The notes under the pieces: generated by a model
Told to the model about the DNA's origin: nothing
The model's database searches: none
Seen by the model: the letters and a program-made list of their open reading frames with translations, nothing else
Shown here: piece by piece, positions 1 to 64,000 of the stretch
How the letters are laid out: every line of letters starts with the position of its first letter
Numbering within the stretch: position 1 is the stretch's first letter
Source of the DNA: Thermoanaerobaculia bacterium
Lineage (GTDB): Bacteria > Acidobacteriota > Thermoanaerobaculia > Multivoradales > J023
DNA: 64,000 bases
Assembly (NCBI GenBank): GCA_030431255.1
Contig: JAUIJL010000007.1
Coordinates: forward strand, 186,001 to 250,000
Reading direction: 5' to 3'
Made by a program: the position numbers and the translations under genes

Positions 1-1425
1 CAGCTCGTTCTCGGATCGGGCCCCGGAGGCGGTGAGGCTCTCCAGCAGCACCCGCGCCCGCATCCGTTCGAGGATCCCGAAGGCTCGGGCCAGATCGAGC
101 TCGTTGTGCTCGGAATCGGAGCCCGATCGCGACGCCCTCAGCAGATGGCCGGAGAGGGCGTAGTAGACCTCGGTCCATGGGGCAAATACCTGGGCACGGC
201 CGAAATCTCGGGCCTGCTGATCCCGCCACTGCTCAATGCGATCGAGGCTCGCGGCCATGCTCCGCATCAACGAATTCCGATCCAAGAGCCGCCATTCCAC
301 CTCCAGCCGATCGGCCCAACCATCGACACCGTCGCCGAAATAGGGCGATGCCAGGGCGACCTGCCGGGATTGCTCCACCAGCTCAAGCGCTCGATCCGTG
401 GACGTCTCCCAAATCGCCATGGCCGCGAGGGCTCGGGTTTGCACCGACGAGAAGTCGATCTGCTCGCTCAGCTCGAGACTGCGCGTCACCAGCTCCCAAC
501 CTGCCTCACCGCCTACCAACCGCCCCAGGCGTAGGGCGGCATCGGCCTGGGCGAAGGGTTGATCCGCCTCTACCGCGGCATCCAAGGCGTTTCGCAACAG
601 CTGCTCGATGTGGTGCGCATCCACCTGCTGTGATGCGCTTAGAGCGACCACCGCGATCACCGCGTTCTGAAGCGCGGTCGCTCGGCCATAGAGGTCCTCC
701 GCGTCCAGGCAGATCTCCGCCGTCCGTTGGTACGCCGCCTCGGCCTCCTCGTACCAACCCAGCTGATAACGCACATTTCCGAGGCCGAGCCAAACCTCGC
801 GCACCAGCGACGGATGGGCGTCCACGCCCATGTCGGCCACGCGTTCCGCCAAGCTGAGGAATTGCAACTCGACGCTTTCCAGCTGCCGACCATGGGCCAG
901 ATCCTCCCGCGCCCGCTGAAGATCGACTTGGGCCTCCAACACCCCGTCTCCAGCCGCGCGGGCCACCTGCCCCGCCAAATCCAGCTCCCCCCGGGCCCGC
1001 TCATCTTGCCCTTGACGGCCGAGCACTCGACTGAGGTTAATCCGTGCGTAGGCCTCACCTTGAGCGCTCTTCCGCCGTGAAAATTCAGCGGCGGCCGCGG
1101 ACAATAAGGGCTCGGCTCCGTGGTCGCCTTGCAACATGCGCAACCGTCCCAAATCGAACCGCAGGCAGGGATCATCGTAGGTTTCGAGCAGGGAGTCGAG
1201 CTCTTGGGCAGCCTCGGAGATCAGGCCGTGGGTCGTGCCGGCCACATAGATACAACGACAAACGTCCCAAGCAGTAGAACCCGCCCCGAGGCTTTGGGTG
1301 ACCCTTGGGACACACCGGTCCAGCTCCGCTCGTCCGAGCTGCTCTCGGTCGGCGTCGCTTTGGGCAGCCACCGACGACGACGCCCCGACCAGCGCAAGCA
1401 ATACGCCGAAGCCCCGAAGCCCCAT
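1..1425 (-). CDS. Secreted TPR-like helical repeat protein, C-terminus outside window (possibly CHAT-type)
   Basis: The minus-strand frame is open from an ATG at 1425 to the left edge, so at least 475 residues are present and the C-terminus is missing. Residues 1-25 look like a signal peptide ending in Ala-Ala-Gln. The rest is helical, with Leu/Ala/Glu-rich repeats resembling degenerate TPRs (for example the stretch around 'LGWYEEAEAAYQRTAE'). The last visible part, 'AFGILERMRARVLLESL', resembles the segment that links TPRs to a CHAT protease-like domain in many bacterial CHAT proteins, but no CHAT domain is visible here, so that assignment is an inference. A TTG at 1440 is an alternative start. 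It lies downstream of the 1541-2629 gene on the same strand, separated by a palindromic repeat. Confidence 0.72.
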   Translation of the reverse strand, partial: MGLRGFGVLLALVGASSSVAAQSDADREQLGRAELDRCVPRVTQSLGAGSTAWDVCRCIYVAGTTHGLISEAAQELDSLLETYDDPCLRFDLGRLRMLQGDHGAEPLLSAAAAEFSRRKSAQGEAYARINLSRVLGRQGQDERARGELDLAGQVARAAGDGVLEAQVDLQRAREDLAHGRQLESVELQFLSLAERVADMGVDAHPSLVREVWLGLGNVRYQLGWYEEAEAAYQRTAEICLDAEDLYGRATALQNAVIAVVALSASQQVDAHHIEQLLRNALDAAVEADQPFAQADAALRLGRLVGGEAGWELVTRSLELSEQIDFSSVQTRALAAMAIWETSTDRALELVEQSRQVALASPYFGDGVDGWADRLEVEWRLLDRNSLMRSMAASLDRIEQWRDQQARDFGRAQVFAPWTEVYYALSGHLLRASRSGSDSEHNELDLARAFGILERMRARVLLESLTASGARSENEL

Positions 1426-1451
1426 GGGCGCGAAGCGCAAGCATTTATCCC

Positions 1452-1476
1452 CCCCTCTCCCGGGACGGGAGAGGGG
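1452..1476. repeat. Perfect 11-bp inverted repeat (C/G-rich intergenic palindrome)
   Basis: Arms 1452-1462 (CCCCTCTCCCG) and 1466-1476 are perfect reverse complements around a GGA loop. Related G/C runs follow up to about 1503. It sits between two leftward genes and lacks a clear T-run, so it is more likely a dispersed palindromic element than a classical terminator. Confidence 0.7.
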
Positions 1477-1540
1477 AGTTAGGGGGGTGAGGGCTCTCCC
1501 CCTCACGTCCGACCTCACCGCGTCCGACCGAGCCACCCCC

Positions 1541-2629
1541 TCAAGGGGCGCCCGCCGTGCCGCTGTCGTGTAGCGGACCAGAGTGCATGCGACACGGATC
1601 CATGAAGACCCGGTTCGGGGTCATCTCGATCGCGGCAATGCGCACGTCGGTTCCGCCGATCGACAGGGTCTCGCCGGGGAGCGCGATTTCGTTATCGCCC
1701 CCTCCGTCACCCACCTCGAAGTCGTGGTCCAGAGCCGCGACACCGTGCCCCAAGGCCAGTCTTTCGTCGACCCACTCCACCTGACCCCAGTTGTAGTCCG
1801 CGCCCAGCCAATCCTCTTTCGGATTTCTGGCCAAAACCGATTGGCGCCAAACCCCGGAAACAGCCGACCAATCCGGAGGATTCAAAATTGGGTCTAAGCT
1901 CTCGGTTTGAACCGTGGGCTTCATCCGCACATCGAGGTGATCCAAGACGAAACCGCTGGCCGCCAGCTCATGGATTTGGTCGTGAAAGGTAAACCAATCC
2001 AGGCCCACCGAGCTCCAGACCCGATGGGTCTCGGCGCCCGGATGCCATAGGCCGGTGATGCTCATCTGCTCATCCTTGATCGAGGTCTCGAAATCCACCA
2101 GATGAAAGCTCTCCCCCAGCTCCCGTAGCCGATCGGCGAAATCCACCGGGGTGAGATCGGATTCCAGCACGGCCCCAGAGCATTGGGGACGCCAAACCCC
2201 GGCAAATCTCACATTCGCGTCTTTACCGGTGGTCTCCATGCCCCGAAGGCAGTATCCGTCGGCTTCCAGCTCTTGATTCTTGATCGTCAGGGCAGCCAGG
2301 GACATATCCGTAAGCAGCTGGGATACACCAAGGCCCTGGCGATAAACACCCGCGTATTGACGGTCTGAGCCGTTGCCGGAGATTTCGAGATCCACCAACA
2401 CGTATCCCGGGGGGGTGACCAGCTCCTCGAGCTCGTCGACTTTCACGACCCGGGTCGGAGGGGCATCCTCCCGCCACATCACGGTGAAGTAATTCTTCGG
2501 TGCGGTTTGGGGTTGGTCGGACAATCCGCCCGGACCGTCCACCTGTGCCCAGGCATTCGATCCCCAAACCGTGGTCAGAATCACGAATGCGATCACACCG
2601 CAAATCGTCGTATGTCTTGCTTGTCTCAT
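1541..2629 (-). CDS. Secreted protein with polyglycine-hydrolase-like (BTRD1-type) tandem repeats
   Basis: 362 residues from an ATG at 2629, preceded by AGGAG at a 7-nt spacing. Residues 1-29 form a signal peptide ending in Ala-Trp-Ala-Gln. The mature protein is built from repeated units of about 45-50 residues, each ending in a Gly-Val/Leu-Trp/Tyr-like motif ('YAGVYRQG', 'FAGVWRPQ', 'ITGLWHPG', 'VSGVWRQS') preceded by a helix of the type 'LAASGFVLDHLDV'. This pattern matches the bacterial tandem repeat domain 1 found in polyglycine hydrolases. No Ser-x-x-Lys beta-lactamase-type catalytic domain is visible, so this is a repeat-only protein whose activity is unknown. It is probably extracellular or periplasmic. 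Confidence 0.75.
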   Translation of the reverse strand: MRQARHTTICGVIAFVILTTVWGSNAWAQVDGPGGLSDQPQTAPKNYFTVMWREDAPPTRVVKVDELEELVTPPGYVLVDLEISGNGSDRQYAGVYRQGLGVSQLLTDMSLAALTIKNQELEADGYCLRGMETTGKDANVRFAGVWRPQCSGAVLESDLTPVDFADRLRELGESFHLVDFETSIKDEQMSITGLWHPGAETHRVWSSVGLDWFTFHDQIHELAASGFVLDHLDVRMKPTVQTESLDPILNPPDWSAVSGVWRQSVLARNPKEDWLGADYNWGQVEWVDERLALGHGVAALDHDFEVGDGGGDNEIALPGETLSIGGTDVRIAAIEMTPNRVFMDPCRMHSGPLHDSGTAGAP

Positions 2630-2699
2630 GATGTTTCTCCTAGGGGGCCGGGGATTTCAGCATCGCCTCGGCAGTTGAGCAACGCCTGGGGCGCGGCGA

Positions 2700-3452
2700 T
2701 TACTCACCCGAAGATTCTGGGCTTGCCAGCTCGGCCCGGAAGCCCACGGAAGACAGCCGTTCGCCGCCTTCCAAAACAGCCTCGACCTGCCAAATCAAAA
2801 CGGTGCCGTCGGCCAGCCCGGCCAGCTGGTCGGCGGGGATCGTCACCTCCGATCGGGACAGATTTCGGGATTCGAAAACCGGCTCCAACTCCTCGGTGGT
2901 CACCACCAAGTGGTAGCGAGCCCCCTCCGGGCCGGACCAAAGCAACCGTGCTTGATCACGGGGCAACACGGCGCCGTCGGCCAGCTCGGAGACCAGCTCC
3001 TCGGTGGACGCGCTGCGATAAATAGGATCGGTGGGGGTCTCCACCGGGGCCTGGGTTCGCCAATTGAGCACCACCAGGATCAACGCTGCGGCGATCGCCA
3101 AGCCGGAAGCCCAGCGCCGGGTCGACGAGGTCCGGGTCGATGAGGTGCGGGTCGCTGCCTGGCGAGCGAAAGGCACCACCTCTCCGACGGATGGCTCGGC
3201 CCGCTTCTTGCTCGCCCCGCTTTGATCGACCATCGCGCGGGTCAGTCGAAAGTCTTCGGCACAGGCAGGACAATCCGCCGTGTGCTCAACGATTCGGCGA
3301 AAGACCTCCGGTTCCAGCTCTCCGGCAACGGCCTGCCAAAGCTGCTCGGCGGACGGACAGTCTCCCCGAGGTGCGCTGCCGACCAGACCCTGGAAGGTCT
3401 CCGGCCATGAAGCCTCGGGTAAGTGGAGGTTGCGGTCGGCGCGATCGGTCAT
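2700..3452 (-). CDS. Zinc-finger anti-sigma factor, single-pass membrane protein
   Basis: 250 residues from an ATG at 3452. The N-terminal cytoplasmic part contains the anti-sigma zinc motif Hx3Cx2C ('HTADCPAC', about residues 54-61). A membrane segment ('GLAIAAALILVVLNW') follows a Ser/Thr/Arg-rich stretch with a short repeat (TRTSSTRTSSTR). The C-terminal part is predicted to be extracytoplasmic. The ATG overlaps the TGA of the upstream sigma gene as ATGA, so the two are translationally coupled. A longer frame extends upstream but runs through the sigma gene and is not credible. Role inferred: membrane sequestration of the neighbouring ECF sigma factor until an envelope signal releases it. 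Confidence 0.85.
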   Translation of the reverse strand: MTDRADRNLHLPEASWPETFQGLVGSAPRGDCPSAEQLWQAVAGELEPEVFRRIVEHTADCPACAEDFRLTRAMVDQSGASKKRAEPSVGEVVPFARQAATRTSSTRTSSTRRWASGLAIAAALILVVLNWRTQAPVETPTDPIYRSASTEELVSELADGAVLPRDQARLLWSGPEGARYHLVVTTEELEPVFESRNLSRSEVTIPADQLAGLADGTVLIWQVEAVLEGGERLSSVGFRAELASPESSGE

Positions 3453-4006
3453 GGTCGGATCCCCTTGCCGTCGAGGCAATCCCTCAGATCCTGCAACCCT
3501 CGATGCACCAGGTTGTAGACTTTTTTGGTCGCCCAGCCCAGGAGGGGGGCGGATTCCGCCGGCGAATAACCTTGAAGATGTAATGTCACCGCTTGCTTTC
3601 TCGACCCGGCGAGACCTCGGAGACAATCCTGTAGCTCGGACGCCAAATACCGACTTTCCGCTCGTCGTTCCGGGCTCGCTCGGTCGCTGACCCACTGGGG
3701 GTCGTCGGAGGCAGAGCTCTCCTCCAGCTCCACCTCATTCCTGCGGCGCATGCGGCGGATCTCATCGATCATCGCGGAGTGGGCCGCGCGCCAGAGATAA
3801 GACGCATTGAAGTTGCGGGATTTCTCACCCTTTCGGGAAATTTCCATCACCCGCATCACCGCCACCTGGACCAAATCGTCACGACGGTCCGCCATCCACG
3901 TCGGGCACATGCCCCGGACGGCCCGTTCCATCCGTTGCAGCACCGACGAAAGCGCTTCCTCGCTCAGCCCATCCACCGCTTGCTCTTCCAACGCTCGCTC
4001 TTCCAC
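3449..4006 (-). CDS. ECF-type RNA polymerase sigma factor
   Basis: The protein has sigma-70 region 2 ('DDLVQVAVMRVME', 'YLWRAAHSAMIDEIRR') and a region 4 helix-turn-helix ('RKQAVTLHLQGYSPAESAPLLGWATKKVYNLVHRGLQDLRD'-type, abbreviated here to its key blocks RKQAVTLHLQGYS and KKVYNLVHRGL). There is no region 3, as expected for an ECF sigma. The open frame reaches a TTG at 4090, but a strong terminator hairpin lies at 4096-4132. I therefore prefer a GTG at 4006 (a GTG at 4057 is an alternative), leaving room for a promoter. The anti-sigma gene follows with a 4-nt overlap. Its target regulon is not evident, although the flanking genes are all secreted proteins. Confidence 0.82.
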   Translation of the reverse strand: MEERALEEQAVDGLSEEALSSVLQRMERAVRGMCPTWMADRRDDLVQVAVMRVMEISRKGEKSRNFNASYLWRAAHSAMIDEIRRMRRRNEVELEESSASDDPQWVSDRASPERRAESRYLASELQDCLRGLAGSRKQAVTLHLQGYSPAESAPLLGWATKKVYNLVHRGLQDLRDCLDGKGIRP

Positions 4007-4095
4007 CGTTGGTTGCTCTTTCGACTGCAGATCCTCTCGATGACCGCAGGATATCACCGGCCGAGGGCACCGATGCCCGGCTGAAGCCAAATGAC

Positions 4096-4132
4096 AAAAA
4101 GGCCCGTCTCCACGTGTGGAGACGGGCCTTTT
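4096..4132 (-). terminator. Strong Rho-independent terminator of the M36 peptidase gene
   Basis: A 13-bp inverted repeat (GGCCCGTCTCCAC / GTGGAGACGGGCC, 4101-4128) is flanked by AAAAA on the left and TTTT on the right. Read on the minus strand it ends in TTTTT, about 50 nt beyond the stop of the peptidase gene at 4183. It may act in both directions. Confidence 0.85.
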
Positions 4133-4182
4133 GAGGATCTGAGCCGGCTGGGCCGGCTCAGTTGACGGATAAGGAGCTCGTC

Positions 4183-7100
4183 CTATTCAGCGACGAAACC
4201 CACAGTGCTCGACCAGGCGGAGACGTCACCGCTTTCGAATCCATCGGTGAAGATCGGCAGGACCGCGCAATTGGCCTGTCCGTCCTCCACCTGCAGATCG
4301 ATGTTGGTGAGAATCACTCGGTCGAAAGCGAAACCTCGTTCTACCGCGGCACCGTCGGTGCCGTAGACAAATTCCAAGCGGGACTGCTGGCCCGACAAGC
4401 CGGCGGAGCCCAAGGCCCCGGCGGTCCAAGTGCTGGCGGCCCAGGAATTTCCGCTGGTGGTGCCCGCCCAACCGACTTCGTCCGTGTTGCAAGCGCCGTA
4501 GGAATCCCCGGCCGCGTCATAGGCGCGTCCGCCGTCCGGTGAGCGCACCGCACGGGTGCCCGAAGCATCGATGGTGGACAGGTTGGCACGATCCCACCAC
4601 TGTCCGCCGAAGTCCTCGATTTCGTAGTTGGTGAAGGCGCTGAGCGTGGTCGACGCCGACGGCACGAAAATCGGCGACCGGACGCGATCACACTGGCCGT
4701 CGAGCAGGGTCGACGAGTTCATCGCGATCGACGTTCCGCCGGCTCCGCCCACCGCGCCGGAGCGGTTGAAGGTGCCTCGGTTCACCACCCATCCCTCGGT
4801 CGTCGACTCGAAGTCGAAGGTCTTGGAGGCGAAGGTCTGGAAATCGCTTTCCAGATCATTGACCTGCAGCGTGCCGGTAACCGTGCGCGGCGACAGCTCA
4901 TCACTGGTCACTTCCACCTCGAACACGATGGAGTCGGCGAACGCCACGTCGACGGCCATGAAGTCGAAGCTGGCAACGCCGGTGCCACAGCTGCTCAACG
5001 AGGCGTTGTCGATGTCGAAACCACTGATGGTGAAGTCGATGCCGGGGTGGCTGGGTGATTTGACACTGACGATGCGAGCGTTGGTCAGGGTACCGGTGCC
5101 GATGTTGGACACATCGAAGCTCAGGGTCGCCTGCTCACAGCTGTCGAGGAATTGATCGGCGTCTCCGCTGGAGATGCTCAAGCTCTCCGAGCCCGGGCTG
5201 ACCGCCATGTTGGCTCCGGCCACCGGGGTCACCGAGGCACAGCTCGACGCCGGACCCAGGCAGCTCGCGCCACCGGCTCCCACGGGCACCACCACGTAGT
5301 AGTACTCCATGCCGTTCTTGAGCTCCTCATCGACAAAGCTCAGACCCGTGGTCTCCCCCAGGTATTTCTTGCCGAACTCACAGCTGAACACGCCCTCGGT
5401 GCGGTAGACGCGATACGAGGCCGCGTCAGCCACCGCTCCCCAGGTCAGGGTCGCGCCGCGATCGAAGGGCGAGGTCGCCACCGTGGGCGCGATCGACGGC
5501 CGGTTGGCACAGCCGCTTTGTTGCACCGTCGGCGTGGGGCAGGCGATGTCGTGACGGTCGAAGGCCGCGAAGATCGACGCCATATGAGGCGTGCCGTTGG
5601 CCAGATTGCCGTCGTCGTCGTCCGCCGCCAGATAGTTCAGGTAGCCGCCATCGGCATTACAGCCGTCGCCGGTCGCGGCCCCGTCGACACAGGTGTACCA
5701 CTCACCGGTGGCACCACCGCCTTCGAAGGTCAGGCGGGTGGTCAGGCGGTAGGCGGTCTCCGCATCCATGCCCGTGCCGGGCAGATCCCGCTTCCACAGA
5801 TCCCATACGGACTCGGCCGCCACCGCGCCTTCGCAGTGCACGCTGCCGTTACAGGGAGCGGCGTTGCCGTCGTTGGGGAACTCACAGCTGCTGTCGATGA
5901 AGGCGATGCCGTGGGGCTGGCCCGAGGCGCGTTTGGCCCAATCGATGTCACGCACACCGGTGCAATCCGTGCAGGCGTCGCCGAAACCCGTGCAATTGGT
6001 GGTGCGGAAGTTGCGGCCCATGCAGGAGGCGTTCAAGCGCAGGGAAGCGTAGATGTCGGCAATGCCTTCACCCGGATTGGAGATGCCGGGATTGGCGTCG
6101 GCGCCGTCCATGCCGTGACCCCACTCGTGCACGAAGACACCGGCGATTTCACCGGTGTTGGAGCAACCCCCGCCGGAGCGATAGAAGCGCAAGCCGCCGG
6201 GGCCGCCGGTGGCGTTGCAGGTTAAATTGATGTTCATTTCCACCGGCAGCTGGGATTGCAGCCAGCTGTTGTCGGGCAGGTACGACCGGCCGATTTCCAT
6301 CGAGCGGTTGATCTCATAGAAGCCGGAGCGGCTCGAATGGGTGTTGCCCGCGGACCCGGCGCCGGCCGGCGTGGTGCAATCGATGCCGCCGCTGGTGCCG
6401 AGGTCAAACACCGCCGCCGAGCTCGACTCGCTGACCGCGCCGCAGTTGTCGGTGATGGCCACGTACGGCCCCTGCAAGGCGGTGGTCAAGGTGCCGTCGA
6501 TACAGCCGACGTTGCCGCCGCTGTCGGAGGTGTGGGTATTGCCCCCTTCGGTGAGGTAGGCAAACGGAATCGGGAAGGTCTGGTTGATGCCGTCCGGCGA
6601 CGCGCCGTCGTTGCTCACCGGATAGACGCCACCCTGGACCTCGCGGGTGGTCGCCGCGCCCAGGGCGTCCTCGGGACCTTCGAAATAATGCGCTTTGTCG
6701 GCGAAGGCGAGCAGACCGCCGTCGTGGGCGTCCACCAGGGCCTCCCACTCGCCGATCTCGTTAGGGGTTTGTCCGCGCCAGGACCACACCAAGCGGTAGT
6801 CATAACCTCGACCGATCTCTACGGTCCGCGGATCGGAACCGTTGGCCACCGGCACGAGCATCAGCTCCGGTTTGCGCCATTGCAGACCGGAGTCGACACC
6901 GGCCACATGGTTGCGGGCGACTTGCAACGCGCTCGGCGCGTCCAGAACGGGCGTCGACGACACCCGGATGTCACCCCATTTGACCGCGCCCCACAGCACC
7001 AAATTGCCGTGGCTGATCACCGCGTGCAGATAGCTGCCCCGCACCCGCAGCCCGTCTTTGATCCGGGGCACGTGGATTTGAATCAGCTCACTGCCGCGGT

Positions 7101-7566
7101 GGGCGGTGACCTTCTCCTGGCCGAGCTCGGAAAGATCGAGCCCCAGGTCGGAGGCATTGGCATCCAGCCAGGAGCGATAAGCGCCCCAAGCCGTGGACCG
7201 CACATCGCCGACGTCGGTGGGCGCGGCTTTGCCCAACGATCGCCAGGTCAAAGTGTTGCCGAGACCCGGCAGCAGGGGCGTGGCGGGCATCAAGGTGCCC
7301 CATCGGCCACTGCGGGGATCCATGAAAGCCCCACCGTGATCCACGCCCAGCCGTGCCAACGGAGCGAGCTTGGCGCTTTCGTCTCGGGAGATCAATTGAG
7401 CCTCAGTGAAGTATTGGGAGCCGATGTAGAGCTCGGGACGGGTCATGGTCTTGTTGCGCAGGGGCCCGTCCTCGGGAGGATCAAAGGCCAACATCGGCAA
7501 CGCGGCCAGGGCAAGGGCCAGACAAAGGCTGAGATGTCGTTGGGTGATTGTCCACTTGGAAAACAT
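4183..7566 (-). CDS. Secreted M36 (fungalysin-type) metallopeptidase with FN3 domain and C-terminal tag
   Basis: 1127 residues from the ATG at 7566, which has GAGG about 7 nt upstream (a TTG at 7578 is in frame). A signal peptide is followed by a long propeptide, then a zinc peptidase domain with HEWGH at about residues 480-484 and the third ligand in 'GEGIADIYASL' (Glu about 500), the pattern of family M36. A fibronectin type III-like domain follows (about 690-790, 'GATLTWGAVADAASYRVYR'), then beta-rich domains. The last 25 residues carry 'IFTDGFESGDVSAWSS'. Role: extracellular proteolysis, probably nutrient acquisition. The same tail occurs in the LamG protein at 27457-28449. A strong terminator follows the gene. 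Confidence 0.92.
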   Translation of the reverse strand: MFSKWTITQRHLSLCLALALAALPMLAFDPPEDGPLRNKTMTRPELYIGSQYFTEAQLISRDESAKLAPLARLGVDHGGAFMDPRSGRWGTLMPATPLLPGLGNTLTWRSLGKAAPTDVGDVRSTAWGAYRSWLDANASDLGLDLSELGQEKVTAHRGSELIQIHVPRIKDGLRVRGSYLHAVISHGNLVLWGAVKWGDIRVSSTPVLDAPSALQVARNHVAGVDSGLQWRKPELMLVPVANGSDPRTVEIGRGYDYRLVWSWRGQTPNEIGEWEALVDAHDGGLLAFADKAHYFEGPEDALGAATTREVQGGVYPVSNDGASPDGINQTFPIPFAYLTEGGNTHTSDSGGNVGCIDGTLTTALQGPYVAITDNCGAVSESSSAAVFDLGTSGGIDCTTPAGAGSAGNTHSSRSGFYEINRSMEIGRSYLPDNSWLQSQLPVEMNINLTCNATGGPGGLRFYRSGGGCSNTGEIAGVFVHEWGHGMDGADANPGISNPGEGIADIYASLRLNASCMGRNFRTTNCTGFGDACTDCTGVRDIDWAKRASGQPHGIAFIDSSCEFPNDGNAAPCNGSVHCEGAVAAESVWDLWKRDLPGTGMDAETAYRLTTRLTFEGGGATGEWYTCVDGAATGDGCNADGGYLNYLAADDDDGNLANGTPHMASIFAAFDRHDIACPTPTVQQSGCANRPSIAPTVATSPFDRGATLTWGAVADAASYRVYRTEGVFSCEFGKKYLGETTGLSFVDEELKNGMEYYYVVVPVGAGGASCLGPASSCASVTPVAGANMAVSPGSESLSISSGDADQFLDSCEQATLSFDVSNIGTGTLTNARIVSVKSPSHPGIDFTISGFDIDNASLSSCGTGVASFDFMAVDVAFADSIVFEVEVTSDELSPRTVTGTLQVNDLESDFQTFASKTFDFESTTEGWVVNRGTFNRSGAVGGAGGTSIAMNSSTLLDGQCDRVRSPIFVPSASTTLSAFTNYEIEDFGGQWWDRANLSTIDASGTRAVRSPDGGRAYDAAGDSYGACNTDEVGWAGTTSGNSWAASTWTAGALGSAGLSGQQSRLEFVYGTDGAAVERGFAFDRVILTNIDLQVEDGQANCAVLPIFTDGFESGDVSAWSSTVGFVAE

Positions 7567-7905
7567 ACGCGTCCTCAATCAATAGAGAGTCTGTAGGGAA
7601 GAGCGGCTTGGACGACGAAGAAAGATCGGAAGCTCAGCCCCGAGATCCAATCGTGGGTCGAGCATCAAGAGAGAAGCGGTCGCGAGCGCCGATTCCGCTT
7701 CCGGTGGTCTCCACAGGACACACCAAGGCGGAAATCACGAATTTGACGGCTCCTTCAAGGTAAGCGCCATCGAGCGAGCAACTCCGCAGAGTCGAAATCC
7801 CTCGCCGATTCCACTTCTGCGCGTCAGTTTTCAGGACATGAGCTATTGAACGGACCGCTGGTCCGTGGGCGCCGCCGGCTTCTCAGGAGGGGTGTTTCCG
7901 AGGGA
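7567..7905. other. Intergenic region upstream of the M36 gene
   Basis: About 340 bases between two leftward genes. It should contain the promoter and leader of the peptidase gene and the 3' region of the VWA gene lies on its right. A short palindrome (CGGACC-GCT-GGTCCG, about 7853-7867) is present. I see no convincing coding frame, RNA gene or terminator. Confidence 0.5.
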
Positions 7906-9099
7906 CTAATTCGTCAGACCGGGCTCGTTGGCCCGTCGTCCGCCGAGGGTATCGACGGCATCTTTCAGGCCGTCGAGGGTCAGCTCGAACATGGGGAAGA
8001 GATCGCGGATCATGCGGATCGAGGGCGCGTTCCAGATGCGCTTGGGCTCTGGGTTGAGCCACACCGAGCCGGGGCATTTCTCCCGGAACCGACGCAGCCA
8101 ATCGAGGCCCGTGTCGCGATTGTTGTGGAAGAGATCGATCGCACCGCCGACGTGGGTCAGCTCGTAGGGGCTCATCCAGGCATCGCCGACGAAAACCACC
8201 GACCACGATTCGTCGAGGCGTTTGAGCAGCTCGTGGGTCGCCTCGCCTTTGCGATAGTAGATGTCGGTAAAAAGGTATTCGTAGGGGCAGTTGTGAAACA
8301 TCCGGCTTTCGAACGCCTTGAAATGGCTGGCCGCGTGGGCGGCCGAGAAAAGTCGCTCGCACAACATGCTGTGGGGATCCATGGAGCCGCCCACGTCCAT
8401 CAGCAGCAACAGCTTGATCCGATTCTTGCGCTCCGGCCCGAAGATCAAGTCGATCTCACCCGCGTTCTTGGCGCAGGCGTCGATGGTGGCGTCCAGATCG
8501 AGAATTTCCGGGCCCGTTTTGTCGAGCTTGCGAAGACGACGCAAGGCCATGCCGATCTGACGGGTATCGAGCACCCGATCACTGCGTAGATTCTTGAACC
8601 GCCGCTCGGTCGCCACCTGCACCGCCGAGCGATTGCGCCCTTGGCCACCGACCCTCACCCCCGCGGGATTGAATCCACCGTGGCCGAAAGGTGAGGTGCC
8701 GCCGGTACCGATCCACTTGCTGCCCCCGTGGTGAGCTTCGTCCTGCTCTTTCAGGCGCTCCTCGAATTGCTTGCGCAGCTCATCGAGATCGAGGGCTTTG
8801 AGCGCCGCTTTCTCCTCCTCGGAAAGCTCCCGCGGCAGCTCGGGATCCGCCAACCACTCCAACAGCTCGTCGGTGATGTCGAAATGGGTTTCCAAACCGC
8901 GGAAATGCTCGGCAAAGGCCTGATCGTAAAGATCGTATTGGGTCTCGCGTTTGATCAGCAGCGCCCGGGCCAAGTGGTAGAAGTGGGAAAGATCGGCGCG
9001 GGAATGGCCCTCGGCCAACGCCCGCACCAGGGTCAGCCACTCGGTCAAAGAGACCTTTAGGCCCCGGCCCCGCAAGTGGTAAAAGAATCCGCTGAACAC
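7906..9099 (-). CDS. CoxE-like VWA domain protein
   Basis: 397 residues from a GTG at 9099. The N-terminal half is helical and typical of VWA proteins of the CoxE/MadC type ('GLKVSLTEWLTLVRAL'). The C-terminal half is a von Willebrand A domain whose metal site reads 'LLLLMDVGGSMDPHS'; the first Ser of the usual DxSxS motif is Gly here. Such proteins act with MoxR AAA ATPases as chaperone pairs that remodel or insert metal into target proteins. The MoxR partner is immediately upstream (37-nt gap, same strand), so the two almost certainly form an operon. The client is not apparent in the window. Confidence 0.88.
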   Translation of the reverse strand: MFSGFFYHLRGRGLKVSLTEWLTLVRALAEGHSRADLSHFYHLARALLIKRETQYDLYDQAFAEHFRGLETHFDITDELLEWLADPELPRELSEEEKAALKALDLDELRKQFEERLKEQDEAHHGGSKWIGTGGTSPFGHGGFNPAGVRVGGQGRNRSAVQVATERRFKNLRSDRVLDTRQIGMALRRLRKLDKTGPEILDLDATIDACAKNAGEIDLIFGPERKNRIKLLLLMDVGGSMDPHSMLCERLFSAAHAASHFKAFESRMFHNCPYEYLFTDIYYRKGEATHELLKRLDESWSVVFVGDAWMSPYELTHVGGAIDLFHNNRDTGLDWLRRFREKCPGSVWLNPEPKRIWNAPSIRMIRDLFPMFELTLDGLKDAVDTLGGRRANEPGLTN

Positions 9100-9136
9100 G
9101 CTATCTCTCGCTCCCGGCTCTAAGGTCGCAAGATCG

Positions 9137-9982
9137 TCAGTGCACGCCGATGCGGCGTCGACCGCCCGCGTGGGCTGCCCGTTGAATCACCGACTCCAAA
9201 TCCTGCTCGCGCTTGAGCAGAACCCCGAGGAACGGCAGCTTTTCTTCCATGCTCGCCTTGGAGATGCCCGCCCGTCTGAGCGCGGCGATCCAATCAATCA
9301 GCTCGCTGGTGGAGGGACGTTTGCGCACCTCGGTCTGCTCACGCAGCCAGTAGAAAGCGATCAAGACCTGGCGCAGCAGCTCTTCCTCGAGGTCCGGATG
9401 GTGGACCTTGACGATGTCCGCCATCAGCTCCTCGTCGGGAAAAGCGATGTAGTGGAAGACACAGCGGCGCAGGAACGCGTCCGGCAGCTCCTTCTCGTTA
9501 TTCGAGGTCACCACCACAATCGGTCGCTGGTCGGCGGCCACCGTCTCCCCGGTCTCATCGACCAAGAAGCTCATGCGGTCCAGCTCGTGCAGCAGGTCGT
9601 TGGGGAATTCCATATCCGCCTTGTCGATCTCGTCGATCAACAACACCACCCGCTTATCCTGACGAAACGACTCGCCCATCGGCCCGAACTTAATGTACTG
9701 ACGGATGTCGGAAATGTCGTTGTCGCCGAATCGGGCGTCGTTCAAACGCTGCACCGTGTCGTACACATACAGCCCGTCCCGTGCCTTCGACGTGGACTTC
9801 ACATTCCAAATCAACAGCTGCGTCTCGAGCTCTTGGGCAATCGCCTCCGCCAAACGGGTTTTGCCCGTGCCGGGCTCACCCTTGATCAACAGCGGCTTCT
9901 CAAGCGCGATCGCCACATTGACGGAATCGCGAAGCTCGGGCGAGGCCAAATAATCGGCCGTACCTGTGAATTGATTGAACAT
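9137..9982 (-). CDS. MoxR-family AAA+ ATPase
   Basis: 281 residues starting at an ATG at 9982. Walker A is GEPGTGKT (residues 35-42), Walker B is 'VVLLIDEIDKAD' (about 112-123), sensor 1 is 'VVVTSNNEKELPDAFLRRC'. Length and motif order are those of the short MoxR ATPases that pair with VWA/CoxE proteins. It is the first gene of a two-gene operon with the downstream VWA gene. Function inferred from the family: ATP-dependent chaperone for assembly of a metalloenzyme or membrane complex in the cytoplasm. Confidence 0.93.
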   Translation of the reverse strand: MFNQFTGTADYLASPELRDSVNVAIALEKPLLIKGEPGTGKTRLAEAIAQELETQLLIWNVKSTSKARDGLYVYDTVQRLNDARFGDNDISDIRQYIKFGPMGESFRQDKRVVLLIDEIDKADMEFPNDLLHELDRMSFLVDETGETVAADQRPIVVVTSNNEKELPDAFLRRCVFHYIAFPDEELMADIVKVHHPDLEEELLRQVLIAFYWLREQTEVRKRPSTSELIDWIAALRRAGISKASMEEKLPFLGVLLKREQDLESVIQRAAHAGGRRRIGVH

Positions 9983-10107
9983 ATGCAGTGAAAGCTCCCT
10001 AGGGCGAAAATCGGATAGCCGATGGAAAAGGCCGCCAATCGGCCGGAGGGCAACACTACCAAAAATGCCTTGGGGGCACCGCCGGCTCGACCAGCGCCCA
10101 TGACTGG

Positions 10108-10914
10108 TCAGCGCAAGGACCGGACCTCGATCCGCTTCAGCTCCACGTTGGAAATCGCTTGCATGCGTTGCTCGACGAAATCCGGAGTGATGTGGTCGAC
10201 CCTGAGCTCATCGCCGGCGGTACCCAGATTCTCCTGGTCAAAGAACAGCAGGCCCCCGATGCGCCGGTGGTTTTCGGCGCGGCGGAAGCGCAAGCCGCCG
10301 GGGTTGCCTTCGAAGCTGTAGGCGAATTGCTCGACCCTGCCGGTTTGCGGATCCAGCCAATACATATACTCGTCGGAGGCGTCGGTGGACGAGCCCGGCT
10401 CGAAGGTGACTTTTACCTTGTGCAGCGCTTTGCCGTGCCAGCGCTCCTTGCCGAGGTCTGTTTTGTAGACACTTGGATCGTTGAGGCCGAACGGTAGGAA
10501 CGGAAAGTAGGTGCGGGCGCTGACCCAATCCATGTATTTCTGGCGTTTGGCGGGCTCGATGGGGATCGGCTCTTGATCCCGCCACACCTCGAGATGATCG
10601 TTGGACCACCGGACCCGCTGATGGGCATCCCCGGCACGTCCGGCGACCTCGAAATCGAAAAGGCCGCCGTCACGACGGGCACGGATGTGGAAGCAACCGG
10701 ATTTGGAGCACATGTCCAGCTCGGTTTCGCTCGAGCGGAACGTCTCTCCGCCATGAAATTCGATCGCTTGGTCGATGATCGCCAAGCGATCGACCTTGGC
10801 CTCGGCGCCGCCCACCGGGCTTGGACCCAGCGCAAGGGCAGCAGCGAGCAAGAGGACCGACGCGTATCTCGAGACCAAAACGTTGGAAACCACATCTTTG
10901 GAAAGTGAATGCAT
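10108..10914 (-). CDS. Secreted protein, DUF6503/LolA-like fold (hypothetical)
   Basis: 268 residues from an ATG at 10914, with GGAGCG upstream. Residues 1-36 look like a signal peptide (hydrophobic core 'VLLLAAALALG'). The mature part begins 'IIDQAIEFHGG' and continues with antiparallel beta segments, followed by 'YWLDPQTGRVEQFAYSF', the layout of outer-membrane lipoprotein-sorting-like or DUF6503 proteins that bind hydrophobic ligands. This is a resemblance, not a firm assignment. It is divergent from the pqqD-like gene, with about 185 bases between them. Confidence 0.68.
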   Translation of the reverse strand: MHSLSKDVVSNVLVSRYASVLLLAAALALGPSPVGGAEAKVDRLAIIDQAIEFHGGETFRSSETELDMCSKSGCFHIRARRDGGLFDFEVAGRAGDAHQRVRWSNDHLEVWRDQEPIPIEPAKRQKYMDWVSARTYFPFLPFGLNDPSVYKTDLGKERWHGKALHKVKVTFEPGSSTDASDEYMYWLDPQTGRVEQFAYSFEGNPGGLRFRRAENHRRIGGLLFFDQENLGTAGDELRVDHITPDFVEQRMQAISNVELKRIEVRSLR

Positions 10915-11100
10915 GAGGAGCGCTCCGCGGGGGGAGGATCGTGGATAGTTTGGGCGGCTTCGGCTCGGCGATCGAGGAAAACCCGGGCATCCTTTAGTCC
11001 GCGACCCGGATCAGCTCGGATTGGTGCAACGGCCAGACTAGAATAGCTGAGACCGGCGAGCTGTCGGTCGCCGGCCACCGACACCCCTTGAAAGGACCCC

Positions 11101-11391
11101 ATGGCGTTCCAAGACTTTCTAGATACCCAATTCGATATCGCCGACGACGTCACCTTCGAAAAACAGGAGGGCTTCGTGGTGATCAACGACCAGCGGCACG
11201 GCACGATCTTCGGCCTCGACCCCAATGCCACGTTCTTTTGGGAGGCTTTGGCGGCGGGTCACACCCCCGAGGTGGTGGTGCAACAAGTGCTCAGTCATTG
11301 CCCGGCCACCCGTGAGGAAGTGGAAAGGGATCTGGGGGAGCTGCTCGATCGGTGGCTGGAGCTGGACCTGGTCCAGGCCGCCTCTTCTTAG
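11101..11391 (+). CDS. Stand-alone PqqD-family (RiPP recognition element) protein
   Basis: 96 residues; ATG at 11101 preceded by AAAGGA. The sequence has the PqqD winged-helix pattern: 'VVINDQRHGTIFGLDPNATFFWEAL' region (Tyr/Phe-x-Leu/Asn-x3-Phe/Ala-x2-Phe-Trp) followed by 'TREEVERDLGELLDRWLEL'. PqqD proteins normally present a precursor peptide to a radical SAM or other maturase, or act as scaffolds. No radical SAM enzyme, precursor peptide or pqq gene is visible within 10 kb, so it is an orphan. Its neighbours are secreted hypothetical proteins on the opposite strand. Confidence 0.83.
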   Translation: MAFQDFLDTQFDIADDVTFEKQEGFVVINDQRHGTIFGLDPNATFFWEALAAGHTPEVVVQQVLSHCPATREEVERDLGELLDRWLELDLVQAASS

Positions 11392-11409
11392 ACGAGCCCT
11401 CCGCCCGCC

Positions 11410-12909
11410 TTAAGATCCCGAAGATTCGCCGTCCGGAGCCGTCTCCGCCGCGTCCTGCGACGGGCTTTTGGCCTTCGCCGACGGGCTCGCGGCTTCGGCG
11501 GCCGAGCCCAGGGGATGAAAGACGTCCCCCTGCTTGAACACTTGGCGCAGGATCATCTGCGCCGCCCCGACCGGCACCGTCACGAAGACCAAAGAAAACG
11601 TTGGATCCGCCAAACCGCTCAAGGACACTGGACCTGTCTCTATTTTGACGCTGGCTCCTTTGGGCTGTGAAGCCAAGATCGAGATCTTGGTCTCGGAGAT
11701 GCGGACCGGATCCACGTCGGGCATCCAGACCTCACGGCTGAGGATCTCGTCGATCTTGGCCTTCGGGAAGAAGCTCTGAAAGTCCAATCGACGTCCGTAG
11801 CTGGAGCGCAGCACCGGAGCCTTGCTCAAGATAGTGTCGTAATTCTTGGCGCGAAACGCCCCCTTCACCGCCCACGCGCCGTTCTCGAATCGGCCCAGAT
11901 TCAGGTGGCTGACCATCTGGCCGTCGGCGGCCTCCACCTCCACCTGACCGATCAAATCCCCCTGGACCGTGGAATGCTCCATGGAGACGGAGTCCTCCGC
12001 TTGGAAGGTCTGGCCATCGGCTTTGGGCACCAACATGGACAGCTTTTCGACGATTTCCACATCGCCGTCGGCGTCGATGCGATGAGCTTGGTGGGAGACC
12101 CCGAGCACGTGCTCACCGAGGCTGGCCACGGAAATCTCCTGGTAGTGGGGCTGTGGAAGGGGCTCGCCGTATTCCAACGTTTCCACCAAAGACTGGAAGA
12201 CGCCGAAGAATGCTTTGCTATAACCCACGGACGAGCTCTGGCAATAGACCGCGCGACGATTCTTGGAGGCGATGAGATGTTTGGCCTGCCCCGCCACCGG
12301 CCCGTTTTGGGTGTTGCAACGGTAGAGCCAATCCATGCCGAGGTAGGGCGAGCCTTCGAGCGCGCCGGCGGTGACGTCGAGCACGGCCTTGAGCTCCACC
12401 TCTCCGTATTGGGTTTCGATGGCCTCGAAGACGCCGTCGGAGAAGGACAACAAGGAACCCGCCAAGTCGAGATCGTCGGAATAGACGTAACACTCCGCCA
12501 GATTTTCAGGCCCGGCGCCGAAATCGAGCATCAGGTGGCGGGCGCCGTCCACCAGGGTCACGGGCTCGATCAGCTTGGCGGGCACCTTCGCCTTGAAGAA
12601 GCCCTGGCCGTCGGCCACCTCGATCGAAGGTAGCGGCTCCACCTCCCGCTCCAACAAGCGGTTGAGCCAGTCCGCACTCTCCGATGGAGGCAGCTCGGAT
12701 GGAGGCAGCTCGGACGGAGGCGGCTCGGTCTCCGCGAACGCGGCAGACTCGGCCGGGCTCGCCGGATCTTCGACTTGAGCCGCAACACTTTGAGCCACGA
12801 CACCGACCCAGGCCGTCATCAAGCTCAGCCCGAAGACCCAACCACACCGCGCTATCGACAATTTCTTCAACTTTCGGCTCCCGCGTCGGAGTTTGATTCG
12901 GGACGGCAT
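11410..12909 (-). CDS. Secreted hypothetical protein with a proline-rich linker
   Basis: About 499 residues from an ATG at 12909 (an in-frame ATG at 12984 would leave almost no promoter space before the divergent gene). A basic N-terminus and hydrophobic core ending in Ala-Ala-Gln form a signal peptide. A short repeat follows (Glu-Leu-Pro-Pro-Ser three times, about residues 65-80), then a large beta-rich domain with several Cys residues. I recognise no family or catalytic motif. The C-terminus is Ala/Ser/Lys-rich and low in complexity. It is convergent with the pqqD-like gene, with an 18-base gap. Confidence 0.72.
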   Translation of the reverse strand: MPSRIKLRRGSRKLKKLSIARCGWVFGLSLMTAWVGVVAQSVAAQVEDPASPAESAAFAETEPPPSELPPSELPPSESADWLNRLLEREVEPLPSIEVADGQGFFKAKVPAKLIEPVTLVDGARHLMLDFGAGPENLAECYVYSDDLDLAGSLLSFSDGVFEAIETQYGEVELKAVLDVTAGALEGSPYLGMDWLYRCNTQNGPVAGQAKHLIASKNRRAVYCQSSSVGYSKAFFGVFQSLVETLEYGEPLPQPHYQEISVASLGEHVLGVSHQAHRIDADGDVEIVEKLSMLVPKADGQTFQAEDSVSMEHSTVQGDLIGQVEVEAADGQMVSHLNLGRFENGAWAVKGAFRAKNYDTILSKAPVLRSSYGRRLDFQSFFPKAKIDEILSREVWMPDVDPVRISETKISILASQPKGASVKIETGPVSLSGLADPTFSLVFVTVPVGAAQMILRQVFKQGDVFHPLGSAAEAASPSAKAKSPSQDAAETAPDGESSGS

Positions 12910-13055
12910 CTTACGACGGAGGCCTCGGTTTGCCAAAAGCCGGGCTGGGCCGTGTCGCCCCCAAAGCTCCGCGAGTAGACTCATGATGGTGGATCGGTCG
13001 GTTTATGCTCCTTGGGTTGGATCGACTTGGATCTCGTCACTCCGGGGAGGAGCTC

Positions 13056-14405
13056 TTGCGAAGCCACGCCTTACCGCTATTCCTTCTTTTCATCCTGCTG
13101 GCCGCCCTCGGTCTGGTCGGCTGGCTGACCCACCACCCGGACTCGGAGCTGGTGGAGCGGGCCAAGGCTTGGCCGATCCTCGGCCCATTCGCCGCTCAAT
13201 TCCAGACGCTCTACGCTCCACCTGCTCCAGCCCGACCGTCCAACGCCGAGGTTGCGCATCCGTCGCCGCCGGCCATCGAGGTCTATGCCCCCCCGGTGCG
13301 AGACTACATTTGGGTGGAGGAGGGTCAGACCCTTTTCAGCGCTCCCCGACCCGGCTCGCGGGCACTCGGCCGGACCCGAGCGATCACCAATTTGTCGATT
13401 GTCGAGACCCGGGGGGATTGGTTCCGTGTGTGGTCGAACCCACTGCAGCTCGAGGGCTGGGTGCACTTGCCCGGTTACTACGACCGCGACCCGCCCCTGG
13501 GCATGGATCCCGAGCCTCCCGGTCCCCTCGCCCCCAGGAAACCCGATCCCGCCGAGCTCGAAAAGGCGCTGGACCTGTTCACGGACGGCCACCAAACCTT
13601 CCGGGTTGGACCGTACACCCTGCACACGGACGTCGAGGATCCCACCCTCATTCGCGAGCTCGAAAGGCTGGTGGGTCCACTGGATGCCGTCTACGCGCGG
13701 CGCTACGGCCGCGCTCCCATCGGCAGCCCCGCCGAAAGCTTGGTGCTCTTTTCCCGGGAGGCCCCATATCGGGTGATCCAACACCAAAGCCGCCATCTTC
13801 ACGGCTTGCAGGCCACGGGCCACGTCAGCCACGGCATGGTGTTGTTCTTTGTCGGCAAACGCCGTCGACACGACGTTCATTCGACCCTGGCCCACGAGAT
13901 CGGGCATTTGCTCAATCGTCGAGCGCTCGGCCCCGCCCTACCCCCTTGGCTCGACGAAGGCATCGCCGACGATTTGGCCAACGGCACGATGACGGCCGAC
14001 GGTCGATATTTGCCTGAGCAGCTTTCGGGCTTGAGCTTGGATTGGGGAGATCATCACACGTTCGAGGGCGGCTGGGCGTCACTCCTAAATCTCGAGCGGG
14101 CGATCGAAGACGGCAACATGCCGCCTCTCAAGAAGCTCCTATCCCATGATTGGCAAACCTTCATGGGATCGGAGAGCCGATTGAACTATGACGCGTCGTC
14201 GTTCTGGATTCGCTTCTTGCTCGCCGAGCCGCAAGGGCCCAAGGCCCAGGCTTTGAGGGATTTCCTGGGAGACGTCGCCGAAGGTAAGACCCTCGATCCG
14301 GAGCTTCTGCGCCAAAAGCTCGATCAGCCCTGGCCGACCCTCGACGCCGCTTTCCGGGCTTGGATCGTTGCCAAAGCCCGAAAGCTGCGCGCCAATCCGC
14401 CCTAA
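13056..14405 (+). CDS. Membrane-anchored gluzincin-like metallopeptidase (HExxH) with SH3-like region
   Basis: About 449 residues. I choose the TTG at 13056 because GGGGAGG lies 5 nt upstream and the protein then begins directly with a signal anchor ('ALPLFLLFILLAALGLVGW'); an ATG at 13005 lacks a ribosome binding site. A Pro/Ala linker is followed by an SH3-like segment ('TRAITNLSIVETRGDWFRVW', about 110-150). The peptidase region contains 'LAHEIGHLLNR' (HExxH) followed about 20 residues later by 'WLDEGIADDLA', which supplies a Glu third ligand as in peptidase MA/DUF1570-type gluzincins. Predicted to act in the periplasm or cell surface; the substrate is unknown. Confidence 0.8.
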   Translation: MRSHALPLFLLFILLAALGLVGWLTHHPDSELVERAKAWPILGPFAAQFQTLYAPPAPARPSNAEVAHPSPPAIEVYAPPVRDYIWVEEGQTLFSAPRPGSRALGRTRAITNLSIVETRGDWFRVWSNPLQLEGWVHLPGYYDRDPPLGMDPEPPGPLAPRKPDPAELEKALDLFTDGHQTFRVGPYTLHTDVEDPTLIRELERLVGPLDAVYARRYGRAPIGSPAESLVLFSREAPYRVIQHQSRHLHGLQATGHVSHGMVLFFVGKRRRHDVHSTLAHEIGHLLNRRALGPALPPWLDEGIADDLANGTMTADGRYLPEQLSGLSLDWGDHHTFEGGWASLLNLERAIEDGNMPPLKKLLSHDWQTFMGSESRLNYDASSFWIRFLLAEPQGPKAQALRDFLGDVAEGKTLDPELLRQKLDQPWPTLDAAFRAWIVAKARKLRANPP

Positions 14406-14417
14406 AGCTCAGTCTCC

Positions 14418-15542
14418 TCAACCACAGGGAAAAGCCTGGGTATCGGTCACCGCCGGGGCGGTGGTGCCCAGGGGATTGTGGTAGGTCCACTCCTCACCGG
14501 TGACGGTGTCGGTGATCAGAATGTCGTAACCCTGGTTGGTGTTGGCGGCGGTGAACACCCAATAAAAGTCGTTGATGGCACAGCCGTCGAGCACTTTGAG
14601 CATGACCTCCCAATTGCCGGGAGTGAAAAAGGCGTAGAGGGCCGAGTCGTTGGTCGGCGCGGTGGCGGGAAAGGCATCGTCCGCCGCCAGATTGTTGAAC
14701 CACGCCGCCTCGACCCGGAAGCGATCCCCTTGCAGCAACACCGGAGTCGGCAATACCTCGAGCTCGCTACGGGCCTGGAGATGCCCCCTGCCGTCGACCA
14801 CGTCGATATTCCACCTACCGGCCGGCAAGGGGCCGATCGGCCCGGTTTCCAACACCTCGAGCTCCGGAGGCGGCGGCAAAATCGGACAGCCGTTGTCCCA
14901 CGGGATGGTCACGGTACCGTCGGCGCCGTTCTCAGCGGGCTCGTGGGTCACGGTGATCTCGCCTAGGCTGGGGCAATTGTCGACCCGTGAGATGGTGAAC
15001 GACACGGCGGTGGAGGAATAACCCACTTCCGGACCTTCGATCCGATAGGACGCACCCAGAAAGATGGCCCCCAGCTCCACCGCCGCCTTCGGAGCGAACG
15101 GGAGGTTGCTTCCGTCTTCGTCCAGGAGGTCCACTACGACGTTCCAGGTTCCCTGCGACAACGGTCCCACCTCGACCGAGGCCAAATAGGGCTCCTCCGA
15201 GGGAAAGCCGAGCACGCCGCCCTTTTGAATCACCCGGATGGTCTCGTCCTCGATCACCACCGAACGATCCTCTTTGTGGTCCGAAGCTTGGAAGGCCACC
15301 GCCGTGCCGGCGATGACCAACCTAAAAGGATGACCGGCGACAGGAGAGGGCGGCTCGGTGACGAACTGTAGGTTGACCTGGGCCTGCGCCGGGCTCGGGG
15401 CGATCATTGCCGTCAAGCAGACTAGACAGCACAAGGCGCGGAAAAATAGGCCGGGGCACCATGGCGGGGAAATGGGCCTCTCACCTCGTGATTGACTCTC
15501 GGGAGCATAGCTGGGGCCACCATCATTTTGCACTGAGCGCAC
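14418..15542 (-). CDS. Secreted hypothetical protein with lineage-typical C-terminal domain
   Basis: 374 residues from a GTG at 15542; AAAGGAG six bases upstream makes this start convincing. The signal sequence follows an unusually long N-region (core near residues 33-54, ending Ala-Gln-Ala-Gln). Two beta domains follow. The C-terminal 120 residues contain 'RFRVEAAWFN', 'NWEVMLKVLDGCAINDFYW' and 'YDILITDTVTGEEW'. From memory, this domain is common at the ends of secreted proteins in Acidobacteriota, especially Thermoanaerobaculia; its function is unknown. Convergent with the upstream gluzincin gene (12-base gap). Confidence 0.75.
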   Translation of the reverse strand: MRSVQNDGGPSYAPESQSRGERPISPPWCPGLFFRALCCLVCLTAMIAPSPAQAQVNLQFVTEPPSPVAGHPFRLVIAGTAVAFQASDHKEDRSVVIEDETIRVIQKGGVLGFPSEEPYLASVEVGPLSQGTWNVVVDLLDEDGSNLPFAPKAAVELGAIFLGASYRIEGPEVGYSSTAVSFTISRVDNCPSLGEITVTHEPAENGADGTVTIPWDNGCPILPPPPELEVLETGPIGPLPAGRWNIDVVDGRGHLQARSELEVLPTPVLLQGDRFRVEAAWFNNLAADDAFPATAPTNDSALYAFFTPGNWEVMLKVLDGCAINDFYWVFTAANTNQGYDILITDTVTGEEWTYHNPLGTTAPAVTDTQAFPCG

Positions 15543-15716
15543 GATTATCTCCTTTCTAAAATGTGATTATAACATATCGACAGCCAATATTCTCCCCCTG
15601 TGAGCCCTTCTTCAGCTCTCCACCTCGCTTTGGATCCTCCTCCTGCTACCATCGCTGGGCTTTTGCCGGACTGCTTTTCTGGACTGCTTTGCCGGATTGT
15701 GAGAGCACCGCCGACC

Positions 15717-17075
15717 ATGGAACCCATCCCACGCAGCCGTAAGCTCATCTTCTACCTGCTGGCCGCCTTGCTCAGCTGGGTGCTGCTGGAGCTCGCGTTG
15801 CATCTGTCTTATGTAGCGCTCAAGGGACGGATGTTCCCTCTGAAGGCTTACCAGCTGGCCATGGACAAGGCGACGAATACCCGAGCCGCCGAGAACCCCA
15901 GCACATCCGACGTCCCCTCTCCCAAGGCCATCACGGATGGCACCACTGAAGACACCACCGATGGACCGAGCGGGAGATCCGGTGAATCCACGGAAGTCAT
16001 TCATCCCTATCTCGGCTTCGTGCTCGACCCCGAGCGCACCGCCGATGTTTCTTTCTTGGGTTTCCCCGAGGCCGACGACAACCCCTTCGCCCATGAGCCG
16101 GGAGTGCTCAATATCGCCATCTTCGGCGGCTCCTTTGCCGAAGGTGTCGGTCGATTCGGAGAGGATGTGTTGGTCGAGAGGCTGGCCGAGCACGGTCTCC
16201 GGGCCAGGGTGCTCACCGTCGCCATGGGCGGCTACAAACAACCTCAACAGCTGATCGCTTTGGCCTATTTGCTCTCCCACGGCGCGCAGCTCGACGTCGT
16301 GGTGAATCTCGACGGATTCAACGAGGTGGCCTTGCCCGAAGCCGAAAACCTTCCCCGGGAGGTGAGCCCCTTTTATCCACGCAATTGGTACCAGCGGACC
16401 CTCGAAGTGAAGGATCGGGAGACCCTTCGACGCATCGGCAAGATCGTTTGGATGCAGGATCTACGTCGCGCTTGGGCCGCCGGCTTTCAAAAGCTGCCGG
16501 GCTGGAGCGCCCTGGTCAATGGGTTGTGGCGCTCGGTCGATCGGGTTTGGCTGGCCCGCATCTATCGCGAAAATGAACGGATCCGTGCGCCGGAGACGTC
16601 TGGATCCACCGACTTTCGATCCGTTGGGCCGACCCTGGGCTCCCGCCGGCCCAATGTGCTCTATCAACGAATCGCCGACCATTGGGCATCGTGCTCCGTG
16701 CAGATGAAAGCCCTGTGCGACGCCCACGGCATTGCCTACATCCATCTGCTACAACCGAATCAATACCTGGAAGGCAGCAAGGCGTTGACCGCCCAGGAGC
16801 TACGGGTCGCCTTTCGCGAGGACCACCCCTACCGAGCCGGGGTGGTCCAGGGTTACCCCCTGTTGCTCGAAGCCGGCAAGAAGCTACGTCGTCGCGGTGT
16901 GGATTTCTATGACTTGACGCAAGTCTTCAGCAGGACGTCTCGCACGCTCTACAAAGACGATTGCTGCCACCCCAATCAGGAGGGCTATCGAATCGTCGGC
17001 CGGAAGGTGGCTTCGATCTTGGTCCGTCGTCTCGAGGCCCAGACCGAATCCGGGACCTCTCAAAAACCAGAGTAG
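15717..17075 (+). CDS. Membrane-anchored SGNH/GDSL-type hydrolase
   Basis: 452 residues from the ATG at 15717; an in-frame GTG at 15600 would precede the membrane anchor with an implausible extension. A basic N-terminus and one hydrophobic helix ('LIFYLLAALLSWVLLELAL') anchor the protein. After a Ser/Thr/Asp-rich linker the SGNH fold shows 'IAIFGGSFAEGVG' (nucleophile Ser block), 'NLDGFNEV' (GxxN-like) and, near the C-terminus, 'DDCCHPNQEGYRIV' supplying the Asp-x-x-His pair. It resembles the AlgJ/AlgX-like or DUF1574-type SGNH proteins that act on cell-surface polysaccharides. The exact substrate cannot be inferred. Confidence 0.82.
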   Translation: MEPIPRSRKLIFYLLAALLSWVLLELALHLSYVALKGRMFPLKAYQLAMDKATNTRAAENPSTSDVPSPKAITDGTTEDTTDGPSGRSGESTEVIHPYLGFVLDPERTADVSFLGFPEADDNPFAHEPGVLNIAIFGGSFAEGVGRFGEDVLVERLAEHGLRARVLTVAMGGYKQPQQLIALAYLLSHGAQLDVVVNLDGFNEVALPEAENLPREVSPFYPRNWYQRTLEVKDRETLRRIGKIVWMQDLRRAWAAGFQKLPGWSALVNGLWRSVDRVWLARIYRENERIRAPETSGSTDFRSVGPTLGSRRPNVLYQRIADHWASCSVQMKALCDAHGIAYIHLLQPNQYLEGSKALTAQELRVAFREDHPYRAGVVQGYPLLLEAGKKLRRRGVDFYDLTQVFSRTSRTLYKDDCCHPNQEGYRIVGRKVASILVRRLEAQTESGTSQKPE

Positions 17076-17100
17076 CTGCGCCCCGGCGGGACGCCATCGG

Positions 17101-17535
17101 TCAGGTCAAGGGTTCCTCTTCTCGCCAGGTGACCTCGCCGTCCACGTAATGCTCCCGCTTCCAAATCGGCACTTCTTTCTTGAGCCGCTCCAGGGCCGTA
17201 CGGCTGGCGTCGTAGGCCGCCTCGCGATGGGGAGACGCCACGGCGATCACCACGCTCGGCTCGGAAAGGGGAACGTCGCCGAGCCGATGCACGATCGCCA
17301 CCTTCAGGCGATCCCCCGCCGCTTCGAGCTCGTCGACGATGCGCTGAAGATTGGCCTCGGCCATGGTGCGATAGGCGCTGTAGGTCAGCCCCGCCACCGA
17401 CCGCCCGGCGTGATGGTTGCGAACCGTGCCCAGGAACAGCAGCACGGCACCGCACGCCTCAGACGCCACCAGCCGCTCCACCGCTGCCACATCGATGGTG
17501 TCGTCCACCAAAGCAGCCTTGGGCGAATCGTTCAT
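17101..17535 (-). CDS. moaE: Molybdopterin synthase catalytic subunit MoaE
   Basis: 144 residues. Family blocks are present: 'LFLGTVRNHHAGRSV', 'YSAYRTMAEANLQRI', 'HRLGDVPLSEPSV', 'VASPHREAAYDASR' and 'KKEVPIWKREHY', including the conserved active-site Lys residues of the last block. MoaE transfers sulfur from MoaD-thiocarboxylate to cyclic pyranopterin monophosphate to make molybdopterin. The ATG overlaps the stop of moaD as ATGA, and a GGAGG ribosome binding site lies inside the last moaD codons, so the two subunits are made together. Confidence 0.96.
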   Translation of the reverse strand: MNDSPKAALVDDTIDVAAVERLVASEACGAVLLFLGTVRNHHAGRSVAGLTYSAYRTMAEANLQRIVDELEAAGDRLKVAIVHRLGDVPLSEPSVVIAVASPHREAAYDASRTALERLKKEVPIWKREHYVDGEVTWREEEPLT

Positions 17536-17798
17536 CGATCGGCCTCCGGAGAGCCACCGGACACCGGCGGCAACAGCGCCACCTCGTCACCGTCCTTCAG
17601 CTCGGGGTCCTCGTCACGCACCAGGGTGCCGCCCACCGCCACGGCAAGCCGGTCCCAAACCGACTCGAGCACCGGATGCTTTTCCGTCAAAAGGGCCTTC
17701 AAATCCGACAAGCGAGCACCGTCGTCAAACGTCAGCTCCTGGGGCCCCTTGCCGACGATGTCACTGGCGGTCGCAAACGCGAGCAATTTGATCTTCAT
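17532..17798 (-). CDS. moaD: Molybdopterin synthase sulfur carrier MoaD with a six-residue C-terminal tail
   Basis: 88 residues from the ATG at 17798 (a TTG at 17804 is in frame). Ubiquitin-like MoaD fold: 'DGARLSDLKALL', 'LAVAVGGTLV', 'LKDGDEVALLPPVSGG'. The working end of MoaD is normally a free C-terminal Gly-Gly that is adenylated and thiocarboxylated. Here the Gly-Gly is followed by Ser-Pro-Glu-Ala-Asp-Arg before the stop. I read this directly from the sequence. Either a protease removes the tail, as known for other Gly-Gly carriers with extensions, or the tail is tolerated. The tail codons contain the GGAGG signal for moaE. Confidence 0.93.
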   Translation of the reverse strand: MKIKLLAFATASDIVGKGPQELTFDDGARLSDLKALLTEKHPVLESVWDRLAVAVGGTLVRDEDPELKDGDEVALLPPVSGGSPEADR

Positions 17799-17932
17799 GG
17801 GCAAATGCTAGCACCTAGACGCCCCGCTTCCACCTTTCTCAGCCCCCGGCGACGACCGCTGCACCGAAAGCCTCAGTCCAGTAAACTGCCCTAGTGCTCA
17901 GGCACCGAGAATGCCTCGATCGGAGATCTTCG

Positions 17933-18784
17933 ATGCTGAATTCCGCAGAAGAGCTGCTGCAAAAAATCCGCCTACAGGCACGGCTGATCCGTTTTGATGA
18001 GCAGACTGTACCGGAGACCTCCATTGAGGACCTCCAACCCCGCCTCTACAGAAGGTTCCTCAAGGATTCGTCTGAAGACGAAACCTTGGTCCTGAACAAG
18101 CTGCGATTGCTACAAGGGGACGACGTAGGGGAAGAACGGGCGACGGTCTCCGGCATCTTGATGTGCAACGAATCTCCGGAGGAATGGCTACCCGGCGCTT
18201 TCGTCCAAGCGGTCTGTTACGCCGACAGCCAACGGGACGCAGACCATCAGCTGGACGCCCAGGACATCACGGGCCCCTTGGACGAGCAGATCCTCCGGGC
18301 TGTGGCCTTTGTCAAACGCAATATGCGCACCGCCGCCATCAAAGATCCGGCGCGCAGAGACTAGCCCCAATACAGCATCCGCGCCGTCTTCGAGGCGATC
18401 GTCAATGCGGTCGCCCACCGCGACTACTCCATCCACGGCTCTAAGATTCGGCTCTTCATGTTCTCCGACCGTCTCGAGCTCTATTCCCCTGGAGCCCTGC
18501 CGAACACCCTGACGGTAGACAGCTTGGCTCTCCGCCAATCCACCCGCAACGAGCTGATCACGTCCCTCTTGGCCAAAGGTCTCTTTGAGAACCCCACCGA
18601 CGGCACTCCTGGTCTGCGCAGCTTGATGGAAAAACGCGGTGAAGGTGTACCGATCATTCTCCAAGAAAGCCGGAGCCTCAGCGGTAGAGCACCGGAGTAC
18701 CAAGTCATCGACCACGCCGAGGTGCTTCTGACGATCTGGGCCGCCGACCCCGAATCGGCAAGAGCTGCCGCTCGATCTTCATAA
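17933..18784 (+). pseudogene. Broken Schlafen/AlbA_2-type ATP-binding protein gene
   Basis: The frame runs from an ATG at 17933, meets TAG at 18362-18364, and continues in the same frame to 18784. The first part carries the middle region of AlbA_2-type putative transcriptional regulators ('LNKLRLLQGD', 'GPLDEQILRAVAFVKRN'). Immediately after the stop comes the GHKL-like C-terminal domain ('IRAVFEAIVNAVAHRDYSIHG', 'ELYSPGALPNTLT'). A single in-frame nonsense codon therefore splits one protein. The N-terminal AlbA_2 (Schlafen core) domain is missing altogether. Both features indicate decay. Such genes occur in mobile or defence contexts. Readthrough or a two-piece protein is possible but less likely. 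Confidence 0.75.
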
Positions 18785-18929
18785 ACGGACGGCGGATGCT
18801 GGTACCATCAGGCGACACATGGCACGGCCGAGCAGCTCCGCCGTGCTTTCCCCGCACACTACGCCACGATCCCGCCCGTCATCGATGATCCTCGAGATGC
18901 CCGGGATGCGTCGGCTCGGAGGATAGACG

Positions 18930-20585
18930 GTGACCATTCTCGGAAAAGAAGCCCATCAGGACGAACGCTTTGAGCGCCGTGCCGCGGCTTGGCTCGAAGC
19001 CATTGCAGCGTTACAACAAAGGGAAGAGGCCATCCGCATGGGCGGTGGCGAGCGCTCCCAGGAAAAACAGCGCAAAAAGGGCAAAATGCTCGCCCGGGAA
19101 CGGGTGGAATACCTTTGCGACGACGGCACCTTCATGGAATGGGGCCTGTGGGTCGGCGAAGGTATGTACGAAGAGCACGGCGGTGCACCTTCGGCCGGTG
19201 TGGTGTGCGGCACGGGTTTGATCCACGGTCGCGAGGTGATGGTGATCGCCAACGACGCCACCGTTAAAGCCGGGGCCTGGTTCCCGATCACCTGCAAGAA
19301 AATCTTGCGGGCTCAAGAAATCGCGCTAGAAAACCGGCTGCCCCTAGTGTATCTGGTGGATTCCGCCGGCGTCTTCCTGCCCATGCAGGACGAGATCTTC
19401 CCCGACAAAGAGCATTTCGGCCGGGTGTTCTACAACAATGCCCGCTTGTCGGCGGAAGGTATTTTCCAAATGGCGGCGATCATGGGCTCGTGCGTGGCCG
19501 GCGGCGCCTACCTGCCGATCATGAGCGACGAAAGCCATATCGTGGAAGGCACCAGCTCGATTTTCCTCGCCGGCTCCCACCTGGTGAAAGCGGCGATCGG
19601 CGAGCAGATCGACAATCAAAGCCTGGGCGGCGCCGAGGTTCAATGCGACATCTCCGGCGTGGTGGACCACCGCCATCCCGACGACAAGAGCTGTCTCGAC
19701 AAAATCCGCAGCCAATTCTCCCAGCTGGCCGCCACCCCGCGTGCGCCCTTCGCCCGTCGTGAGCCGCAGCCGCCGAAATACTCACCCGAAGAGATCTACG
19801 GGCTGCTCGAGCTCGACCGCTCGCGCCCCTACGACGTGCGCGACGTGCTCGCCCGCCTGCTCGACGGTAGTGAATTCGACGAGTTCAAGGCGTCCTACGG
19901 CCAGACCATCGTCTGCGGCACCGGTTGGATCGACGGTTGGGCCGTCGGCATCGTAGCCAACCAGCGCTCAATCGTGCCGCGCAAAACCGGTCTCGAAGCC
20001 AAGGATAAGGAGCTGCAAATCGGTGGCGTGGTCTACTCCGACTCCGCAGACAAAGCCGCTCGTTTCATCCAATTGTGCAACCAGAAGGGCATCCCCCTGG
20101 TCTTCCTCCAAGACGTCACCGGCTTCATGGTGGGCAGCCGCGCCGAGCGGGGCGGCATCATTAAAGACGGCGCCAAATTGGTGAACGCGGTGGCCAACAG
20201 CGTGGTGCCCAAGATCACCATTTTCACCGGCAACAGCTACGGCGCCGGCAACTACGCCATGTGCGGCAAAGCCTACGGCGCCCGCTTCCTCTACGCCTGG
20301 CCGTCCGCGGCGATCGCGGTGATGGGCGGTGCCCAGGCCTCCAAGACCCTGTTGGCGATCCAGCTCAAAAACCGTGAGGTCAGCGACGAGGAAAAGAACG
20401 AGATGCTGAGCCGTATTCAAAAGAAATACGACGACGCCACCGACCCTCGCTACGCCGCTTCCCGTTTGTGGGTCGACGAGATCATCACCCCGGTGGAAAC
20501 TCGCCGCGCCATTTCTCGCTCGTTGGCCTGCGCCGCCTGCCAAGCGGAGCTGCCGGACTTCCGCACCGGCGTGCTGCAAACCTGA
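18930..20585 (+). CDS. Acyl-CoA carboxylase carboxyltransferase (beta) subunit, MCC/PCC-like
   Basis: 551 residues from a GTG at 18930 with GGAGGAT just upstream. It contains the two crotonase-like carboxyltransferase halves: 'LVDSAGVFLPMQDEIFPDKEHFGR', read here as the acyl-CoA side blocks LVDSAGVFLPMQ and HFGRVFYN, and the carboxybiotin side 'FLQDVTGFMVGS...GGIIKDGAKLVNAVA' and 'GNSYGAGNYAMCGKAYG'. These blocks are closest to 3-methylcrotonyl-CoA carboxylase beta (leucine degradation), though propionyl- or geranyl-CoA specificity cannot be excluded. No biotin-carrying alpha subunit is encoded nearby. A repeat-rich spacer follows. Confidence 0.9.
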   Translation: MTILGKEAHQDERFERRAAAWLEAIAALQQREEAIRMGGGERSQEKQRKKGKMLARERVEYLCDDGTFMEWGLWVGEGMYEEHGGAPSAGVVCGTGLIHGREVMVIANDATVKAGAWFPITCKKILRAQEIALENRLPLVYLVDSAGVFLPMQDEIFPDKEHFGRVFYNNARLSAEGIFQMAAIMGSCVAGGAYLPIMSDESHIVEGTSSIFLAGSHLVKAAIGEQIDNQSLGGAEVQCDISGVVDHRHPDDKSCLDKIRSQFSQLAATPRAPFARREPQPPKYSPEEIYGLLELDRSRPYDVRDVLARLLDGSEFDEFKASYGQTIVCGTGWIDGWAVGIVANQRSIVPRKTGLEAKDKELQIGGVVYSDSADKAARFIQLCNQKGIPLVFLQDVTGFMVGSRAERGGIIKDGAKLVNAVANSVVPKITIFTGNSYGAGNYAMCGKAYGARFLYAWPSAAIAVMGGAQASKTLLAIQLKNREVSDEEKNEMLSRIQKKYDDATDPRYAASRLWVDEIITPVETRRAISRSLACAACQAELPDFRTGVLQT

Positions 20586-20603
20586 TCGCGCAGAGGTCTA
20601 ATT

Positions 20604-20706
20604 CGGACGTAGGGTCGGGGCTTGCCCCCGACCGGGCTCGCAGAGGCAGAACCTTCCTCGCCCAACTCTTCCGGACGTAGGGCCGGGCTTGCCCCCGGCC
20701 GGGCTT
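20604..20706. repeat. Two copies of a palindromic CGTAGGG...GGGCTTGCCCCC repeat
   Basis: Near-identical units at 20604-20636 and 20672-20706 share CGGACGTAGGG followed by a G/C-rich arm, a CTTG centre and the complementary arm (for example GTCGGGG-CTTG-CCCCCGAC). A relative is present at 46685-46711. This type of dispersed intergenic palindrome is non-coding and probably multiplies in trans. Confidence 0.75.
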
Positions 20707-20776
20707 GTGGAGGCTCGGCTTTGCCCCGCCTCTCGGGTGCGCGCAAGCCCCACCCCAACGCCAGATCACGAGTGTT

Positions 20777-21706
20777 CTACCCCTGTCGCAGGGACACCAG
20801 ACCCGCGAGCCCAAGGAAAGCCACCAACAAACCCAAGCTGAGCTCGCCGAGGGCCGGAACCTCGACGGGTGTCACTTGGCCGGTCACCGCCAGGGGCACC
20901 CTGGCCCAGATTTCGGTCTCCAGCCGCCGGATCTCGGGGCTCGTATCGTCGGTGGGATTCGAGAAATAGGCCGTGTTGCCGAAATACAGCGGCGGATCCA
21001 CGATACCCGGGCTGCTCACGAAGCTGATCCACATGCCACCGTCGGCATCGATATCCAGGCTGTCCATGAAGTAAAGCTCGTAGGCATCCCCGGCCAGGCT
21101 GGTCAGCTCGCGGCTGTCGGAGAGCTCACCGGTTGTCGGGTCGAGCACCGCCAGGACGGGAGGGTCGATGCCGCTGATGGAGGCCACCAGCACATAGAGC
21201 CGACCGTCCCACCAAGCGATGTCCTGCGGCGTGCCCGAGGCCATGGTGGTTTCGAGAGTCAGGGTCTCAGAGACCAAATCGTAGGAAAATATTTCTCCGG
21301 TTGACCTCGAGATCCAAAGCAATCCTTGGTCGTCAAACGCTAGATTCGCGGATCCCGAAAAGCCGATAAAGGCCAGATCCTCGCTGGTCCCCGCCTCCAG
21401 ATCGAGCTCAAATAGACGGACGTTGTTGAGGGCTGAAACCGCAGTGGCGTAGAGCAGGCCACTGGCCTCATGGTGCTCCAAACCCTGGATGTTCGGAACA
21501 TCGGCGAACGTCCAGCGCTCGCCCTCGGGCACCCGTTCACCGGCTTCGGTCAAACGCAGCTCAACGACTTCGTTGATGTATTGAGCGCTATATCCCACCG
21601 CTTCGGCAAATAGGCTCGCCGGCAAGCAAAGCACGAAGAGCAACCCTAGGATCCCGGCGCTCACACGCTTGGCCGGAGATCGAAACCTTGAATGAAACCT
21701 GCTCAT
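20777..21706 (-). CDS. Secreted beta-propeller-like protein with PEP-CTERM/IPTL-type C-terminal anchor
   Basis: 309 residues from an ATG at 21706, preceded by AAGGGGG. A signal peptide is followed by repeated beta-strand units ('VPNIQGLEHHEASGLLYA', 'LAFDDQGLLWISRSTGEI') suggesting a small NHL/YVTN-like propeller. The C-terminus is a sorting-signal-like tripartite tail: Pro-Ala-Leu-Gly-Glu-Leu, a hydrophobic helix ('LGLLVAFLGLAGLVSL') and a terminal Arg-Gln-Gly. This resembles IPTL/PEP-CTERM signals processed by exosortase-type enzymes. No exosortase is present in the window. Function unknown; probably surface-attached or released. Confidence 0.77.
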   Translation of the reverse strand: MSRFHSRFRSPAKRVSAGILGLLFVLCLPASLFAEAVGYSAQYINEVVELRLTEAGERVPEGERWTFADVPNIQGLEHHEASGLLYATAVSALNNVRLFELDLEAGTSEDLAFIGFSGSANLAFDDQGLLWISRSTGEIFSYDLVSETLTLETTMASGTPQDIAWWDGRLYVLVASISGIDPPVLAVLDPTTGELSDSRELTSLAGDAYELYFMDSLDIDADGGMWISFVSSPGIVDPPLYFGNTAYFSNPTDDTSPEIRRLETEIWARVPLAVTGQVTPVEVPALGELSLGLLVAFLGLAGLVSLRQG

Positions 21707-21805
21707 GATGCCCCCTTGCGATCTCGAAGATGTTGTAGAAGCATATCATATGAGTCACAGCGCTCGAACGCAACCCTCGTGCCGCGCCTGGGGATCACTC
21801 CGGGG

Positions 21806-22834
21806 TCACTGGCCCGTGCTCGGTCGACCCCAGAGCAGATCCCATCCTTGGCGTAGCTCTTCTTTGATGCTCAAGCTGCGTCGATCGGTCCCCGGCCACT
21901 GCCGAACATCCACCACCTGCCCATCGGCATCGAAGGTGGCGCGGGCGTGGAACGGCGTGAACGAGGGTTTGGAGATCAATCCGTAGCGGCGATCGTGAAA
22001 CATCACGTGCTCACCGTTTCGAGTGGTTTGGACAAAATCGGCGGCGAACCAGGCAAAGACCTTGGCGCCGCGATGCTCCCGGGCACGGCGGATCTCGGGT
22101 CCTTGATCCGACCGCAGCTCCGTCCATCGGATCGGCCGGGGGGCCACAGCGGAGCGAAAGCCCACTCGGAATGTACTCTCTTCGTCGTAGGCGGAGATCC
22201 GCCGAATCAATGGAAAAAAGAATGGGGTTCCGGCTCGGACATCAACGGCTACGAATCCCGTGGTCTCGAGCTCCTGACGGGCGACGCTTTGGGCGTGGAG
22301 GGTGAGCACCAATCCTAAAGCTAGATAAGACACTCCCCAAAGCAAGGCGACACCACCCCAGCGTCGCAAGCGGTCGGTCGTGCCCCAACGGGTGTAGGCC
22401 AGGAGCAGCGTCACGAGCAGGGGCACTGTGAACAAGGGATCGATGATCGCCACGGCGTCGAAGACGAAGCGTTTGGAGCTGAAGGGCGCCAAAAGCTGGG
22501 TGCCGTAGGTGGTGAAGGCGTCCAGGATCGGATGGGTCCACAGGGCCCAAAAGGCAAGGTGGATCCAGATCTTGAGATCCCGTCCACCCCCGAGCGCTTT
22601 AGAGCCCAAGAAGCCGACGACGGGAGCGACGATCGGCAGGACCACCAAGGAATGGCTGGACCCGCGATGGGCCGCTAGGGTGTCCCACTCGTCGCTCCAC
22701 AGCCCGGCGAGCACGTCGAGATCCGGCGACATGCCCGCCAAGGCACCGAAGAGCACGGCCCGACGCCCCAGGTGTTTATGAAAAAAAGCCGCGCCGATGG
22801 CGCCTCCCAAGCTCGCTTGTGTCAACGGATCCAC
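21806..22834 (-). CDS. Membrane-bound metal-dependent hydrolase, YdjM/DUF457 family
   Basis: 342 residues from a GTG at 22834 with GAGGAGG upstream. The N-terminus is the family signature: 'MDPLTQASLGGAIGAAFF', 'GALAGMSPDLDVLAG', 'AHRGSSHSL' and 'WTHPILDAFTTYGTQLL', with conserved His/Asp residues thought to bind a metal. About four membrane helices occupy the first 190 residues, and a soluble beta-rich region follows. E. coli YdjM is LexA-regulated; no LexA box was recognised here. Divergent from the hydroxyacyl-CoA dehydrogenase gene. Confidence 0.87.
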   Translation of the reverse strand: MDPLTQASLGGAIGAAFFHKHLGRRAVLFGALAGMSPDLDVLAGLWSDEWDTLAAHRGSSHSLVVLPIVAPVVGFLGSKALGGGRDLKIWIHLAFWALWTHPILDAFTTYGTQLLAPFSSKRFVFDAVAIIDPLFTVPLLVTLLLAYTRWGTTDRLRRWGGVALLWGVSYLALGLVLTLHAQSVARQELETTGFVAVDVRAGTPFFFPLIRRISAYDEESTFRVGFRSAVAPRPIRWTELRSDQGPEIRRAREHRGAKVFAWFAADFVQTTRNGEHVMFHDRRYGLISKPSFTPFHARATFDADGQVVDVRQWPGTDRRSLSIKEELRQGWDLLWGRPSTGQ

Positions 22835-23009
22835 AATCCCTCCTCATCGATTGACCGCCCCTTTGCGGCTCCGGGAGTCTACGCCAACCGCACTCGCCGG
22901 CCATGCCTGCGAACAGTTGAGCCCTGCCCCACGGTGCGCTACGCTTCCGCCACGATGCATCCCCGGCATCGAGCTCCCGCCTTGCTTCCTCAGACCAGGA
23001 GAACCTCCC

Positions 23010-23903
23010 ATGCAGATCGACGACATTCGCCGCCTGTGCGTGACCGGTGCCGGCCAAATGGGCGCTCAAATCGCCGTCCAAGCCGCCATGCACGGCCTTG
23101 AGGTCGCGCTTCACGATATTTCAGAAGAGCAGCTCGAACGGGCCGTGAGTGAGAACCGCAAACACCTCGGCCGTAAGGTGGAAAAGGGCAGCATGACCGC
23201 CGACGAGCTGGAGGCCACCTTTGCCCGTCTGACCACCACCACGGACCTCGAAGCAGCCTGCAAGGGCGCGGACTTTGTGATCGAGGCGGTGGTGGAGAAG
23301 CTCGAGGTCAAGCGGAAAGTCTTCGCCGAGCTCGACCGCTACACCCCCGACCACGCCATCCTCGCCACCAACAGCTCTTACCTCGGCAACTCCCGCATCG
23401 CCGACGCCACGGGCCGTCCCAAGAAGGTGGTCAACATGCACTTCTTTTATCCGCCCCTGGTGATGAAGCTGGTGGAGGTGGTGCGCGGCGATTCCACCTC
23501 CGACGAGACCATGGACCTCACCCTCGCCCTGGCGGAGCGCATGGGCAAAGTGGCGGTGCGGGTAGAAAAGGAGATGCCAGGCTTCTTGGTCAACCGTATT
23601 CTGCGGGCCCTGGCCAACGAGGCCTACGATCTGCTGGAAAACGGCGTCGCCACCTTCGAGGACATCGACAAAGCGTGCAAGCTGGGTCTCAACCATCCCA
23701 TGGGCCCGTTCATGCTCGGCGACTTCAGCGGCCTGGATATCGGCTACAACGCCCGCCTGGAGCGCTACCAAGAAACCGGCGACGAGCGCTTCAAACCACC
23801 CGAGGCCCTGGAGCTCAGGGTCAAACGGGGCGATCTCGGCCGGAAAACCGGCCGCGGCTTTTACGATTACTCCACTAACCCACCGACTCCAACGGAGGAT
23901 TGA
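23010..23903 (+). CDS. 3-hydroxyacyl-CoA (3-hydroxybutyryl-CoA-type) dehydrogenase
   Basis: 297 residues from the ATG at 23010 with AGGAGAA upstream; a longer frame to 22797 lacks a ribosome binding site and extends beyond the conserved N-terminus. The Rossmann motif GAGQMG lies near residues 12-17. The blocks 'ATNSSYLGNSRIA', 'VVNMHFFYPPLVMKLVEVV' (catalytic His), 'GFLVNRILRALANEA' and 'KLGLNHPMGPF' are those of the short NAD-dependent 3-hydroxybutyryl-CoA dehydrogenases, which interconvert 3-hydroxyacyl-CoA and 3-oxoacyl-CoA. The SDR gene begins 3 bases after its stop, so they form an operon in fatty-acid or amino-acid oxidation. Confidence 0.93.
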   Translation: MQIDDIRRLCVTGAGQMGAQIAVQAAMHGLEVALHDISEEQLERAVSENRKHLGRKVEKGSMTADELEATFARLTTTTDLEAACKGADFVIEAVVEKLEVKRKVFAELDRYTPDHAILATNSSYLGNSRIADATGRPKKVVNMHFFYPPLVMKLVEVVRGDSTSDETMDLTLALAERMGKVAVRVEKEMPGFLVNRILRALANEAYDLLENGVATFEDIDKACKLGLNHPMGPFMLGDFSGLDIGYNARLERYQETGDERFKPPEALELRVKRGDLGRKTGRGFYDYSTNPPTPTED

Positions 23904-23906
23904 TCC

Positions 23907-24674
23907 ATGGACATAAAAAATAGTGTAGCTCTGGTGACCGGCGGCGCTTCGGGCCTGGGCGAGGCGACGGTGCGTCGCCTCGTGGGCGCCGGAGCCAAGG
24001 CCGTGATTGTGGACCTCAACCAAGAGCGGGGTGAGGCCCTGGCCGGCGAGCTCGGCGACGGCGTCGTCTTCGTCAAGGCCAATGTGGCGGACCCGGCGGA
24101 GGTCCAGAGTGCGGTCGACGCTGCGGGTGAGCTGGGCGATTTGCGCATCGCGGTCAGCTGCGCAGGCATCGGCCCGGCGGCCAAAACCGTGGGGCGCGAC
24201 GGCAGCGGTCACGACCTGGACATGTACCGCAAGGTGATCGAGGTCAACTTGATCGGTACCTTTAATGTCTTGCGCCTGTCGGCCGCGGCCATGGCGAAGA
24301 ACGAGCCCAACGACGACGGCGAGCGCGGCGTGGTGATCAACACCGCCTCCGTGGCCGCTTTCGACGGTCAAATCGGTCAAGTCGCCTATTCGTCGTCCAA
24401 GGGCGGCGTGGTCGGCATGACATTGCCCGCCGCTCGCGACCTGATGAAGCTCGGCGTGCGTGTGGTGACCATTGCTCCGGGTACCTTCGACACCCCGTTG
24501 CTCGCCGGCCTGCCCGAGAACGTGCGCGAGGCCCTGGCCGCCGGCATCCCGTTCCCGCGCCGCCTCGGCAGCCCCGACGAATACGCTCATCTCGCCCAGC
24601 ACATCGCGGAGAATGCCTACCTCAACGCCGAGGTCATTCGCTTGGACGGCGCCCTGCGCATGCCTCCTCGCTGA
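23907..24674 (+). CDS. Short-chain dehydrogenase/reductase, type II 3-hydroxyacyl-CoA dehydrogenase-like
   Basis: 255 residues. The cofactor motif is 'TGGASGLG', the catalytic block '[13 protein letters not shown]' (Tyr-x3-Lys) with the preceding Ser in '[14 protein letters not shown]', and '[17 protein letters not shown]' follows. The overall sequence is close to HSD17B10-type enzymes, which oxidise short 3-hydroxyacyl-CoAs, including 2-methyl-3-hydroxybutyryl-CoA from isoleucine. Its position 3 bases after a hydroxybutyryl-CoA dehydrogenase gene and near an MCC-like carboxyltransferase supports branched-chain amino acid or short acyl-CoA breakdown. Confidence 0.92.
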
Positions 24675-24680
24675 TCCATA

Positions 24681-25499
24681 ATGCCGGCTGATTGGAACAC
24701 CTCACCCTCCGAGAGGAGCAGCTCAGGAGTTTCGCGGCTGGTCATTCTGGGCGCCAGCAACGTCGCCCGCTGTTTGCCCACGGCTCTGGCCACCGCCAGG
24801 GCCGTTTCCCTTTGCGCCCAACCCGATCTGCCGTCCTGGATCGCCGTCGCCGCCGGCCGCGGACGGTCTTACGGCCAAACCAGCGCCCTGATCGGCCGCA
24901 CCCTGCCCGGCATTCTGCCTTCGGGCTTGTGGTCGGCACTCGACGGAGCACCCGCGGGCCCGACTTACGCCTTGCTCACGGACATCGGCAACGACATCGC
25001 CTACGGCGTCGAGCCCGAGCGGATCATCCACTGGCTGGAAACCGTCCTAGACACCCTGCCCACCGACACCCGCGTCTCGGTCAGCGCCCTGCCCCTCGAC
25101 AACCTGGACCGCTTCCCCCTCGCCTTCCTCGAAGTCTTCCGCAAAACCCTCTTCCCGAGCTCCAATCAGCCCATCGCCCACCTCCTACAACAAGCGGAGA
25201 CTCTCGACGACTCCCTGAGACTGCTCTGCGCCGATCGCAAGATCGAAATCGTCGAGCAGCCGGAGTCGTGGTTCGGCCTCGACCCCATCCACTACCGACT
25301 CAGGCTCCGACACGTGATTTGGAGCCACCTGCTGAGGCCGTGGCTGGATCCGGCAATCCGCTCGACATCCACCGTCAAGGCCCGAAACCTGCCCTACCCA
25401 CGAGCTTGGCCCGAGCGCTTCGGCGTCTTTGGACGACGCCTCGGGCGTCCACAGCCGTGTTTGACCCTCAAGGACGGGACACCGGTTCACCTTTTCTGA
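24681..25499 (+). CDS. SGNH-hydrolase-like protein
   Basis: 272 residues, starting 6 bases after the SDR stop and probably translated by coupling, because no clear ribosome binding site is seen. The blocks are SGNH-like but divergent: 'LVILGASNVAR' (block I, with Ser in Gly-Ala-Ser-Asn), 'LTDIGNDIAYG' (Gly-x-x-Asn-like) and 'GLDPIHYR' (Asp-x-x-His). No signal peptide. Substrate unknown; in this operon an esterase or thioesterase role in acyl metabolism would fit but is only a guess. A decayed copy of its 3' end is present at 25939-26000. Confidence 0.75.
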   Translation: MPADWNTSPSERSSSGVSRLVILGASNVARCLPTALATARAVSLCAQPDLPSWIAVAAGRGRSYGQTSALIGRTLPGILPSGLWSALDGAPAGPTYALLTDIGNDIAYGVEPERIIHWLETVLDTLPTDTRVSVSALPLDNLDRFPLAFLEVFRKTLFPSSNQPIAHLLQQAETLDDSLRLLCADRKIEIVEQPESWFGLDPIHYRLRLRHVIWSHLLRPWLDPAIRSTSTVKARNLPYPRAWPERFGVFGRRLGRPQPCLTLKDGTPVHLF

Positions 25500-26126
25500 A
25501 CGAGCCTACAGACGGATGCGTGCTGGGCGGCGAGCCCACTGCCTCGCCGCCGAAATTTGGCGCTCAGGGCTCCTGATTCTAAGTGGGACTATGGATTGAT
25601 GGCGGTGTCTGGTCGCGGATCCCGGCCCGGTCGTCGCCAAGCTCTCCATCCCTCTCCCCAAAGAGGGCGAGTGATCTTGCTGCTAGCCTTATGCGGATGA
25701 TTTCGAGACTCGTTGAACGTGGCTGAGGAGCTACCTGAATGCGAAAACCGATTGAGCCCGAGTGGGACGAGTTTCACGATGTGTTATTGGCCGTCGGTGA
25801 TCCATGCTTATCCCTGCATCATCGCCGATGACAGAAGCCGACAGAAGGCCGGCAGAAGAACGGAAAGACACCGGAAGACGTACCACGCAACGCCAACGGT
25901 CGGTTGGAGCACGATCTGAGATGCAGTAAAACCGGCGGCCCTACCCACGAGCCAACCCCAGCGCTTCGGCTTCTTTGGACGATACCTCGGGCGTCCACAC
26001 GGTTTTGGCTACCTTGCAGCTCGCGTCTCTTGGAGCTAAGAAAAATCCGCGCCGGTTGCAGGATGAACGCTGGGGACGGTAACGGCCTGCCTGCTCGGCA
26101 GGTGAATTCCTGGTTGCCCCGCTCTG
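25500..26126. other. Gene-poor, degenerate spacer
   Basis: About 630 bases with no intact gene. A 30-codon frame with a good AGGAG site (25739-25831) may be a remnant; its frame continues beyond the TGA with charged residues but matches nothing I know. A decayed copy of the upstream SGNH gene end lies at 25939-26000. The base composition falls towards the right, where the toxin-antitoxin genes begin. Confidence 0.5.
25939..26000 (+). pseudogene. Partial, frameshifted copy of the SGNH gene 3' end
   Basis: Bases 25939-25998 align closely with 25392-25452 inside the SGNH gene: both read CCCTACCCACGAGC, then AGCGCTTCGGC, TCTTTGGACGA and CCTCGGGCGTCCACA. One base is missing relative to the parent after the first 20 bases, shifting the frame. 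No start or upstream homology is visible, so this is a scrap of a duplication. Confidence 0.7.
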
Positions 26127-26146
26127 AGTGATAGAATAGTATCACT
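26127..26146. promoter_or_regulatory. Operator palindrome of the toxin-antitoxin operon
   Basis: A perfect 7-bp inverted repeat, AGTGATA (26127-26133) and TATCACT (26140-26146), with a 6-base spacer, ends 3 bases before the antitoxin start. Position and symmetry fit an autoregulatory Phd/YefM binding site overlapping an A/T-rich promoter -10 region. Confidence 0.75.
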
Positions 26147-26149
26147 TTC

Positions 26150-26407
26150 ATGAAAACAGAGCTCGTCACCACATTAAAGCGCCAAGCCACCAAGATATTG
26201 GCAGAGCTTCATGAATCGAAAGAACCGGTTCTGATTACCGAGCACGGTAAGCCTTCTGCGTATCTTGTCGATTTCAACGACTTCGAAGCCATGCGAAAGA
26301 GGATACAAATCCTCGAGGGTATTGCTCGTGGCGAGAGAGCCGTTTTTGAAGGGCGTGTTTGCTCGGAAGACGAGGCGCAAAAGAAATTGAGCAAATGGCT
26401 CAAGTAA
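26150..26407 (+). CDS. Type II antitoxin, Phd/YefM family
   Basis: 85 residues. The N-terminal Phd/YefM DNA-binding fold is visible: 'LKRQATKILAELHESKEPVLITEHGKPSAYLV' split into its blocks KRQATKILAEL, EPVLITEHGKP and AYLVDFNDFEAM. The charged C-terminal part ('EDEAQKKLSKWLK') would wrap the toxin. The gene overlaps the toxin gene by 13 bases, and a perfect palindrome lies directly in front of it, so autoregulation is likely. Its GC content is clearly lower than that of the surrounding genes, consistent with acquisition. Confidence 0.9.
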   Translation: MKTELVTTLKRQATKILAELHESKEPVLITEHGKPSAYLVDFNDFEAMRKRIQILEGIARGERAVFEGRVCSEDEAQKKLSKWLK

Positions 26408-26712
26408 AATGGACTGAGCCCGCCTTACAAGACTTGGATGAAATTGCTGAATACATCGCGCTCGATAAACCCGTTGCCGCCGGCAAGCTGGTTCGGGATG
26501 TTCTTGAATCCGTAAAGCGCCTTAGGGACTTCCCGGATTCCGGAAAGGAACCCGATGAGCTTCAGGGAGCCGGCTATCGCGAAATCGTGGTTGGACCGTG
26601 TCGTATTTTCTATCGCCACGATGGTAGCGTGGTTTACGTGCTTCATCTGATGCGCAGCGAAAGAGTCTTGAGGCGTTTTATGCTCCGGAATCGCGCTCCC
26701 GGCGCCAGCTAG
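26395..26712 (+). CDS. Type II toxin, ParE/RelE superfamily
   Basis: 105 residues from the ATG at 26395, inside the antitoxin's last codons; a frame extension to 26359 is not needed. The sequence fits ParE/RelE: 'VKWTEPALQDLDEIAEYIA', 'LVRDVLESVKRLRDFPDSGK', 'YREIVVGPCRIFYRHDG' and 'VYVLHLMRSERVL'. ParE-type members poison DNA gyrase while RelE-type members cleave mRNA; with a Phd/YefM antitoxin either is possible. The pair is a complete, apparently intact module. Confidence 0.9.
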   Translation: MAQVKWTEPALQDLDEIAEYIALDKPVAAGKLVRDVLESVKRLRDFPDSGKEPDELQGAGYREIVVGPCRIFYRHDGSVVYVLHLMRSERVLRRFMLRNRAPGAS

Positions 26713-26774
26713 CAGCGCCACCGGCAAACCGCAAAGCCTCGTTGTCAAGTGCAGAAACACATGGATAATGGGAC

Positions 26775-27431
26775 ATGACCGTCAACAAGACACCGCCCAG
26801 CCTTTTGACCGGCCAGCTCCTGCACTTCTCCTGCTTGGCGATTCTCCTAGCCGTCGTTTGGAATATCTGGAATTACCTAGGGCAGCCATTTCCGATCGCT
26901 TTTTGGATTGCCATAGCTTTTCCTATCGTGCATCAAATATTCGTTTGGTTGGCTTGGCGCCTGGAGCTGCGGTCCTCCGCGACCAGCGAATCCATCGGCT
27001 TCCGTGGATACTTGATTTCCTTTTTCTTTCTGTTCGGCGGCCGCTTCGTTTCACTTTTCGTTCTGGCTTGGCTCGACCGATTCAGTCTCAAGATGCCTCT
27101 TCTTCCGCAGACGATCGTCACCGTCCTTCTGGCCCTGCCTGCAATCTACGCCATGTTCAGCGTCCTACGTTACTTTGGGTTGGCACGGGCCGCCGGCGCT
27201 GATCATTTCGACCCAAGATTTCGGGACATGCCACTCGTTGACCGAGGCATTTTTCGGTTCACAAACAACGGAATGTACGTCTACGCTTTTCTTCTGTTCT
27301 GGGCGATCGCAGTGGGTTTGAGCTCTTCCGCGGCGCTGATCGTGGCGGGGTTCAGCCATGCCTATATTTGGGTGCATTTTTTCGCCACAGAGAAGCCTGA
27401 CATGGAGCACCTTTACCGCAACAACGGCTGA
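26775..27431 (+). CDS. Integral membrane methyltransferase-like protein (ICMT/PEMT-type)
   Basis: 218 residues with about five to six hydrophobic helices. The C-terminal third, 'FRFTNNGMYVYAFLLFW' then 'FSHAYIWVHFFATEKPDM', matches the SAM-binding C-terminal pattern of isoprenylcysteine carboxyl methyltransferases and phospholipid methyltransferases. The substrate, possibly a phospholipid, cannot be told. GC content is lower than elsewhere in the window, as in the adjacent toxin-antitoxin genes. No strong ribosome binding site precedes the ATG at 26775. Confidence 0.75.
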   Translation: MTVNKTPPSLLTGQLLHFSCLAILLAVVWNIWNYLGQPFPIAFWIAIAFPIVHQIFVWLAWRLELRSSATSESIGFRGYLISFFFLFGGRFVSLFVLAWLDRFSLKMPLLPQTIVTVLLALPAIYAMFSVLRYFGLARAAGADHFDPRFRDMPLVDRGIFRFTNNGMYVYAFLLFWAIAVGLSSSAALIVAGFSHAYIWVHFFATEKPDMEHLYRNNG

Positions 27432-27456
27432 CCCCGGGCATCCGCAGCGACAATCC

Positions 27457-28449
27457 TCAAGAAGACCAAGCCGAGATATCGCCGGATTCGAAGCCGTCTT
27501 CGAAGATGCCGCCGCCGATTGGTGCGGTATTGGTGGCATCGTCGGCCCGGCTGACCCACTCGCCGTTGCCCGCGACGCCGGAGCGCAGCTCACCGTCGGG
27601 AGAGCCGGCGCCCGAGGAGTCGGATACGACGGCACCAGCGCCTTCCTCGAATCGATAGGAGCCCACCAAACCGCTGATGCCCGGCGGCAAGAGTTGGAAT
27701 CGATTTGAGGCGATCTCGGCGTTGGTCCGGGCCGTGTTCCAAATGCGCAGCTCGTCGACGTAGCCGTTGAACGACGGATAAGCCGCGCCGGCGTCATGCT
27801 TTTCGGCGGCTACCACCAAATACCAGCCGTATTCCGTTAACTGGCCGGTATCGCAATTGCCGGTGACGGGCACACCGTCGTCGGGGTAGGAGAGGTCGGA
27901 CGTGGAGACGCCCGGCGATGAGCGAAAATCCTCAATGCCGTCGACCACAATGCGCAAATCTCCCGCCGAGGCATCGCGCACCACAGCCACGTGATGCCAG
28001 GTGTCGTCGAGCACATCCTCGCTACCTTCGATGGTGTTGACGGAGCTGGGATCCTGATCACCGGAGTCGACCCCGAATCGCACCTTGCCCCCCGCCAGAC
28101 TGACGCCGAAGGCGTTGGCCGTGCCGCACCAGACGTCACGATCGAGGATGATGTTGCCCTCGATCCACGAGTAGTCGAAGACCTCCACATCTCCACCTGC
28201 GTGGGACGTGGCGTTGTCCTTCACGCTGCCCCGCAGCCACAGCTCGAGGGTGAAGCTGCCTGCACCCACATCGAGGGGTGTGGAGCCGTTCCCCGGCATG
28301 TTGTCGTCCACCGGCAGCAGGATCCGATCTTCCTGACCCGGCGGCCCGACGCCCGTGCCGAAAAAGCGGAGGGCGAAGTTCGATTGGGCCGACACGGCCG
28401 ACGGCAAGATCCAGAGCAGCACGACGAACGAGCATCGAAATATGCGCAT
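27457..28449 (-). CDS. Secreted LamG/concanavalin-like domain protein with DGFESGD tail
   Basis: 330 residues from an ATG at 28449. A signal peptide (ending Val-Ser-Ala-Gln) is followed by a jellyroll LamG domain, recognisable from 'FTLELWLRGSV', 'WHHVAVVRDASAGDLRIVVDG' and 'GYVDELRIWNTARTNAEI', the classic order of a LamG fold. It probably binds carbohydrate or a surface ligand. The C-terminus ends in 'IFEDGFESGDISAWSS', nearly the same as the tail of the M36 peptidase at 4183-7566. Confidence 0.87.
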   Translation of the reverse strand: MRIFRCSFVVLLWILPSAVSAQSNFALRFFGTGVGPPGQEDRILLPVDDNMPGNGSTPLDVGAGSFTLELWLRGSVKDNATSHAGGDVEVFDYSWIEGNIILDRDVWCGTANAFGVSLAGGKVRFGVDSGDQDPSSVNTIEGSEDVLDDTWHHVAVVRDASAGDLRIVVDGIEDFRSSPGVSTSDLSYPDDGVPVTGNCDTGQLTEYGWYLVVAAEKHDAGAAYPSFNGYVDELRIWNTARTNAEIASNRFQLLPPGISGLVGSYRFEEGAGAVVSDSSGAGSPDGELRSGVAGNGEWVSRADDATNTAPIGGGIFEDGFESGDISAWSS

Positions 28450-28498
28450 CCAGCTACTCTACCCCAGGTTTGCCGCCCTGAGCCGAGATGGAAAGCGC

Positions 28499-31400
28499 TC
28501 AGCTCTCGGGTTGCTCACTCGGCTCTTTCGACGCCTCTTTCAGGTGGATCATCGGCACCTCTGCCGCTTGAATCTGCGCGTTCAGCGCCGGCAGCTCTTC
28601 GGCTAAGACCTTGTCCAGGGCCGAGAGCTGCTCGTCGATGGCGGCGAAGAGCTGATCACGGACCTTGGTCGCGCCGTCGGTGGGTCCGAAATCCCCTGAA
28701 AAGGCGTTGCCGTAAAGCCCTGCCAGCTTGTCGTTCAAGCGAATCGGGAAGTTCAGCGGATCTTGACGGCTCCGGTTTTGGGTCTGGTATAGGGCTTTTT
28801 CGATCTCCGACAGCTTCTCCGTCAACGCCTTCGACGCTTCCGCCACCGCTTGATGGGCCTCGGAGTCATCCAGACGCTTCTCCAAAGCTTCGATCTGAGA
28901 CTTCGCCTCCCTCGCCTTGCCCACCGCCTTGTGGGTGGCGGTGAGCTTGTCGCGCACTTCGGTCAGGAAATCGAATTGGGCCTGAAAGTCCGCGGATTCA
29001 GCCGCGCTCCGAGGATCGGCGACCACTTGAAAATCGACTTCCTCAGACCACTCCCCCACCGTGAGCCGGGCGCGATAAGTGCCTGGCACCGCCCGCGGAC
29101 CCATGGTGAAGCTATTCCAAATCACCATGCCCGGGAAATCTTCGGGTCCCGGATAGAGCAGGTTCCACTCGAGGGTGCCGGCACCCTTTTTGAGCTCCAA
29201 GACTTGGTCTGGATCTGTGTCGCCGTCCTCCGAGTCGTCCTTCGGCTTGGGAGTGAGGGTGCGAATCAACTCTCCCTGAGAGCCCATCACCTCGAATTTG
29301 ACCTCCACCTCAGAATCCGGCTCTTCGGTCAGGAAGTAGCGGAACACCGCCCCCGCGGGTGGATTCGCTCCGGCCAATCCGCTCGATCGATCGAAGAAAC
29401 CTCCCGAGGCCAGACGCATTGCCGGTCGGGGTGGGTAGAGACGATTCCCCGACTCTTCGGCGCTCAAGGTGTGGAGCAGCGAGAGGTCGTCGAGAATCCA
29501 GAAGCCGCGACCTTGGGTGGCGGCCACCAAATCACCCTCTTTGACCGCCAAATCCGTGACCGGCACCTCCGGTAGCTCCAGCTGGAGACTTTGCCAGTGG
29601 GCCCCGTCGTCAAAAGACACGTAGACCCCGCGCTCCGTCCCGGCGTAGAGCAGACCGCGGCGCTCGGGATCCGCGCGGATCACTCGGGTAAAGTGGTCGT
29701 CGGCAATGCCACGGGTGATTTGCTTCCAAGTCGCCCCGTAATCCTCGGTGCGATAAAGCAACGGCCTGAAATCGTCGGACTTATATCGAGTCGCCGCGAC
29801 GTAAAGCCCTCCCTTTTCAAAGGGATGAGCGTCGATGCTGTTGATTTGGCTCCACTCGGGTAGGGACGGTGGGGTGACGTTTTTCCAGGATTGTCCGCCG
29901 TCTCGGGAGAGATGCACCAGGCCGTCGTCCGAGCCGACCCACAACACGCCCTGCTCATGGGGTGACTCCAGGCCCGCGAAGATCGTGCTGTAGTACTCCA
30001 CACTGGTGTTGTCTTTGGTGATCGGGCCGCCGGAGGACCCCTGCTTCTCTTTGTCGTTGCGGGTCAAATCTTCTGAGATCGCCTGCCAGCTCTCTCCCAA
30101 ATCGTCGGATTTGAAGAGCACCTGAGCCGCGGTGTAAATGCGATTGGGGTCATGGGGAGAGAAGAAGATCGGAAAATTCCATTGGAAGCGATATTCGAGC
30201 TCGGCCGCTCCCCAGCCCATGGGATCGTCGGGCCAAACACTGACGTTGCGGCGCTCTCCGGTACGATGGTTGACCCGCTCCAAATTACCCCCGTAGCAAC
30301 CACCGAAGACCAAGTCCGGATCGTCGGGTTTGGCGACGACATGGCCGCATTCGCAGCCGGCCGACGGCTCCCAATCGCGCACGCCGATGGAGCTGCCGCT
30401 GAACGAGCGGGAGCGCAAACGCACCGACGAGTTGTCCTGCTGACCACCGAGCAGGCGGTAGGGAAAGGCGTTGTCGGTGGAGACCCGATACATCTGGGCG
30501 GTGGGCTGATTGGCCTGGGTGGTCCACGATTGCCCGCCGTCTTCGGAGACGTTGGCGCCGCCGTCGTTGGACTGAATCAAACGCTTGGGATCCTCGGGGT
30601 CGATCCACAGATCATGGTTGTCGCCGTGGGGCACGGAGATACGGGAGAAGGTGCGACCACCGTCCTTGGAATGGTGGAAACCCACGTTCAACACATAGAC
30701 GGACTCGGCGTCGGCGGGATCCGCATAGAGCCGGGTGTAATACCAGGCGCGTTGGCGTAGATCGCGGCTGTCGTTGGTGCGAGCCCAGGTCTCGCCGCCG
30801 TCTCGGGAGCGAAACACTCCGCCCTCTTCCGCTTCGACCATGGCATAGAGATTTTCGGAATCACTCCCGGACACCGTCACACCGACAATGCCCCAGGTGC
30901 TTTCGGGCAAGCCGGGTTTCGAGGAAAGCTCGGTCCAGGTGTCGCCGCCGTCGGTGGACTTCCACAGCCCGGACCCCTCGCCGCCCGACTCCAAGCTCCA
31001 CGGGGTCCTCAGGACTCGCCAGAAGCCGGCGTACAAAATCCGCGGATTGTTCGGATCCATGGCCAGATCCACGCAGCCGGCATCGGCGTTGACGAAGAGC
31101 GATTTCGTCCAGGTGGCCCCGCCGTCCTTGGAGCTGAACACCCCACGCTCTTCGTTGGGTCCGAAGAGATGACCCATGGCGCAAACCCACAGCCGATCCG
31201 GATCTTTGGGATGGATACGAATCCGCGAGATATGTCGGCTATCGGTCAGGCCAATGGACGTCCAAGTTTTGCCCGCGTCGACCGACTTCCAAATGCCGTC
31301 GCCGTGGGACACATTGCCCCGCACGGTTTTCTCGCCACCACCCACATAGACCACATTCGGATCCCAATCCGAAACCGCCACGGCCCCGATGGAGCCGCCG

Positions 31401-31672
31401 AAGGTGCCGTCGGAGACGTTGGTCCAAGTGCGGCCGGCGTCGACGGTTTTCCACACACCGCCACCGGTACCACCGAAGTAATAAGTGCCGCGATCACCCC
31501 GGATGCCGGTCACGGCGGCGACGCGCCCACCGCGATATGGACCGACCTCGCGCCACTTCAAGGATTCGAAACGGGCGGGGTCGATGTCTTGGGATAGGAC
31601 GGGCTGAGCGGGCACAAAGAACAGAGCGGCAAACGCGGCTAAGGTCACCGCGGAAGAACGGATTCGATTCAT
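28499..31672 (-). CDS. Secreted sortilin/BNR-repeat (VPS10-like) beta-propeller protein
   Basis: 1057 residues from the ATG at 31672, with GGGAG upstream (a 10-residue longer frame is less likely). A signal peptide ending Leu-Ser-Gln is followed by many Asp-box/BNR repeats of the form Ser-x-Asp-Gly-Gly-x-Thr-Trp ('SKDGGATWTKS', 'STDGGDTWTEL', 'SRDGGETWART', 'SRDGGQSWKNV'), giving a multi-bladed propeller across residues 40-700. A beta-sandwich and then a helical, charged segment (about 900-1000) complete the protein. Homologues are abundant in Acidobacteriota and often annotated as glycosyl hydrolases, although no catalytic residues can be pinned down. Probably extracellular or periplasmic. 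Confidence 0.88.
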   Translation of the reverse strand: MNRIRSSAVTLAAFAALFFVPAQPVLSQDIDPARFESLKWREVGPYRGGRVAAVTGIRGDRGTYYFGGTGGGVWKTVDAGRTWTNVSDGTFGGSIGAVAVSDWDPNVVYVGGGEKTVRGNVSHGDGIWKSVDAGKTWTSIGLTDSRHISRIRIHPKDPDRLWVCAMGHLFGPNEERGVFSSKDGGATWTKSLFVNADAGCVDLAMDPNNPRILYAGFWRVLRTPWSLESGGEGSGLWKSTDGGDTWTELSSKPGLPESTWGIVGVTVSGSDSENLYAMVEAEEGGVFRSRDGGETWARTNDSRDLRQRAWYYTRLYADPADAESVYVLNVGFHHSKDGGRTFSRISVPHGDNHDLWIDPEDPKRLIQSNDGGANVSEDGGQSWTTQANQPTAQMYRVSTDNAFPYRLLGGQQDNSSVRLRSRSFSGSSIGVRDWEPSAGCECGHVVAKPDDPDLVFGGCYGGNLERVNHRTGERRNVSVWPDDPMGWGAAELEYRFQWNFPIFFSPHDPNRIYTAAQVLFKSDDLGESWQAISEDLTRNDKEKQGSSGGPITKDNTSVEYYSTIFAGLESPHEQGVLWVGSDDGLVHLSRDGGQSWKNVTPPSLPEWSQINSIDAHPFEKGGLYVAATRYKSDDFRPLLYRTEDYGATWKQITRGIADDHFTRVIRADPERRGLLYAGTERGVYVSFDDGAHWQSLQLELPEVPVTDLAVKEGDLVAATQGRGFWILDDLSLLHTLSAEESGNRLYPPRPAMRLASGGFFDRSSGLAGANPPAGAVFRYFLTEEPDSEVEVKFEVMGSQGELIRTLTPKPKDDSEDGDTDPDQVLELKKGAGTLEWNLLYPGPEDFPGMVIWNSFTMGPRAVPGTYRARLTVGEWSEEVDFQVVADPRSAAESADFQAQFDFLTEVRDKLTATHKAVGKAREAKSQIEALEKRLDDSEAHQAVAEASKALTEKLSEIEKALYQTQNRSRQDPLNFPIRLNDKLAGLYGNAFSGDFGPTDGATKVRDQLFAAIDEQLSALDKVLAEELPALNAQIQAAEVPMIHLKEASKEPSEQPES

Positions 31673-31868
31673 GGGGCTCCCTTTCTCGGATTCAATTGGC
31701 AAGCCCGCATGATCTCACAAGCGGTGCTTGCAACAAATCTGTCGACAAATTTTGTCGCCCTAAGACTTTCCGAGATTTTTTCTCGCGTTTATGGATAGGG
31801 AGCAAATAGGCCGACGCCACGGGCATCGAGTGATGCCGGCATCGGCTCGAGAAAAAAGAGGGGGAGCT

Positions 31869-32411
31869 ATGGTCTACGAGGCAGAGGGTTCGAGCGGCCT
31901 GGAACGACGAGCGGTCCTTGCGCGACGACGCGCTCATTCCGGCGATATTGTGGGAGCGGAAGCCGATTTCGCCGCCCTTTGGCCCGAATCCAAATGTCTC
32001 AGGCCGGGACGGCGAATTCGCTTCCTGAGCCAATATGCCGGGGTTCTGGGACGTCGCCAGTGTGTGCTCGATTTCGAGCGCATCCGATTGCTCGCGGAAG
32101 AAGCGGAGCGCCTGTGGAAGCGCATGGACAGCCAGCGCGAGGAGGCTCGGACCGCCCGACGGCATCTGCACGGGGTCTTGCAAGCGCTGCTCAAGGTGGT
32201 GCGAAAAGTAGGCGACGAGTCCGCTATCGGCCAAACCGGGCTGCAACATATTTGGGCCTTGGCGTCGGCATTGGATTCGCAAAACGGCGCCGACGCCAAC
32301 CGCTATCGAGCCCTCAAGGAAAACGGCAAGACCATCTGGATCACGAACGTCAACGGCCGCTACCGCCTGCTTCGTCTGGACCGGAACGCCGATCAGGCCG
32401 CTCAGGCTTGA
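31869..32411 (+). CDS. Hypothetical cytoplasmic helical protein
   Basis: 180 residues from the ATG at 31869, preceded by GGGGGAG at a good distance, which supports this strand over the antisense frame. The protein is Arg/Glu/Ala-rich and mostly helical ('LAEEAERLWKRMDSQREEA'), with no signal peptide or membrane segment. The C-terminal block 'GKTIWITNVNGRYRLLRL' is beta-like. I recognise no family. Its last 62 bases overlap the 3' end of the convergent rarA gene. Confidence 0.6.
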   Translation: MVYEAEGSSGLERRAVLARRRAHSGDIVGAEADFAALWPESKCLRPGRRIRFLSQYAGVLGRRQCVLDFERIRLLAEEAERLWKRMDSQREEARTARRHLHGVLQALLKVVRKVGDESAIGQTGLQHIWALASALDSQNGADANRYRALKENGKTIWITNVNGRYRLLRLDRNADQAAQA

Positions 32412-33813
32412 GCCGCTCACGTCGGGCCCCTTCTCGGCGGATTTGCTCACGGAGCTGATCCAGCTCTTCGAGCCGTTCCCGGAATCGCCTCTCGACCCCC
32501 ACCTCTTTGGGCTCGTAGAAGCGGGTTCCGGCGATGGAATCCGGCAGGCACGATAGTCCTCCCACGCCGTGCTCGGTGTCGTGGGCGTAGACGTAACCGC
32601 TTCCGTATCCGAGCTTCTTCATCAGCCCGGTCGGGGCATTTCGAATCGACATGGGAACCGGGTCCGCAGGCCGCTCTTCGAGGGTCTTGCGGACTTTTTT
32701 TAGGGCTAGATAAGCGGCATTCGACTTCGGGGCCAACGCCAGATAAATGGCGACCTGCACCAACGCGAGATCCCCCTCGGGAGATCCCAGACGATCGTAG
32801 GCGTCCCATGCCTCCAAGGCCCGGCGCACGGCGTTGGGATCCGCCAAGCCCACATCCTCGCTGGCGAATCTGACCAGTCGACGGGCGATATAGCTCGCAG
32901 GCTCGCCGGAATCGAGCATTCGCACCAACCAATAGACCGCGGCGTCGGCGTCACTGTCGCGCAGGCTTTTGTGCAGGGCCGAAATGAGGTTGAAGTGCTC
33001 TTCGCCGGATTTATCGTAGAGCAACACCTTGCGCTGAGCCACTTGGGCGACCGCGTCGGCGTCGACCCGGTCACGCCCCGCGGATCGACTGTCGATGACC
33101 ACCAGCTCGAGCAAATTCAACGCTCGACGGGCATCGCCACCGGCGCTTAGGATCAAAGCCTCAAAGGCCTCGTCTTCCAACTCGACCTGGAAATCCGCCA
33201 ATCCTCGATCAGCGGGCTCTTCGAGGGCTCGGATCAACACCCGTTTCAGGTCCTCGGGCGACAACGGCTCCAGTACCACCACCCGACAGCGGGAGAGTAA
33301 AGCCCCCACCACCTCGAAAGATGGATTCTCAGTGGTCGCCCCCACCAAGACGATATCTCCCTGCTCCACATAGGGCAGGAAGGCGTCTTGTTGGGACCGA
33401 TTGAATCGATGGATCTCGTCGACGAAGAGCAAGGTCCGACGGCCGTCCGCTCGGCGGAAGCGAGCGGCGTCCGCCATCACCTGCTTGACTTCTTTGATGC
33501 CCGAGGTGACGGCGGAGAACGGTACGAATCGGCTGGTGGTGGAGCGGGCGACGATTTCCGCCAGGGTCGTTTTGCCACAGCCCGGCGGACCCCACAGGAT
33601 CATCGACGGCACCCGATCCTCGGCGATGGCTCGCCGCAGAAATCCCTCCGGGCCGACTACCGACTTTTGGCCCACCATGTCGTCTAAGGTACGGGGCCGT
33701 AAACGCTCCGCCAACGGCGCTCTGGCGATTGCCGCCGATTCGGCAGCGCCATCGCCGGCCCCTGTGCCGCCCTTGGACGGCAGCTGATCGTCGAAAAGGG
33801 TTCGGATCGTCAG
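32350..33813 (-). CDS. rarA: Replication-associated recombination ATPase RarA (MgsA/WRNIP1 family)
   Basis: Up to 487 residues. Walker A is 'WGPPGCGKTT', Walker B 'LLFVDEIHRFN', followed by 'ATTENPSFEVVGALLSRC' and the RarA C-terminal oligomerisation blocks 'KSLRDSDADAAVYWLVRML' and 'YGSGYVYAHD'. RarA acts at stalled replication forks. The first conventional start is a TTG at 33714, but the frame upstream still encodes a typical RarA N-terminus (Leu-Phe-Asp-Asp-Gln, then Ala-Pro-Leu-Ala-Glu-Arg). The only possible starts there are a CTG at 33813 or an ATC. The CTG overlaps the stop of the isocitrate dehydrogenase-like gene as CTGA, so I propose it, with reservations. Its 3' end overlaps a convergent gene. 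Confidence 0.92.
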   Translation of the reverse strand: MTIRTLFDDQLPSKGGTGAGDGAAESAAIARAPLAERLRPRTLDDMVGQKSVVGPEGFLRRAIAEDRVPSMILWGPPGCGKTTLAEIVARSTTSRFVPFSAVTSGIKEVKQVMADAARFRRADGRRTLLFVDEIHRFNRSQQDAFLPYVEQGDIVLVGATTENPSFEVVGALLSRCRVVVLEPLSPEDLKRVLIRALEEPADRGLADFQVELEDEAFEALILSAGGDARRALNLLELVVIDSRSAGRDRVDADAVAQVAQRKVLLYDKSGEEHFNLISALHKSLRDSDADAAVYWLVRMLDSGEPASYIARRLVRFASEDVGLADPNAVRRALEAWDAYDRLGSPEGDLALVQVAIYLALAPKSNAAYLALKKVRKTLEERPADPVPMSIRNAPTGLMKKLGYGSGYVYAHDTEHGVGGLSCLPDSIAGTRFYEPKEVGVERRFRERLEELDQLREQIRREGARRERLKPERPDRRSGPDEAGGSGR

Positions 33814-34820
33814 TCCCCCGTTTCGATTGCCCGCACTACCGCTTCGGTGAATTCACTGGTACCGACGGTGCCGCCGAGGTCGCGGGTGCGGATCTCTTGG
33901 TCCACCACCACCGTGCTCAGGGCTTTGGCCAAGCGGTCGGCCTCGTCCCGTAGGTTGAGATGGCGCAGCATCAAAATAGCGGAGCGCATCAGGGCCATGG
34001 GGTTGGCTACACCCCGGCCGGCGATGTCCGGCGCCGAGCCGTGCACGGCTTCGAAGACCGCTTCGTGATCCCCGATGTTGGCACCGGCCACCACGCCCAA
34101 GCCCCCGACCAAGCCGGCCGCGAGATCGGAAACGATGTCACCGTAGAGGTTTTCCAGCAGCAACATGTCGTAGCGCTCGGGATACATCACGAGCTGCATG
34201 CACATATTGTCGATAATGCGGTCGTCGGCCTCGATCGACGGGTGGTCTTTGGACACCTCGCGGAAACAGTCCAAGAAGAGACCGTCCGAAAGCTTCATGA
34301 TGTTGGCTTTATGAACCGCGGTCACCCGTTTGCGTCCGTTCTTCTCGGCGTAGTCAAAGGCGAATTTGGCGATGCGGGTCGAGGCCTTCTCGGAGATGAT
34401 TTTCAGACTCTCCACTACCCCGGGCACCACTTGGTGCTCCAGGCCGCTGTAGAGCCCTTCGGTGTTCTCGCGCACGATGACCAAATCCACGTCCTTGAAT
34501 TTATGGTCGATTCCCGGGATGGACCGGGCCGGACGAAGGTTGGCGTAGAGCTGCAGCTCTTGGCGCAAGAGCACGTTGATCGAGCGAAAGCCCTTGCCTA
34601 TCGGGGTGGTGACCGGTCCTTTGAGGCAGACTTTGTTGCGGCGGATGGATTCCAACACCCGATCCGGGAGCGGCTCCATATTCTGCTCAACCGCTTCGGC
34701 ACCCACCACGTAGGATTCCCATTCAAAATCACAGCCGACCGCTTCCAACACGCGAACAGTGGCAGAGGTCACTTCCGGTCCGATGCCGTCTCCCGGCAAT
34801 AAGGTCAAGGTTTGCGCCAT
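33810..34820 (-). CDS. NAD-dependent isocitrate/isopropylmalate dehydrogenase-family enzyme
   Basis: 336 residues from an ATG at 34820 (AGGAG 10 nt upstream). Typical beta-decarboxylating dehydrogenase blocks are present: 'LLPGDGIGPEV', 'ANLRPARSIPGI', 'VIVRENTEGLYSGLEH', 'TAVHKANIMKLSDGLFL', 'ENLYGDIVSDLAAGLVGGLG' and 'EAVHGSAPDIAGRGVANP'. The pattern matches the short NAD-type isocitrate dehydrogenases of the TCA cycle (IDH3-like), which produce 2-oxoglutarate and CO2; homoisocitrate or isopropylmalate specificity is less likely but not excluded. rarA follows with a 4-base overlap. Confidence 0.92.
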   Translation of the reverse strand: MAQTLTLLPGDGIGPEVTSATVRVLEAVGCDFEWESYVVGAEAVEQNMEPLPDRVLESIRRNKVCLKGPVTTPIGKGFRSINVLLRQELQLYANLRPARSIPGIDHKFKDVDLVIVRENTEGLYSGLEHQVVPGVVESLKIISEKASTRIAKFAFDYAEKNGRKRVTAVHKANIMKLSDGLFLDCFREVSKDHPSIEADDRIIDNMCMQLVMYPERYDMLLLENLYGDIVSDLAAGLVGGLGVVAGANIGDHEAVFEAVHGSAPDIAGRGVANPMALMRSAILMLRHLNLRDEADRLAKALSTVVVDQEIRTRDLGGTVGTSEFTEAVVRAIETGD

Positions 34821-34907
34821 TGGATTCTTACTCCTTACAAGAGCACTGGCGTGCTCGTTTATGTCTCGAGGTTGGTCGTTGCGGGTGGGGGCTAAAATTT
34901 TTGCGGG

Positions 34908-36035
34908 TCAAGACTCTCCGGAGCCTGCCTCGGTAGTGGAGTCTGTGCCCCTTTGGGCTGCTGCGTCCCCTTGGGAGGCCATACGAGCTATTTCTACCGT
35001 CAAGCCTTCACCGCTGAAGACGGCTCCTAGAGCTCGAGTTTCCATGCCTTGTACGAAATCGAAGCAAAGATCCTGATAATCCACGATGCCCGGCTGCCCG
35101 AGATCCCGGAACAGCACCACGACCCGATCTCCGACCCGTAGGAGGTCTCCGGCTTCGGCCTCGGACTGCCATCCGGCTTCTCCGGCAATGTCGAGGGTGC
35201 TCCAGGTCAGCTCGGAAAAGGAGGTGCCGGCCGCCCGAGCCAAATCCCGAAGCAGGGTCAGACGACTGAAGCCGATGCGGTGACTCGCCAGCTCATCGAT
35301 TTGCCGCACCAGCTCACTGGACGGCTCCGGCGGGGGCACCAATTGGGTGAGACCGAGCCATCGCGAGGCTTCGCGGGCTCCGTCCATAGAGGCAATGGTG
35401 ACCGTGGGAAAGCTCTCGATCTTCTCCTTCAAATCTTCTACATCCCAAGAGCGAACCACCTGGGTGGGAAGAAGATCGTCCTCAAAGCGATAAAGCTCCA
35501 GTTGGGTGCGATAGCGCTGGGTGCCCAGCCTCGGCCGCGGCACCGTATCCTCGCTTTGCAGGTGGTCGTCGTTGGCTGAGTCGATCGCTCCGGGAATCGA
35601 CCAAGCCAAGGGCCAGTCGGACCGTAAGAAGGACTCGAATCGAAATGCCGAGATACCCCCGTTCGCCAGATTCACAAACGGTAATCGACCTTCGAGGGTA
35701 TACCAGCGGATCTTGACCGGTCGGTTTCGGTCCCACGGCTGCACGCTCTCGGCGGGAATCTCCTGATCGCCCAGAATCAGACGCTCAGCGGCGGTGTAGT
35801 AGACGGTCTCGCCATTGCGCTTGGTGCCGCCGACCACCGCGTGCAAGGTGAATTCTTGGCCCTCGTCTATCTCTACGGGACCCACCCGCGCCACGCCGGT
35901 ACCTTCGACCTCGATCGCCACCCAGGCGTCGGTCAGCGTCGGAGCCAAGTGATCCTCCACTGTCGGTTGCAGGAATACGAATCCAATGCCCAACACCAGG
36001 AGCGCAACGATGATCCAAAAAGCTCTATTTTCCAT
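34908..36035 (-). CDS. Membrane-anchored hypothetical protein
   Basis: 375 residues from the ATG at 36035, with GAGGA upstream. One N-terminal hydrophobic helix ('AFWIIVALLVLGIGFVFL') anchors the protein, probably with the rest in the periplasm. The body is beta-rich at first ('VAIEVEGTGVARVGPVEI'), then mixed, and ends in a beta domain ('LRVGDRVVVLFRDLG'). No motif, Cys pair or catalytic signature was recognised, and the C-terminus is Ser/Thr/Glu-rich. It precedes the isocitrate dehydrogenase-like gene by about 90 bases on the same strand. Confidence 0.65.
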   Translation of the reverse strand: MENRAFWIIVALLVLGIGFVFLQPTVEDHLAPTLTDAWVAIEVEGTGVARVGPVEIDEGQEFTLHAVVGGTKRNGETVYYTAAERLILGDQEIPAESVQPWDRNRPVKIRWYTLEGRLPFVNLANGGISAFRFESFLRSDWPLAWSIPGAIDSANDDHLQSEDTVPRPRLGTQRYRTQLELYRFEDDLLPTQVVRSWDVEDLKEKIESFPTVTIASMDGAREASRWLGLTQLVPPPEPSSELVRQIDELASHRIGFSRLTLLRDLARAAGTSFSELTWSTLDIAGEAGWQSEAEAGDLLRVGDRVVVLFRDLGQPGIVDYQDLCFDFVQGMETRALGAVFSGEGLTVEIARMASQGDAAAQRGTDSTTEAGSGES

Positions 36036-36203
36036 GGATGTCCTCAGGGTCGGTGTCGATGTGCTCGATCAGACCCGAGAAGAGGCAGCTCGGTTCCGGG
36101 GCCGAATCTCCGGCAGCAGACCTGACGCGGTGCCTTCAAGATCCTCGAAAGCACCGTTTCGGGACGGGATCCGGGCTAGGCTCGCCGCCTTTAGGAGCGA
36201 ATG

Positions 36204-39200
36204 CTATTGGGGCGAAAGCTCTTGAAGCCGTGAGCTGACGTCGCGGAAGTTGGTGTTGAGACCATAGATCTCGACGAAGGTCTTATACGCCGCGGTGGTA
36301 TCCCCCTGGGATTCGTACGCCACCCCCATGTCGTAGAGCAGGCCCAACGTGGCGTCCTCGTTGATGTCCGGGGAGGCCAAACCCTTCTGGTACCAACGCA
36401 CCGCGAGCTCCGGCAATCCCTTCTCTTGGAAGCAGATTCCGAGCATGGATGCACACTCCACCAGATATCGAGGATCCTTGGACGCCAGCTGAAACTCGCC
36501 GATCGCCTCGTCCATCAACCCCATTTCGCGATAGGCGATACCTAGGTTGAAGTGGGTGTCGTAGTCCTCCGGCGATAGATTTTCGGCCACTCCCTGTTTG
36601 AAACCCTCGATGACCTCCTCCAGGGACTGCTCCTGCGACTCCACCGAGGTCAGCATCGACTCATCGATGGTCGAGGCTTCCTCGCCGAGCTCTTCTTCCA
36701 GCTCGGCCGCGAGGTCGAAGAAGTCGTCTTCGTCATCGAACATGGTGGATGTGTCGACCACCTGCCGGGCCTTTTCGGGCGCGGGTGTCGGCTCGTCCAG
36801 CCAGCTCATGCCGGTCTCGTCCATCAAGTCCTCAGACGGCGGCGGCAAGGCATCCGCTCCGGACTGGGCAGGATCCTCGTCTTGATCCAGGCTCAGCTCG
36901 TTCGCCAGGGAGATCTTGCCGTCGGCGGCCCCCATCTTGGTGGAATCCACCGTAGCCGGCTTCGCCCCTTGATCCTGGGCCAACAGGTCGTCGACCACCG
37001 AAGGCGCCGGCGAAGACGAGGTGTCGAAGCTGTCCAGGCTCAGGTCTTCGAGCAGCTGCGCAATGCGGTCGTCCTCTGCCGGCTTCTCCGCCACCGGTTC
37101 CTGGGGCTCTTCGGCGGGATCAAGGGAGTGTCCCGCTTCCGCCAGCTGCTGTTTCAAAGCCTCCCAATGGGACATGTCGCCCTGGGCTTCCGACTGCTCC
37201 TGGAGCAGGTGTGCCCGTTGGATTGCGGCTTCCACCTGACCACCTTCCAGCTCGAGCTGGGCGCGCAACGCCAAGCCTTCGAGATGGTTGGGATTGCCGG
37301 CCAGCAGATCATCGAGGCGATCCACGGCCTTCTCCACCAAACCGTATTTGGCGAAGACCGCGGCCTCCGCCACCAAATCCTCGTCCCGACGCACGGCCGG
37401 AGCCGCCGGCACGGAGGGCGGCGGGGCGACCGGCTCCGGCTCGGGGCGGCTCGGGGGTGCCGACCTCGCGGGCCGGGTGGCGTCGAGATCGTCCTCAGGC
37501 TCTTCCTCGTCATCATCGTCGAGGCTGAAAGACAAAGAAAACGGTTGAGCGGCTGGTTTCGGAGATGGAGCGGGGGCAGGCGGCTCCATCTCCACGGCCG
37601 CCGGCTCAGGGGCCGCCACCGCCTCTGGAGAGGCCGCAGGCTCTGGGGTCACTGCTGGCTCTGGGGTCACTGCTGGCTCTGGGGTCACTGCGGGCTCTGG
37701 GGTCACTGCGGGCAGGGTGACGTCCAGATCGTCCATGTCGTCCGTGGACCACTCGATCTCGATCTCCGGCGGTGCCGCGGAATCGGGCTCCAGCTCGAGC
37801 TCTATCGGCACAGGCGCGGCCGGCACAGGCGCGGCCGGCTCAGGCGCGGCCGGCTCAGGCGCGGCCGGCTCAGGCGCGGCCGGCTCAGGTACGGCCGGCT
37901 CAGGTACGGCCGGCTCAGGTACGGCCGGCTCAGGTACGGCCGGCTCAAGCTCCAAATCGACCTCGAAGTCGACACTCTCCGGGGGTTGATAGCTCGCCTC
38001 CTGGGGCGCGAAATCCATTTCGCTCAGCTCGGGATCCGCTTCCGCGGCTTTGAGATCCGCCAAGTCGATCTTGAACGCCTGGCCGGCCGTATCGGTCAGA
38101 TCATCCGGTGGGACGACCTGGGAGGGCGGCATGGACTCGTCATCCAAATCGAAGGAGGGCACCCGGCCGACTTCCACCTCGCTGCCGTCGATGGACGTGG
38201 CCGACGGAGCCGGCTCGCCGGGTGGGCTGACCTGACTGGGCAACGGTCCCTCGTCGTCCAGGTCGAAAGTGAATTCGCCGGATTCACCAAAGCTCGGCTC
38301 CGGGGCGGTGGCCGGGGTCTGATCCGCTGGGTCGAAAGATGCCGGAGCATCGAAGCTGGGAGGAGCATCGAACGACGCTGGGGAATCGAAGGAATCCGGA
38401 GCATCGAAAGATGCCGCGGCATCGAAAGCACCGGAACCGCTGTCCAACTCGACGGCCGGGGCTTCTTCGTCCATCGGCAGGTCGAAAGACATCTCCTGAT
38501 CACCGGCGACGGGCTCCTCGAAAGGAGCGCCGAAATCGGTATCGTCAACAGAAGGTCTTTGGCCGGTGAACGTTCCTTCGTTCGGGTGGAAGCCGTCCCC
38601 CGGCTCTCCAGCGTCTTCGCTCGGCTCTTGGGCTGCCGGTGTGGTCGGCTCGGGCTCGGCCGCCTCTGCCAAACCGACCTCCCGACCGATTTCCTCGGCT
38701 CCAGGATTCAGCTCGACCGCTTTGGTGAGAAGGTTCGCCGCGGCTCCCACCGCGCCTTTGGTCTTGAGATACCCGACCGATTGACGAATGTTGTCCAGGT
38801 TGTCGGGCGCCAGCTCGACCCCCCGGACGTATGCCTGCACGGCTTCATCCGCCGAATCGTTGTCGACCAGCAGGTCGCCCAGGGCACGAAACTCCCGCAA
38901 GGCTTTGTCGGTCAGACGCTGGCTGGAATAGAGCTCCGCCAGCTTCAGGTGGAAGCTCGGATTGTCGGGCTCCATCTCCGACATGCGCTGGTAGATGGTG
39001 ATCGCCGAGGTGGCGTTCTCGTGCTTTTGGTAGTAGTCCGCAAGCACCTGGTATTGGCTACGCGCCTCGGTGATCAGCCCCTGCCGATGGTAGAGCTCCG
39101 CCAACCGCTCGTAGACCCGCAGCACCGTCGGGTCGAGCTTGATGATCTTCTTGTAGATCGCAATGGCTTTGACGAAGAAGCCGTCGCGGGTGTATTTGTC

Positions 39201-39398
39201 AGCGATCTGGGAGAAGAGCTTGACCGCCTCGTCGTATCGCTCCAACCGAGCGTATAGATCACCGACGCGGTTCAGGGTGTTGGTGTCGTTGGAGTCTTCC
39301 GCCAGGACCTTCCGGTACTCCTTGATGGCGTTTTCCAACTTGCCCTTGGCAACGTATTTCTCCGCCGCCTTGATGACCTTCTCGCGTTTCAAAGCCAT
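36204..39398 (-). CDS. Giant TPR protein with Pro-Glu-Pro-Ala linker repeats
   Basis: 1064 residues. The N-terminal 250 residues are TPR-like ('NTLNRVGDLYARLERYDEAVKLF', in blocks NTLNRVGDLYARL and YDEAVKLF). Residues about 270-700 are an acidic, low-complexity linker with a 5-residue repeat (Pro-Glu-Pro-Ala-Val/Ala, nine 15-bp units) and a 6-residue repeat (Ala-Val-Thr-Pro-Glu-Pro, four 18-bp units). The C-terminal part returns to TPRs ('YDTHFNLGIAYREMGLMDEAIGEFQLA'-type). Similar proteins in Acidobacteriota and deltaproteobacteria are scaffolds linked to motility or secretion; the role here is unknown. Its ATG overlaps the rnhB stop as TGATG. No signal peptide, so it is cytoplasmic. Confidence 0.85.
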   Translation of the reverse strand: MALKREKVIKAAEKYVAKGKLENAIKEYRKVLAEDSNDTNTLNRVGDLYARLERYDEAVKLFSQIADKYTRDGFFVKAIAIYKKIIKLDPTVLRVYERLAELYHRQGLITEARSQYQVLADYYQKHENATSAITIYQRMSEMEPDNPSFHLKLAELYSSQRLTDKALREFRALGDLLVDNDSADEAVQAYVRGVELAPDNLDNIRQSVGYLKTKGAVGAAANLLTKAVELNPGAEEIGREVGLAEAAEPEPTTPAAQEPSEDAGEPGDGFHPNEGTFTGQRPSVDDTDFGAPFEEPVAGDQEMSFDLPMDEEAPAVELDSGSGAFDAAASFDAPDSFDSPASFDAPPSFDAPASFDPADQTPATAPEPSFGESGEFTFDLDDEGPLPSQVSPPGEPAPSATSIDGSEVEVGRVPSFDLDDESMPPSQVVPPDDLTDTAGQAFKIDLADLKAAEADPELSEMDFAPQEASYQPPESVDFEVDLELEPAVPEPAVPEPAVPEPAVPEPAAPEPAAPEPAAPEPAAPVPAAPVPIELELEPDSAAPPEIEIEWSTDDMDDLDVTLPAVTPEPAVTPEPAVTPEPAVTPEPAASPEAVAAPEPAAVEMEPPAPAPSPKPAAQPFSLSFSLDDDDEEEPEDDLDATRPARSAPPSRPEPEPVAPPPSVPAAPAVRRDEDLVAEAAVFAKYGLVEKAVDRLDDLLAGNPNHLEGLALRAQLELEGGQVEAAIQRAHLLQEQSEAQGDMSHWEALKQQLAEAGHSLDPAEEPQEPVAEKPAEDDRIAQLLEDLSLDSFDTSSSPAPSVVDDLLAQDQGAKPATVDSTKMGAADGKISLANELSLDQDEDPAQSGADALPPPSEDLMDETGMSWLDEPTPAPEKARQVVDTSTMFDDEDDFFDLAAELEEELGEEASTIDESMLTSVESQEQSLEEVIEGFKQGVAENLSPEDYDTHFNLGIAYREMGLMDEAIGEFQLASKDPRYLVECASMLGICFQEKGLPELAVRWYQKGLASPDINEDATLGLLYDMGVAYESQGDTTAAYKTFVEIYGLNTNFRDVSSRLQELSPQ
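37639..37710. repeat. 18-bp tandem repeat, four copies, inside the TPR gene
   Basis: Units of GGCTCTGGGGTCACTGCT at 37639, 37657, 37675 and 37693, with the last base T in the first two and G in the last two. They encode Ala-Val-Thr-Pro-Glu-Pro on the minus strand and keep the frame. Confidence 0.9.
37807..37941. repeat. 15-bp tandem repeat, nine copies, inside the TPR gene
   Basis: Nine in-frame units starting at 37807, of the form GGC(T/A)CAGG(C/T)(G/A)CGGCC. The first two carry GGCACAGG, the next four GGCTCAGGCG and the last three GGCTCAGGTA, so blocks of identical units lie together, as expected from local duplication. They encode Pro-Glu/Val-Pro-Ala-Ala/Val. Confidence 0.9.
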
Positions 39399-40174
39399 CA
39401 GGTTCCCCCAGTCAATGTAGACACAAGGAGCTGCTGAGCGCGATGGGTTTCCTCAGCTTGGCCGGATCGGGTCTTGCGGCGATTGGAGGCCTTGGATTTG
39501 GAACCCTTAGATCTCTTGGGGGCTTTCGACGGGGCCGTGGTTTCGAGTCGGGGCAGCACCGAGCGAAAGGTCAGCCGGTGGGCCTCACAGGGGCCGTGGT
39601 CCACCAAGGCTCGGCGATGGGCGGCCGAGCCGTAACCTTTGTTGGCGGCAAACTCGTATTGGGGGAAGGAACGATCCAGCTCGGTCATCAGCCGATCCCG
39701 CTCCACCTTGGCCAAAATCGAGGCACAGGCCACCGCGTAGCTGATCTGATCACCGCGGATCACCGACAGGCAGGGCAGGTCGGTATCGATGCGGACCGCG
39801 TCCACCAGCACCAGCTCGGGGCGCTCAGCCAAAGCGTCCACAGCGCGGGCCATGGCCAAGCGGGTGGCTTGGAGGATGTTGATGCGATCGATGATGTCGG
39901 GCGAAATCGCGACGACCGCGGAGATGGGGTGGGCCGAGCGAATGGCCGACGCGAGGCGCTCTCGCCGCTCGCCGGACAACGCCTTGCTGTCGTCGACTCC
40001 CGGCACCAGCTTTCCGGGCTCCACGAGCACAGCTCCGGCGACCACCGGGCCGGCTAGGCAGCCTCGCCCGGCCTCGTCGACGCCCGCGATCTTTTGGATG
40101 CCGGAGTCCCCTAGGAAATCTTCGAGACCCCGCATTAGCCGAAGTCGATACGCTTCGGCAAAGACCTGGCCCAT
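39398..40174 (-). CDS. rnhB: Ribonuclease HII
   Basis: About 258 residues from the ATG at 40174; a TTG at 40183 and a GTG at 40195 are in frame and lie nearer a GGGAG sequence, so the exact start is open. The type 2 RNase H motif is 'GVDEAGRGCLAGPVVAGAV' (Asp and Glu of the active site), with 'LVDAVRID', 'DQISYAVACASILAKVERD' and 'YGSAAHRRAL' following. It removes ribonucleotides from DNA. A Lys/Arg/Ser-rich tail of about 40 residues beyond the normal end may bind nucleic acid. It is the last gene of the ribosome-assembly cluster. Confidence 0.94.
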   Translation of the reverse strand: MGQVFAEAYRLRLMRGLEDFLGDSGIQKIAGVDEAGRGCLAGPVVAGAVLVEPGKLVPGVDDSKALSGERRERLASAIRSAHPISAVVAISPDIIDRINILQATRLAMARAVDALAERPELVLVDAVRIDTDLPCLSVIRGDQISYAVACASILAKVERDRLMTELDRSFPQYEFAANKGYGSAAHRRALVDHGPCEAHRLTFRSVLPRLETTAPSKAPKRSKGSKSKASNRRKTRSGQAEETHRAQQLLVSTLTGGT

Positions 40175-40315
40175 AGTCGTCAAGCCATCTCCCACCGTTG
40201 ACCAAGCACGCGCTCGTGGCCGGCTCTTCGGCCGGCATCGCGAGTGCTCCTATCCGCAAAGCGGACAGCGTCGAGCCCGGCGATCCGGGGGCCTCCCGGA
40301 CGCACGGCTCGACCG

Positions 40316-40663
40316 TTAGTTGTCGCGCCGCTCTTCGATCCGAGCCGCTTTTCCGCGCAGCTCGCGGAGGTAGTAGAGCTTCGCACGCCTTACTTTACCG
40401 CGACGGACCACTTCGAGCTTGTCGATCACCGGCGAATGGATCGGGAACACACGTTCCACACCGATGCTGCCCGACATTTTGCGGACCGTGAAGGTCTCGC
40501 GGGTACCGCCACCCTTACGAGCGATCACCACACCTTGGAAGATCTGGATCCGCTCTTTTTTGCCCTCAAGCACTCGCACATGGACCTTGACGGTGTCGCC
40601 CGCCCGGAACTCGGGCACCTCGTCCTTGAGGTAGGGACGCTCGACATTCATGAGTACGCTCAT
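40316..40663 (-). CDS. rplS: 50S ribosomal protein bL19
   Basis: 115 residues; AAGGA lies 8 bases before the ATG at 40663. The L19 blocks '[20 protein letters not shown]', '[21 protein letters not shown]' (in part) and '[22 protein letters not shown]' (in part) are complete, with the usual C-terminus '[16 protein letters not shown]'. bL19 lies at the interface of the two ribosomal subunits. It sits between trmD and rnhB, the standard order. Confidence 0.97.
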
Positions 40664-40758
40664 CGCATTCTTCCTTCGGGCGACGCCGCCGCCGGCCGCA
40701 TCGCTCCTGTCTGCCTCGGGGCCCGATATTTGGAACAGGCACCCCTAATTATTGGTAT

Positions 40759-41532
40759 CTACTCGTGGTGTTGCAAGCCCGTGGGTAAGTGGACCCCGAG
40801 CCGCTCCGCCATGACCGACAAAGCTCTTCGTTCATCGTCGGCGAGATCTGCATCGGCCAATAGATCCGGACGCTTCAAAAGCGTCGCCTCCAACGACTTT
40901 TTCCGACGCCATGCTTCGATATGAGCATGGTTCCCCGACAGCAAGACCTCCGGAACCTCCATATCCTCCACGACCCTCGGCCGGGTGTAGTGGGGGAAGT
41001 CCAACAAGCCGTTGCGAAAGCTGTCCCTCTCCACCGAATCTTCGAGCCCTACCACCCCCGGGATTTGCCGGGAGACGGCTTCGATCAAAACCATGGCCGG
41101 CAACTCCCCACCCGAGAGCACAAAGTCACCGATCGAAATCTCTTCGTCCACCACCGCGTCGAGAACTCGTTCATCCGGCCCTTCGTAGCGTGGACAAAAG
41201 AGCAGCAAATTCTCTCGACGAGCCAGCTCACGGACCCTCTGCTCGTTCAACGGACGCCCTTGGGGCGACATCAGAACCCGCCACGGAGGCCTACCTTCAA
41301 AACCCTGCGCCAGCTCTCGAGCCCCTCGGATCCAAGGCGGCGCCGTCATCACCATGCCACCGCCGCCACCATAGGGCTCGTCGTCCACACTGCGATGTCG
41401 ATCCTCGGTGAACGACCGGAGATCGTGCACGCCGACCCTCAGCGATCCATCCGCTACCGCTCGGCCGATCAAGCTGGTGGAAAAGAACGGCTCGAACAGC
41501 TCCGGGAAGATGGTCAGGACTTCGATGTGCAT
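40759..41532 (-). CDS. trmD: tRNA (guanine-N1)-methyltransferase TrmD
   Basis: 257 residues. Conserved blocks are 'IEVLTIFPELFEPFFSTSLIGRA' (abbreviated IFPELFEPF), 'PYGGGGGMVM', 'LFCPRYEGPDERV' and the trefoil-knot segment 'SIGDFVLSGGELPAMVLIEA', followed by 'YTRPRVVEDMEVPEVLLSG'. The enzyme adds N1-methyl to G37 of tRNAs using SAM, which prevents +1 frameshifts. Its ATG at 41532 lies 19 bases inside the end of rimM, so translation is coupled. Confidence 0.97.
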   Translation of the reverse strand: MHIEVLTIFPELFEPFFSTSLIGRAVADGSLRVGVHDLRSFTEDRHRSVDDEPYGGGGGMVMTAPPWIRGARELAQGFEGRPPWRVLMSPQGRPLNEQRVRELARRENLLLFCPRYEGPDERVLDAVVDEEISIGDFVLSGGELPAMVLIEAVSRQIPGVVGLEDSVERDSFRNGLLDFPHYTRPRVVEDMEVPEVLLSGNHAHIEAWRRKKSLEATLLKRPDLLADADLADDERRALSVMAERLGVHLPTGLQHHE

Positions 41533-42161
41533 ACCGTGATCAGTCCTTCGGGCAGTCGGGTGTCGATGCGTTGGGACGCTATGTTGACCTCGATCAAAAA
41601 CGCGTCGACGAACGGAACCAACACCGACCGACCTTCTTTCTCGACCCTGAGCAGAATACCGCCACCGTCCTCGACCACCTCCACCACCTCACCGAGCCAT
41701 CCCGATCGCTCGTCGTGACACGAGCAACCTACCAATTGGTAGTGGTAGTAGAAGCCCTCGGGGGGTTCCGGCACCTCAGCGGCATCGACCTCGAATTGGC
41801 CACCCCGCAGCTCCTCGGCCTGGTCCCGGGAATCGACCCCTTGCAACCTCACCAGCAGATGCCCTCGTTCCGGTCGAGCTTGTTGCACCCGAATCCGACG
41901 GCTCTGCCCTCGAACTTTGAGGTAGAGATCTGTGCCGGCGGCGAAGCGACCTTCAACGTCGCTCCAAACCTCGACCTTCAGCTCGCCTCGAATACCGTGC
42001 GGGCGAAGGATCCTGCCCACCGCAACCCGGTCCTGCTCGGCGGATGCCGCTGCCCGGTCGTCCGCGGCGACGTCGCTCCGCCGACTCCGTCCGCCCACTC
42101 CCGGTGGGCTCTTCAGAGACGGCCGTCGAGCTCGATCACCGCTCGCGGATCTCGAGGGCAT
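41514..42161 (-). CDS. rimM: Ribosome maturation factor RimM
   Basis: 215 residues from the ATG at 42161, which overlaps the end of khpA by 26 bases. A GTG at 42098 is an alternative, because the first 45 residues are Arg/Ser/Ala-rich and not conserved. The RimM barrel begins 'VAVGRILRPHGIRGELKVEV', and the second, PRC-like barrel includes 'YYHYQLVGCSCHDE' and 'LVPFVDAFLIEVNI'. RimM assists assembly of the 30S head near ribosomal protein S19. Position between khpA and trmD is standard. Confidence 0.94.
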   Translation of the reverse strand: MPSRSASGDRARRPSLKSPPGVGGRSRRSDVAADDRAAASAEQDRVAVGRILRPHGIRGELKVEVWSDVEGRFAAGTDLYLKVRGQSRRIRVQQARPERGHLLVRLQGVDSRDQAEELRGGQFEVDAAEVPEPPEGFYYHYQLVGCSCHDERSGWLGEVVEVVEDGGGILLRVEKEGRSVLVPFVDAFLIEVNIASQRIDTRLPEGLITVCTSKS

Positions 42162-42411
42162 ATCGCTGACCGTCCAAAGTGCCGCGTGCCTCCAGGAACG
42201 ACCGCAACGAGCGAGCCGTGCGACCTTGTCGCCCGATCAGCTTGCCGAGATCGTCGGGATCCACGTGCACCTTATAGGTCCGATCGCCACTGCGATCGAT
42301 TTCCTCGGTCAGCTCGAGATCGTCCGGAGAGTCCAAGAGCATTCCGATCAGCTGCGCCAGGGCTTCGCCGAGCTCCGGCACCTCGTCGTCGTGCCGCTCG
42401 TCGTATGTCAT
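42136..42411 (-). CDS. khpA: KH-domain RNA-binding protein KhpA
   Basis: 91 residues. A single type II KH domain with the GxxG loop in 'GKLIGRQGRTARSLRSFL' near residues 56-73. KhpA (YlqC) binds RNA and in other bacteria partners KhpB in control of cell division and small RNAs. It is encoded between rpsP and rimM as usual; its ATG overlaps the rpsP stop as TGATG. Confidence 0.95.
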   Translation of the reverse strand: MTYDERHDDEVPELGEALAQLIGMLLDSPDDLELTEEIDRSGDRTYKVHVDPDDLGKLIGRQGRTARSLRSFLEARGTLDGQRYALEIRER

Positions 42412-42878
42412 CAGGCCTCGCCCTTATCTTCGGCTTGCTCGCCGTCGGCTTCGTCAGCCTTCTCTTCAGCCGCAGGGGCTTCTTCGGCGGCCGACGCTTC
42501 TTCCGCCTTGGCCTCGGCTTTCGGCTCAGCGTCTTTCTTGTCTGCGTCTTTCTTCTCTTCGGTCGCTTCCGCCTTCTCGGCTTTTTCCTCAGCGGGCGCC
42601 TCGGCAGCCGCGTCGTCGGCAGCGGCGTCGTCGACGAAACCGCCCTTGCGCGCTTTGCGGACCAATTTACTCAGGGTCTCCGAAGGCTGGGCACCCTTGG
42701 AAATCCAATGATCCACCTTCTCCATATCTACCTTGAACACCGAGGGCGAATGCCGCGGGTCGTAATAGCCCAGCTCATCCAATGCCGCGGAAAGCGGAGT
42801 GCGGCGAGAGTCCGAGACCACCACGCGGTAGAAAGGACGGTGCCGGCTGCCCATACGGCGGAGCCGAATCTTCAACAT
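42411..42878 (-). CDS. rpsP: 30S ribosomal protein bS16 with a long acidic/Lys-Ala tail
   Basis: 155 residues. The first 80 are canonical bS16 ('MLKIRLRRMGSRHRPFYRVV', 'ALDELGYYDPR', 'DHWISKGAQPSETLSKLV'). The remaining 75 are almost only Ala, Glu, Lys and Asp, a low-complexity tail that roughly doubles the usual length of the protein. Such tails on bS16 are known in several phyla, but their function is not. First gene after ffh in the cluster; the tail ends in a TGATG coupling with khpA. Confidence 0.96.
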   Translation of the reverse strand: MLKIRLRRMGSRHRPFYRVVVSDSRRTPLSAALDELGYYDPRHSPSVFKVDMEKVDHWISKGAQPSETLSKLVRKARKGGFVDDAAADDAAAEAPAEEKAEKAEATEEKKDADKKDAEPKAEAKAEEASAAEEAPAAEEKADEADGEQAEDKGEA

Positions 42879-43121
42879 GTCGAGTCCTCCAATCGATCTA
42901 TCTTCGGAACGATGCGTTCTCTATCGAATCGTGCCCGTCCGTTTTTTGGAAAGGGACACGAAGGCTGTAGCGAGAATGCGGTGTGGGGCCTGGCTGGTAT
43001 CGCCAGGGCGCAAAAAACCTAGGGTGCGGGGCGCACCGAGCCGCCGATGGTACCAGGAAGGCTCAGCGTTGGCTAGATACTTAGGCGGAAATCTGGAGAC
43101 GAGCGGTTGGAACCCCCGAGA

Positions 43122-44540
43122 TCAAAGGCCCAAGCCGCCAAACGGGCCTCCCGGACCTCCCATCGGACCACCGCCCGAGCCGCCAAAACCGCCGAAACCA
43201 CCCTTTGGCGGACCACCTCCCATGCCGCCCTTGAGGGCTCGGCGAAGGAATTTTCCCTGGGTGCCTTTCATCATCTTGCGCATGGCCTGGTACTGCTTGA
43301 GCAAACGGTTGATGTCTTGAACGCGGGTCCCAGAGCCCTTGGCCACCCTCTTCTTGCGTTTGGCATTGAGGATCGCCGGCCGACGGCGCTCCTGGGGGGT
43401 CATGGAATTGATCATCGCCTCCACGCGCCGCAGCTCTTTTTCGTCCACTTGGGCGCCGGCCAAGCCCTTGAACGGCCCGACCTTGGGCATCAGCTCCAAG
43501 ATTTGGGACAGGGGGCCGAGGCGCTGGATCTGCCGGAGCTGATCTCTGAGGTCCTCAAGGGTGAAATCCTTGGACACGAAACGCTTGGCCAAACGCTCGG
43601 TCTCGTCGCGATCGAGGCCCTGCTCCGCCTTTTCGATCAGGGATAGGACGTCGCCCATGCCCAGAATGCGGGAGGTCATGCGATCCGGATGGAAGAGGGA
43701 GATGTCTTCCAGCTTCTCGCCGGTGCCGACAAAACGGATCGGCTTCTGCACCACGGTGCGGATTGACAACGCCGCTCCACCCCTGGAATCGCCGTCCATC
43801 TTGGTCAGCACCACGCCGGTCAGGTCGAGGATGCGGCTGAACTCCTGGGCGCTCTTGACCGCGTCTTGGCCGGTCATGGCGTCGGCGACGAAGAGGATTT
43901 CGTCCGGGGTCAGGATCTCGACCACCTGCTTCAGCTCACCCATCAGCTGCTCGTCGACGTGCAAACGGCCCGCGGAATCCACGATCACCACGTCGTGTCC
44001 GCGCTCGCGGGCGTATTTCACGCAGCGACGGGCGACTCCCAGGACGTCCTCCCCGGGCTCAGGAGTCATCACCGGCACGTCGACCTGCTCGCCCACCTGC
44101 CGGAGCTGCTCGACCGCGGCGGCGCGCTGCAAGTCGGCCGCCACCAACAGGGGTTGGCGCCCGGCTTTCTTCAAGCGCAGGGCGAGCTTGCCGGAAGTGG
44201 TGGTCTTACCCGAGCCTTGGAGACCACACATCATGGTGATCGACGGGCTGCTCTTGAAGCTCAGGTCCGCTCCGGGCTCTCCCAAGAGGTCCAGCAGCTC
44301 GTCGCGGACGATTTTGATCACCTGCTGAGCAGGGGTCAGACTCGCCAGCACCGCCTCGCCTTGGGCCCGCTCCCGAATGCGACCGACAAAGGTCCGCACC
44401 ACGCGGACGTTGACGTCCGCCTCGAGCAAGGCCAGGCGAATCTCCCGCAAGGCGACGTCGAGCACCTCTTTGGTGACTTTTCCTTCGCCTTTCAGCCGGG
44501 TGAATACACCCTGCAACTTATCCTGCAAGCCATCGAACAT
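43122..44540 (-). CDS. ffh: Signal recognition particle GTPase Ffh (SRP54)
   Basis: 472 residues. N domain, then the G domain with 'GLQGSGKTTT' (P-loop), 'VAADLQRAAAVEQL', 'VIVDSAGRLHVDEQL' and 'VVLTKMDGDSRGG', then the Met-rich M domain ('QYQAMRKMMKGTQGKF') that binds 4.5S RNA and signal peptides. The C-terminal 35 residues are Gly/Pro/Phe/Met-rich, a common feature of Ffh. It targets nascent membrane proteins to FtsY. First gene of the ribosomal cluster; 243 bases separate it from rpsP. Confidence 0.97.
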   Translation of the reverse strand: MFDGLQDKLQGVFTRLKGEGKVTKEVLDVALREIRLALLEADVNVRVVRTFVGRIRERAQGEAVLASLTPAQQVIKIVRDELLDLLGEPGADLSFKSSPSITMMCGLQGSGKTTTSGKLALRLKKAGRQPLLVAADLQRAAAVEQLRQVGEQVDVPVMTPEPGEDVLGVARRCVKYARERGHDVVIVDSAGRLHVDEQLMGELKQVVEILTPDEILFVADAMTGQDAVKSAQEFSRILDLTGVVLTKMDGDSRGGAALSIRTVVQKPIRFVGTGEKLEDISLFHPDRMTSRILGMGDVLSLIEKAEQGLDRDETERLAKRFVSKDFTLEDLRDQLRQIQRLGPLSQILELMPKVGPFKGLAGAQVDEKELRRVEAMINSMTPQERRRPAILNAKRKKRVAKGSGTRVQDINRLLKQYQAMRKMMKGTQGKFLRRALKGGMGGGPPKGGFGGFGGSGGGPMGGPGGPFGGLGL

Positions 44541-44730
44541 TCCGGGTCTCCCTGGTGCTGCGAATCGAGAGTGGCGCCGGCGGCGCCCAGAGGGGTCTCA
44601 GATCCTAAAACAACGGCATGAGCACCGCAACGCCGGGGCCGCGGAGGAAAACCGAGGCCGCGGAGAGAAACGGCACCGAACGCGGTATCGACGGGCCGTG
44701 CGGAATCGACAGGCGGGTGGGATGGTCCAA

Positions 44731-44770
44731 TGTGGAATGGCCACGTGGAATGACCCACGTGGAATGACCC
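44731..44770. repeat. 14-bp direct repeat upstream of the lipoprotein promoter
   Basis: Two exact copies of ACGTGGAATGACCC at 44743-44756 and 44757-44770, preceded by a degenerate third (TGTGGAATGGCC, 44731-44742). Position 33-70 bases before a -35 box would suit an activator or repressor binding array. Confidence 0.65.
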
Positions 44771-44802
44771 ACAGCGGAGCCCGGCGCGAAATTGACCGGA
44801 TC

Positions 44803-44830
44803 TTGACAGGTCCTTTCTATGGGCTAGTAT
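44803..44830 (+). promoter_or_regulatory. Sigma-70-type promoter
   Basis: Consensus -35 box TTGACA at 44803-44808, a 16-base spacer and TAGTAT at 44825-44830 as -10. It faces the lipoprotein and pyruvate kinase genes and would give a leader of about 75 bases. Confidence 0.65.
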
Positions 44831-44912
44831 TCGATTTTGGATCCTAAATTCTCAATCTACCTCCTTTCAAAACGCCTTGAAGCGCTCAAACCACCCATTT
44901 TGGAGATTCAAG

Positions 44913-45182
44913 ATGAAAAAGCTCAATAGCTGGATCTGCCTTCTGCTCTTGGTGGTCGCCGCCGGCATCTTGCCCGCCTGCAGCAGCAACGACGACGCCG
45001 ACCACGGCAAGACTAAATCCGATGCCGCAACTGCGGCTCAGCACGGCGAGGACCAGCCGCCGGAGCAGCAGGGTCTGCCGGAGAATCCTCAAGGCGATGC
45101 CCCCAGCGACGGCGACGCCCCGACCGACGACCACGACCCCGAGGGCGAAAGCACTCCAGCCCCGGTCGATTCCCGGGGTTGA
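44913..45182 (+). CDS. Small lipoprotein with an acidic disordered tail
   Basis: 89 residues from the ATG at 44913, with GGAGA upstream. The signal peptide ends in the lipobox Leu-Pro-Ala-Cys (Cys near residue 23). The mature part, rich in Asp, Glu, Pro and Gln, has no predicted fold. It is probably tethered to the envelope. It is followed 18 bases later by pyruvate kinase on the same strand, behind a shared promoter. I recognise no family. Confidence 0.75.
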   Translation: MKKLNSWICLLLLVVAAGILPACSSNDDADHGKTKSDAATAAQHGEDQPPEQQGLPENPQGDAPSDGDAPTDDHDPEGESTPAPVDSRG

Positions 45183-45200
45183 TCCCAAGGACAAAACAGC

Positions 45201-46670
45201 GTGACCCAAGTTTTCCAACGAGCCAAGATCGTCGCCACCATCGGCCCCGCCAGCTCCTCCGATGAGGTGCTGCACGACCTCCTAAAAGCAGGGGTCGACG
45301 TGGTGCGGCTGAACCTCTCCCACGGCGATCATGAATCCCACAGCCAGGTCATCCGCAGGGTGAGGCGGATCGCGGACCAGCAAAGGAAGTTCATCCCGGT
45401 GATCGCGGACCTAATGGGTCCGCGTTACCGGTTGTCCACCATCGAAGACGGCCCACGGCTTTTGGAGGCCGGTCAAAAGGTGACCTTCGGCGAGGGGGAT
45501 GTGGATCTGCCGGTGGAGGACGCCGAATTCCTCGATCACCTTCAGATGGATGAACGCATCTTGATCGACAACGGCCTGCTCGAGCTGAAGGTGTTGTCGA
45601 AGCTCGAAGGAAGGGTCGAAGCCGAGGTCGTCCACGGCGGTCACGTTTCCACCCGCAAGGGCATCAACCTGCCGGACACGGACCTCCCCTTCACCATCTC
45701 CGAGAAAGACCGCTCGGACATCGCGTTCGCCGCCCGCGAGAAGGTGGATTTCATCGCCGTGAGCTTCGTCGGCGGCCCGGAAGACCTGGACGCGATCCGC
45801 GCCGTCATGTCCGAGCACAAGAGCCTGATCCCGCTGGTGGCCAAGCTCGAGCGAGCCAAGGTGATCGAGAATCTGGTCGCCACCGTGCGCTCTTCCGACG
45901 CGGTGATGGTGGCCCGTGGCGACCTGGGGGTGGAGGTGCCGATCCACCAGGTGCCGGTGTTGCAAAAGAAAATCATCAACGCCGGACGACGCTGGGGCAA
46001 ACCGGTGATCGTGGCCACCCAGATGCTGGAATCTATGATGACCCAGCCCCGTCCAACCCGTGCCGAGACGTCGGACGTAGCCAACGCGGTTTTCGACGGC
46101 GCCGATGCCCTGATGCTCTCCGGTGAGACCGCGGCGGGCAAATTCCCGGTGCAATCCGTGGCCACCATGGCCGGGGTGATCCACGAAGCCGAGACCTTCC
46201 GGCGCCCCAAAGCCCTCGCCCTCGATTCGAAACGTCCGGAATTCTTGGTGCCCTTGGAAACCGAGCAAAAATACCTCACCGGCCGAGACGTGCACCTGGA
46301 GATCCCCGAGGTGGTCACCGCCGCCGCCGTGCACGCCTGTGACCGGCTGAACGTCAGCCAAATCGTGGCCTTCAGCCAAGGAGGATTTACGGCGCGCATG
46401 ATCGCTCGCTACCGCCCGGCGACTCCCATTACCGTCTTCAGCCGCAATATCGAGGTGGCTCGCCGGGTGCAGCTGGTCTGGGGAGCCCAGCCGGTGCTGA
46501 TGGACCATCCCGTCAACCACCACGACGAGGTGGTGGAAGCCGTCGACCGGATGCTGGTTCAACGGGATCTGGCCCAACCCGGCGACACGGTGATCATTCT
46601 GATGGGCGATCCGATCGACAAACGCCCCTTGACCAACCTGATGCGAGTGCACCGGGTACGACCCGCCTGA
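45201..46670 (+). CDS. pyk: Pyruvate kinase
   Basis: 489 residues from a GTG at 45201. Blocks are 'KIVATIGPASSS', 'LNLSHGDHESHS', 'LVAKLERAKVIENL', 'MVARGDLGVEVPIHQVP', 'KPVIVATQMLESM' and 'PRPTRAETSDVANAVFDGADALMLSGETAAG', the last read as its parts PRPTRAETSDVANAV and LMLSGETAAG. The enzyme makes pyruvate and ATP from phosphoenolpyruvate. The segment normally reading Gly-Pro-Lys/Glu-Ile-Arg is Gly-Pro-Arg-Tyr-Arg here; that position relates to potassium dependence in the family. The C-terminal domain is complete. Confidence 0.95.
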   Translation: MTQVFQRAKIVATIGPASSSDEVLHDLLKAGVDVVRLNLSHGDHESHSQVIRRVRRIADQQRKFIPVIADLMGPRYRLSTIEDGPRLLEAGQKVTFGEGDVDLPVEDAEFLDHLQMDERILIDNGLLELKVLSKLEGRVEAEVVHGGHVSTRKGINLPDTDLPFTISEKDRSDIAFAAREKVDFIAVSFVGGPEDLDAIRAVMSEHKSLIPLVAKLERAKVIENLVATVRSSDAVMVARGDLGVEVPIHQVPVLQKKIINAGRRWGKPVIVATQMLESMMTQPRPTRAETSDVANAVFDGADALMLSGETAAGKFPVQSVATMAGVIHEAETFRRPKALALDSKRPEFLVPLETEQKYLTGRDVHLEIPEVVTAAAVHACDRLNVSQIVAFSQGGFTARMIARYRPATPITVFSRNIEVARRVQLVWGAQPVLMDHPVNHHDEVVEAVDRMLVQRDLAQPGDTVIILMGDPIDKRPLTNLMRVHRVRPA

Positions 46671-46684
46671 TCGGACGCACCCGG

Positions 46685-46711
46685 CGTAGGGGCGGGGCTT
46701 GTCCCCGCCCG
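46685..46711. repeat. Palindromic CGTAGGGGCGGGG repeat
   Basis: An 8-bp perfect stem, GGGCGGGG (46690-46697) and CCCCGCCC (46703-46710), around CTTGT. It belongs to the same family as the units at 20604-20706 and lies between pyk and the convergent sulfatase-like gene, where it may also act as a hairpin between the two genes. Confidence 0.75.
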
Positions 46712-46776
46712 TTCCGGACCGAGAATCCGTTTCTTCCGAGACCAAGCGATTTGGTGTGCAATTCGTCGGTTTCACT

Positions 46777-46874
46777 GCGTAGAGGCGAATCTTGTATTCC
46801 CCCACAAGAGGAGCGTAGGGGCGAATCTTGTATTCGCCCACAAGAGGAATAGGGCGATCACGAGGATCGCCCCT
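46777..46874. repeat. 36-bp tandem repeat plus palindrome (GTAGGGGCGAATCTTGTATTC type)
   Basis: Two 36-bp units at 46777-46812 and 46813-46848 differ at two positions (GTAGAGG against GTAGGGG, and one C against G). They are followed by an inverted element, AGGGGCGATC-like, at about 46850-46874 (GGGCGATC-ACGAG-GATCGCCC). Non-coding, and typical of proliferating intergenic elements. Confidence 0.8.
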
Positions 46875-46902
46875 ACGTTCGGAATACTAGAAGTCAACCA
46901 GC

Positions 46903-48399
46903 TCAGCCGTCGACATATCCCAACGCCTCCAACTGCCGACGGCGCTCTTCGTCCAGCTCTATGGAGGGATCCGGAGTCTCCCCTTCTGAATCTGTTTTAG
47001 GCTTGCCCGCGGAATCCATCCGTTCGAGCCATGCCTCCAACTGGCCCTTCAGCTTCTGCGCTTGGTCGGGGAATTTCCTCACCACATTCCGGCTTTCCGC
47101 CGGATCCCGGTCCAGATCGTAGAGGGCGATGTGGTCGTGGCGACGGTTCAGGACCAGCTTGAACCGCTCGGTTCGCACACCGTAGAGCAGATTTCCGTAT
47201 TGAGCGAAGATCGCCTCAACTTCGATCTCTCCCGATTCGGAGGCCCCAGGGGGCGAGCTGCCGGAGGCCGACTCCAGGAGGTCCCGCCCCTCCATGCCCG
47301 ACGGAGCGGGTCCACCGATCCGGCTGTAAATGGTCGGCGCCACATCGACGGTGCTCACCAGACGATTCTCCACCCTGGGCTCAATGCCCGTCCCGACGAC
47401 GATCAGCGGCACTCGCAAGAGCTCGTCGTAGAGCGTCGCAGGGTGCAGCATTCCCCGATGCTCACCAAATTCCTCGCCATGGTCCGAGGTGATGATGGTC
47501 AGATGGTGGTTGAAGAAACCCGTCGCCTCGAGGTCGGCGAAGAGCTCTTTTAGGGTGTCGTCGGTGAATCGAATGCCCGCGTCGTAGAGGGCGTTGATGC
47601 GATCCATATCCGCGGCCGGAATCTCGTCGGCCCGATTCCTGAATTTGCGCAAATTTTTGCTGGTGGGTTCGAAGTCGCCGGCGGCGCCGTCAGCGTAAAG
47701 ATCGTCATACCCCCGCGGCGGGTCGTATGGGGAATGGATCTCATACGTGTGAAAGAACGCGAAGATCGGCCGCCCAGAGCCCAGGCCGGACCGAATCCTC
47801 GACAACAGCTTTCGAGCCGCCCGGCGGACGTTGACCGGACGGCTGTAGAAAGAGTCAAAGCCCTGGTCGAAGCCGAAATCCTCCGACATATATCCGCCAC
47901 CGGTCACTCCGATGGTGGTGTATCCCTGCTCCCGCAGCACCTCCGGCAGAAGCTGGAGCTCGTCCGGCAGCCGATGATCGGGGGATCGGGACAGGGCATC
48001 GAAGGAAACCCGATGAGTTTGCTGATAGGTCGAGGTGAATAGGGTGGCGTGGGACGGCGGCGTGCCATGGGTGTTGACGAAAGAATGGGTGAAGAGCACA
48101 CCGCGATCCGCCAGCTGCTGCAAAAACGGCGAGGTGTCGCGTCGGTAGCCGTAGGGGCTGAGCCGATCGGCTCTCAACGTGTCGAGTGAAATCAGTAGGA
48201 TATTCGGTCGCGGATCCCGTACTAGAGCCTTCGGCCCACATCCGATCGACCCCAGCACCCAACCCATCAGGGGCAAAGACATCAGCAGCAAAGACCACCG
48301 GCCCGATATCCGGCGCCGAGCGGCGACCTCAGCGGAGGATCCGCGCCGGCAGGATCCGCGCGGTGGCAGCGTCTGAAGGCTGGAATTCGAGGAGGTCAT
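46903..48399 (-). CDS. Sulfatase-family lipoprotein with Thr at the nucleophile position
   Basis: 498 residues from the ATG at 48399 (an upstream frame to 48507 runs into the promoter region). A long N-region ends in a membrane segment and a Cys (about residue 54, 'LGSIGCGPK'), probably a lipoprotein. The alkaline-phosphatase-superfamily blocks follow: 'NILLISLDTLRADRLSPYG' (metal Asp), 'NTHGTPPSHATLFTS' and 'IITSDHGEEFGEHRG'. In true sulfatases the second block reads Cys/Ser-x-Pro-Ser-Arg; here Thr (about residue 113) takes that place. Thr is the nucleophile in phosphoethanolamine and glycerol-phosphate transferases, so sulfatase activity is doubtful. Confidence 0.87.
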   Translation of the reverse strand: MTSSNSSLQTLPPRGSCRRGSSAEVAARRRISGRWSLLLMSLPLMGWVLGSIGCGPKALVRDPRPNILLISLDTLRADRLSPYGYRRDTSPFLQQLADRGVLFTHSFVNTHGTPPSHATLFTSTYQQTHRVSFDALSRSPDHRLPDELQLLPEVLREQGYTTIGVTGGGYMSEDFGFDQGFDSFYSRPVNVRRAARKLLSRIRSGLGSGRPIFAFFHTYEIHSPYDPPRGYDDLYADGAAGDFEPTSKNLRKFRNRADEIPAADMDRINALYDAGIRFTDDTLKELFADLEATGFFNHHLTIITSDHGEEFGEHRGMLHPATLYDELLRVPLIVVGTGIEPRVENRLVSTVDVAPTIYSRIGGPAPSGMEGRDLLESASGSSPPGASESGEIEVEAIFAQYGNLLYGVRTERFKLVLNRRHDHIALYDLDRDPAESRNVVRKFPDQAQKLKGQLEAWLERMDSAGKPKTDSEGETPDPSIELDEERRRQLEALGYVDG

Positions 48400-48544
48400 C
48401 ACGTTGATCGGGAAGCTATCACCGTGCTCCGGCGAGCTGGTAATATTCGGTCTGCGGTTTGGAGTGGAAATTCTTCGGATAGATATCCCCGGACACGGCT
48501 CGAGCATCTATCCGTTCAAGCCATTGAGCGTTAGGAGCTCAGAG

Positions 48545-49078
48545 GTGACTCGTTATCCAGTGGATCCGAATGTAGAGGTCTCAGGGGCTGTCGTGGTCGC
48601 CGTGGTCGAGGTGATGGGGGCCTTCCGCTCCGTTGCGCTCGGCATCTTGGCCAAGAACAACATCGTCGAGCCCAAGCCACACCTCTGGTACAACCTGCGA
48701 GACTGGCTCGCGTCCTTTGACACCATCATCTCGGAGGTCGGCCCCAACACCCTCCACCAAATCGGCCGTCAGGTGTCGGGCACGGCTCCGATTCCACCCC
48801 ATATCGACAGCCTACATAAGGTCTACAGCAACCTCGACGAGGCCTATTACTCCCAACACCGAGGTGGCGACATCGGCCACTATCACTACATCTCCACGGG
48901 CGAGCGGACCGGCACCATGATCTCCACCACCGCCTACCCGACCGAATTCGACCGGGGCATCTTGACCGCGTTGGCCGAGCGCTTCGAGCCCCTATCCCTG
49001 GTCGACATCCAGCTCGACGAAATGTCCGAAACTCGCCTCAAGGGCGGCGACTCCTGCACTTTCTTGATCTCCTGGTGA
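48545..49078 (+). CDS. Hypothetical protein resembling V4R/heme-NO-binding-like domains
   Basis: 177 residues from a GTG at 48545 with AGGAG 7 bases upstream, a clear start signal; the longer frame to 48404 would run back into the sulfatase promoter. No signal peptide. The pattern 'NLRDWLASFDTIISEVGPNTL', 'GDIGHYHYISTGERTGTM', 'YPTEFDRGILTALAERF' and the C-terminal 'KGGDSCTFLISW' resembles small-molecule sensor domains of the 4-vinyl reductase/heme-NO-binding type. This is a weak resemblance and the ligand is unknown. It precedes the FG-GAP gene by 61 bases. Confidence 0.62.
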   Translation: MTRYPVDPNVEVSGAVVVAVVEVMGAFRSVALGILAKNNIVEPKPHLWYNLRDWLASFDTIISEVGPNTLHQIGRQVSGTAPIPPHIDSLHKVYSNLDEAYYSQHRGGDIGHYHYISTGERTGTMISTTAYPTEFDRGILTALAERFEPLSLVDIQLDEMSETRLKGGDSCTFLISW

Positions 49079-49139
49079 GCCCCGGCTCTTTCCGATCAGC
49101 GACTCGTGATCGCCCCAAGACTGCGAAGGAAACTTCAAT

Positions 49140-52100
49140 ATGCACACCCTCTCCGATCCCTCCAAAGGCTGCTCGGCCTTTCCTGCCCGCTTCGTGGTCT
49201 GTACGCTGCTGGTCTGGACATTGTTCTGTGTCGCCATGCTGCAAGGGAGCATCGCGATGGCGGTCTCACCGGAAGCCGCGAATCTCCGCGACCGCGGATT
49301 TGCCGAGCTCGAGAATGAGAATCCGGATCAAGCCGAGGCCACCTATCGCCGGCTGATCGAGCTGGTGGACGACGATCCCTTAGGGCACGGCAATCTGGCC
49401 ATCGCTCTGCTGCGTCAACAGAAATACGACGACGCCTTGGCGGCGATCGAAAAAGCTCTGGAGCTGGCGCCGAATCGACCGGATTTAATGGCCATTCGCA
49501 GCGAGGTCCGTCAGTGGATGGGGGATCTGGAGGGGGCCTTGGCCGACCTGGACCAGGCGTCCCAAGCAGCGCCGAGCGACTTGGAGATTCTCTACGCCAC
49601 CTATTCCGCGGCGGGCACCCTACGCACCCCGGAAGCGGATCCGATCGCCGCCCGCGTGCTGAAACGCCTAGCCGAGCTGCGACCGGAGAATGTGGTGGTC
49701 TTGCTTCAGCTCGGCCAACGGGCCATCGCCGACGGCGACCGGGCTCTGGCCAGCACCGTTTTCCTGCGGGTCGAAGAGCTGCTGTGGCAGGTCCAACCCA
49801 TCGCCTTTCGGGCTTTGGACATGGTCAAAGAGAGCCTCAAAGCCGACGACCTCAGCTCGGCCCGGGTGCCGGCGGTGCGCTTGGAGAACGTGCTCAAGGT
49901 CAGCCCCATGTTTCGTGAAAGCTTGCGCGAGCTGAAAACCGGCATTCAAGGCATCCCCATTCAACGATTCGCGGCAGAGCCCCCCGACACCGATTTCGGG
50001 CCTCCCGTCGAGATCAGCCTCCGGGCCCGGGTCATGGACGCACGAGCCGGCGCGGGCAAAGCGCTGGGAGTCGGCGATTTCGACGGCGACTCCAAAGCCG
50101 ACCTCTGCCGCATCCGAGTCGACGGCGTCCTGGAGATCCGTCTGGCCGCCAAAGCTTGGGACATCGCCTCCGAGCTGCCGGCCCCGGAGCTCGACCGGTT
50201 GCAAGTGGTCGACATCGACAATAACGGAGCCCTCGACATTTTGGGTTTCGGTCCCGAGATCGGTCACGTTTGGCTCGGCCAGGGCGACGGCACCTTCACC
50301 CGAGCGGAGGCGGATCTCGGGCTGGGCGAAGCGGGTGCGCGGGGACACGAGGTGGTGGATTTCGACATCGAGGGAGATCTCGATTTGGTCCTGGTAGGCG
50401 GCGCCTCTGGACCCGCGGACCTCTACCGGAATTCGCTGCTCGGGCCCCTCGAGCGGGTCGGCACCCAAAGCCTGCCGCGGTTGCCCAACAGCGCCCCGGA
50501 ATCGGTGTTTTCCGCCGACATCGACCGCGACGGTGACCTCGACCTTCTGGTCGCCCATGCCCGGGGCATTCAATGGCTCGACAATCTGCGCCAGGGCCGC
50601 TTCGTCGACCGAACCGCCTCCGCCGGCGTGCAGCCGGATGCACCCATGCGGTCCGCGGTCGCCGTGGATCTCGACCAAGACGGCTTTCCCGACGCGATCG
50701 CCGTGGGACAAGGTGTGCGCATCTGGAGCAATCAAGCCGGACCCGGAGATCGACGACGGCTGGTCACCACCACCCCGAAGGGTCTACCCTCGGATGGTGA
50801 CTTCCATCAGGTCGTGGCCACGGATTTGGACAACGACGGCAGGAAGGATCTGGTCATAGTCGGGCCCAAAGGGCTCGCCGCCTTCGGCCAGAAGGCCGAC
50901 GGCAGCTTCCGCGCTCTACCCCTCACGACCGAGCCTGGCGCCGCGGAAAGCGCCACCGAAAACGCCATCGAAAGCGAGGAAGGCTCACCCGGCGCCGCGC
51001 CTGAAACCGCCATCTCCGCGGTCGTGACCGCCGACCTCGACGGCGATGGCGACCTCGACTTGATCAGCTCCGGCGCCGCCGGCTTGCACCGTTACGAAAA
51101 CCTCGGTGGCGACCAGAACCGCTGGCTGGCTCTGCGCCTGCGCGGCCTGGACAAAGGCAGCTCGAAAAACAACTTCTTTGGCGCCGGTTCCTTGGTCGAG
51201 GTGCGCACGGGTCAGGCCTACCAATTTCTCGAGGCTCGTGGCGACGTCCTGCACGTCGGCCTCGGCAAACAAACCCAAGCCGACTCCGTGCGGGTGGTGT
51301 GGACCAACGGCGTGCCCCAAAACCGACTGGACCTCAAGGGCAACCAGCAGGTGGTGGAGGAGCAGCTGCTCAAGGGTAGCTGTCCGTTCCTCTATGCCTG
51401 GGACGGTGAGAAATTTGCCTTCGTCACCGATCTACTGTGGGGAGCTCCCCTCGGCCTGCCCGCCGCACCCGGCGTTTGGGTGGGATCGGACCCCTCGGAG
51501 CTGGTGCGGGTCGACGGCCTGAAAGAAGATCGCGGCCGTTATGCCCTGCGCATCACGGAGGAGCTGTGGGAAGCGGCCTTCTTCGACCGAGCTCGCCTGT
51601 GGGTGGTCGACCATCCCGCGGACGTGGAGCCCGCTTCCAATTTACGCATCGTGCCCGGTCCCGCCGGCGCCGAGCTCGCGGATCGGGATCGAGTCCTGGG
51701 GGCCCGGAATCTGCGTCCGGTTTCCGCGGCGTGGGACGGTCGCGGCCGAGACGTCACGGAGCGGGTTCAGGCCCGGGATGAGGTCTATGCCGACGGCTAC
51801 CGTCCAAGCCCTTACCAAGGGGTCGCCGAGCCGTGGACTTTCACCTTCGAGCTCGGTGAAACCCCTGAACGCCCCGTCCGGTTGCACCTGGACGGCTGGA
51901 TTTTCCCGGCCGACGCAAGCCTCAATTTGGCGGTCGCTCAGCGAGACGATCTACCCTATCTGCCCCCTCGCCTGGAAGTCGAAACCGCCGACGGTTGGCA
52001 AACCCTGATCGACAACATGGGTTTCCCGCCGGGAAAGACCAAAACCATGGTGGTGGATCTGCCGACCCTTCCGGCCGGCGCCTCCAAGCTGAGGATGGTC

Positions 52101-52634
52101 ACTTCCCTGTGGCTGCATTGGGACCGTATTGCTTGGACCACGGATATCGCCGACGACGAGCTGACGGTGGTGGATCGGCTCGCACCGGACACCGCGGATC
52201 TGCGCTTCCGCGGCTTCTCGAAAGTGGTTCGCCAGGCACCCAACGCGCCCCACTCCTTCGACTACCAACAGACCCGAATCGAATCACCGTGGATCGTCTT
52301 TGCCGGCAACTACACCCGCTTCGGCGACGTGCGTCCCTTGCTGGACACGGTCGACGATTTCTCGGTCATCCTCGCGCCGGGGGATGAGATCGCTCTGGAA
52401 TTCGAAACTTCCGGGCTGCAACCGCCGGCACCGGGATTCCAGCGCACCTTATTCTTGGAAAGTCACGGCTGGGATAAAGACGCGGACCGCAATACCTGGG
52501 AGGCTCAACAACTCGAGCCCCTACCCTTCCACGCCATGAGCGGTTATCCCTATGGCGAAGGGGAGTCGTACCCGGATACCGAGGAGCACCGGCGCTATCA
52601 ATCGGAGTGGTTGACTCGACGCGTTGACGGCTAA
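49140..52634 (+). CDS. Secreted TPR/FG-GAP/ASPIC-UnbV giant protein
   Basis: 1164 residues. The N-terminal hydrophobic segment (about 18-43) is a signal peptide or anchor. TPRs occupy about 45-260 ('HGNLAIALLRQQKYDDALAAI'). An FG-GAP/VCBS propeller follows (about 300-620) with calcium-type loops such as 'DFDGDSKADL', 'DIDNNGALDI', 'DLDQDGFPDA' and 'DLDGDGDLDL'. The ASPIC/UnbV block is at about 655-720 ('NNFFGAGSLVEVRTG', 'VVWTNGVPQN'). The last 400 residues are beta-rich and unassigned. Proteins of this order are common in Acidobacteriota and Planctomycetes and are thought to be extracellular; no enzyme activity is established. Confidence 0.9.
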   Translation: MHTLSDPSKGCSAFPARFVVCTLLVWTLFCVAMLQGSIAMAVSPEAANLRDRGFAELENENPDQAEATYRRLIELVDDDPLGHGNLAIALLRQQKYDDALAAIEKALELAPNRPDLMAIRSEVRQWMGDLEGALADLDQASQAAPSDLEILYATYSAAGTLRTPEADPIAARVLKRLAELRPENVVVLLQLGQRAIADGDRALASTVFLRVEELLWQVQPIAFRALDMVKESLKADDLSSARVPAVRLENVLKVSPMFRESLRELKTGIQGIPIQRFAAEPPDTDFGPPVEISLRARVMDARAGAGKALGVGDFDGDSKADLCRIRVDGVLEIRLAAKAWDIASELPAPELDRLQVVDIDNNGALDILGFGPEIGHVWLGQGDGTFTRAEADLGLGEAGARGHEVVDFDIEGDLDLVLVGGASGPADLYRNSLLGPLERVGTQSLPRLPNSAPESVFSADIDRDGDLDLLVAHARGIQWLDNLRQGRFVDRTASAGVQPDAPMRSAVAVDLDQDGFPDAIAVGQGVRIWSNQAGPGDRRRLVTTTPKGLPSDGDFHQVVATDLDNDGRKDLVIVGPKGLAAFGQKADGSFRALPLTTEPGAAESATENAIESEEGSPGAAPETAISAVVTADLDGDGDLDLISSGAAGLHRYENLGGDQNRWLALRLRGLDKGSSKNNFFGAGSLVEVRTGQAYQFLEARGDVLHVGLGKQTQADSVRVVWTNGVPQNRLDLKGNQQVVEEQLLKGSCPFLYAWDGEKFAFVTDLLWGAPLGLPAAPGVWVGSDPSELVRVDGLKEDRGRYALRITEELWEAAFFDRARLWVVDHPADVEPASNLRIVPGPAGAELADRDRVLGARNLRPVSAAWDGRGRDVTERVQARDEVYADGYRPSPYQGVAEPWTFTFELGETPERPVRLHLDGWIFPADASLNLAVAQRDDLPYLPPRLEVETADGWQTLIDNMGFPPGKTKTMVVDLPTLPAGASKLRMVTSLWLHWDRIAWTTDIADDELTVVDRLAPDTADLRFRGFSKVVRQAPNAPHSFDYQQTRIESPWIVFAGNYTRFGDVRPLLDTVDDFSVILAPGDEIALEFETSGLQPPAPGFQRTLFLESHGWDKDADRNTWEAQQLEPLPFHAMSGYPYGEGESYPDTEEHRRYQSEWLTRRVDG

Positions 52635-52645
52635 GGAGGCGGGCC

Positions 52646-53002
52646 TTATTGGACTTCGATGGGCTCGCCTTCGTCGACGATGCGGTCCAAGATCTGCTGG
52701 ATGTCGGGGGGCACGTTGCGGAAGGCGATGCCCATGCAGCAGCTCTCTTCGTCGAGGGCTTCGAGGTAGACCACGCTGCCGTAGATTTGCACCAACTCGG
52801 TGCCGAGCTGGAGGTCGAGAGACACCTTGGAGCGCAAGGGTAGGGGATGATGGAGCTCCAGCCGGAGCCCGCCGCGGGAGATGTTGAGGGTTCGGCCGGT
52901 GGCTAAATCCGCGCGGAAGCCCTCCTCGTCGAATCGACTGACCTGGACCAGGTTGATTTTGTCCACTCGCGTATCAATGCGTCGGTCGTCCGACAGGCTC
53001 AT
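52646..53002 (-). CDS. PilZ-domain protein
   Basis: 118 residues from an ATG at 53002 with AAGGAGA upstream. The c-di-GMP-binding motifs are present: an Arg-rich N-terminal block ('DRRIDTR', the RxxxR type) and 'NISRGGLRLEL' (the D/NxSxxG type). A beta barrel follows. A single-domain PilZ protein usually links c-di-GMP to motility, surface polysaccharide or secretion. It is convergent with the FG-GAP gene (11-base gap) and lies downstream of parC on the same strand. Confidence 0.85.
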   Translation of the reverse strand: MSLSDDRRIDTRVDKINLVQVSRFDEEGFRADLATGRTLNISRGGLRLELHHPLPLRSKVSLDLQLGTELVQIYGSVVYLEALDEESCCMGIAFRNVPPDIQQILDRIVDEGEPIEVQ

Positions 53003-53077
53003 CTCGTCTCCTTGTCTAGCTTGGTTTTAGAGCGACCCTAACTCTAGAGCTTTCCGTCCCGAGGTTCAACCTCGCCC

Positions 53078-55009
53078 CTACTCGACCTCAGGAGGCGCAC
53101 CGCGTCGGTGGACCTTGATCAGGCTCACCGGTTTCGGCGCCATCCGGCTGCCGCGGGCCGCCAAGCCACAGAAGCCCAGCTCACTCAGCTCATAGTAATC
53201 TTCCACCTTGCGCTGGCGCTTCTTGGGCACGAATTTCATGAAGATCTCATGCTGGGGCTCGCCGATCCAGAATTTGTCGATCTTGCCTGCACCGTCCTTG
53301 ATCAGCTCGTATTCCTTGTCCTTGATGAAACCGGTGATGCGGATTTTCTTGGCCCAGGGATTCTTGTCCGGATCGCGATAGATGTAGGTCAGCACCACCC
53401 CTTCGTCCGGATCGTGGGGCACGATGCCCAGCACCTTCTTGCCCACGAATAGCTTGTCGGGCGGGGAGATGACTTTGTAGGTGCCGTCGATGGAGATCAC
53501 CACGATCTTGTCGTACTCGGAGACGGTCATCTCGTATTCGTCACCCTTGACCTCGTAGCCGAAGAGCCCCGTCTCCTTGTCGAAGGAGAGCTTCAAAGTC
53601 TGACGCGCCACCTCTTGCTTCGAAACCGCCTCGAAGCTGGTGATCTGGGTCCGACGCGGGTATTGCGGGCCGAATTTCTCGATCAGCCCCTGCAAATACT
53701 CGATCGTCGTCTGGGTCAGGCGACGCAGCTGCCCGCGAACGTTCTTGATCTGGCGGACGATGTCGTCGATATCCTTCCGCGACTTTTCGATGTCGTAGAG
53801 GGAAATCCGCCGGATCGGAATCTTGAGCAGGCGATCCACGTCGTCGTCGACCATCGGCCGCACGAAGAATTCGGCATATTGGGCCATGCCGTCCCAGACC
53901 TCTTGACGCACCTCGTCGGCGGTTTTGGCCGTCTCAATGCGTTTGTAGACCCGGTTCTCGATGAAGATCTGCTCCAGGGTCAGCCAATGCTGCCGATCTT
54001 CCAGCTCCCCGAGCTCGAGCTCCAGCTCCGCCTTGATCTGCTGCTTCAGGCGACCGGTCAGATCCTTGAGCACCTGAGAAACCGTCAGCTCCTCCGGTCG
54101 CTGGTCGCGAATCACCACCAAATTCGAATTGATCGACACCTCGCATTGGGTGTAGGCGTAGAGCTGCGGCACCACCTCGTCCGCGTAGATGCCGCGGGAC
54201 AGGTGCAACACCACCTCCACCTTATCCGCCGTGCGATCGTCGATCGACGCCACCTTCAGCTTGCCCTTTTGGCTCGCCTGCTCAATCGACGCGATCAAGC
54301 TTTCGGTGGTGGTGGAGAAAGGAATTTCCCGCACCGTGATGGTTTTGCGATCTTTCGACGTCTCCAGGGTCGCCCGCACCCTGACCTTGCCCACACCGTC
54401 CTCATATTCCGACGCATCCATGGACGCGCCCTGGGGAAAGTCCGGCAGCAGCAAGATCTCGCGATCCTCGAGCAAGTCAATTTGCGCCTGCAACAACTCG
54501 CCGAAGTTGTGCGGCAGAATCCGGGTCGACATGCCGACCGCGATGCCTTCCGTGCCCAACATGAGCAACACCGGCAGCTTAGCGGGCAGAAATATCGGCT
54601 CGTCCTTACGGCCGTCGTAGCTCGGCTGATATTCCGTCAGCTTCTTATTGAAAAGGGTTTCTTTAGCCAGAGGCGTCAAGCGGCATTCGATATACCGCGC
54701 CGCCGCCGCCGGATGACCGGTCAGCACGCTTCCGAAATTACCCTGGCGCTCAATGAAATATTCTTTATTCGCCAGCACCACCAAAGCGTCACCGATCGAA
54801 GCATCACCGTGGGGATGCAGCTTCATGGTTTCGCCGATAATGTTGGCGACCTTGTGGAACCGGCCGTCATCCACCTCGAAGAGCGTATTCAAGATGCGTC
54901 GCTGCACCGGCTTGCAACCGTCCCGCAGGTCGGGAATGGCCCGGTCGACGATCACATAGCTGGCATACTCAAGAAAATTTTGCCGCATCAGCGGCTCGAC
55001 ATAACTCAT
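53078..55009 (-). CDS. parC: DNA topoisomerase IV (type IIA) subunit A
   Basis: 643 residues from the ATG at 55009. The breakage-reunion core is intact: 'ASYVIVDRAIPDLRDGCKPVQRR', in parts YVIVDRAIPDLRDG and KPVQRRIL, 'KLHPHGDASIGDAL', and the catalytic Tyr at residue 106 in 'PAAAARYIECRL'. The coiled-coil region and a C-terminal domain of only about 150 residues follow ('EYDKIVVISIDGTYKVI'). Usual ParC/GyrA proteins are 740-880 residues, so the DNA-wrapping domain is reduced. With ParE it relaxes and decatenates DNA. It is separated from parE by two genes that do not belong to the topoisomerase. Confidence 0.94.
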   Translation of the reverse strand: MSYVEPLMRQNFLEYASYVIVDRAIPDLRDGCKPVQRRILNTLFEVDDGRFHKVANIIGETMKLHPHGDASIGDALVVLANKEYFIERQGNFGSVLTGHPAAAARYIECRLTPLAKETLFNKKLTEYQPSYDGRKDEPIFLPAKLPVLLMLGTEGIAVGMSTRILPHNFGELLQAQIDLLEDREILLLPDFPQGASMDASEYEDGVGKVRVRATLETSKDRKTITVREIPFSTTTESLIASIEQASQKGKLKVASIDDRTADKVEVVLHLSRGIYADEVVPQLYAYTQCEVSINSNLVVIRDQRPEELTVSQVLKDLTGRLKQQIKAELELELGELEDRQHWLTLEQIFIENRVYKRIETAKTADEVRQEVWDGMAQYAEFFVRPMVDDDVDRLLKIPIRRISLYDIEKSRKDIDDIVRQIKNVRGQLRRLTQTTIEYLQGLIEKFGPQYPRRTQITSFEAVSKQEVARQTLKLSFDKETGLFGYEVKGDEYEMTVSEYDKIVVISIDGTYKVISPPDKLFVGKKVLGIVPHDPDEGVVLTYIYRDPDKNPWAKKIRITGFIKDKEYELIKDGAGKIDKFWIGEPQHEIFMKFVPKKRQRKVEDYYELSELGFCGLAARGSRMAPKPVSLIKVHRRGAPPEVE

Positions 55010-55084
55010 ACTTCTTCGACTCTCTTGTTCTCGCTACTTTCGGCCAATCCAATAGATCGACCCCTGACTGAGCCCCGGCTCGCA

Positions 55085-55762
55085 TCAAATATTTCCACCC
55101 AGCTCCTGCCAGGATTCGGTTAGCGCGCCAAAGCTCGGGATATGACCCGAGTCGGATCTCCGCTCGATCAATCTCCGGAAATGAGCTTCCCCCGAAAAGA
55201 ATTTCCCAGGTTTTGTCTTCGAGTATCTCTCATGAATATCCCGGGCAGCCGCCTTGAGGTATCGACCGTGAAATTGAGCCCGCGTCTCGAATCCCGGCGC
55301 ACAGGGTATATCTTCGGGGTCGTTCTCTGCAGCATCATAAAACGCCCGAAAGTTGACGAGCACCGGATCCTGAGCCTTTTGTCGATACAAACTCCGATCT
55401 CCAAGCAGCCAAGTCTCAATGCAGCAGTGTTGCACGATGGCAACCGGATGAAAGCTAGGACGAGAATGTGACTGTAGAAGCTTCGTAGCCTTCTCTTGAA
55501 CATCCGCAAGAGGCTCGTCCTCGGAGTCTAAACACAAGAAAAAGCCCGTCACCTCGACATTCCAATGATCCAAGTCCTCGACCACCTCGGGGATCCGATT
55601 GAAAATACCCGGCTGTCCCCCGCCGTTGATCAACCAATAGCCGTCACCTTGCCAATCCGCCGGATTCTCGACTTCTGGTAGGTCAGGAAAGGCGTAAGCC
55701 AGCCAGCGGCGGTAAAGCTTCGGTTCCGTCCGCCGACCTTCCAACAGGAAACACAGCCTCAA
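55085..55762 (-). CDS. TOPRIM-like (RloB/DUF4276-type) putative nuclease, partner of an AAA ATPase
   Basis: 225 residues from a TTG at 55762. This start overlaps the TGA of the upstream ATPase gene as TTGA, and a full AGGAGG lies 7 bases upstream inside the ATPase codons. Residues 8-14 read 'EGRRTEP' at the end of a beta strand and 76-83 read 'LCLDSEDE'. These are the Glu and Asp-x-Asp-like positions of a TOPRIM fold. 'IETWLLGDR' (about 115-123) matches the third conserved block of RloB/DUF4276 proteins. Function inferred: metal-dependent DNA or RNA cleavage controlled by the ATPase. I have no evidence for the specific target. Confidence 0.75.
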   Translation of the reverse strand: MRLCFLLEGRRTEPKLYRRWLAYAFPDLPEVENPADWQGDGYWLINGGGQPGIFNRIPEVVEDLDHWNVEVTGFFLCLDSEDEPLADVQEKATKLLQSHSRPSFHPVAIVQHCCIETWLLGDRSLYRQKAQDPVLVNFRAFYDAAENDPEDIPCAPGFETRAQFHGRYLKAAARDIHERYSKTKPGKFFSGEAHFRRLIERRSDSGHIPSFGALTESWQELGGNI

Positions 55763-56910
55763 CCCACGGCCTCCTGATATTCCGGTGCGTTGAGCAATTG
55801 GGTGAAGTGCTCCAAGCGAGAGGAACGCTGAAGAGACGGAATCTCACTGGCCGACCGCACCCGCACCCGGGAACCGTGGCGCGTGACCAGCTTCCAACGC
55901 CGCATGGGGATCTCGTTGATCACCCTAGGGTGATGGCTGGTGGCGATGAATTGGACTCGGTCGAGCCCTTCGAGCATGCGCTCCGCTACTTCCGGCAAAC
56001 AATTGATTCCCAAGCCGTTCTCCAGCTCGTCGATCAAGAAAACCGTGCCGTCGGGCGCCAGCGTGGTTTCGATGAGAAAAACCAATATCTTGAGCATGCC
56101 GGTGGACCAAGTCTTGTAGGTGATCCAGGGCTCGACTCCCTCTTCCCGCAATGCCAAAACGAGCTTCTCGGTCATGAAGTGCTCGTCTTGCCTCGGAACC
56201 ATCTTCAGCTCGTCGGGAGTAGCTACCCTGAGCTCTGAGACCCCCGGAAAAACATCCATGAAGTCTTCACACAATCGCGCGAACATCGCGGGATGATCTT
56301 TTTGCAGCACGTAGAGCTTTAAGAAGGGGCCCGAATGACTTTCCATCAGCTTGTCCAAGCTGCTAGCGAGGCTCATCCTCGTCTGCTCGGCTTCCGAGAC
56401 CGAGCTCACGGCCCCAAAGATCCAAAGCTCCTTCAGCTCTCTGAAACCTTCCAACATTTCAACGAACAACTCGAGCTCTGGCTCCTCCTCCAACAGGTAA
56501 ACCGCGCTGTCATGTCGATTCAACAACGGTAAAGCGCGCCCCTGGAATTGGAACGCGTCGACCATGCGATCCACCAGGATCTCGCCGTCCCGCTCGATTT
56601 TCTCCCAGACGATATGGCCGTCCGTTTCCGGCTCACGCACAGCGCTACCGCTGCGACGCCGAGAGTAGGTCACTCGCAGCTCACCATGCCACCGATACAC
56701 CTGCCCTTCGTGCCTCAGCCTCAGGTCCCAACGGCTGCTCGGCAGCTCAAACACGCCCCTGAGGGCGAGACGGCGAACGCTCAATAGGGCATCCAGAATC
56801 CGAGTTTTACCGACCCCCGACGGCCCCACCAGAAGGTTTAGGGCGTCGAATTCGACCGGCTCCAGCTTCCAACCGGTATCCAGGTCTTCATACTCAAAAG
56901 AGTGGATCAT
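55759..56910 (-). CDS. OLD/SMC-like AAA ATPase, first gene of a two-gene module
   Basis: 383 residues from the ATG at 56910. Walker A is GPSGVGKT (29-36), an ABC-signature-like loop 'WSTGMLKI' lies at about 268-275, Walker B is 'VFLIDELENGLG' (290-301) and the switch His is in 'FIATSHHPRVINEI' (321-334). This order is that of AAA_21/AAA_15 ATPases related to OLD and RecF. The N- and C-terminal parts flank a helical insertion (about 90-260). It starts 6 bases from the parE stop and is coupled to the TOPRIM-like gene. In the anti-phage literature such ATPases activate nuclease partners when they sense phage activity. Confidence 0.85.
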   Translation of the reverse strand: MIHSFEYEDLDTGWKLEPVEFDALNLLVGPSGVGKTRILDALLSVRRLALRGVFELPSSRWDLRLRHEGQVYRWHGELRVTYSRRRSGSAVREPETDGHIVWEKIERDGEILVDRMVDAFQFQGRALPLLNRHDSAVYLLEEEPELELFVEMLEGFRELKELWIFGAVSSVSEAEQTRMSLASSLDKLMESHSGPFLKLYVLQKDHPAMFARLCEDFMDVFPGVSELRVATPDELKMVPRQDEHFMTEKLVLALREEGVEPWITYKTWSTGMLKILVFLIETTLAPDGTVFLIDELENGLGINCLPEVAERMLEGLDRVQFIATSHHPRVINEIPMRRWKLVTRHGSRVRVRSASEIPSLQRSSRLEHFTQLLNAPEYQEAVG

Positions 56911-56915
56911 CGGAG

Positions 56916-58727
56916 TCAGACGACCTCGTGGATCAGGTTGTCGACAATGAATTCCTTGCGCTGGGGAGTATTCTTGCCCATGTAGAACTCAAGGGCTTTG
57001 GTGACCTCGGACATGGCGCGAACCCGGACTTGCTGAAGGCGAATGTCCTCGCCGATGAAGTTGTCGAATTCTTTGGGCGAGATCTCACCCAGGCCTTTGA
57101 ATCGAGTCACCTCCGGCCCGCGTAGGCGATCCATCGCTCGGTCTCGCTCTTTTTCCGAGTAGCAATAAATGGTTTCTTTTTTGTTGCGGACCCGGAACAG
57201 CGGCGTTTCCAAAATATACACATGACCCCGGGTGACCAGCTCCTCGAAATAGCGCAAGAAGTAGGTCAACAATAGGTTTCTAATGTGCATGCCGTCGACA
57301 TCGGCGTCGGTGGCGATCACCACGCGGTTGTAGCGCAGATCATCGATCGAGTCTTCGATGCCCAAGGCGCGCATGATGTTGTAGAGCTCTTCGTTTTTAT
57401 AGACGGCATCGCGCTTCAGGCCGAAGCAATTGAGCGGTTTTCCTTTGAGGGAAAAAATCGCTTGGGTGTCCACGTCCCGGCTTTGCACCATCGACCCACC
57501 CGCGGAATCACCCTCGGTCAGGAAGATGGTCGACTCGTCCTCCCGAGGCTTCTTCGACCCGAGGTGGATCTTGCAATCCATCAGCTTGGGAATGCGGATC
57601 GCCGTGGCCTTGGCCCGCTCGCGGGCCTTTTTCTTCACCGCCTGAAGCTCTTTGCGCAGCTTCTCGTTGGTTTCGATCTTTCGGATCACCTTTTCGGCGA
57701 TCTCGGGATTTTTGAGCAACCACAGCTGCACGGATTCCTTGACCGCCGGCACGATCCAGCCGCGCACGTCCGTTGAGCCGAGCTTATTCTTGGTCTGGCT
57801 TTCGAAAACCGGTTCCTGGATCTTCACCGCCACGGCGCCGATCAGGCCGTCGCGCACGTCAGGCCCGGCAAAGCTCTTTTTGGCAAATTCGTTGATGCCT
57901 TTGAGCAAGCCCTCGCGGAACGCGCTTTGGTGGGTGCCACCATCAGAGGTGTGCTGGCCGTTGACGAAGCTGAAATAGGTTTCGCCGTAATTATTGGTGT
58001 GGGTGAAGGCGAATTCCAGCCGATCCTGGCTTTGGTGCACCACGTCGTAGAGGCTTTCCTCTTCCCCCAGCTCTTCTTCCAGGAGGTCCTTGAGCCCGTG
58101 CTTCGACTTGAAGCTCTGACCGTTGTAAGCCACGGTCAGGCCGGTGTTCAGGAATGCGTAATAGCGCAGGCGGTGGTGGATCAGCTCGTCACGCCATTCG
58201 TACTCGCCGAAAATCTCCGGGTCGGGCCGAAACTCCACAAAGGTGCCGTTTTTCTCCGGCTCCTTGCCGCCTTTTTCGTCCTTGATCCGACCCTGGGCAA
58301 AGCGGGCGCGTTTGAATTTGCCGTCGCGCCAGCTGCACACCTCAAAGTGGTCGGAGAGGGCGTTCACCGCCTTGGTGCCGACGCCGTTCAGGCCCACCGA
58401 AAATTGGAAGACGTCGTCGTTGTATTTACCGCCGGTGTTGATCTTGGAAACGCAATCGACCACCTTGCCCAAGGGGATGCCGCGACCGTAGTCGCGAATT
58501 TGCATCAGCTCGCCGTCGCGTTTGATCTCGATGCGTTTGCCCACGCCCATGATGAACTCGTCGATGGAGTTGTCCACCACTTCCTTGAGCAGCACATAAA
58601 TACCGTCGTTGGGATTCGAGCCATTGCCCACCCGACCGATGTACATGCCCGTACGTTTTCGGATGTGGGTTAAGGCATCGAGAGTCTGGATTGCGTTTTC
58701 GTCGTAGAGCACGGCCTGCCGGGCCAT
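56916..58727 (-). CDS. parE: DNA topoisomerase IV (type IIA) subunit B
   Basis: 603 residues from the ATG at 58727 (AAGGAGAC upstream); an in-frame extension to 58880 is not conserved. GHKL ATP-binding blocks: 'EVVDNSIDEFIMG', 'IRDYGRGIPLGKV', 'VGLNGVGTKAVNAL'. The TOPRIM domain has 'LTEGDSAGGS' and 'ATDADVDGMHIRNLLL'. 'QTKNKLGS' marks the QTK loop. Length is as expected for the shorter ParE type. It drives ATP-dependent strand passage with ParC. The ATPase/TOPRIM pair and parC follow on the same strand, the first gene beginning 6 bases after the parE stop. Confidence 0.95.
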   Translation of the reverse strand: MARQAVLYDENAIQTLDALTHIRKRTGMYIGRVGNGSNPNDGIYVLLKEVVDNSIDEFIMGVGKRIEIKRDGELMQIRDYGRGIPLGKVVDCVSKINTGGKYNDDVFQFSVGLNGVGTKAVNALSDHFEVCSWRDGKFKRARFAQGRIKDEKGGKEPEKNGTFVEFRPDPEIFGEYEWRDELIHHRLRYYAFLNTGLTVAYNGQSFKSKHGLKDLLEEELGEEESLYDVVHQSQDRLEFAFTHTNNYGETYFSFVNGQHTSDGGTHQSAFREGLLKGINEFAKKSFAGPDVRDGLIGAVAVKIQEPVFESQTKNKLGSTDVRGWIVPAVKESVQLWLLKNPEIAEKVIRKIETNEKLRKELQAVKKKARERAKATAIRIPKLMDCKIHLGSKKPREDESTIFLTEGDSAGGSMVQSRDVDTQAIFSLKGKPLNCFGLKRDAVYKNEELYNIMRALGIEDSIDDLRYNRVVIATDADVDGMHIRNLLLTYFLRYFEELVTRGHVYILETPLFRVRNKKETIYCYSEKERDRAMDRLRGPEVTRFKGLGEISPKEFDNFIGEDIRLQQVRVRAMSEVTKALEFYMGKNTPQRKEFIVDNLIHEVV

Positions 58728-59009
58728 TTCGTCTCCTTCGGTAGCCAGTCGCCAAACCGGGCCTAATTCCCATGCGGGCGGCCCAAACCATAAAAATTCG
58801 TGCCGTTCAGGCGGTAGCGGACCGTCCCGTCCGCGACGCCAGAGGATACCCGGAGAAGCCTTGCGTCTCCAGGGCGGCACTCAGGCGGTAATTATAGCAG
58901 GAGCGTGGCATCGCACCAAAATTCGAGGGCCGACTCGGCCGCTGGGATAAAGTGGTAGTCAGTGCTCCTACCGACTTCCACCCGCGCACCCTGGAAGAAA
59001 GGACTCAGC

Positions 59010-60416
59010 ATGAGCGACAGCCCCCACGATTCCGAGCCCGGACGGGTTCCCTCGGGCGACGATCCCGTCATCGAGGGCAACGTCGACGACATGGCGGAAG
59101 AAAGCTACGAGATCCCCCCTTTCGAGCCGCCAGCGGACTACGCATTCGAGCCGGAGCTGGTGGGCGCGGCTCCGCGTCCGATCCCTGACCGCATCCACGA
59201 AGGCAGCTGGGCGAGAAAGCAGCGGCTCACCGTCCAATGGCTGGCTTTCGCGGGCGGCTTGAGCGGTCTGCTCTCCACCATTCCCCAGGTCCGCGCGGCG
59301 GGGGTGTACTTTCTACCCCTCCTCTATCTGGATTGGATCGCCATCGCCCTCTTGGCGATCGCTGCCGTGGCATGGCTGTGGAATCGCTTCGGCAACACGC
59401 CCATGCGCTACATCGAGCGCGGGACTCCTCACGTGGGTCGGGTCCTCGGCCTGGTCAAGCAGCCCTCGCAGATCATCAACGGTCAGACGACTCAATTCAA
59501 TTTCACCGCCTTAGTGGACTTCCTGCATCCCGAAACCGGCGAGCACATGACCGCCGAAATCGTCTCGTCGGACTTCTCCGCCGACGCCCGCCACAAATTC
59601 GACACCTCCTTCCGTGTCGGCGATTACGTCACCTTGGTCTACTACCCCGAAGACGTGGAGTCCTCACTGCGGCTCTACGGATTTCTCGACCTGGCCCCTG
59701 ATCTCGGGCTGATCAGAGTCGGCAAACCCACCACTTTCCTCGAGCTCGCCGCAGCCACCGTCATCGTGACCGCCATCCTCGGTTTGTTGATTTGGAACGT
59801 CTACGCCCTTGAATGCTTCGAGCCGCTGGAATACGCATGGACCGACTTTTGGCTGCCCATGGTGATCGGAGCGGTGGTCTTCGGAGTGGGCTTTGTGGGT
59901 TATTTCGTCCACCAATACCGAAAAGAGCTGCGAGAACAGAATCAACGCAATCTCGAAGCCTTCCATGCAGGCAGGGCGGTCGAGATCGGCCACAGCGCGT
60001 TCTTCGCCCAAACCGGTTTCATCAATCGCTGCATACAACTCCTTGTGGTGGTCGCGCTGCCTTTCATGGGTGGCTTGATCGGCGTGGTGCTGGGCTTCTC
60101 CGCCAACGGCCTGGGTGACGACGGTCCGCCCACCACTCGGCCGGTGAAGATCCTGGAGCTCTACGAGGAATCCCATGCATACATCGTGCGTCAGTACTAC
60201 GCCGAATACAACATCAAGGACGATCCCGACGGGCCCCAAAACAAACGCAAGCTCTACACCTCGCCCGAGCATTTGTTGATGCTCGCCGGCGACGGCCCCT
60301 TCGAGGCAATCATCCGGCCCGGCCGTTTCGGATTCCCGTGGGTGGAGACCCTCCAGCCCGTCGGCGATCCGGCCACCTCACCCGGGCCGTCAGCCCTTGA
60401 GACCGGTAGTCCCTGA
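59010..60416 (+). CDS. Multi-pass membrane protein with DUF3592-like region (hypothetical)
   Basis: 468 residues from the ATG at 59010 with GAAAGGA upstream (a longer frame to 58962 is not supported). An acidic N-terminal tail is followed by about five membrane helices in three groups. The soluble segment between the first and second groups ('GVRVLGLVKQ'-like region, then 'FRVGDYVTLVYYPEDVESSL') resembles DUF3592, in which a beta barrel faces the periplasm. No catalytic motif was seen. The C-terminus is Pro/Ser/Thr-rich. It is divergent from parE. Confidence 0.7.
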   Translation: MSDSPHDSEPGRVPSGDDPVIEGNVDDMAEESYEIPPFEPPADYAFEPELVGAAPRPIPDRIHEGSWARKQRLTVQWLAFAGGLSGLLSTIPQVRAAGVYFLPLLYLDWIAIALLAIAAVAWLWNRFGNTPMRYIERGTPHVGRVLGLVKQPSQIINGQTTQFNFTALVDFLHPETGEHMTAEIVSSDFSADARHKFDTSFRVGDYVTLVYYPEDVESSLRLYGFLDLAPDLGLIRVGKPTTFLELAAATVIVTAILGLLIWNVYALECFEPLEYAWTDFWLPMVIGAVVFGVGFVGYFVHQYRKELREQNQRNLEAFHAGRAVEIGHSAFFAQTGFINRCIQLLVVVALPFMGGLIGVVLGFSANGLGDDGPPTTRPVKILELYEESHAYIVRQYYAEYNIKDDPDGPQNKRKLYTSPEHLLMLAGDGPFEAIIRPGRFGFPWVETLQPVGDPATSPGPSALETGSP

Positions 60417-60418
60417 GC

Positions 60419-60476
60419 CCGTCAACCCCTGAACCGCCAACTCCTGACCGTCAACCCTTGAACCGCCAACTCCTGA
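60419..60476. repeat. 29-bp tandem repeat, two copies
   Basis: Units at 60419-60447 and 60448-60476 (CCGTCAACCC, CTGAACCGCC, AACTCCTGA) differ at one position. A degenerate relative precedes them inside the end of the membrane protein gene. It lies directly in front of the thioesterase gene's ribosome binding site. Confidence 0.85.
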
Positions 60477-60497
60477 GACCTGCACCCGAGGAGCACG

Positions 60498-60965
60498 ATG
60501 TCCTATTTTCAAGATGCCATGCCCAACAACCACTGCTTCGGCTGCGGCACCCACAACAACCACGGCTTGCAAATCCAGAGCCGTTGGTCCGACGACGACC
60601 CATCCGTGGCCGTCTGCCGATTCCAACCCGCGCCCCACCACTGCGCCGGACCCACCAAATTCCTCAACGGCGGCGTCATCGCCACCGTGATCGATTGCCA
60701 TAGCGTGTGCACCGCCGTCGCCGAAACCTACCGACGAGCCGGGCGTGACATCGGCCAGGGCGAGCCCATCTACTTCGCCACGGGTCGGCTCGAAATTGAC
60801 TACCTCCGCCCCGTGCCCATCCATCTCCCCATCACCCTGCGAGCGAGCGCCGGCATCGCCACCGAAAAGAGCCTGTGGGTGGAATGCACACTCGAATCCG
60901 ACGACAAAACCCGAGCCAAAGCCCGGGTGGAAGCGGTGCAAGTGCCTTCGGCTTGGATGGCGTAG
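60498..60965 (+). CDS. PaaI-type hotdog thioesterase
   Basis: 155 residues; GAGGAGC precedes the ATG at 60498. The N-terminal 'HCFGCGTHNNHGLQI' is a hallmark of a PaaI/4HBT subgroup. The hotdog helix block is 'FLNGGVIATVIDCHSVCTAV', and 'RLEIDYLRPVPIHLPITLRA' forms the central strand. These enzymes hydrolyse acyl-CoA thioesters, often aromatic or branched ones. The active-site Asp/Glu of the family is probably Asp in 'VIDCHS'. The neighbours do not identify its substrate. Confidence 0.85.
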   Translation: MSYFQDAMPNNHCFGCGTHNNHGLQIQSRWSDDDPSVAVCRFQPAPHHCAGPTKFLNGGVIATVIDCHSVCTAVAETYRRAGRDIGQGEPIYFATGRLEIDYLRPVPIHLPITLRASAGIATEKSLWVECTLESDDKTRAKARVEAVQVPSAWMA

Positions 60966-60985
60966 GAGAGCCCTGGAACCCAAGC

Positions 60986-61019
60986 AAAAACCGCCGAAAG
61001 CCGCTGAGGCTTCCGGCGG
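60986..61019 (-). terminator. Rho-independent terminator of the 61042-61596 gene
   Basis: A 12-bp stem with one mismatch (CCGCCGAAAGCC 60991-61002 and GGCTTCCGGCGG 61008-61019) with loop GCTGA. On the minus strand it ends in TTTTT (60986-60990 as AAAAA). Located 20-50 bases past the stop of the minus-strand gene; it could also stop the convergent thioesterase transcript. Confidence 0.8.
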
Positions 61020-61041
61020 TCCGTAGGAGGGCTCGAGAGAA

Positions 61042-61596
61042 TCAGTCGTTCGAGGTGTCCGATCCTTCGATGATCGCATACGAGCCGATGAATGAAGCCG
61101 AAACATCGTCGGCCGGCAGCAAGCAGAAAAGGGTGTAGTTACTCTCGTTGTGACTGCCTCCGTTTTGGGTGACGTCTGGGGAGTGAAATGTCATGCCGAT
61201 GGTGCCTAATTGGCCAGAGCCGGTTTCCGACACCGCCGAATCCACCACGGAATTGCCCCAGACGTTGTTGGCCATCAGCGTGCATCTCACCTGGCCCGCG
61301 CTGCCGGACTCGTTGCTGCCGTCGTTCACGTAAACTCGCAGATGGCTGAGCGCCGCGTTGGTCTCGTCGCGCGGCACGGGGCAGACCACGCCGAGACGTT
61401 CCGTGGCATGACTGTTGAAGATCCGGCCGTGTTGGGAATAGAGCAGAAATTCATCGTCGCCCGGGTCATTGCCTCCCCAGGAATGACACATGCTTGCCGG
61501 ATAGACCTTCTTGTCCCCAGCCTCAGCGGAATCGGCGGGCAAGAAAGTCGCGGCGAGCATCAAGACGAAGGCGAATAAAGCACGTTGGGTTTTCAT
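61042..61596 (-). CDS. Small secreted hypothetical protein
   Basis: 184 residues from an ATG at 61596 with CAGGAGC upstream. A clear signal peptide ends Ala-Glu-Ala (about residue 26). The mature protein is beta-rich, with three Cys residues ('SMCHSWGG', 'VVCPVPRDE', 'VRCTLMA', 'LFCLLPA' around them) that could pair. The Cys-His-x-Trp opening and the repeated Cys pattern resemble a family of small exported proteins common in Acidobacteriota and Myxobacteria, with no known function. It is followed by a terminator. Confidence 0.72.
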   Translation of the reverse strand: MKTQRALFAFVLMLAATFLPADSAEAGDKKVYPASMCHSWGGNDPGDDEFLLYSQHGRIFNSHATERLGVVCPVPRDETNAALSHLRVYVNDGSNESGSAGQVRCTLMANNVWGNSVVDSAVSETGSGQLGTIGMTFHSPDVTQNGGSHNESNYTLFCLLPADDVSASFIGSYAIIEGSDTSND

Positions 61597-61985
61597 TTCA
61601 AGCTCCTGAAAAGTGGGTTGTTAGATGTCCCCTCGAACCGCGGTCGAAGCCGTTCGGGGGGCTCTATCCACAAAGCGCAGGGCCTGAGATCCGTCCATCA
61701 AAAAAGATTGGTCTCCTCGAAATGGGGCCTCGGGTTGGGTCTCACTTCGTCGGTCGAAGCCGAGAGCCACGGGTTGAAACCCGAGGCTCGCAAACCCTTG
61801 TCCCTGCTCCGCAAGGACGGCCCGGAGCTGCCTGCATGGGCTGTCCCAAATGGTCACGGCTAATCTAATAAGATGAACGGTCAGCGCAGCTTGTTTGAGC
61901 ACATGGACCGGACGCAAGAAGGGCCCACTAACACAAGGGCCCCGACGCATCGTCGGAGCCCTCTTCGAACCAACTCTGCTCGGGC
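61597..61985. other. Intergenic region with hairpin elements
   Basis: About 390 bases between two leftward genes. It has the promoter of the small secreted gene on the left. A hairpin (61764-61789) and a second one (61937-61961, just beyond the stop of the large gene at 61986, possible weak terminator on the minus strand) are the only structures seen. No convincing coding frame. Confidence 0.5.
61764..61789. repeat. Palindromic element centred on GGGTTGAAACCC
   Basis: Arms GAGCC and CGGGTT pair with AACCCG and GGCTC around GAA (single bulge). Elements with this central GGGTT-GAAACCC core are found dispersed in several bacterial lineages; here it is single. Confidence 0.6.
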
Positions 61986-64000
61986 TCAGTCCTTCTTTTT
62001 ATCCTTCTTGAACCACTTGTCGAAGCCGTCGAAGAGCTTCAGGAAGACCAGGCGGGCGGAGTAGCCGTCGCCCGGGCCGGCGACGGGCACGCCGACCTCG
62101 AAGTTGAGGATGGTTTCCCACGGGCCCATGATGGTGCCTTCGAGACCGATGCCGGCCAGCAGCTCGTTGTCGAGGCCGGTGGCTTCGTCGGTGGCCCAGG
62201 CGACGTCGCCGTCGATTTCCACTTGCAGCAGGTCGGAGACGCCGACGCCGTAGGTGAGGCTGAGGGCGTTGACTTCTTCGGCGCGCACTAGGCCGCTTGG
62301 GTAGCCGGCGACGCTGGCGGAGCTGAACAGGCCGAAGTCGTATTTGCTGAAGCGGTCGAGGTCCTCACCGCTCAGGTGCTCGAGCTCGACGCCGAATTTG
62401 GTGAAATTCGGCAGCCACCAGGTTTTGCCCAGGGAAACAGCCCATCGCAGGTAGTCTTCTTGCTCGGGATCGAATTCCGTGTTGTCGGGCAGGCCCCAGA
62501 ATTCCCAATCTTGCCGTTGGCTGAGGGTCGCCTCGGCTTTGAAGCGATAGCCGGAACGAGAGTAGGTGAGCTCGGCTCCGTAGCTTTGGATCAGGGTGTC
62601 CTCCGGCAGGACGAAATCCTCGGCGGTGTCGTCGGCCCGGCCGTAGCTCACCGACGACAGACCGGCGGTGAAATCGAGCTTGGCGTAGTTGCCGAGCTGA
62701 CGGCCGAGGAAGAGGGAGACGGAGCTTTGCTTCTGCTCGATCTCTTCCATCGGCACTTCTTCACCGTCGCGATAGAGCTCGTCGCCGAAGTCGATGAAGA
62801 TGCCGTTGACGTTGCCGCCGAAGTCCCATTTGCTCTCGAATAGACGGGGCTGCGCCAGGTTGACGGTGAGGAACGGACCGGCGAACAACACGTTGAGCTG
62901 GCCACCGGAATCCCGGAAATCGAGATCGAGGTAGTTCACGCCCGCCAAGGGAATCGGGAACTCTTGGCTTTCGTCGTAGAAAATGCCACCGGCTAGGAAG
63001 AAACGGCTGGTATCGAATTCTTCTTGCACCACCCGCTCACCGGATTCGTCTTTGATCAAATACCGCAGGCCCTCTTCCGTGTCGCGCACCATGGTGGCGT
63101 CGGAATCCATGGCCACTTGACGCTCGGACTCGAAATCGTCGCCGTTGATGCGGATCGCCGACAGCAGGCTTTCCCGCTCCACCTGGATCGCCGCGTTGAG
63201 CAAGGACCACACCTGCTGACCCACAATGCGGGTGGGCAGGAAGTAGCTGTCGGGGCTCCAGGCCGCCGGTTGGCCGTTGGTATCCACGGGATTGAAGTAG
63301 ACGGTTTCGTCGTTCGACAGCACCTCGCCGTCGAGACCCAGCTGCAAGCTGCGGGTTTTCACCCTGGCGTAAATCTCACGATCTACCCACACGGTGCCTT
63401 GGTAGAGGCTCTTACCCGGCTCCGCCGCCACCGCCGGCTCGAAATCGACCACCCAACAATCGTGACCGTCCACCACCTCGGTGCCGCGCAGACGGTAGGT
63501 GTATTCCTTGGTGAAGTTGATGGTGAGGGGCAGAACCGCCGCTTTCTCGGGCTGCAAAATGGGCAGCTCCGGCAGCTTCTTGCCCTTCCATTTCACGCCG
63601 TTGAAGTAGAAATCTTCCCAGGTCCAGTCAAAGCCCTGGCCTTGGCGGAAGAAGAAGTCACCGTCGAAGGACGCTTCCACTCCGCCGGTGCCCGTGCCGA
63701 CCTCGAAACGCAGGTGCAGGATGTTGCGCGCTTGGTAGTGATCGACCTTGCGGGTTTGGGCGTCCTCAAAGGCCTGCAAGCGACGCAAGATCTCTTCCAC
63801 CGGCATCTGACGGGAGTCGTCGACCTGGACCTCTTCCTCCAAACCTTCGAGCTCGGCGGCGGTCATGCGCTCGACTTTGACCACGCTCACGGGCGCCGGT
63901 GATTCCAGGGGCACCAACAGCCCACCGCCCGTGCGCTTCTGACCGAAGACCGAGCCTTCGAAGCCGTCTTTATAGTCGAAAACCCGCGGGCTGCGCAGCT
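61986..64000 (-). CDS. Large envelope (probable outer-membrane) protein, N-terminus outside window
   Basis: The frame runs from the stop at 61986 to the right edge without a convincing start, so the N-terminus is missing; a GTG at 63917 is internal. The N-terminal visible part has 'RNILHLRFEVGTGTGGVEASFDG' (in parts) and 'YRLRGTEVVDGHDCWVVDFEP', typical of outer-membrane lipoprotein-sorting-like regions. The last 350 residues alternate short beta strands with aromatic ends ('YRFKAEATLSQRQDWEFW', 'LLQVEIDGDVAWA'), as in an outer-membrane barrel, and end in a Lys-rich tail. Function unknown. Confidence 0.72.
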   Translation of the reverse strand, partial: LRSPRVFDYKDGFEGSVFGQKRTGGGLLVPLESPAPVSVVKVERMTAAELEGLEEEVQVDDSRQMPVEEILRRLQAFEDAQTRKVDHYQARNILHLRFEVGTGTGGVEASFDGDFFFRQGQGFDWTWEDFYFNGVKWKGKKLPELPILQPEKAAVLPLTINFTKEYTYRLRGTEVVDGHDCWVVDFEPAVAAEPGKSLYQGTVWVDREIYARVKTRSLQLGLDGEVLSNDETVYFNPVDTNGQPAAWSPDSYFLPTRIVGQQVWSLLNAAIQVERESLLSAIRINGDDFESERQVAMDSDATMVRDTEEGLRYLIKDESGERVVQEEFDTSRFFLAGGIFYDESQEFPIPLAGVNYLDLDFRDSGGQLNVLFAGPFLTVNLAQPRLFESKWDFGGNVNGIFIDFGDELYRDGEEVPMEEIEQKQSSVSLFLGRQLGNYAKLDFTAGLSSVSYGRADDTAEDFVLPEDTLIQSYGAELTYSRSGYRFKAEATLSQRQDWEFWGLPDNTEFDPEQEDYLRWAVSLGKTWWLPNFTKFGVELEHLSGEDLDRFSKYDFGLFSSASVAGYPSGLVRAEEVNALSLTYGVGVSDLLQVEIDGDVAWATDEATGLDNELLAGIGLEGTIMGPWETILNFEVGVPVAGPGDGYSARLVFLKLFDGFDKWFKKDKKKD

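Follow-up and report, generated by a model that had tools for sequence, protein, structure and literature searches.

Several described systems carry an ATPase and a TOPRIM-type effector on separate genes. AbiL of Lactococcus is a two-gene operon of this kind, with an ATPase (AbiLi) and a TOPRIM/RloB-like effector (AbiLii), and RloA/RloB are arranged in the same order. In PARIS the ATPase (AriA) and the TOPRIM protein (AriB) are likewise encoded apart; the system is defined by an AAA_15 or AAA_21 ATPase together with a DUF4435 effector (DUF4435 as named in the accessible part of PMC9122126), it is called Class 4 OLD in sections of PMC10568477 and PMC12796447, and its effector AriB is described as cutting tRNA (PMC12409363, in excerpt). 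HEC-01, a candidate system of PADLOC, also pairs a HEC-01A with a HEC-01B protein.

The gene pair considered here, A and B, lies between the topoisomerase IV genes parE and parC in a 64,000-nucleotide stretch of a Thermoanaerobaculia genome, the whole of which we call the window. With AbiL it shares its organisation, and all 54 aligned A sequences match AbiLi while 53 of 59 B sequences match AbiLii weakly; window B itself, however, has no AbiLii match at E 1, and a B profile at 1e-6 reached none of the five other phylum-sample genomes with a match to the AbiLii model. Gene order and a row of motifs (EGxxTE, DxD, CxExW) are common to A-B and RloA/RloB, and such a pair, an AAA_21 ATPase with an RloB above cut-off, is present in the window's own genome, but the similarity is low and the RloB model (PF13707) gives no match to window B at E 10. 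As in PARIS, the ATPase belongs to AAA_21, and AriA is the best match of the A profile among PDB sequences. Chain 8ux9_A, judged by length and partner to be probably AriB, compares with the B model at Z 6.4, a value within the range common for unrelated folds, and window B is without a match to the DUF4435 that characterises the PARIS effector. A matches HEC-01A and relatives of B match HEC-01B models weakly (up to 33 of 59 sequences, best 1.3e-7), unlike window B, which has no match; HEC-01 may overlap with the A-B family. Among split ATPase/TOPRIM systems A-B forms a separate family, a variant of a kind already known. According to the original prediction, made from the sequence, no described system is known to have this position. 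In the literature covered (most subscription journals and preprints lie outside it) we found no description of the A-B family or of a position between parE and parC, and no other case came up among the loci; the kind of system, on the other hand, was already on record.

The locus and its two proteins

The genes parE, A, B and parC follow each other in one direction on the minus strand (Table 1), in agreement with the original prediction. The overlap of A and B, the AGGAGG in the final codons of A and the 75 bases that separate B from parC were also recovered as first described. Only the distance between the parE stop and A had to be corrected, from six bases to five. The AGGAGG stands 7 bases ahead of the TTG start of B, and parC starts with ATG. 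Frames of both topoisomerase genes are intact despite the presence of A-B between them. ParE matched gyrB/parE models with scores below their cut-offs, and ParC scored above the curated one. Window ParE is 75-79% identical to that of six family relatives, which align only from residue 44-53 on, so the true parE start is probably near 58727 and not at 58880. Another gyrB-type gene is found elsewhere in the window's genome. A PilZ-domain gene (window 52646-53002) lies 75 bases past parC in the same direction, possibly on the same transcript.

Table 1. Features of the topoisomerase IV locus, with positions in the window.
Feature	Position	Strand	Support
parE, topoisomerase IV subunit B	56916..58880	-	NF004189/TIGR01059 best matches, below cut-off
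A, OLD/SMC-like ABC ATPase, 383 aa	55759..56910	-	AAA_21 8.4e-14; model pLDDT 89.5
B, RloB/AbiLii-like TOPRIM protein, 225 aa, TTG start	55085..55762	-	model pLDDT 96
TTGA, 4-base stop/start overlap of A and B	55759..55762	-	sequence
AGGAGG, ribosome-binding site for B in last codons of A	55770..55775	-	sequence
B-parC gap, 75 bases	55010..55084	-	sequence; no sigma-70-like promoter found
parC, topoisomerase IV subunit A	53078..55009	-	NF007209 816.6 bits, cut-off 644

Protein A had been read as an OLD/SMC-like ATPase, and all elements of that reading are present: Walker A (G29-T36), a signature (S269-T-G-M272), Walker B (I293-D294-E295) and the switch histidine (H326-H327). Residues G29, G34, K35, S269, G271, D294, E295, E297, H326 and H327 occur in 54/54 aligned sequences, the window's included. 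Window A reached 52.8 bits against AAA_21 of Pfam (cut-off 27), and its PADLOC matches were AriA (1.2e-15), AbiLi (4.9e-14), HEC-01A (6.1e-13) and also GajA and PtuA; at a threshold of 1e-5 AriA and AbiLi were each matched by all 54 A proteins. PDB sequences reached by the A profile were those of AriA and PtuA. The predicted A model compares best with PtuA chains from retrons and Septu (top Z 18.8, rmsd 4.1, 297 aligned), and Rad50/SMC heads as well as chains of the PARIS complex reach Z 16-17. Invariant key residues and a fold that compares with PtuA, Rad50 and PARIS chains at Z 16-19 mark A as an ABC/SMC-type ATPase.

Motif residues of B are E8, E13, D79-S-E81-D82, C114-x-E116 and Y180-x-K182, and the first three of these sites contain the TOPRIM-like glutamate and acidic motif noticed at the outset. 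E8, D79, C114, E116 and Y180 are present in 59/59 aligned sequences (window's included) and residue 81 is D or E in every one. In the TOPRIM arrangement a Glu stands right after strand 1 and D-x-[DE] at the end of strand 3; in the predicted model of B, E8 comes after strand 2-7 and D79 ends strand 73-79. The model thus has a TOPRIM-like fold, resembling the TOPRIM domains of the OLD family. Foldseek gave no PDB match at 0.001. With VIA-align the model was similar to PH0156 (2p62; Z 10.4, rmsd 4.0, 185 aligned), to the C-terminal region of OLD (6nk8; Z 8.7, rmsd 4.4, 173 aligned) and, at Z 5.2, to a small TOPRIM protein. A designed P-loop protein (Z 8.9) ranks beside the OLD domain, so part of this likeness is a common alpha/beta arrangement, and since Z below 8 is frequent among unrelated folds it is the motif row that carries weight for B as a TOPRIM protein. 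The invariance of C114, E116 and Y180, and the CxExW common to RloB, suggest that the active site of B may be wider than the classical TOPRIM one.

Database searches proposed for the two proteins succeeded for A and largely failed for window B. In Pfam at E 10 only DUF4276 (PF14103) was listed for B, at 17 bits against a cut-off of 30.2, and RloB and DUF4435 were not; the gathering cut-offs of RloB and DUF4276 were therefore not reached. In PADLOC there was no match at E 1, hence none to AbiLii or HEC-01B. Neither B nor its profile retrieved anything useful from the PDB sequences. Among the 59 B sequences, at a lax E of 0.1, RloB was matched by 46 and DUF4276 by 41 in addition to the AbiLii matches, the best of which was 4.1e-7. 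The B profile aligned with two RloB proteins across three motifs (E 1.5e-5, probability 80%) and weakly with a DUF4276 protein from the window's genome (E 0.027). Predicted folds, motifs, these weak but consistent family matches and the pairing of the genes all favour the split OLD-like ATPase/TOPRIM reading, in which B would be a nuclease whose activity is regulated by ATP.

A mobile pair with a likely role in defence

The set of relatives comprises 80 fetched loci, 74 of them from genomes, five from viral contigs and one from a phage record. A lies upstream of B, at most 600 bases away, in 79/80 (the remaining locus ends at a contig end), and the identical 4-base overlap is found in 47 of the 79 other pairs. 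The seven plasmid records with B are the same seven with A. Distances of A and B co-vary (Mantel r 0.865, 53 pairs, 0/2000 permutations). The alignments exclude near-copies and also, from a set of 79 loci, 7 B and 6 A frames that were missing or had an odd length. Distant relatives of both frames found together, with motifs invariant or almost so, indicate that the pair is more than chance. Some copies of the pair are broken or cut. In the record of the Proteus terrae plasmid NZ_CP152081.1 the annotation splits A into two overlapping genes and gives one B protein twice; this module is broken and duplicated. At another locus (L061:7098-9061) a further AAA_15/AAA_21 ATPase gene comes directly after the pair, next to a 235-aa frame that has no Pfam match, and two such ATPase/effector modules may stand there in tandem.

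The distribution of the pair is patchy. B was found in 2/297 sampled genomes of the host phylum, the window's included, and by family profile in 2/247; within the window's family it is present in one of seven genomes and absent from the six others. An initial genome scan that used one B sequence as its query gave no match. Relatives of the pair occur on plasmids, phages and chromosomes of many phyla; the B tree has 13 phylum labels, one of them archaeal, many of the records being metagenome bins that possibly include stray contigs. In the tree window B stands apart from the two other Acidobacteriota, but the AU test is borderline (p 0.0497 for B and 0.0521 for A) and the window branch is long and of odd composition. 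The composition of A-B is only mildly unusual: B has a GC of 0.54 and a GC3 of 0.58 and A a GC3 of 0.73, and across 39 window genes GC3 averages 0.72 (sd 0.08). No bracketing repeats of at least 10 bases were found around the insert. The same 10 Mb genome holds four more modules in which an AAA_21 ATPase neighbours an RloB or DUF4276 protein (L126, L127, L128 and L129, on contigs C42, C17, C27 and C26, respectively). Three of their four effectors pass the Pfam cut-off and the one on C26 is below it; none of the four matches the A-B family, B having a single match in the whole genome. With at least five such modules in one genome, the window pair looks more like part of a general stock of defence genes than like a partner of the topoisomerase.

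In all five viral contigs the pair stands beside a portal gene, or is a copy of one so placed. In L118 and L119 it lies between gpA and the portal gene of P2-like phages; L119, L120 and L121 represent a single element (across the region L120 is 98% identical to L119, and L121 fully so), and in L117 the portal and terminase side is visible and gpA was not seen. The gpA-gpQ slot of P2-like phages is presented as an anti-phage hotspot, occupied by old and tin in P2, in the available text of Rousset et al. (PMC9122126). For flanking genes, 148 ORFs were sampled randomly out of the 328 that measure 100-900 aa and lie no further than 3.5 kb away in 63 loci. PADLOC at 1e-10 matched 186 families on them, the commonest among the families listed on five ORFs, and the Pfam families were of ATPase, phage and housekeeping types, among those listed none in more than 5/148. 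By PADLOC, defence genes are thus inconspicuous in these flanks, which speaks neither for nor against defence islands. A PADLOC scan of the 47 other window ORFs gave no match.

From these results we consider it probable that A-B is a horizontally acquired, mobile two-gene anti-phage module of the AbiL/RloAB/PARIS kind, in which A holds B until infection and B then cuts nucleic acid. Most likely A, as an SMC/OLD-like ATPase, would form an ATP-bound assembly that senses infection and keeps B inactive. On infection B, a putative metal-dependent TOPRIM nuclease, would be released or switched on and would cut nucleic acid, tRNA or DNA, so that growth stops before the phage is finished. A role in defence is likely on the grounds given above. 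Also in favour of this reading are the toxicity in E. coli reported for AbiLii of Fusobacterium (PMC3985639) and an RloB-like TOPRIM toxin (D44) with an AAA protein among the validated toxin-antitoxin pairs in the accessible part of PMC10440598, where RloB is related to OLD TOPRIM domains and AbiLii. Against it, the Fusobacterium AbiLi failed to neutralise its AbiLii and the Lactococcus AbiLii was non-toxic in E. coli (PMC3985639), and in PMC10440598 the sole pair with an AAA antitoxin that was screened on coliphages, its toxin being a different one, conferred no protection.

The pair could also be a toxin-antitoxin or addiction module, with B as toxin and A as antitoxin, that stabilises itself or its plasmid and for which phage defence is secondary or absent. 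Presence on plasmids and the stop/start coupling of A and B are in accordance with this, as are the related TOPRIM_OLD/AAA pairs listed among the toxin-antitoxin pairs of PMC10440598. The size of the ATPase, its complete catalytic motifs and the position in the P2 hotspot suit a sensor better, the Fusobacterium AbiLi did not act as an antitoxin to its AbiLii, and we regard this explanation as unlikely. Still less probable is a function of A-B in DNA maintenance, as an OLD/Rad50-like ATPase with a nickase in repair or the cell cycle, of the sort reported for archaeal Cran1. The likeness of A to Rad50/SMC heads is about as good as that to PtuA, and Cran1 appears, in the sections of PMC12796447 available, to be an OLD protein without a defence role, but the patchy and mobile occurrence of the pair, on plasmids and phages and in so few genomes of its phylum and family, argues against it.

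The parE-parC junction and transcription of the pair

The position of the pair had led to the proposal of a functional tie to the topoisomerase or to DNA topology, and a survey of parE-parC gaps in relatives bears directly on it. The pair is absent and the junction closed in 5/5 readable relatives, with gaps of 133, 21, 4, 4 and 65 bases (last parE codon to parC start, stop codon included) that by eye are unlike the window's sequence; in a sixth relative the contig ends after parE and the junction is out of the count. The simplest reading would be that the insertion between parE and parC happened in the window's lineage. Among the 80 other loci, parE/parC-like genes were found near the pair (threshold 1e-8) in one, a Spirochaetes bin, where a parE 59% identical to that of the window lies two genes upstream of the pair and there is no parC-like match in the locus (L102:3980-10690). 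The gene between them reads by eye like a chemotaxis receptor. Gyrase B-type genes number about two per 5 Mb by estimate, so some 0.4 are expected in the 1.08 Mb that the flanks of the loci total, and this single parE is taken as chance.

A guard role, in which the pair would watch over topoisomerase IV or DNA topology and owe its place in the operon to that task, is therefore very improbable: its seat inside the operon and the Spirochaetes parE favour the idea, but only one of the seven family genomes has B, the junction is closed in every readable relative, and the one parE near another copy is non-adjacent, separated by the putative receptor gene, and close to what chance would give. Nor is the pair conserved beside topoisomerase IV genes, as an accessory gene would be. 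Since its relatives are found on plasmids and phages, in many phyla and next to unrelated genes, the odd place of the pair inside the topoisomerase operon is probably a landing site and no sign of a tie to the topoisomerase. It is equally hard to credit that the insertion was kept as a wiring of an infection-activated nuclease to topoisomerase IV expression, such that a phage hitting topoisomerase IV would make the shared transcript fail, unbalance A and B and free B, which would guard the topoisomerase in the window's species.

The mobile defence module favoured here would, having landed past the parE stop in the window's lineage, probably be transcribed from the topoisomerase IV promoter. 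A promoter shared with the topoisomerase was part of the original prediction and is plausible. The upstream neighbour is co-directional with the pair in 50/71 loci and the downstream neighbour in 33/73 (Fisher p 0.0025, with crude gene calls); with 15 near-copies removed by eye the counts are 43/57 and 28/58 (p 0.004), and with neighbours below 120 aa also dropped 29/36 and 20/38 (p 0.014). Since the upstream neighbour is the more often co-directional one, the pair may use host promoters, here that of topoisomerase IV, and that the cassette lives on host transcripts is a fair hypothesis. Upstream neighbours at most 110 bases from the pair include, as we read them, lepA, nuoN, glutamate synthase and wecB genes. 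At one locus (L093) an ABC/MacB gene pair starts 1 base after B, and the gene on the other side of the pair is one that we read as HlyD-like. No promoter-like site was found within the module, which is in favour of a shared promoter; against it stands a terminator-like site across the parE/A junction, with another in the parC start. Neither scan beats chance when compared with shuffles (1 found and 2.0 expected; 9 found and 6.8 expected).

The results point to A and B as a distinct and widespread ATPase/TOPRIM family, found under 13 phylum labels, on plasmids and in P2-like phages, the effector of which is missed or weakly scored by the models used. Such a cassette can sit in a topoisomerase operon with the reading frames unbroken. 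The case also shows that a conspicuous gene next door says little about function before the empty site has been sought in relatives. The surplus of upstream genes in the same direction suggests that these cassettes may live on host transcripts, which would be one way for defence genes to be expressed outside defence islands.
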